The position numbers were made by a program, and so were the translations under genes. A stretch of DNA of 9,086 bases from Clostridia bacterium (GTDB lineage: Bacteria; Bacillota_A; Clostridia; Oscillospirales; Acutalibacteraceae). Within the stretch, counting starts at the first letter, position 1, and every line of letters starts with the position of its first letter. Location of the stretch: assembly GCA_017529165.1 (NCBI GenBank), contig JAFXNY010000114.1, positions 1 through 9,086 of the forward strand, written 5' to 3'. Under the pieces are notes generated by a model. It did not search any database. It was not told where the DNA came from and saw only the letters and a program-made list of their open reading frames with translations. Below are positions 1-9,086 of the stretch, one piece after another.

Positions 1-16
1 CCACCCACGCCCCTTA

Positions 17-40
17 AAAACCGCTCAACAGAGCGGTTTT
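17..40 (-). terminator. Hairpin with U-run, probable intrinsic terminator
   Basis: AAAACCGCTC (17-26) and GAGCGGTTTT (31-40) form a perfect stem around a 4-base loop. Read on the minus strand the stem is followed by a run of T ending in TTTTTAAGG, so it fits a terminator for transcripts leaving the cysK end of the operon. Read on the plus strand it is followed by TTTTCGC, so it could also end a convergent gene lying left of the window. The hairpin is seen directly; termination is inferred. Confidence 0.6.
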
Positions 41-52
41 CGCTTACAAGGA

Positions 53-83
53 GTTTTTCCGCCGCACATGTCACCGGAAAAAC
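53..83. repeat. Inverted repeat, 9-bp stem with 13-base loop
   Basis: GTTTTTCCG (53-61) is the exact reverse complement of CGGAAAAAC (75-83). No T-run follows on either strand, so it is not a standard intrinsic terminator. It is one of four consecutive hairpins in the 170 bases downstream of cysK. Its function is unknown; mRNA 3'-end protection is one possibility. Confidence 0.5.
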
Positions 84-87
84 ATAA

Positions 88-107
88 TGCGTAGCTCTCG
101 CTACGCA
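88..107. repeat. Inverted repeat, 8-bp stem with 4-base loop
   Basis: TGCGTAGC (88-95) and GCTACGCA (100-107) form a perfect, G/C-rich stem around TCTC. A small A/T-rich repeat CTTAA-AAA-TTAAG (112-124) lies just beyond. No clear T-run is adjacent. This belongs to the hairpin cluster downstream of cysK, and its role is not evident. Confidence 0.5.
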
Positions 108-137
108 AATGCTTAAAAATTAAGTTTTTTGACAGGC

Positions 138-178
138 TGAAGCGGCAAGGCTTAGCCTTGCCGCTTCATTTTATATTT
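138..178 (+). terminator. Strong 15-bp hairpin with T-rich tail at the end of cysK
   Basis: TGAAGCGGCAAGGCT (138-152) is the perfect reverse complement of AGCCTTGCCGCTTCA (154-168), separated by one base, which would leave a practical loop of 3-5 bases. On the plus strand the stem runs into TTTTATATTT, a typical intrinsic terminator layout. On the minus strand it begins 3 bases after the cysK stop but is followed by GCCTGTC rather than T residues. It may therefore terminate a plus-strand transcript entering from the left, while also capping the 3' end of the pot-cysK message. Confidence 0.6.
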
Positions 179-1100
179 CAAAAAGCTCTGTAGAAAGATA
201 TCTGTCTCCGGTATCGGGAAGCAAAACAACTATTGTTTTGCCTGCGTTTTCTTTTTTCTCTGCAATACTGATTGCCGCAGAGAGCGCCGCTCCCGATGAA
301 ATACCTACAAGCACGCCCTCTCTTTTAGCTATAAGCCTTGCCGCACTGAACGCATCAAAATCAGAAACCTTAAAGACTTCATCGTAAACAGAAGTATCCA
401 ACACATCGGGTACAAAGCCTGCGCCTATGCCCTGAAACTTATGTGCGCCCGGCTTTCCGCCTGACAACACAGGCGAGTCCTCCGGCTCTACGGCAATTAT
501 TTTTACTTCGGGTTTTTTAGATTTTAGATATTTACCTGCACCGGTTATTGTGCCGCCTGTTCCTACACCTGCTACAAATATATCAACCTTACCGTCTGTA
601 TCAGAAAAAATCTCGGGGCCTGTTGTTTCAAAATGTGCCTGAGGGTTAGCAGGGTTTACAAATTGGCCGGCAATAATTGAACCGGGTATTTCGTTTTTAA
701 GCTCTTCTGCTTTTTCGATAGCCCCACGCATACCCTTGCTACCGTCAGTAAGTACAAGCTCGGCGCCGTAAGCTCTCATTAAAGCTCTTCGCTCTTTAGA
801 CATACTATCCGGCATAACTATGATTACCTTGTAACCCCGTGTTGCCGCAACCATTGAAAGCCCTATGCCAGTGTTGCCGGATGTGGGCTCAATGATAGTA
901 GCACCCATTTTTAATTTGCCGGACTGCTCGGCTTCATTTATCATAGCCAGAGCTACCCTGTCTTTTACAGAGCCGGCAGGGTTTAAGTATTCGAGCTTTG
1001 CAAGTATTTTAGCTTTAAGAAAAAACTGCTTTTCGATATTTGTAAGCTCTAAAAGCGGAGTCTCCCCTATAAGTTCATCCGCAGATTTATAAATATGCAT
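171..1100 (-). CDS. cysK: Cysteine synthase A (O-acetylserine sulfhydrylase)
   Basis: A PLP-dependent cytosolic enzyme that makes L-cysteine from O-acetyl-L-serine and sulfide. The 309-residue length is normal for the family. NPAGSVKDR places the PLP-binding lysine at K46. TSGNTG (73-78) is the substrate-binding loop and GVGTGGTITG (178-187) the phosphate-binding glycine loop. KPGAHKFQGIGAGFVP and the SSGAA segment near the C-terminus are also typical of CysK, more so than of CysM. The ATG at 1098-1100 is preceded by an AAGGTGGGG ribosome site. The gene begins 15 bases after the potD stop and on the same strand, so it is very probably the last gene of the pot operon. That is an unusual partner for a polyamine importer. 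It has no separate promoter that I can see. Family assignment is firm; co-transcription is inferred from spacing. Confidence 0.95.
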   Translation of the reverse strand: MHIYKSADELIGETPLLELTNIEKQFFLKAKILAKLEYLNPAGSVKDRVALAMINEAEQSGKLKMGATIIEPTSGNTGIGLSMVAATRGYKVIIVMPDSMSKERRALMRAYGAELVLTDGSKGMRGAIEKAEELKNEIPGSIIAGQFVNPANPQAHFETTGPEIFSDTDGKVDIFVAGVGTGGTITGAGKYLKSKKPEVKIIAVEPEDSPVLSGGKPGAHKFQGIGAGFVPDVLDTSVYDEVFKVSDFDAFSAARLIAKREGVLVGISSGAALSAAISIAEKKENAGKTIVVLLPDTGDRYLSTELFEI

Positions 1101-1115
1101 ATGTTCCCCACCTTA

Positions 1116-2219
1116 CTAATAAAGTTTAAGGTCTATCCATAGATTTTCATAATAGCTCCTGATTTCGGGGTCAATATCGTGATAATACTGCGTGGGCGGA
1201 GCGTCTTTCGTGTCGGGATAAAGCGTTTTATTTTTATAAAAAGTATAATCTTCATTTTCCACAACCGCACGGTTTGGAGACGCATAGCATATATACTCGG
1301 CATTTGCGAGCGCTACTTCGGGCTCTAAAAGAAAATCAATATAAAGCATTGCCTCGTTATAGTGCTTAACCGATTTTGGCACGCATATAGCATCAACAAC
1401 TATATTTGTACCCTCTTTAGGATAAAAGAACTTCAAATCCTCATTATTATCGAGCATTGTAAGATAATCGCAGGCTTAGTACGGCCCTATTGCGGCTTCG
1501 CCGGTTTCCATTTTACCGTAGATTTCATCCATAACATAAGATTGCAAAACATTCTTGCCCTTTTTAAGAAGCTCTGCGGCGGCATCCCAGTGGGCTTTGT
1601 TCGTGGTGTTTACATCCTGACCTAAAATCATCTGCGCCGTCATAAAGCCATCCCGTGGGTTGCTGAAATTAAGGGACATATCACGGTATTTTTCATCCCA
1701 CAGTGTTTTCCAAGAATGCTCCGGCTCACCTATCAATGTCGGGTTATAAATAATGCCCACCATACCCACATTATAAGCCACGCTGTACTCGTTGTTTTTA
1801 TCGTAAAAAAGGCCTTTGTAATCATCATAAATGTATCCGTAATTCTGAAGTTTGGATACATCAATCTTTTTGAGCATATCCTCGTTTTTAAGACGCTCAA
1901 TCATATAATCGGAGGGTATGATTATATCGTACGAAACACCGCCGCTTTTAAGCTGTGAATACATACTTTCGTTGCTCTCAAATGTAGAATAGTTTACATG
2001 AATACCCGTAAGCCGTTCAAACTCACGGTTTACATCCATCATATCATCCGAGCCATCCGATATATATTCGCCCCAATTATACACATTAAGCTGGCTACCT
2101 GCAAACTCTCTTGTATATTTGCCTTTAAGCTCAATATCCATATACTCGTAACCGCAACCCGCAAACAAACAGCATATAAGATTAGCGCAAAGGAAAATCA
2201 CACTAAGCTTTTTTAGCAT
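1116..2219 (-). pseudogene. potD: Spermidine/putrescine-binding lipoprotein, interrupted by one in-frame stop
   Basis: The extracellular solute-binding component of the PotABCD importer. The 367-codon frame starts with a lipoprotein signal peptide: positive MLKK, a hydrophobic stretch, then FAGC with the lipidated cysteine at 22. YNWGEYIS (47-54), SYDIIIPSDYMIERL (96-110) and, later, YPKEGTN...VDAICVPK are family landmarks. Codon 248 is TAA (1476-1478). Reading through it gives ...EAAIGPY-stop-ACDYLTM..., where relatives typically read like YYAGDYLTM. A tyrosine codon therefore seems to have become TAA, and the cysteine two codons later (TGC) sits where glycine (GGC) is expected. The rest of the frame is open to a TAG at 1116. 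The product would lack about one third of the protein, including part of the C-terminal lobe. Restart at the Met at 1457 is unlikely because no ribosome site precedes it. The ATG at 2219 has a good AAGGAGG (2227-2233) and overlaps the end of potC by 17 bases. A sequencing error remains possible. Confidence 0.85.
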
Positions 2220-3015
2220 CCCATTCCCTCCTTTGCTCGCTTTTTGTTTGTATCATATTGTAAAATATCAGAAGAACGAATATAACCACAAAAATAATAG
2301 TTGACAATGCATAAACATCCGGTTTTACGGTCTTTTTGGTCATATTGTAAATTACTACCGGCAAGGTCTGGTAATGGCCGCAGGTGAAATAACTTATTAC
2401 AAAATCATCAAGCGACAATGTAAACGACATAATAAAGCCTGTAAATATGCCTGTTTTAATCGAAGGTATTACCACCTTGAAAAATGCGCTGAGCGGAGTG
2501 CAGCCGAGGTCAAGTGCCGCTTCGTGCAAATTGCTGTCGGTTTGGCGAAGTTTTGGTATGACCGAAAGAATGACATAAGGCAAGTTAAATGTTATATGCG
2601 CTATAAGCACCGTAAAAAAACCTAGAGACTCGGAAAGACCTATTACCCTGCCGAAGAACACGAACAAAAGCATAAGCGATACGCCGGTTACTATATCGGC
2701 GTTCATCATAGGTATATTTGTAACGGTTGTAACAAAGCTTCTGGCAATCTTCCTGCGGAGTGCTAAAATGCCTACCGAAGCCGCCGTGCCGAGCACCGTA
2801 GCTATACTTGCAGACAAAAGAGCCACCGACAAGGTGTGCTTTAGCCCCTCCATCATAGCAGTATCAAAAAATATACCTTTATACCAATCAAACGAAAAGC
2901 TTTCAAATATCCAAACGCTCGCTCCCGAATTAAATGAAAAGAATATCATAACCGCAACGGGAGCGTAAAGGAATAGTATCATAAGCGCAACATATATTCT
3001 TGAGAGAGCTTTCAT
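2203..3015 (-). CDS. potC: Spermidine/putrescine ABC transporter permease PotC
   Basis: One of the two membrane permeases of the polyamine importer. The 270-residue length is usual for PotC. Hydrophobic segments lie around 9-29, 60-85, 105-125, 133-155, 188-208 and 236-256, giving the expected six-helix topology. The cytoplasmic EAA loop that docks onto the ATPase is visible as LHEAALDLGCTPLSAFFKVVIP (163-184). The ATG at 3013-3015 overlaps the potB stop (ATGA), and AAGGGGGAG (3023-3031) lies 7 bases upstream, so the two permeases are translationally coupled. The C-terminal tail is charged and overlaps the start of potD. PotB/PotC-type permeases are distinguished here by gene order and by similarity to the PotC form. 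Confidence 0.93.
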   Translation of the reverse strand: MKALSRIYVALMILFLYAPVAVMIFFSFNSGASVWIFESFSFDWYKGIFFDTAMMEGLKHTLSVALLSASIATVLGTAASVGILALRRKIARSFVTTVTNIPMMNADIVTGVSLMLLFVFFGRVIGLSESLGFFTVLIAHITFNLPYVILSVIPKLRQTDSNLHEAALDLGCTPLSAFFKVVIPSIKTGIFTGFIMSFTLSLDDFVISYFTCGHYQTLPVVIYNMTKKTVKPDVYALSTIIFVVIFVLLIFYNMIQTKSEQRREWDAKKA

Positions 3016-3839
3016 ACTATAACTCCCCCTTCTTCATCGCCCGAAAAGCGGCTCATAACAGCAAGGCAGAGAAGTATCATCGCCATAAGAACGAGCGATA
3101 TTGCCGAGGCGACATTATAATACTCCGGTCCTGCGCCGAAAAGATATTCAATAGCATCACCTATAAGCCAATTTTTATTTCCGCCGAGCTTTTGGGAAAT
3201 ATAGAATGTGCTGACAGACGGCACAAACACCATAGTAATACCCGAAATCACTCCCGGCATAGAGAGGGGAATTATTACCCTGCGAAGTCGGGATACCGCA
3301 TTAGAGCCTAAGTCCTGCGCCGCTTCTAAAAGAGAATTGTCTATTTTAGACATTACAGAATAAATAGGCAGTATCATATAGGGTATAAAATCATAAACCA
3401 TACCGAGAATTACAGCTCCCGGCGTGTTAATAAGGTGTAACGGCTTAAGTCCGATAGACTTGAGAAATGTGTTTATAATACCTGTATTTGCGAGAATGGA
3501 TATCCATGAATAAGTACGGATAAGGAAGTTCATCCACATAGGAAGCATAACTATAACCATAACCATTCTCTGCGAGCTTATTTTCATTTTGGCCATAAAA
3601 TATGCCATAGGGTAGGATATTATGAGTGTTATTGCCGTTGCAACCACGGCGTAAAGAATTGAAACGCCAAACGCCTTTTTATACTTGCCGATAGTTAAAA
3701 TATTACTCAGTGTAAAAGCTCCCAAATTATCGGTGAAAGCAAAATATGCCATCATAAGAAGCGGCACAATAACAAATATCGCCGCCCAAACAAGATAAGG
3801 AGCCGCAACAAGTCTGCTTCCGAAACTTTTTCTGTTCAC
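3012..3839 (-). CDS. potB: Spermidine/putrescine ABC transporter permease PotB (GTG start)
   Basis: The first permease of the polyamine importer, 275 residues from the start chosen here. It begins (M)NRKSFGSRL followed by the first membrane helix (about 12-34). More hydrophobic segments follow around 58-83, 91-118, 140-165, 195-215 and 243-264. The EAA loop is LEAAQDLGSNAVSRLRRVIIP (171-191). The frame is open further upstream to an ATG at 3908, but that would overlap potA by 65 bases, add a charged extension ([10 protein letters not shown]...) and lack a ribosome site. The GTG at 3837-3839 has GAGGAGG 9 bases upstream and gives the normal family N-terminus. It starts 4 bases after the potA stop and ends overlapping potC. 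The family call is firm; the GTG start is well supported by the ribosome site. Confidence 0.93.
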   Translation of the reverse strand: MNRKSFGSRLVAAPYLVWAAIFVIVPLLMMAYFAFTDNLGAFTLSNILTIGKYKKAFGVSILYAVVATAITLIISYPMAYFMAKMKISSQRMVMVIVMLPMWMNFLIRTYSWISILANTGIINTFLKSIGLKPLHLINTPGAVILGMVYDFIPYMILPIYSVMSKIDNSLLEAAQDLGSNAVSRLRRVIIPLSMPGVISGITMVFVPSVSTFYISQKLGGNKNWLIGDAIEYLFGAGPEYYNVASAISLVLMAMILLCLAVMSRFSGDEEGGVIV

Positions 3840-3843
3840 AGCC

Positions 3844-4965
3844 TTATTCCTCCTCTTGTATATTTTCAGAGAGGTGGTCCATTTCTTCGCTGTATGAGCT
3901 ATAATCACCGTAAAGTCCCGAATACTGCGACTTTTTCATAATATGAATGGCATCAGGCTCGATATAAAGACCTACATTATCGCCCACAAAACATTCATCG
4001 GTAGTTTGTATCATCCACTTAAAGCCGCCGATATCAACAATAATTTCATAATGAACGCCTAAAAAATCAACCGATGTAACGGTGCCTGTGAGCATTCCCT
4101 TATCCGTAGCCACAATATCTACATCCTCAGGGCGCACAACAACATCGACTGCCTCGTCTTTCTCAAAACCTTTATCGAGACAATCAAATGTATGCCCTGA
4201 AAAGTTGACAACAAAGTCTTTCTTCATTATGCCGTCTAATATATTGGACTCGCCTATAAAATCAGCCACAAAGGCGTTTTTAGGTTCGTTATATATATCC
4301 TGCGGAGTGCCTACCTGCTGAATCTTACCCTTATCCATAACTACAACCCTATCGGACATAGTAAGGGCTTCTTCCTGGTCGTGAGTTACAAATATAAATG
4401 TAATGCCGAGCTTCCTTTGAATATTGCGAAGCTCTTTTTGCATATCCTTACGGAGTTTAAGGTCAAGCGCCGCAAGCGGTTCATCAAGCAGTAGTACCCT
4501 CGGCTTGTTTGCAATAGCACGGGCAATAGCTACACGCTGTTGCTGACCGCCTGAAAGGGTGGCAATTCTGCGTTTTTCAAAGCCCTCGAGATTTACAAGC
4601 GAAAGCATTTCGGCAACCGTTTTTTTAATCTCTTCTTCGGGCAGTTTTTTAACCCTTAAACCGAAAGCCACATTCTCGAACACATTAAGGTGTTCAAAAA
4701 GCGCATAACGCTGAAAAATGGTGTTAACCTGCCTCTTATAAGCCGGAACACCATTAAATCTCTTACCCTCAAAGATAACATCTCCGCTATCGGGATCAAG
4801 AAAGCCGGCGATAAGCCTTAAAGTAGTGGTCTTTCCGCAACCCGAGGCGCCAAGAAGGGTTATAAACTCCTTGTCTTTGATTTCGAGATTTAGTCCGTCT
4901 AAAACCTGCTCCCCGTCAAACGCCACGCAAATGTCTTTGAGTTCTACAATATTTTCTTTTGCCAT
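3844..4965 (-). CDS. potA: Spermidine/putrescine ABC transporter ATP-binding protein PotA
   Basis: The cytoplasmic ATPase that powers the PotBC permease, 373 residues, typical for PotA. The nucleotide-binding domain is complete: Walker [10 protein letters not shown] (39-47), Q-loop at Q85 in [15 protein letters not shown], signature LSGGQQQR (137-144), Walker B VLLLDEP (157-163) with E162 as catalytic base, D-loop ALD and switch histidine H195 in [10 protein letters not shown]-terminal TOBE-type regulatory domain follows (roughly 240-350, including VVVRPEDV). All catalytic residues are present, so the ATPase itself looks functional even though potD is interrupted. It is the first gene of the operon. 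Its AAAGGGGG ribosome site (4974-4981) lies 8 bases upstream of the ATG and is part of a predicted leader-RNA stem, so its translation may be controlled by RNA structure. Confidence 0.96.
3849..3855 (-). promoter_or_regulatory. Ribosome-binding site that fixes the potB start at GTG
   Basis: GAGGAGG on the minus strand is formed by the glutamate codons at the very end of potA and lies 9 bases before the GTG at 3837-3839. It supports the GTG rather than the upstream ATG at 3908, and implies coupled translation of potA and potB. Confidence 0.8.
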
Positions 4966-4973
4966 TTAAGCAT

Positions 4974-5091
4974 CCCCCTTTGTCACACTCTAAGTGTCGA
5001 CAGGTAATCTGACGGGAGCCAAAACCCGTCATATTCTTCTTTACCCTGCGCGATACTTGCCGTCCGCCGTTTTGTATGCCCTGACAAAGGG
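4974..5091 (-). ncRNA. Candidate structured leader RNA / riboswitch upstream of potA
   Basis: Read as minus-strand RNA, CCCUUUGUCA (5091-5082) pairs perfectly with UGACAAAGGG (4985-4976), closing about 96 bases. Inside are a short AUAC/GUAU stem (5077-5074 with 5056-5053), a stem CAG(G)GUAA/UUACCUG (5048-5041 with 5007-5001, one bulged base) carrying the 7-bp hairpin UGACGGG/CCCGUCA (5031-5025 with 5016-5010), and a small CACU-type hairpin (4996-4986). The 3' arm of the closing stem contains most of the potA ribosome-binding site, so this fold would block translation. I recognise no established riboswitch consensus. The complementarities are seen directly; folding and regulation are inferred. 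An origin as several chance inverted repeats cannot be excluded without comparing homologues. Confidence 0.5.
4981..5002 (-). promoter_or_regulatory. Alternative hairpin competing with the SD-sequestering stem
   Basis: TGTCACACT (4981-4989) and AGTGTCGACA (4993-5002) are inverted copies apart from one extra base, with loop CTA. In RNA this hairpin uses the bases at 4981-4985 that also belong to the closing stem of the leader, so the two folds exclude each other. When it forms, AAGGGGG before potA would be free. It could instead be a DNA operator. Confidence 0.4.
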
Positions 5092-5161
5092 TTTTTCGCA
5101 ATCAAAATATGACTACGGCATACATTAGTATCAGACAGCCATTTCTACACAGATGCATAAA

Positions 5162-5439
5162 GGCTTACACTCGATAAGGACAAAATGGTTTTGGAGGACA
5201 AAATTTTCAGCCCGTTCTTGCCTCGTCACCCCGAATACGCCAGTATAACGGCGTTCCTCGTCTTCAACGGAGCAAAAATTTTGCTCCTACAAAACTGCTT
5301 CGCACCCGAAATCGAACTGTTTTTCGCAGATTTTGCGTATGAGCGAAGCAGGAATACTGTCGTATTTCAATGAGCGAAGGCGTGAAAGAACGGCAAAACA
5401 GCCGATTGTCGGGCGTTTTGTCCTTATCGAGTGTAAGCC
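5162..5439. mobile_element. MITE-like foldback element, 278 bp, 24-bp perfect terminal inverted repeats
   Basis: The ends are exact inverted copies (5162-5185 and 5416-5439), beginning GGCTTACACTCGATAAGGAC. The interior is also an imperfect palindrome: AATACGCCAGTAT (5234-5246) matches ATACTGTCGTATT on the right arm, CCGTTCTT on the left matches AAGAACGG on the right, CTGCTTCGC (5295-5303) pairs with GCGAAGCAG (5343-5351), and GGAGCAAAA-A-TTTTGCTCC (5269-5287) is a perfect local hairpin. TA dinucleotides lie two bases outside each end (5158-5159, 5442-5443), which could be a target-site duplication, though that is weak. No transposase is present; a 62-codon frame inside shows no recognisable domain. 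It resembles a non-autonomous miniature element or a large structured RNA repeat. Copies elsewhere in the genome would settle this. Confidence 0.7.
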
Positions 5440-5468
5440 AATACCGAACACATTATTCGATGTTTATG

Positions 5469-5497
5469 AATATACGGCAAAATACCCGTTATGTCAA
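5469..5497 (-). promoter_or_regulatory. Sigma-A-type promoter directed at potA
   Basis: On the minus strand TTGACA (5497-5492) is followed after exactly 17 bases by TATATT (5474-5469), a perfect -35 and a 5/6 -10. Transcription would start near 5462 and run through the foldback element into the potA leader, giving a leader of about 500 bases. No comparable promoter was found between the element and potA. It is divergent from the promoter of the XRE gene. Confidence 0.7.
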
Positions 5498-5513
5498 GTA
5501 TATTTATAGAAAT

Positions 5514-5543
5514 AAATCAATTGCTTAGGCTGAACATTGATTT
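5514..5543. promoter_or_regulatory. Inverted repeat between the divergent promoters, candidate operator
   Basis: AAATCAAT (5514-5521) and ATTGATTT (5536-5543) are perfect inverted 8-mers separated by 14 bases. The right arm overlaps the -35 box of the XRE gene and the left arm lies 17 bases upstream of the pot -35. The position would suit autoregulation by the adjacent XRE protein and control of pot. Binding is inferred only. Confidence 0.4.
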
Positions 5544-5565
5544 TTAGGTTACTCCATAGTATAAT
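5537..5565 (+). promoter_or_regulatory. Sigma-A-type promoter of the XRE gene
   Basis: TTGATT (5537-5542), a 17-base spacer and a perfect TATAAT (5560-5565) precede the XRE gene. The start of transcription would fall near 5572, giving a very short leader before the GAGGTG ribosome site at 5575-5580 and the ATG at 5585. Confidence 0.7.
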
Positions 5566-5584
5566 AATACCAGCGAGGTGAAAT

Positions 5585-6217
5585 ATGCCGTACATTAAGA
5601 ATAATATTGCTCAAAACATAACCGAGCTTCGTCTGCTTAATGATATGACGCAGCTACAGCTCGGAGAAAAACTTAATTACTCCGATAAAACGGTTTCAAA
5701 ATGGGAAAGGGGCGAATCTACCCCCGATATTGAAGTGCTTGTGGAGCTGGCAGACCTGTTCGGTGTAACTGTAGATTCACTTGTGCGCTCTGATAGCATT
5801 ACGGATAAAACCGATATTAATCAGAAACACCAAAAAACATATAATCGCAGAGCAATAACTCTTATTGTTGAAGCGGCTATAATGCTTGCGGCGCTGTTCG
5901 CTTTTATAATAACCTCACTGATAATCAGAAAATCGGCTTTCCAGATTTTATATTTTGTTTATGCCGTGCCAATTATACTAATAATTAGTCTTATTTTTAA
6001 TTCTGTATGGTTTAATCCTCGGCGTAATTACTACATAATATCCGCTCTTATCTGGTCAATACTTGCGGCAATATATATAACATTTTTGTATTTCAGCATA
6101 GATGTAAGTTTGATTTTCCTTCTCGGCATAGCAGGTCAGATAATAATTATTATCTGTTCGTTTTTAAGTAAGCCTTTCAAGCGACAAAAAAAGCTTAAAA
6201 AAAGTAAAGATGTGTAA
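5585..6217 (+). CDS. Membrane-anchored XRE-family helix-turn-helix regulator
   Basis: A 210-residue protein with an N-terminal Cro/C1-type DNA-binding domain (about 8-66); the helix-turn-helix is TQLQLGEKL...KTVSKWERG (22-43), followed by PDIEVLVELADLFGVTVDSL, very typical of the family. A polar linker (70-89) leads to four hydrophobic segments at about 90-114, 119-139, 149-170 and 174-194, and a lysine-rich tail (KRQKKLKKSK). It is therefore probably tethered to the membrane with the DNA-binding head inside the cell. Such HTH-plus-membrane proteins are common in Clostridia, but their signals are mostly unknown. It is transcribed divergently from the pot operon, with a good ribosome site and promoter, and ends at a bidirectional terminator. 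Control of pot is plausible from position, but unlike many pot-linked regulators it has no cupin domain. Confidence 0.9.
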   Translation: MPYIKNNIAQNITELRLLNDMTQLQLGEKLNYSDKTVSKWERGESTPDIEVLVELADLFGVTVDSLVRSDSITDKTDINQKHQKTYNRRAITLIVEAAIMLAALFAFIITSLIIRKSAFQILYFVYAVPIILIISLIFNSVWFNPRRNYYIISALIWSILAAIYITFLYFSIDVSLIFLLGIAGQIIIIICSFLSKPFKRQKKLKKSKDV

Positions 6218-6242
6218 GGTTAAAACTTTACACATCTTTTTT
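6206..6242. terminator. Bidirectional intrinsic terminator between the XRE gene and recG
   Basis: AAAGATGTGTAA (6206-6217) pairs perfectly with TTACACATCTTT (6228-6239) around a 10-base loop. On the plus strand it ends in TTTTTT (6237-6242). On the minus strand the stem is followed by ACTTTTTTT, so it can also stop recG transcripts. The XRE stop codon is inside the stem. Confidence 0.85.
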
Positions 6243-6245
6243 ATA

Positions 6246-8273
6246 TCAGTTTTCATTAAGCCTTTTATACATATCTATTACAGCCTGTCTTAACGCCGCA
6301 TTTTCGGGTGCTTTAAGCGCTCTATCGTGCTCGAGCAGATTTGCCGCTGCCATTGAAGCAAGCTTGAGTGTATCATTATCGGCGTAAAGGTCGGCAATCT
6401 TAAGGTCGGGAAGTCCGTGCTGGCGAGAGCCTAAAAAATCTCCGGGGCCTCTAAGGCGTAAATCAGCCTCTGCTATCTTAAAGCCGTCCGATGTATTTTT
6501 TATAGCCGACATACGCTCGGTTATTTTTTTACCCTTAAGGTCGGTTATAAATATACAGCTCGATTTATATTTCCCTCTGCCTATTCTGCCCCGCAACTGA
6601 TGAAGCTGTGAAAGACCAAACCGCTCGGCATTTTCTATCACCATAATTGCGGCATTTGGTACATCTATACCTACCTCAATTACGGTTGTACAGACAAGGA
6701 GGCTTATCTCACCGTTTTTGAAGCTTCGCATAACGCTTTCTTTATCTTTAGGCTTCATTTTACCGTGCAAAAGGCCTACTTTATAATCTTTGAATACACC
6801 TCTGCATATATCACTATAATACTGCTCTGCACTCTTAAGATTTTCTGCCTGTTCGCTTTCCTCCACCATAGGACAAACAATATATCCCTGCCTGCCGCTG
6901 TCAAGGTGTTTTTTTACAAAGGCATACACACGCTCTCTAATATCGCTTGATACTACATAGCTATCAATTTCTTGCCTGCCTTTAGGGTATTCATCTAAAA
7001 TGCTTATATCAAGGTCACCGTATATTATAAGACCTAGCGTTCTCGGTATCGGCGTTGCAGACATAACAAGCGTGTGCACATTTTCCCCTTTAAGTGATAG
7101 CGCCGCACGCTGATTTACGCCAAATCTATGTTGTTCGTCTGTAATTACAAGCGCCAAATCGTTAAACCGGACATCATCGGATATTAAAGCGTGAGTGCCT
7201 ACGGCAACACTTGCCTCGCCCGATAAAAGCATCTGTTTTGCCGCAGTTTTTTCACTTTGTTTCATAGAACCGGTAAGAAGTACGCACTCTATATCACTAC
7301 CGCTAAAAAACTCTGAAAGACTCTTGAAATGCTGTTCTGCCAAAACCTCTGTGGGCGCCATTATTACCGACTGACAACCATAACTTGCTACATTATACAT
7401 AAGTGCGGCGGCAACGAGCGTTTTACCGCTGCCTACATCGCCATCAATAAGCCTGTTCATAACCCTGCCCGAAGCCATATCGGCAATGCACTCTTTAACT
7501 GCTCTTTTTTGGGCACCGGTAGGCGAAAAGGGAAGTGTATTATAAAACTTTTCTGTATAATCACAGTTTATAACCGCTTTTGCCCTTGATTTGCGTTTAC
7601 CCTTTAATAACATTAGAGAAGTTGCAAGTATAAAAAGCTCTTCAAACACAAAATATTTTTTTGCACGTTTAAGAGCCTCTTTGCTTTTCGGAAAATGTAT
7701 GTTTATTGTAGCGTCTCTAATATCTGTAAGATTGTTGCCCTTTTTAATGCTTTCGGGCAATATTTCATCTATTTCTACATCCAGAATTGCACTGCGCACA
7801 AGCTTTTCTATAGCGGCACTTGTAATATTAGAGCTTGCTTTATATACAGGGGTTATACCTGCAAAACCCGTTTCCCTGATTTGCGGAGATGACATATTAA
7901 CGCCAAATCTATCAATACCTATTTTGCCTAAAAACAAATACTCTCTGCCTTTTCCGAGCTTTGCGGCAAGATACTTGTTATTAAAAATAGTGATTTGGCA
8001 AAAGCCGGTGCCGTCATAAACAGAGAACTTAAAAAGAGTCATATTCTTGCGTATAAAATGCTCGGTAATATCGCTTGTTATCTTGGCCTTTATACAAACC
8101 GTTTCGCCCATATTGCAATCAAATATCTTTTTAATACTGCCGAAATCTTCATAGGCTCTCGGGAAAAAACGCAAAAGGGCACCGACAGTATCGATGCCCA
8201 TAGCATTAAGATATTCGGTGCGAACCTTGCCCACGCCCTTTAAGTACCTAATATCTGTGTCGAGATTAAGCAT
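6246..8273 (-). CDS. recG: ATP-dependent DNA helicase RecG
   Basis: A cytoplasmic double-stranded DNA translocase that remodels stalled replication forks and Holliday junctions. The 675-residue length is normal. The N-terminal wedge region starts with LKGVGKVRTEYLNAMGIDTV and FFPRAYEDF, followed by an OB-fold segment (about 57-150). The helicase core has Walker A GDVGSGKT (278-285, K284), motif II DEQH (379-382), motif III SATPIPRT (405-412), and in the second RecA-like lobe the TTVIEVGIDVPNA segment and QLHQLRGRIGRG (556-567). The C-terminal LRGPGDFLGSRQHGLPDLKIADL is a RecG hallmark. It begins 9 bases after the fakA stop with only a weak ribosome site, suggesting coupled translation. The fakA-recG order is known from other Firmicutes. 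Confidence 0.97.
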   Translation of the reverse strand: MLNLDTDIRYLKGVGKVRTEYLNAMGIDTVGALLRFFPRAYEDFGSIKKIFDCNMGETVCIKAKITSDITEHFIRKNMTLFKFSVYDGTGFCQITIFNNKYLAAKLGKGREYLFLGKIGIDRFGVNMSSPQIRETGFAGITPVYKASSNITSAAIEKLVRSAILDVEIDEILPESIKKGNNLTDIRDATINIHFPKSKEALKRAKKYFVFEELFILATSLMLLKGKRKSRAKAVINCDYTEKFYNTLPFSPTGAQKRAVKECIADMASGRVMNRLIDGDVGSGKTLVAAALMYNVASYGCQSVIMAPTEVLAEQHFKSLSEFFSGSDIECVLLTGSMKQSEKTAAKQMLLSGEASVAVGTHALISDDVRFNDLALVITDEQHRFGVNQRAALSLKGENVHTLVMSATPIPRTLGLIIYGDLDISILDEYPKGRQEIDSYVVSSDIRERVYAFVKKHLDSGRQGYIVCPMVEESEQAENLKSAEQYYSDICRGVFKDYKVGLLHGKMKPKDKESVMRSFKNGEISLLVCTTVIEVGIDVPNAAIMVIENAERFGLSQLHQLRGRIGRGKYKSSCIFITDLKGKKITERMSAIKNTSDGFKIAEADLRLRGPGDFLGSRQHGLPDLKIADLYADNDTLKLASMAAANLLEHDRALKAPENAALRQAVIDMYKRLNEN

Positions 8274-8282
8274 AATCTTTTC

Positions 8283-9086
8283 TCACTCTACAGAAATAAT
8301 ATAGTAATACACCGGCTGACCGCCGTTTACAAGTGTGATTTCAACCTTATCGCCGTACTTTTCGTTCAGTTGACGCTCAATATCACCTGCCGCCGCATCA
8401 GTGATATCCTTGCCGTAAATTACGGTTACAAACTCGCTGTTTTTCTTAATCATTTTGCCTGCGAGTTTCAAAGTGGCCTTTTCTACATCCTTATCAACAA
8501 AGGCAATCTTACCACCGGTAAGCGCCATAATTTCGCCCTCTTTAATCTTGTGACCGTCAAAATCAGAGTCACGCGCGGCAAATGTAACCTGACCGGTAGC
8601 GATTTTTTCCGCCGCTTTCTGCATCTCGATTGCATTGGTTTCATCATCCGCATCATCATTATAATTAAGCATAGCCGTAATTCCCTGCGGAATGGTGCGT
8701 GTGTGCAGAACTATTACCTTTCTTGTACTTATCGGCACTGCCTGCTCTGCCGCCATAATAATATTCTTGTTATTCGGAAGTACAAAGACGGTCTGCGCCG
8801 GACAGCTTTCAATAGCCCTTAAAATATCATCGGTGCTCGGGTTCATGGTCTGACCGCCGGAGACTATATTATCCACGCCTAAATCGCTGAACAGTTCATG
8901 GAGGCCGTCCCCTGCACAAACAGATACAAAGCCTACCGGTTTAGTAATCTCTACCGGCTCAATAGTCTCGCTTAAATCGGCGCTCTTCGTAGGCTTCTTT
9001 GCCGCCTCTTTAGCATCGTGCTTTGCGCGCTCGTGCTGGTCACGCATATTCTCTATTTTAAGATGAACAAGCGAGCCGAAGGTAAG
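8283..9086 (-). CDS. fakA: Fatty acid kinase FakA / YloV (DAK2-domain) protein, C-terminal part, partial
   Basis: The frame is open to the window edge, so only the last 267 residues of a protein that usually has about 550 are visible; the ATP-binding DAK2 kinase domain lies outside. The visible part has KIENMRDQHE, then GFVSVCAGDGLHELFSDLGVD and SGGQTMNPSTDD, then VFVLPNNKNIIMAAEQA, and ends in GGQPVYYYIISVE, all landmarks of the FakA/YloV C-terminal domain. FakA phosphorylates fatty acids bound to FakB so that exogenous fatty acids can enter phospholipid synthesis; the C-terminal region is involved in partner binding. A Met at 9047 is internal, not the start. A less well-conserved acidic/lysine-rich linker (KDAKEAAKKPTK-like, about residues 20-45 of the visible part) precedes the conserved domain. 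The TGA stop is 9 bases before recG. Confidence 0.9.
   Translation of the reverse strand, partial: LTFGSLVHLKIENMRDQHERAKHDAKEAAKKPTKSADLSETIEPVEITKPVGFVSVCAGDGLHELFSDLGVDNIVSGGQTMNPSTDDILRAIESCPAQTVFVLPNNKNIIMAAEQAVPISTRKVIVLHTRTIPQGITAMLNYNDDADDETNAIEMQKAAEKIATGQVTFAARDSDFDGHKIKEGEIMALTGGKIAFVDKDVEKATLKLAGKMIKKNSEFVTVIYGKDITDAAAGDIERQLNEKYGDKVEITLVNGGQPVYYYIISVE

Follow-up and report, generated by a model that had tools for sequence, protein, structure and literature searches.

The DNA analysed here, a stretch of 9,086 nt from a Clostridia bacterium (contig JAFXNY010000114.1) that is referred to as the window in its entirety, carries a potABCD operon for polyamine import, and the question raised by this locus is whether the region ahead of potA encodes an RNA that controls translation of the importer and, if so, what such an RNA might sense. 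The preliminary description had proposed, for positions 4974-5091, a candidate novel leader RNA of the translational type that hides the potA ribosome-binding site. The gene under control, potA (3844-4965; NF043075.1, 556.9 bits at a cut-off of 550), lies on the minus strand, so that the leader is transcribed as its reverse complement; all features described below are located on the minus strand, with coordinates of the window. The leader reaches about 65 nt beyond 4974-5091, to about 5160: the complete RNA runs from 5160 to 4963 and ends with the potA start codon (4963-4965). R1, a covariance model for which the window was not used, matched the window leader with 95.4 bits (E 8.2e-22). Folding of 4963-5160 yielded -64.6 kcal/mol (z -3.66), with none of 200 shuffled sequences folding as well. 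The transcribed strand of 4960-5100 gave a z-score of -2.33 (4/200 shuffles), which is weaker than that of the plus strand of 4974-5091 (z -3.34; 1/200 shuffles). Folding of 39 leaders, from a sample of 40 in which one exceeded the size that could be folded, resulted in a mean z-score of -3.6 and values below -2 for 35 of them. We have very little doubt that the locus encodes a conserved leader RNA which can conceal the ribosome site of potA.

The relatives of this leader were collected by using the window PotA as query; the best 80 of 570 confirmed relatives (loci L001-L080) are titled mostly as metagenome-assembled genomes of rumen and gut origin, and a conserved leader was seen upstream of many of these potA genes. 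Model R1 was built from 14 such leaders, the window being excluded. Applied to the window and the 80 loci, it gave 34 matches at E ≤ 1 and 31 (the window and 30 loci) at E ≤ 0.01; L022 and L056 matched weakly, and a match in L074 (E 0.48) was located away from potA. Whole genomes of 18 potA loci contained a match at E ≤ 0.1 in 17 cases, one of them with a second weak match, and G018 had none. In the family of G005, 86 of 398 genomes matched at E ≤ 0.01. The order contributed 14 of 394 genomes at E ≤ 0.001 (12 already known), and R2, a broader model made from 35 leaders including that of the window, found 9 of 391 genomes of the class (5 already known) and 1 of 299 of the phylum, namely G005; these searches ran under stricter filtering, at which weak matches are lost. 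The RNA has its centre in one family, and only a few matches were added by the wider samples; 20 stretches of viral contigs that were examined contained no relative.

As L001-L080 had been found via PotA, only matches reached through the models count for the association with the gene. All 84 of these precede potA: 76 in alignment A3, the two partial hits L167 and L168, and the six new hits L178-L183. Alignment A3 comprises 99 leaders (22 obtained via PotA, the window, and the 76 independent ones), each followed by a PotA homologue, with a short PotA match in L107 (42 residues) and L155 (143 residues); L002, L003, L006, L016, L018, L022, L033, L047, L056, L079, L098, L167 and L168 are left out of it, L098 representing the same genome as L028, and most of them were inspected separately. 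Other short inverted repeats do occur within the same 700 bases, as one would want for a chance repeat without function, yet this reading is vanishingly improbable against the conservation, the covariation, the exclusive association with potA and the z-scores of folding; a chance origin was rejected on the R1 matches and the covariation.

The core of the RNA is formed by three nested helices: PC (GCUGUCUG, 5132-5139, with CGGACGGC, 5059-5066; mostly 7-8 bp), PD (UGUAUGCC, 5117-5124, with GGCAUACA, 5073-5080) and the hairpin PE (GUAGUC ... GAUUGC, 5098-5116). Covariation was assessed with our own R-scape-style script, not R-scape itself, on 99 sequences and 172 columns, against a null of 60 alignments simulated on a FastTree tree with Fitch-mapped substitutions. 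Eleven column pairs scored above every null pair; all of them fall within PC, PD or PE and show 84-99% standard pairs. The next-ranked pair, 77-151 (E 0.017), has standard pairs in only 4% and is read as the pseudoknot strands (see below) aligned out of register. In alignment A4, 95.2% of the cells pair versus 75.0% after shuffling, 20 of 24 pairs show changes on both sides, and pairing reaches at most 49.1% when partners are slid; A3 and A4 were fitted to R1, so that counts obtained there lean towards the structure. The unfitted MAFFT alignment A2 gave 87.4% versus 74.2%, two-sided changes in 14 of 20 pairs and at most 59.6% upon sliding. When alignments were dispensed with, the result for PC in 93 of the 99 leaders was weak: a median of 20% of mixed pairs match the cognate pairing and 33 of 93 leaders are at or below 10%, to which the choice of PB-type pairing (see below) in several leaders contributes. 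PD fared better, with 56 of 93 leaders at or below 10%. The same structure thus precedes the same gene in many genomes, with covariation in its helices, as is characteristic of a conserved structured cis-regulatory RNA. The preliminary description had tied its proposal to conserved and covarying paired segments in related leaders and to a folding energy better than that of shuffled sequence; both were found, the latter for the window leader and for the 39 sampled leaders.

How this core is connected to the ribosome site became evident from the 10-bp complementarity between CCCTTTGTCA (4976-4985) and TGACAAAGGG (5082-5091), which is indeed perfect. In the transcript, the 5' strand of this helix (PK) is the anti-Shine-Dalgarno sequence CCCUUUGUCA (5082-5091) and its 3' strand is UGACAAAGGG (4976-4985), which contains most of the ribosome site. 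The pairing had been taken for a plain outer stem that includes most of the Shine-Dalgarno (SD) run AAAGGGGG (4974-4981, read directly). Coverage of the run stands, and the plain outer stem was rejected: the 5' strand lies inside PD (5117-5124/5073-5080), which makes the helix a pseudoknot in the comparative model. Downstream of PE, the unpaired GAAAAA (5092-5097), a near-invariant A run in alignment A1, leads into the 5' strand of PK, a CCCUUUGxxx whose partner, xxxCAAAGGG at the SD site, is located past PD and PC. The triplets beside the invariant CUUUG/CAAAG change together: CGG/CCG occurs in 72, UCA/UGA in 9 and UUC/GAA in 8 of 97 leaders, all three bases being paired in 90 of 97, while 2 of the 99 leaders lack the anchor. 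A second way of anchoring the pseudoknot, which sets a few anchors at wrong places and whose shuffles ignore relatedness, resulted in 554 of 588 pairings formed versus at most 507 in 1000 shuffles. The anti-SD strand inside PD, by pairing with the SD strand, links the conserved domain to an expression platform.

The remainder of the ribosome site is engaged by a helix at the 5' end of the RNA, PA, whose 5' strand GCAUCU (5151-5156) is found as GCATC in 88 of 99 leaders and is paired in the minimum-energy fold of the window leader. Its 3' strand GGAUGC (4970-4975) follows directly 3' of the PK strand and overlaps the last two G residues of the SD run, which is thus common to PK and PA. Unlike PC, PD, PE and the pseudoknot, PA is mostly invariant, so that its pairing rests on conservation and on the flanking bases. 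The latter gave a cognate pairing of 2.43 versus 1.39 upon permutation (highest of 2000 permutations, which ignore relatedness, 1.97). Among the 88 GCATC leaders, 64 combine CCC or CUC with five Gs and 18 combine UCC with four Gs, these 18 being largely one group of similar leaders; CCC with four Gs was seen once (L139), and L101 has an A in the G run opposite the U of UCC. Nine of the 11 leaders that lack GCATC keep GATGC. L106 and L108 lack GCATC and carry GUUGU where GAUGC is expected; inspection by eye revealed no clear other 5' partner in them. The unguided minimum-energy fold of the window leader contains PA, a PB-type stem, PC, PD and PE; as the program does not handle pseudoknots, the PK strand appears there in a small CCU/AGG hairpin. 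On average, 90% of the SD-site bases are paired in the minimum-energy folds of the 39 leaders. Of the fold first proposed, the PK helix persists; the pseudoknot topology, PC, PD, PE and the 5'-end helix were absent from it.

The PF region (4994-5056; GUAUCGCGCAG, 5046-5056, ... CUGUCGACAC, 4994-5003) is kept in close relatives, and its lower part is the bulged stem reported earlier (CAGGGUAA/UUACCUG on the transcript), which is likewise retained in them. The apical 7-bp hairpin TGACGGG/CCCGTCA (5010-5031), pointed out at the same time, is real in the window and specific to it, being part of an insertion missing in close relatives such as L001 and L005, for which reason it was rejected as part of the core. 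A further segment, AAGTGTCG/CGATACTT, belongs to a fold of the plus strand and relies on G-U pairs that become A-C in the transcript. GCGCAG of PF has another possible partner in the 5' CUGUGU; this pairing, PB, is present in the minimum-energy fold of the window and may compete with PF. The small hairpin P4 (CACUUAGAGUG, 4986-4996) has similar counterparts in groups 1 and 2 of A1 by eye. Leaders of L002 (4873-5003) and L003 (4869-5003) are without the PF/P4 part and keep PD, PE, the PK strands and GGAUGC. In L006 (4545-5003), two partial R2 matches (4545-4712 and 4835-5003) suggest that an insertion interrupts the leader. L033, L047, L056, L079, L142, L162, L164, L165 and L178 share a divergent form of the leader in which UUCGCGCAGAGCUG...CGGCUAUACGCGG precedes the SD strand, with slight differences in L056, L142 and L178; as GCATCTGTG is located far upstream in some of these loci, the leader may exceed 300 nt there.

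A promoter for the leader is predicted from the letters only at 5469-5497 (TTGACA at 5492-5497, a 17-nt spacer, TATATT at 5469-5474), and the matching place in L001 reads TTGACT-17-TATATT. Between this predicted promoter and the leader, the window carries a 278-bp element (5162-5439) with 24-bp perfect terminal inverted repeats, which looks like a MITE-type insertion in the 5' untranslated region of potA; no exact copy of its end repeat was present in 183 loci. Inspection by eye of the region between leader and potA in the window revealed no intrinsic terminator, i.e. no hairpin followed by a T run. Attenuation through a translated short leader peptide, as mentioned for speFL of E. coli in PMC10319736, was considered as well. 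A closed ATG-started reading frame of at least 8 codons is present in 46 of 99 leaders, as such a mechanism would demand, but 33 of 99 have no closed ATG frame at all (ATG starts only) and no shared peptide was discernible by eye; a conserved ATG-started upstream frame was rejected on these grounds, and we regard this type of control as very improbable.

The RNA could not be assigned to a known class. Scanning of 4227 Rfam families, which we take to have included the potC, guanidine and ykkC classes and the SAM clan, gave no match over the window leader at E values up to 5, no gathering-score match in seven leader-bearing loci and none over the leader in 18 divergent relatives. Membership in the scanned families was hence rejected, in agreement with the novelty proposed for the RNA. 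For potC RNA, a candidate leader RNA of polyamine transport genes, no Rfam match was obtained in the window or the 18 relatives, and the same holds for SAM-I-like sequence or structure, the type of the spermidine riboswitch, in the window leader and these relatives. Among the literature matches listed, no title deals with this RNA; it may have been described earlier under another name, for example in a survey from 2017 that reportedly comprised 224 candidate RNAs. In the main text of PMC11109978 and PMC6429828, a search for pot and polyamine terms gave no occurrence.

There is one RNA with a bearing on the question of the ligand, the ldcC RNA (SpF59, RF02440). It occupies the same place before potA in sister loci as the new leader does here, but is described by a 54-position model that has no match to the new leader: the RF02440 covariance model matched none of the leader-bearing loci L001, L004, L010, L013, L023, L033 and L049. 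Among 27 scanned loci, ldcC RNA was detected before potA in 15 (L057-L062, L064, L065, L068-L071, L073, L075 and L078), at a distance of about 300-450 nt, and none of these 15 is an R1 match. It was not detected in L063, L066, L067, L072 and L074, and scanned loci with neither RNA include L020, L030, L055 and L072. Many potA loci are without the new leader and, where scanned, without ldcC RNA. Loci such as L026-L032 and L040-L046 have no leader according to R1 and no obvious ldcC RNA by eye; several loci of this type share GAGAGGGGYUGCAUAAUUG ahead of a TTG start. At potA, ldcC RNA is followed by a terminator-like hairpin and T run (by eye), which points to control of transcription rather than translation. 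Three of 39 genomes (G069, G320 and G398) combine both RNAs, with the new RNA preceding potA and ldcC RNA (loci L184, L185 and L186) located on the same strand about 2.5 kb before speE and 5-6 kb before nspC. The reading frame adjoining ldcC RNA codes for S-adenosylmethionine decarboxylase (speD) in L184 and L186, both of which were examined. The presence of ldcC RNA at synthesis genes and of the new RNA at uptake genes, together with ldcC RNA at sister potA loci, is circumstantial evidence for a shared polyamine signal.

The validated spermidine riboswitch, according to PMC10853860, is a SAM-I variant found before speE, speB and ldcC; both this RNA and the new one are leaders of polyamine genes for which feedback OFF control is proposed, but the former has the four-stem SAM-I architecture and acts by transcription termination (PMC10853860), whereas the latter is built differently, precedes potA, conceals the ribosome site and has no Rfam match where scanned. 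With pseudoknot riboswitches of the preQ1-II, SAM-II and SAM-V type the new RNA shares an SD sequence serving as one pseudoknot strand and an A-rich strand nearby; it differs in being longer (mostly about 155-220 nt), in the 5'-end helix PA that closes over the rest of the ribosome site, in the genes it precedes and in the lack of an Rfam match. A conserved leader before potABCD was also reported for the Pasteurellaceae Haemophilus somnus and Pasteurella multocida, where PMC2965389 describes this ABC-leader as found as a premature-terminator element. The potE motif, reported with the odc1 motif in PMC8632094, is like the new RNA a candidate leader of a polyamine transport gene, but that paper places it in Veillonella, about 200 nt from its gene and with no obvious expression platform. 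In Borrelia potB, a response to spermidine resides within the coding region (PMC10319736).

As for the transporter itself, the window PotA scores above the spermidine/putrescine cut-off of NCBIfam, and matches to pot families below the cut-off were obtained for PotB, PotC and the split PotD. In the window, an in-frame stop divides potD (1116-2219, minus strand) into two reading frames, where L001 has one. For PotD of both L001 and L049, the closest entries are 4gl0 (Lmo0810) and 4eqb, the latter known to bind spermidine/putrescine. L001 PotD retains only in part the positions that we equate with the acidic residues contacting polyamine in E. coli PotD, so that the imported compound could be another amine. 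The gene following potD in the window (171-1100, minus strand) and in L001 (8863-9795) is cysK, and in L049 it is not. This neighbourhood and the incomplete likeness to E. coli PotD would also suit a riboswitch of identical architecture with a non-polyamine ligand, such as a sulfur metabolite, a nucleotide or an ion. We consider it unlikely, and still worth keeping in mind, since cysK is not beside potD in the leader-bearing L049, all 84 independent matches precede potA, and ldcC RNA takes the same place in sister potA loci.

We favour, with somewhat better than even confidence, a polyamine-sensing riboswitch that acts as a translational OFF switch of the potABCD import operon. Abundance of the polyamine imported by the operon (spermidine or a relative) would favour the folded state, with PD, PE, the A-rich strand and the pseudoknot as the putative binding site. 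Once PK and PA have formed, a double-stranded segment would reach from ahead of the SD run almost to the start codon, and ribosomes could not start on potA. Under scarcity, the pseudoknot and PA would open and the importer would be made; candidate pairings of the ON state are the local CCU/AGG hairpin and an exchange of strands between PB and PF. A trans-acting protein or small RNA that binds the leader, the RNA itself not being the sensor, appears rather improbable: leader RNAs of such size can be protein targets, but the fold alone buries the ribosome site, and the core that is conserved is of considerable size and in part unpaired. Polyamines bind any RNA via charge, so that they might influence folding in a general manner and need no specific pocket. 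More broadly, the leader might be a passive structure, a thermometer or a fold sensitive to cations in general, any of which would reduce potA translation with no particular ligand involved. The pairing of the SD site in minimum-energy folds and the general stabilization of RNA by polyamines and Mg2+ would suit such a fold, but conserved unpaired sequence such as GAAAAA exceeds what mere sequestration needs, and we assign it a small probability only.

The chances are about even that the RNA represents a new class of polyamine riboswitch that is unrelated in structure to the SAM-I-derived one, controls import instead of synthesis and represses by wrapping the ribosome site with two abutting helices. 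The authors of PMC10853860 judged earlier evidence for polyamine riboswitches unsatisfying and expected further classes. As the new RNA stands where sister lineages have ldcC RNA, two unrelated RNAs would, if this is true, play the same sensing role at one and the same gene. For these bacteria, import may be the sole source, as the spermidine synthase SpeE was not found in 33 of 39 leader-bearing genomes; it is present in 6, and NspC above the cut-off in 3. These 39 genomes were picked from the leader-bearing set and are mostly drafts, so that a missing SpeE is not conclusive, and they include G018, which has no R1 match and whose locus L056 matches R2. The RNA is common in one Clostridia family (86 of 398 genomes), with titled loci mostly from rumen and gut metagenome-assembled genomes, and the three genomes that possess both RNAs provide a natural pair for asking whether ldcC RNA and the new RNA sense one ligand.
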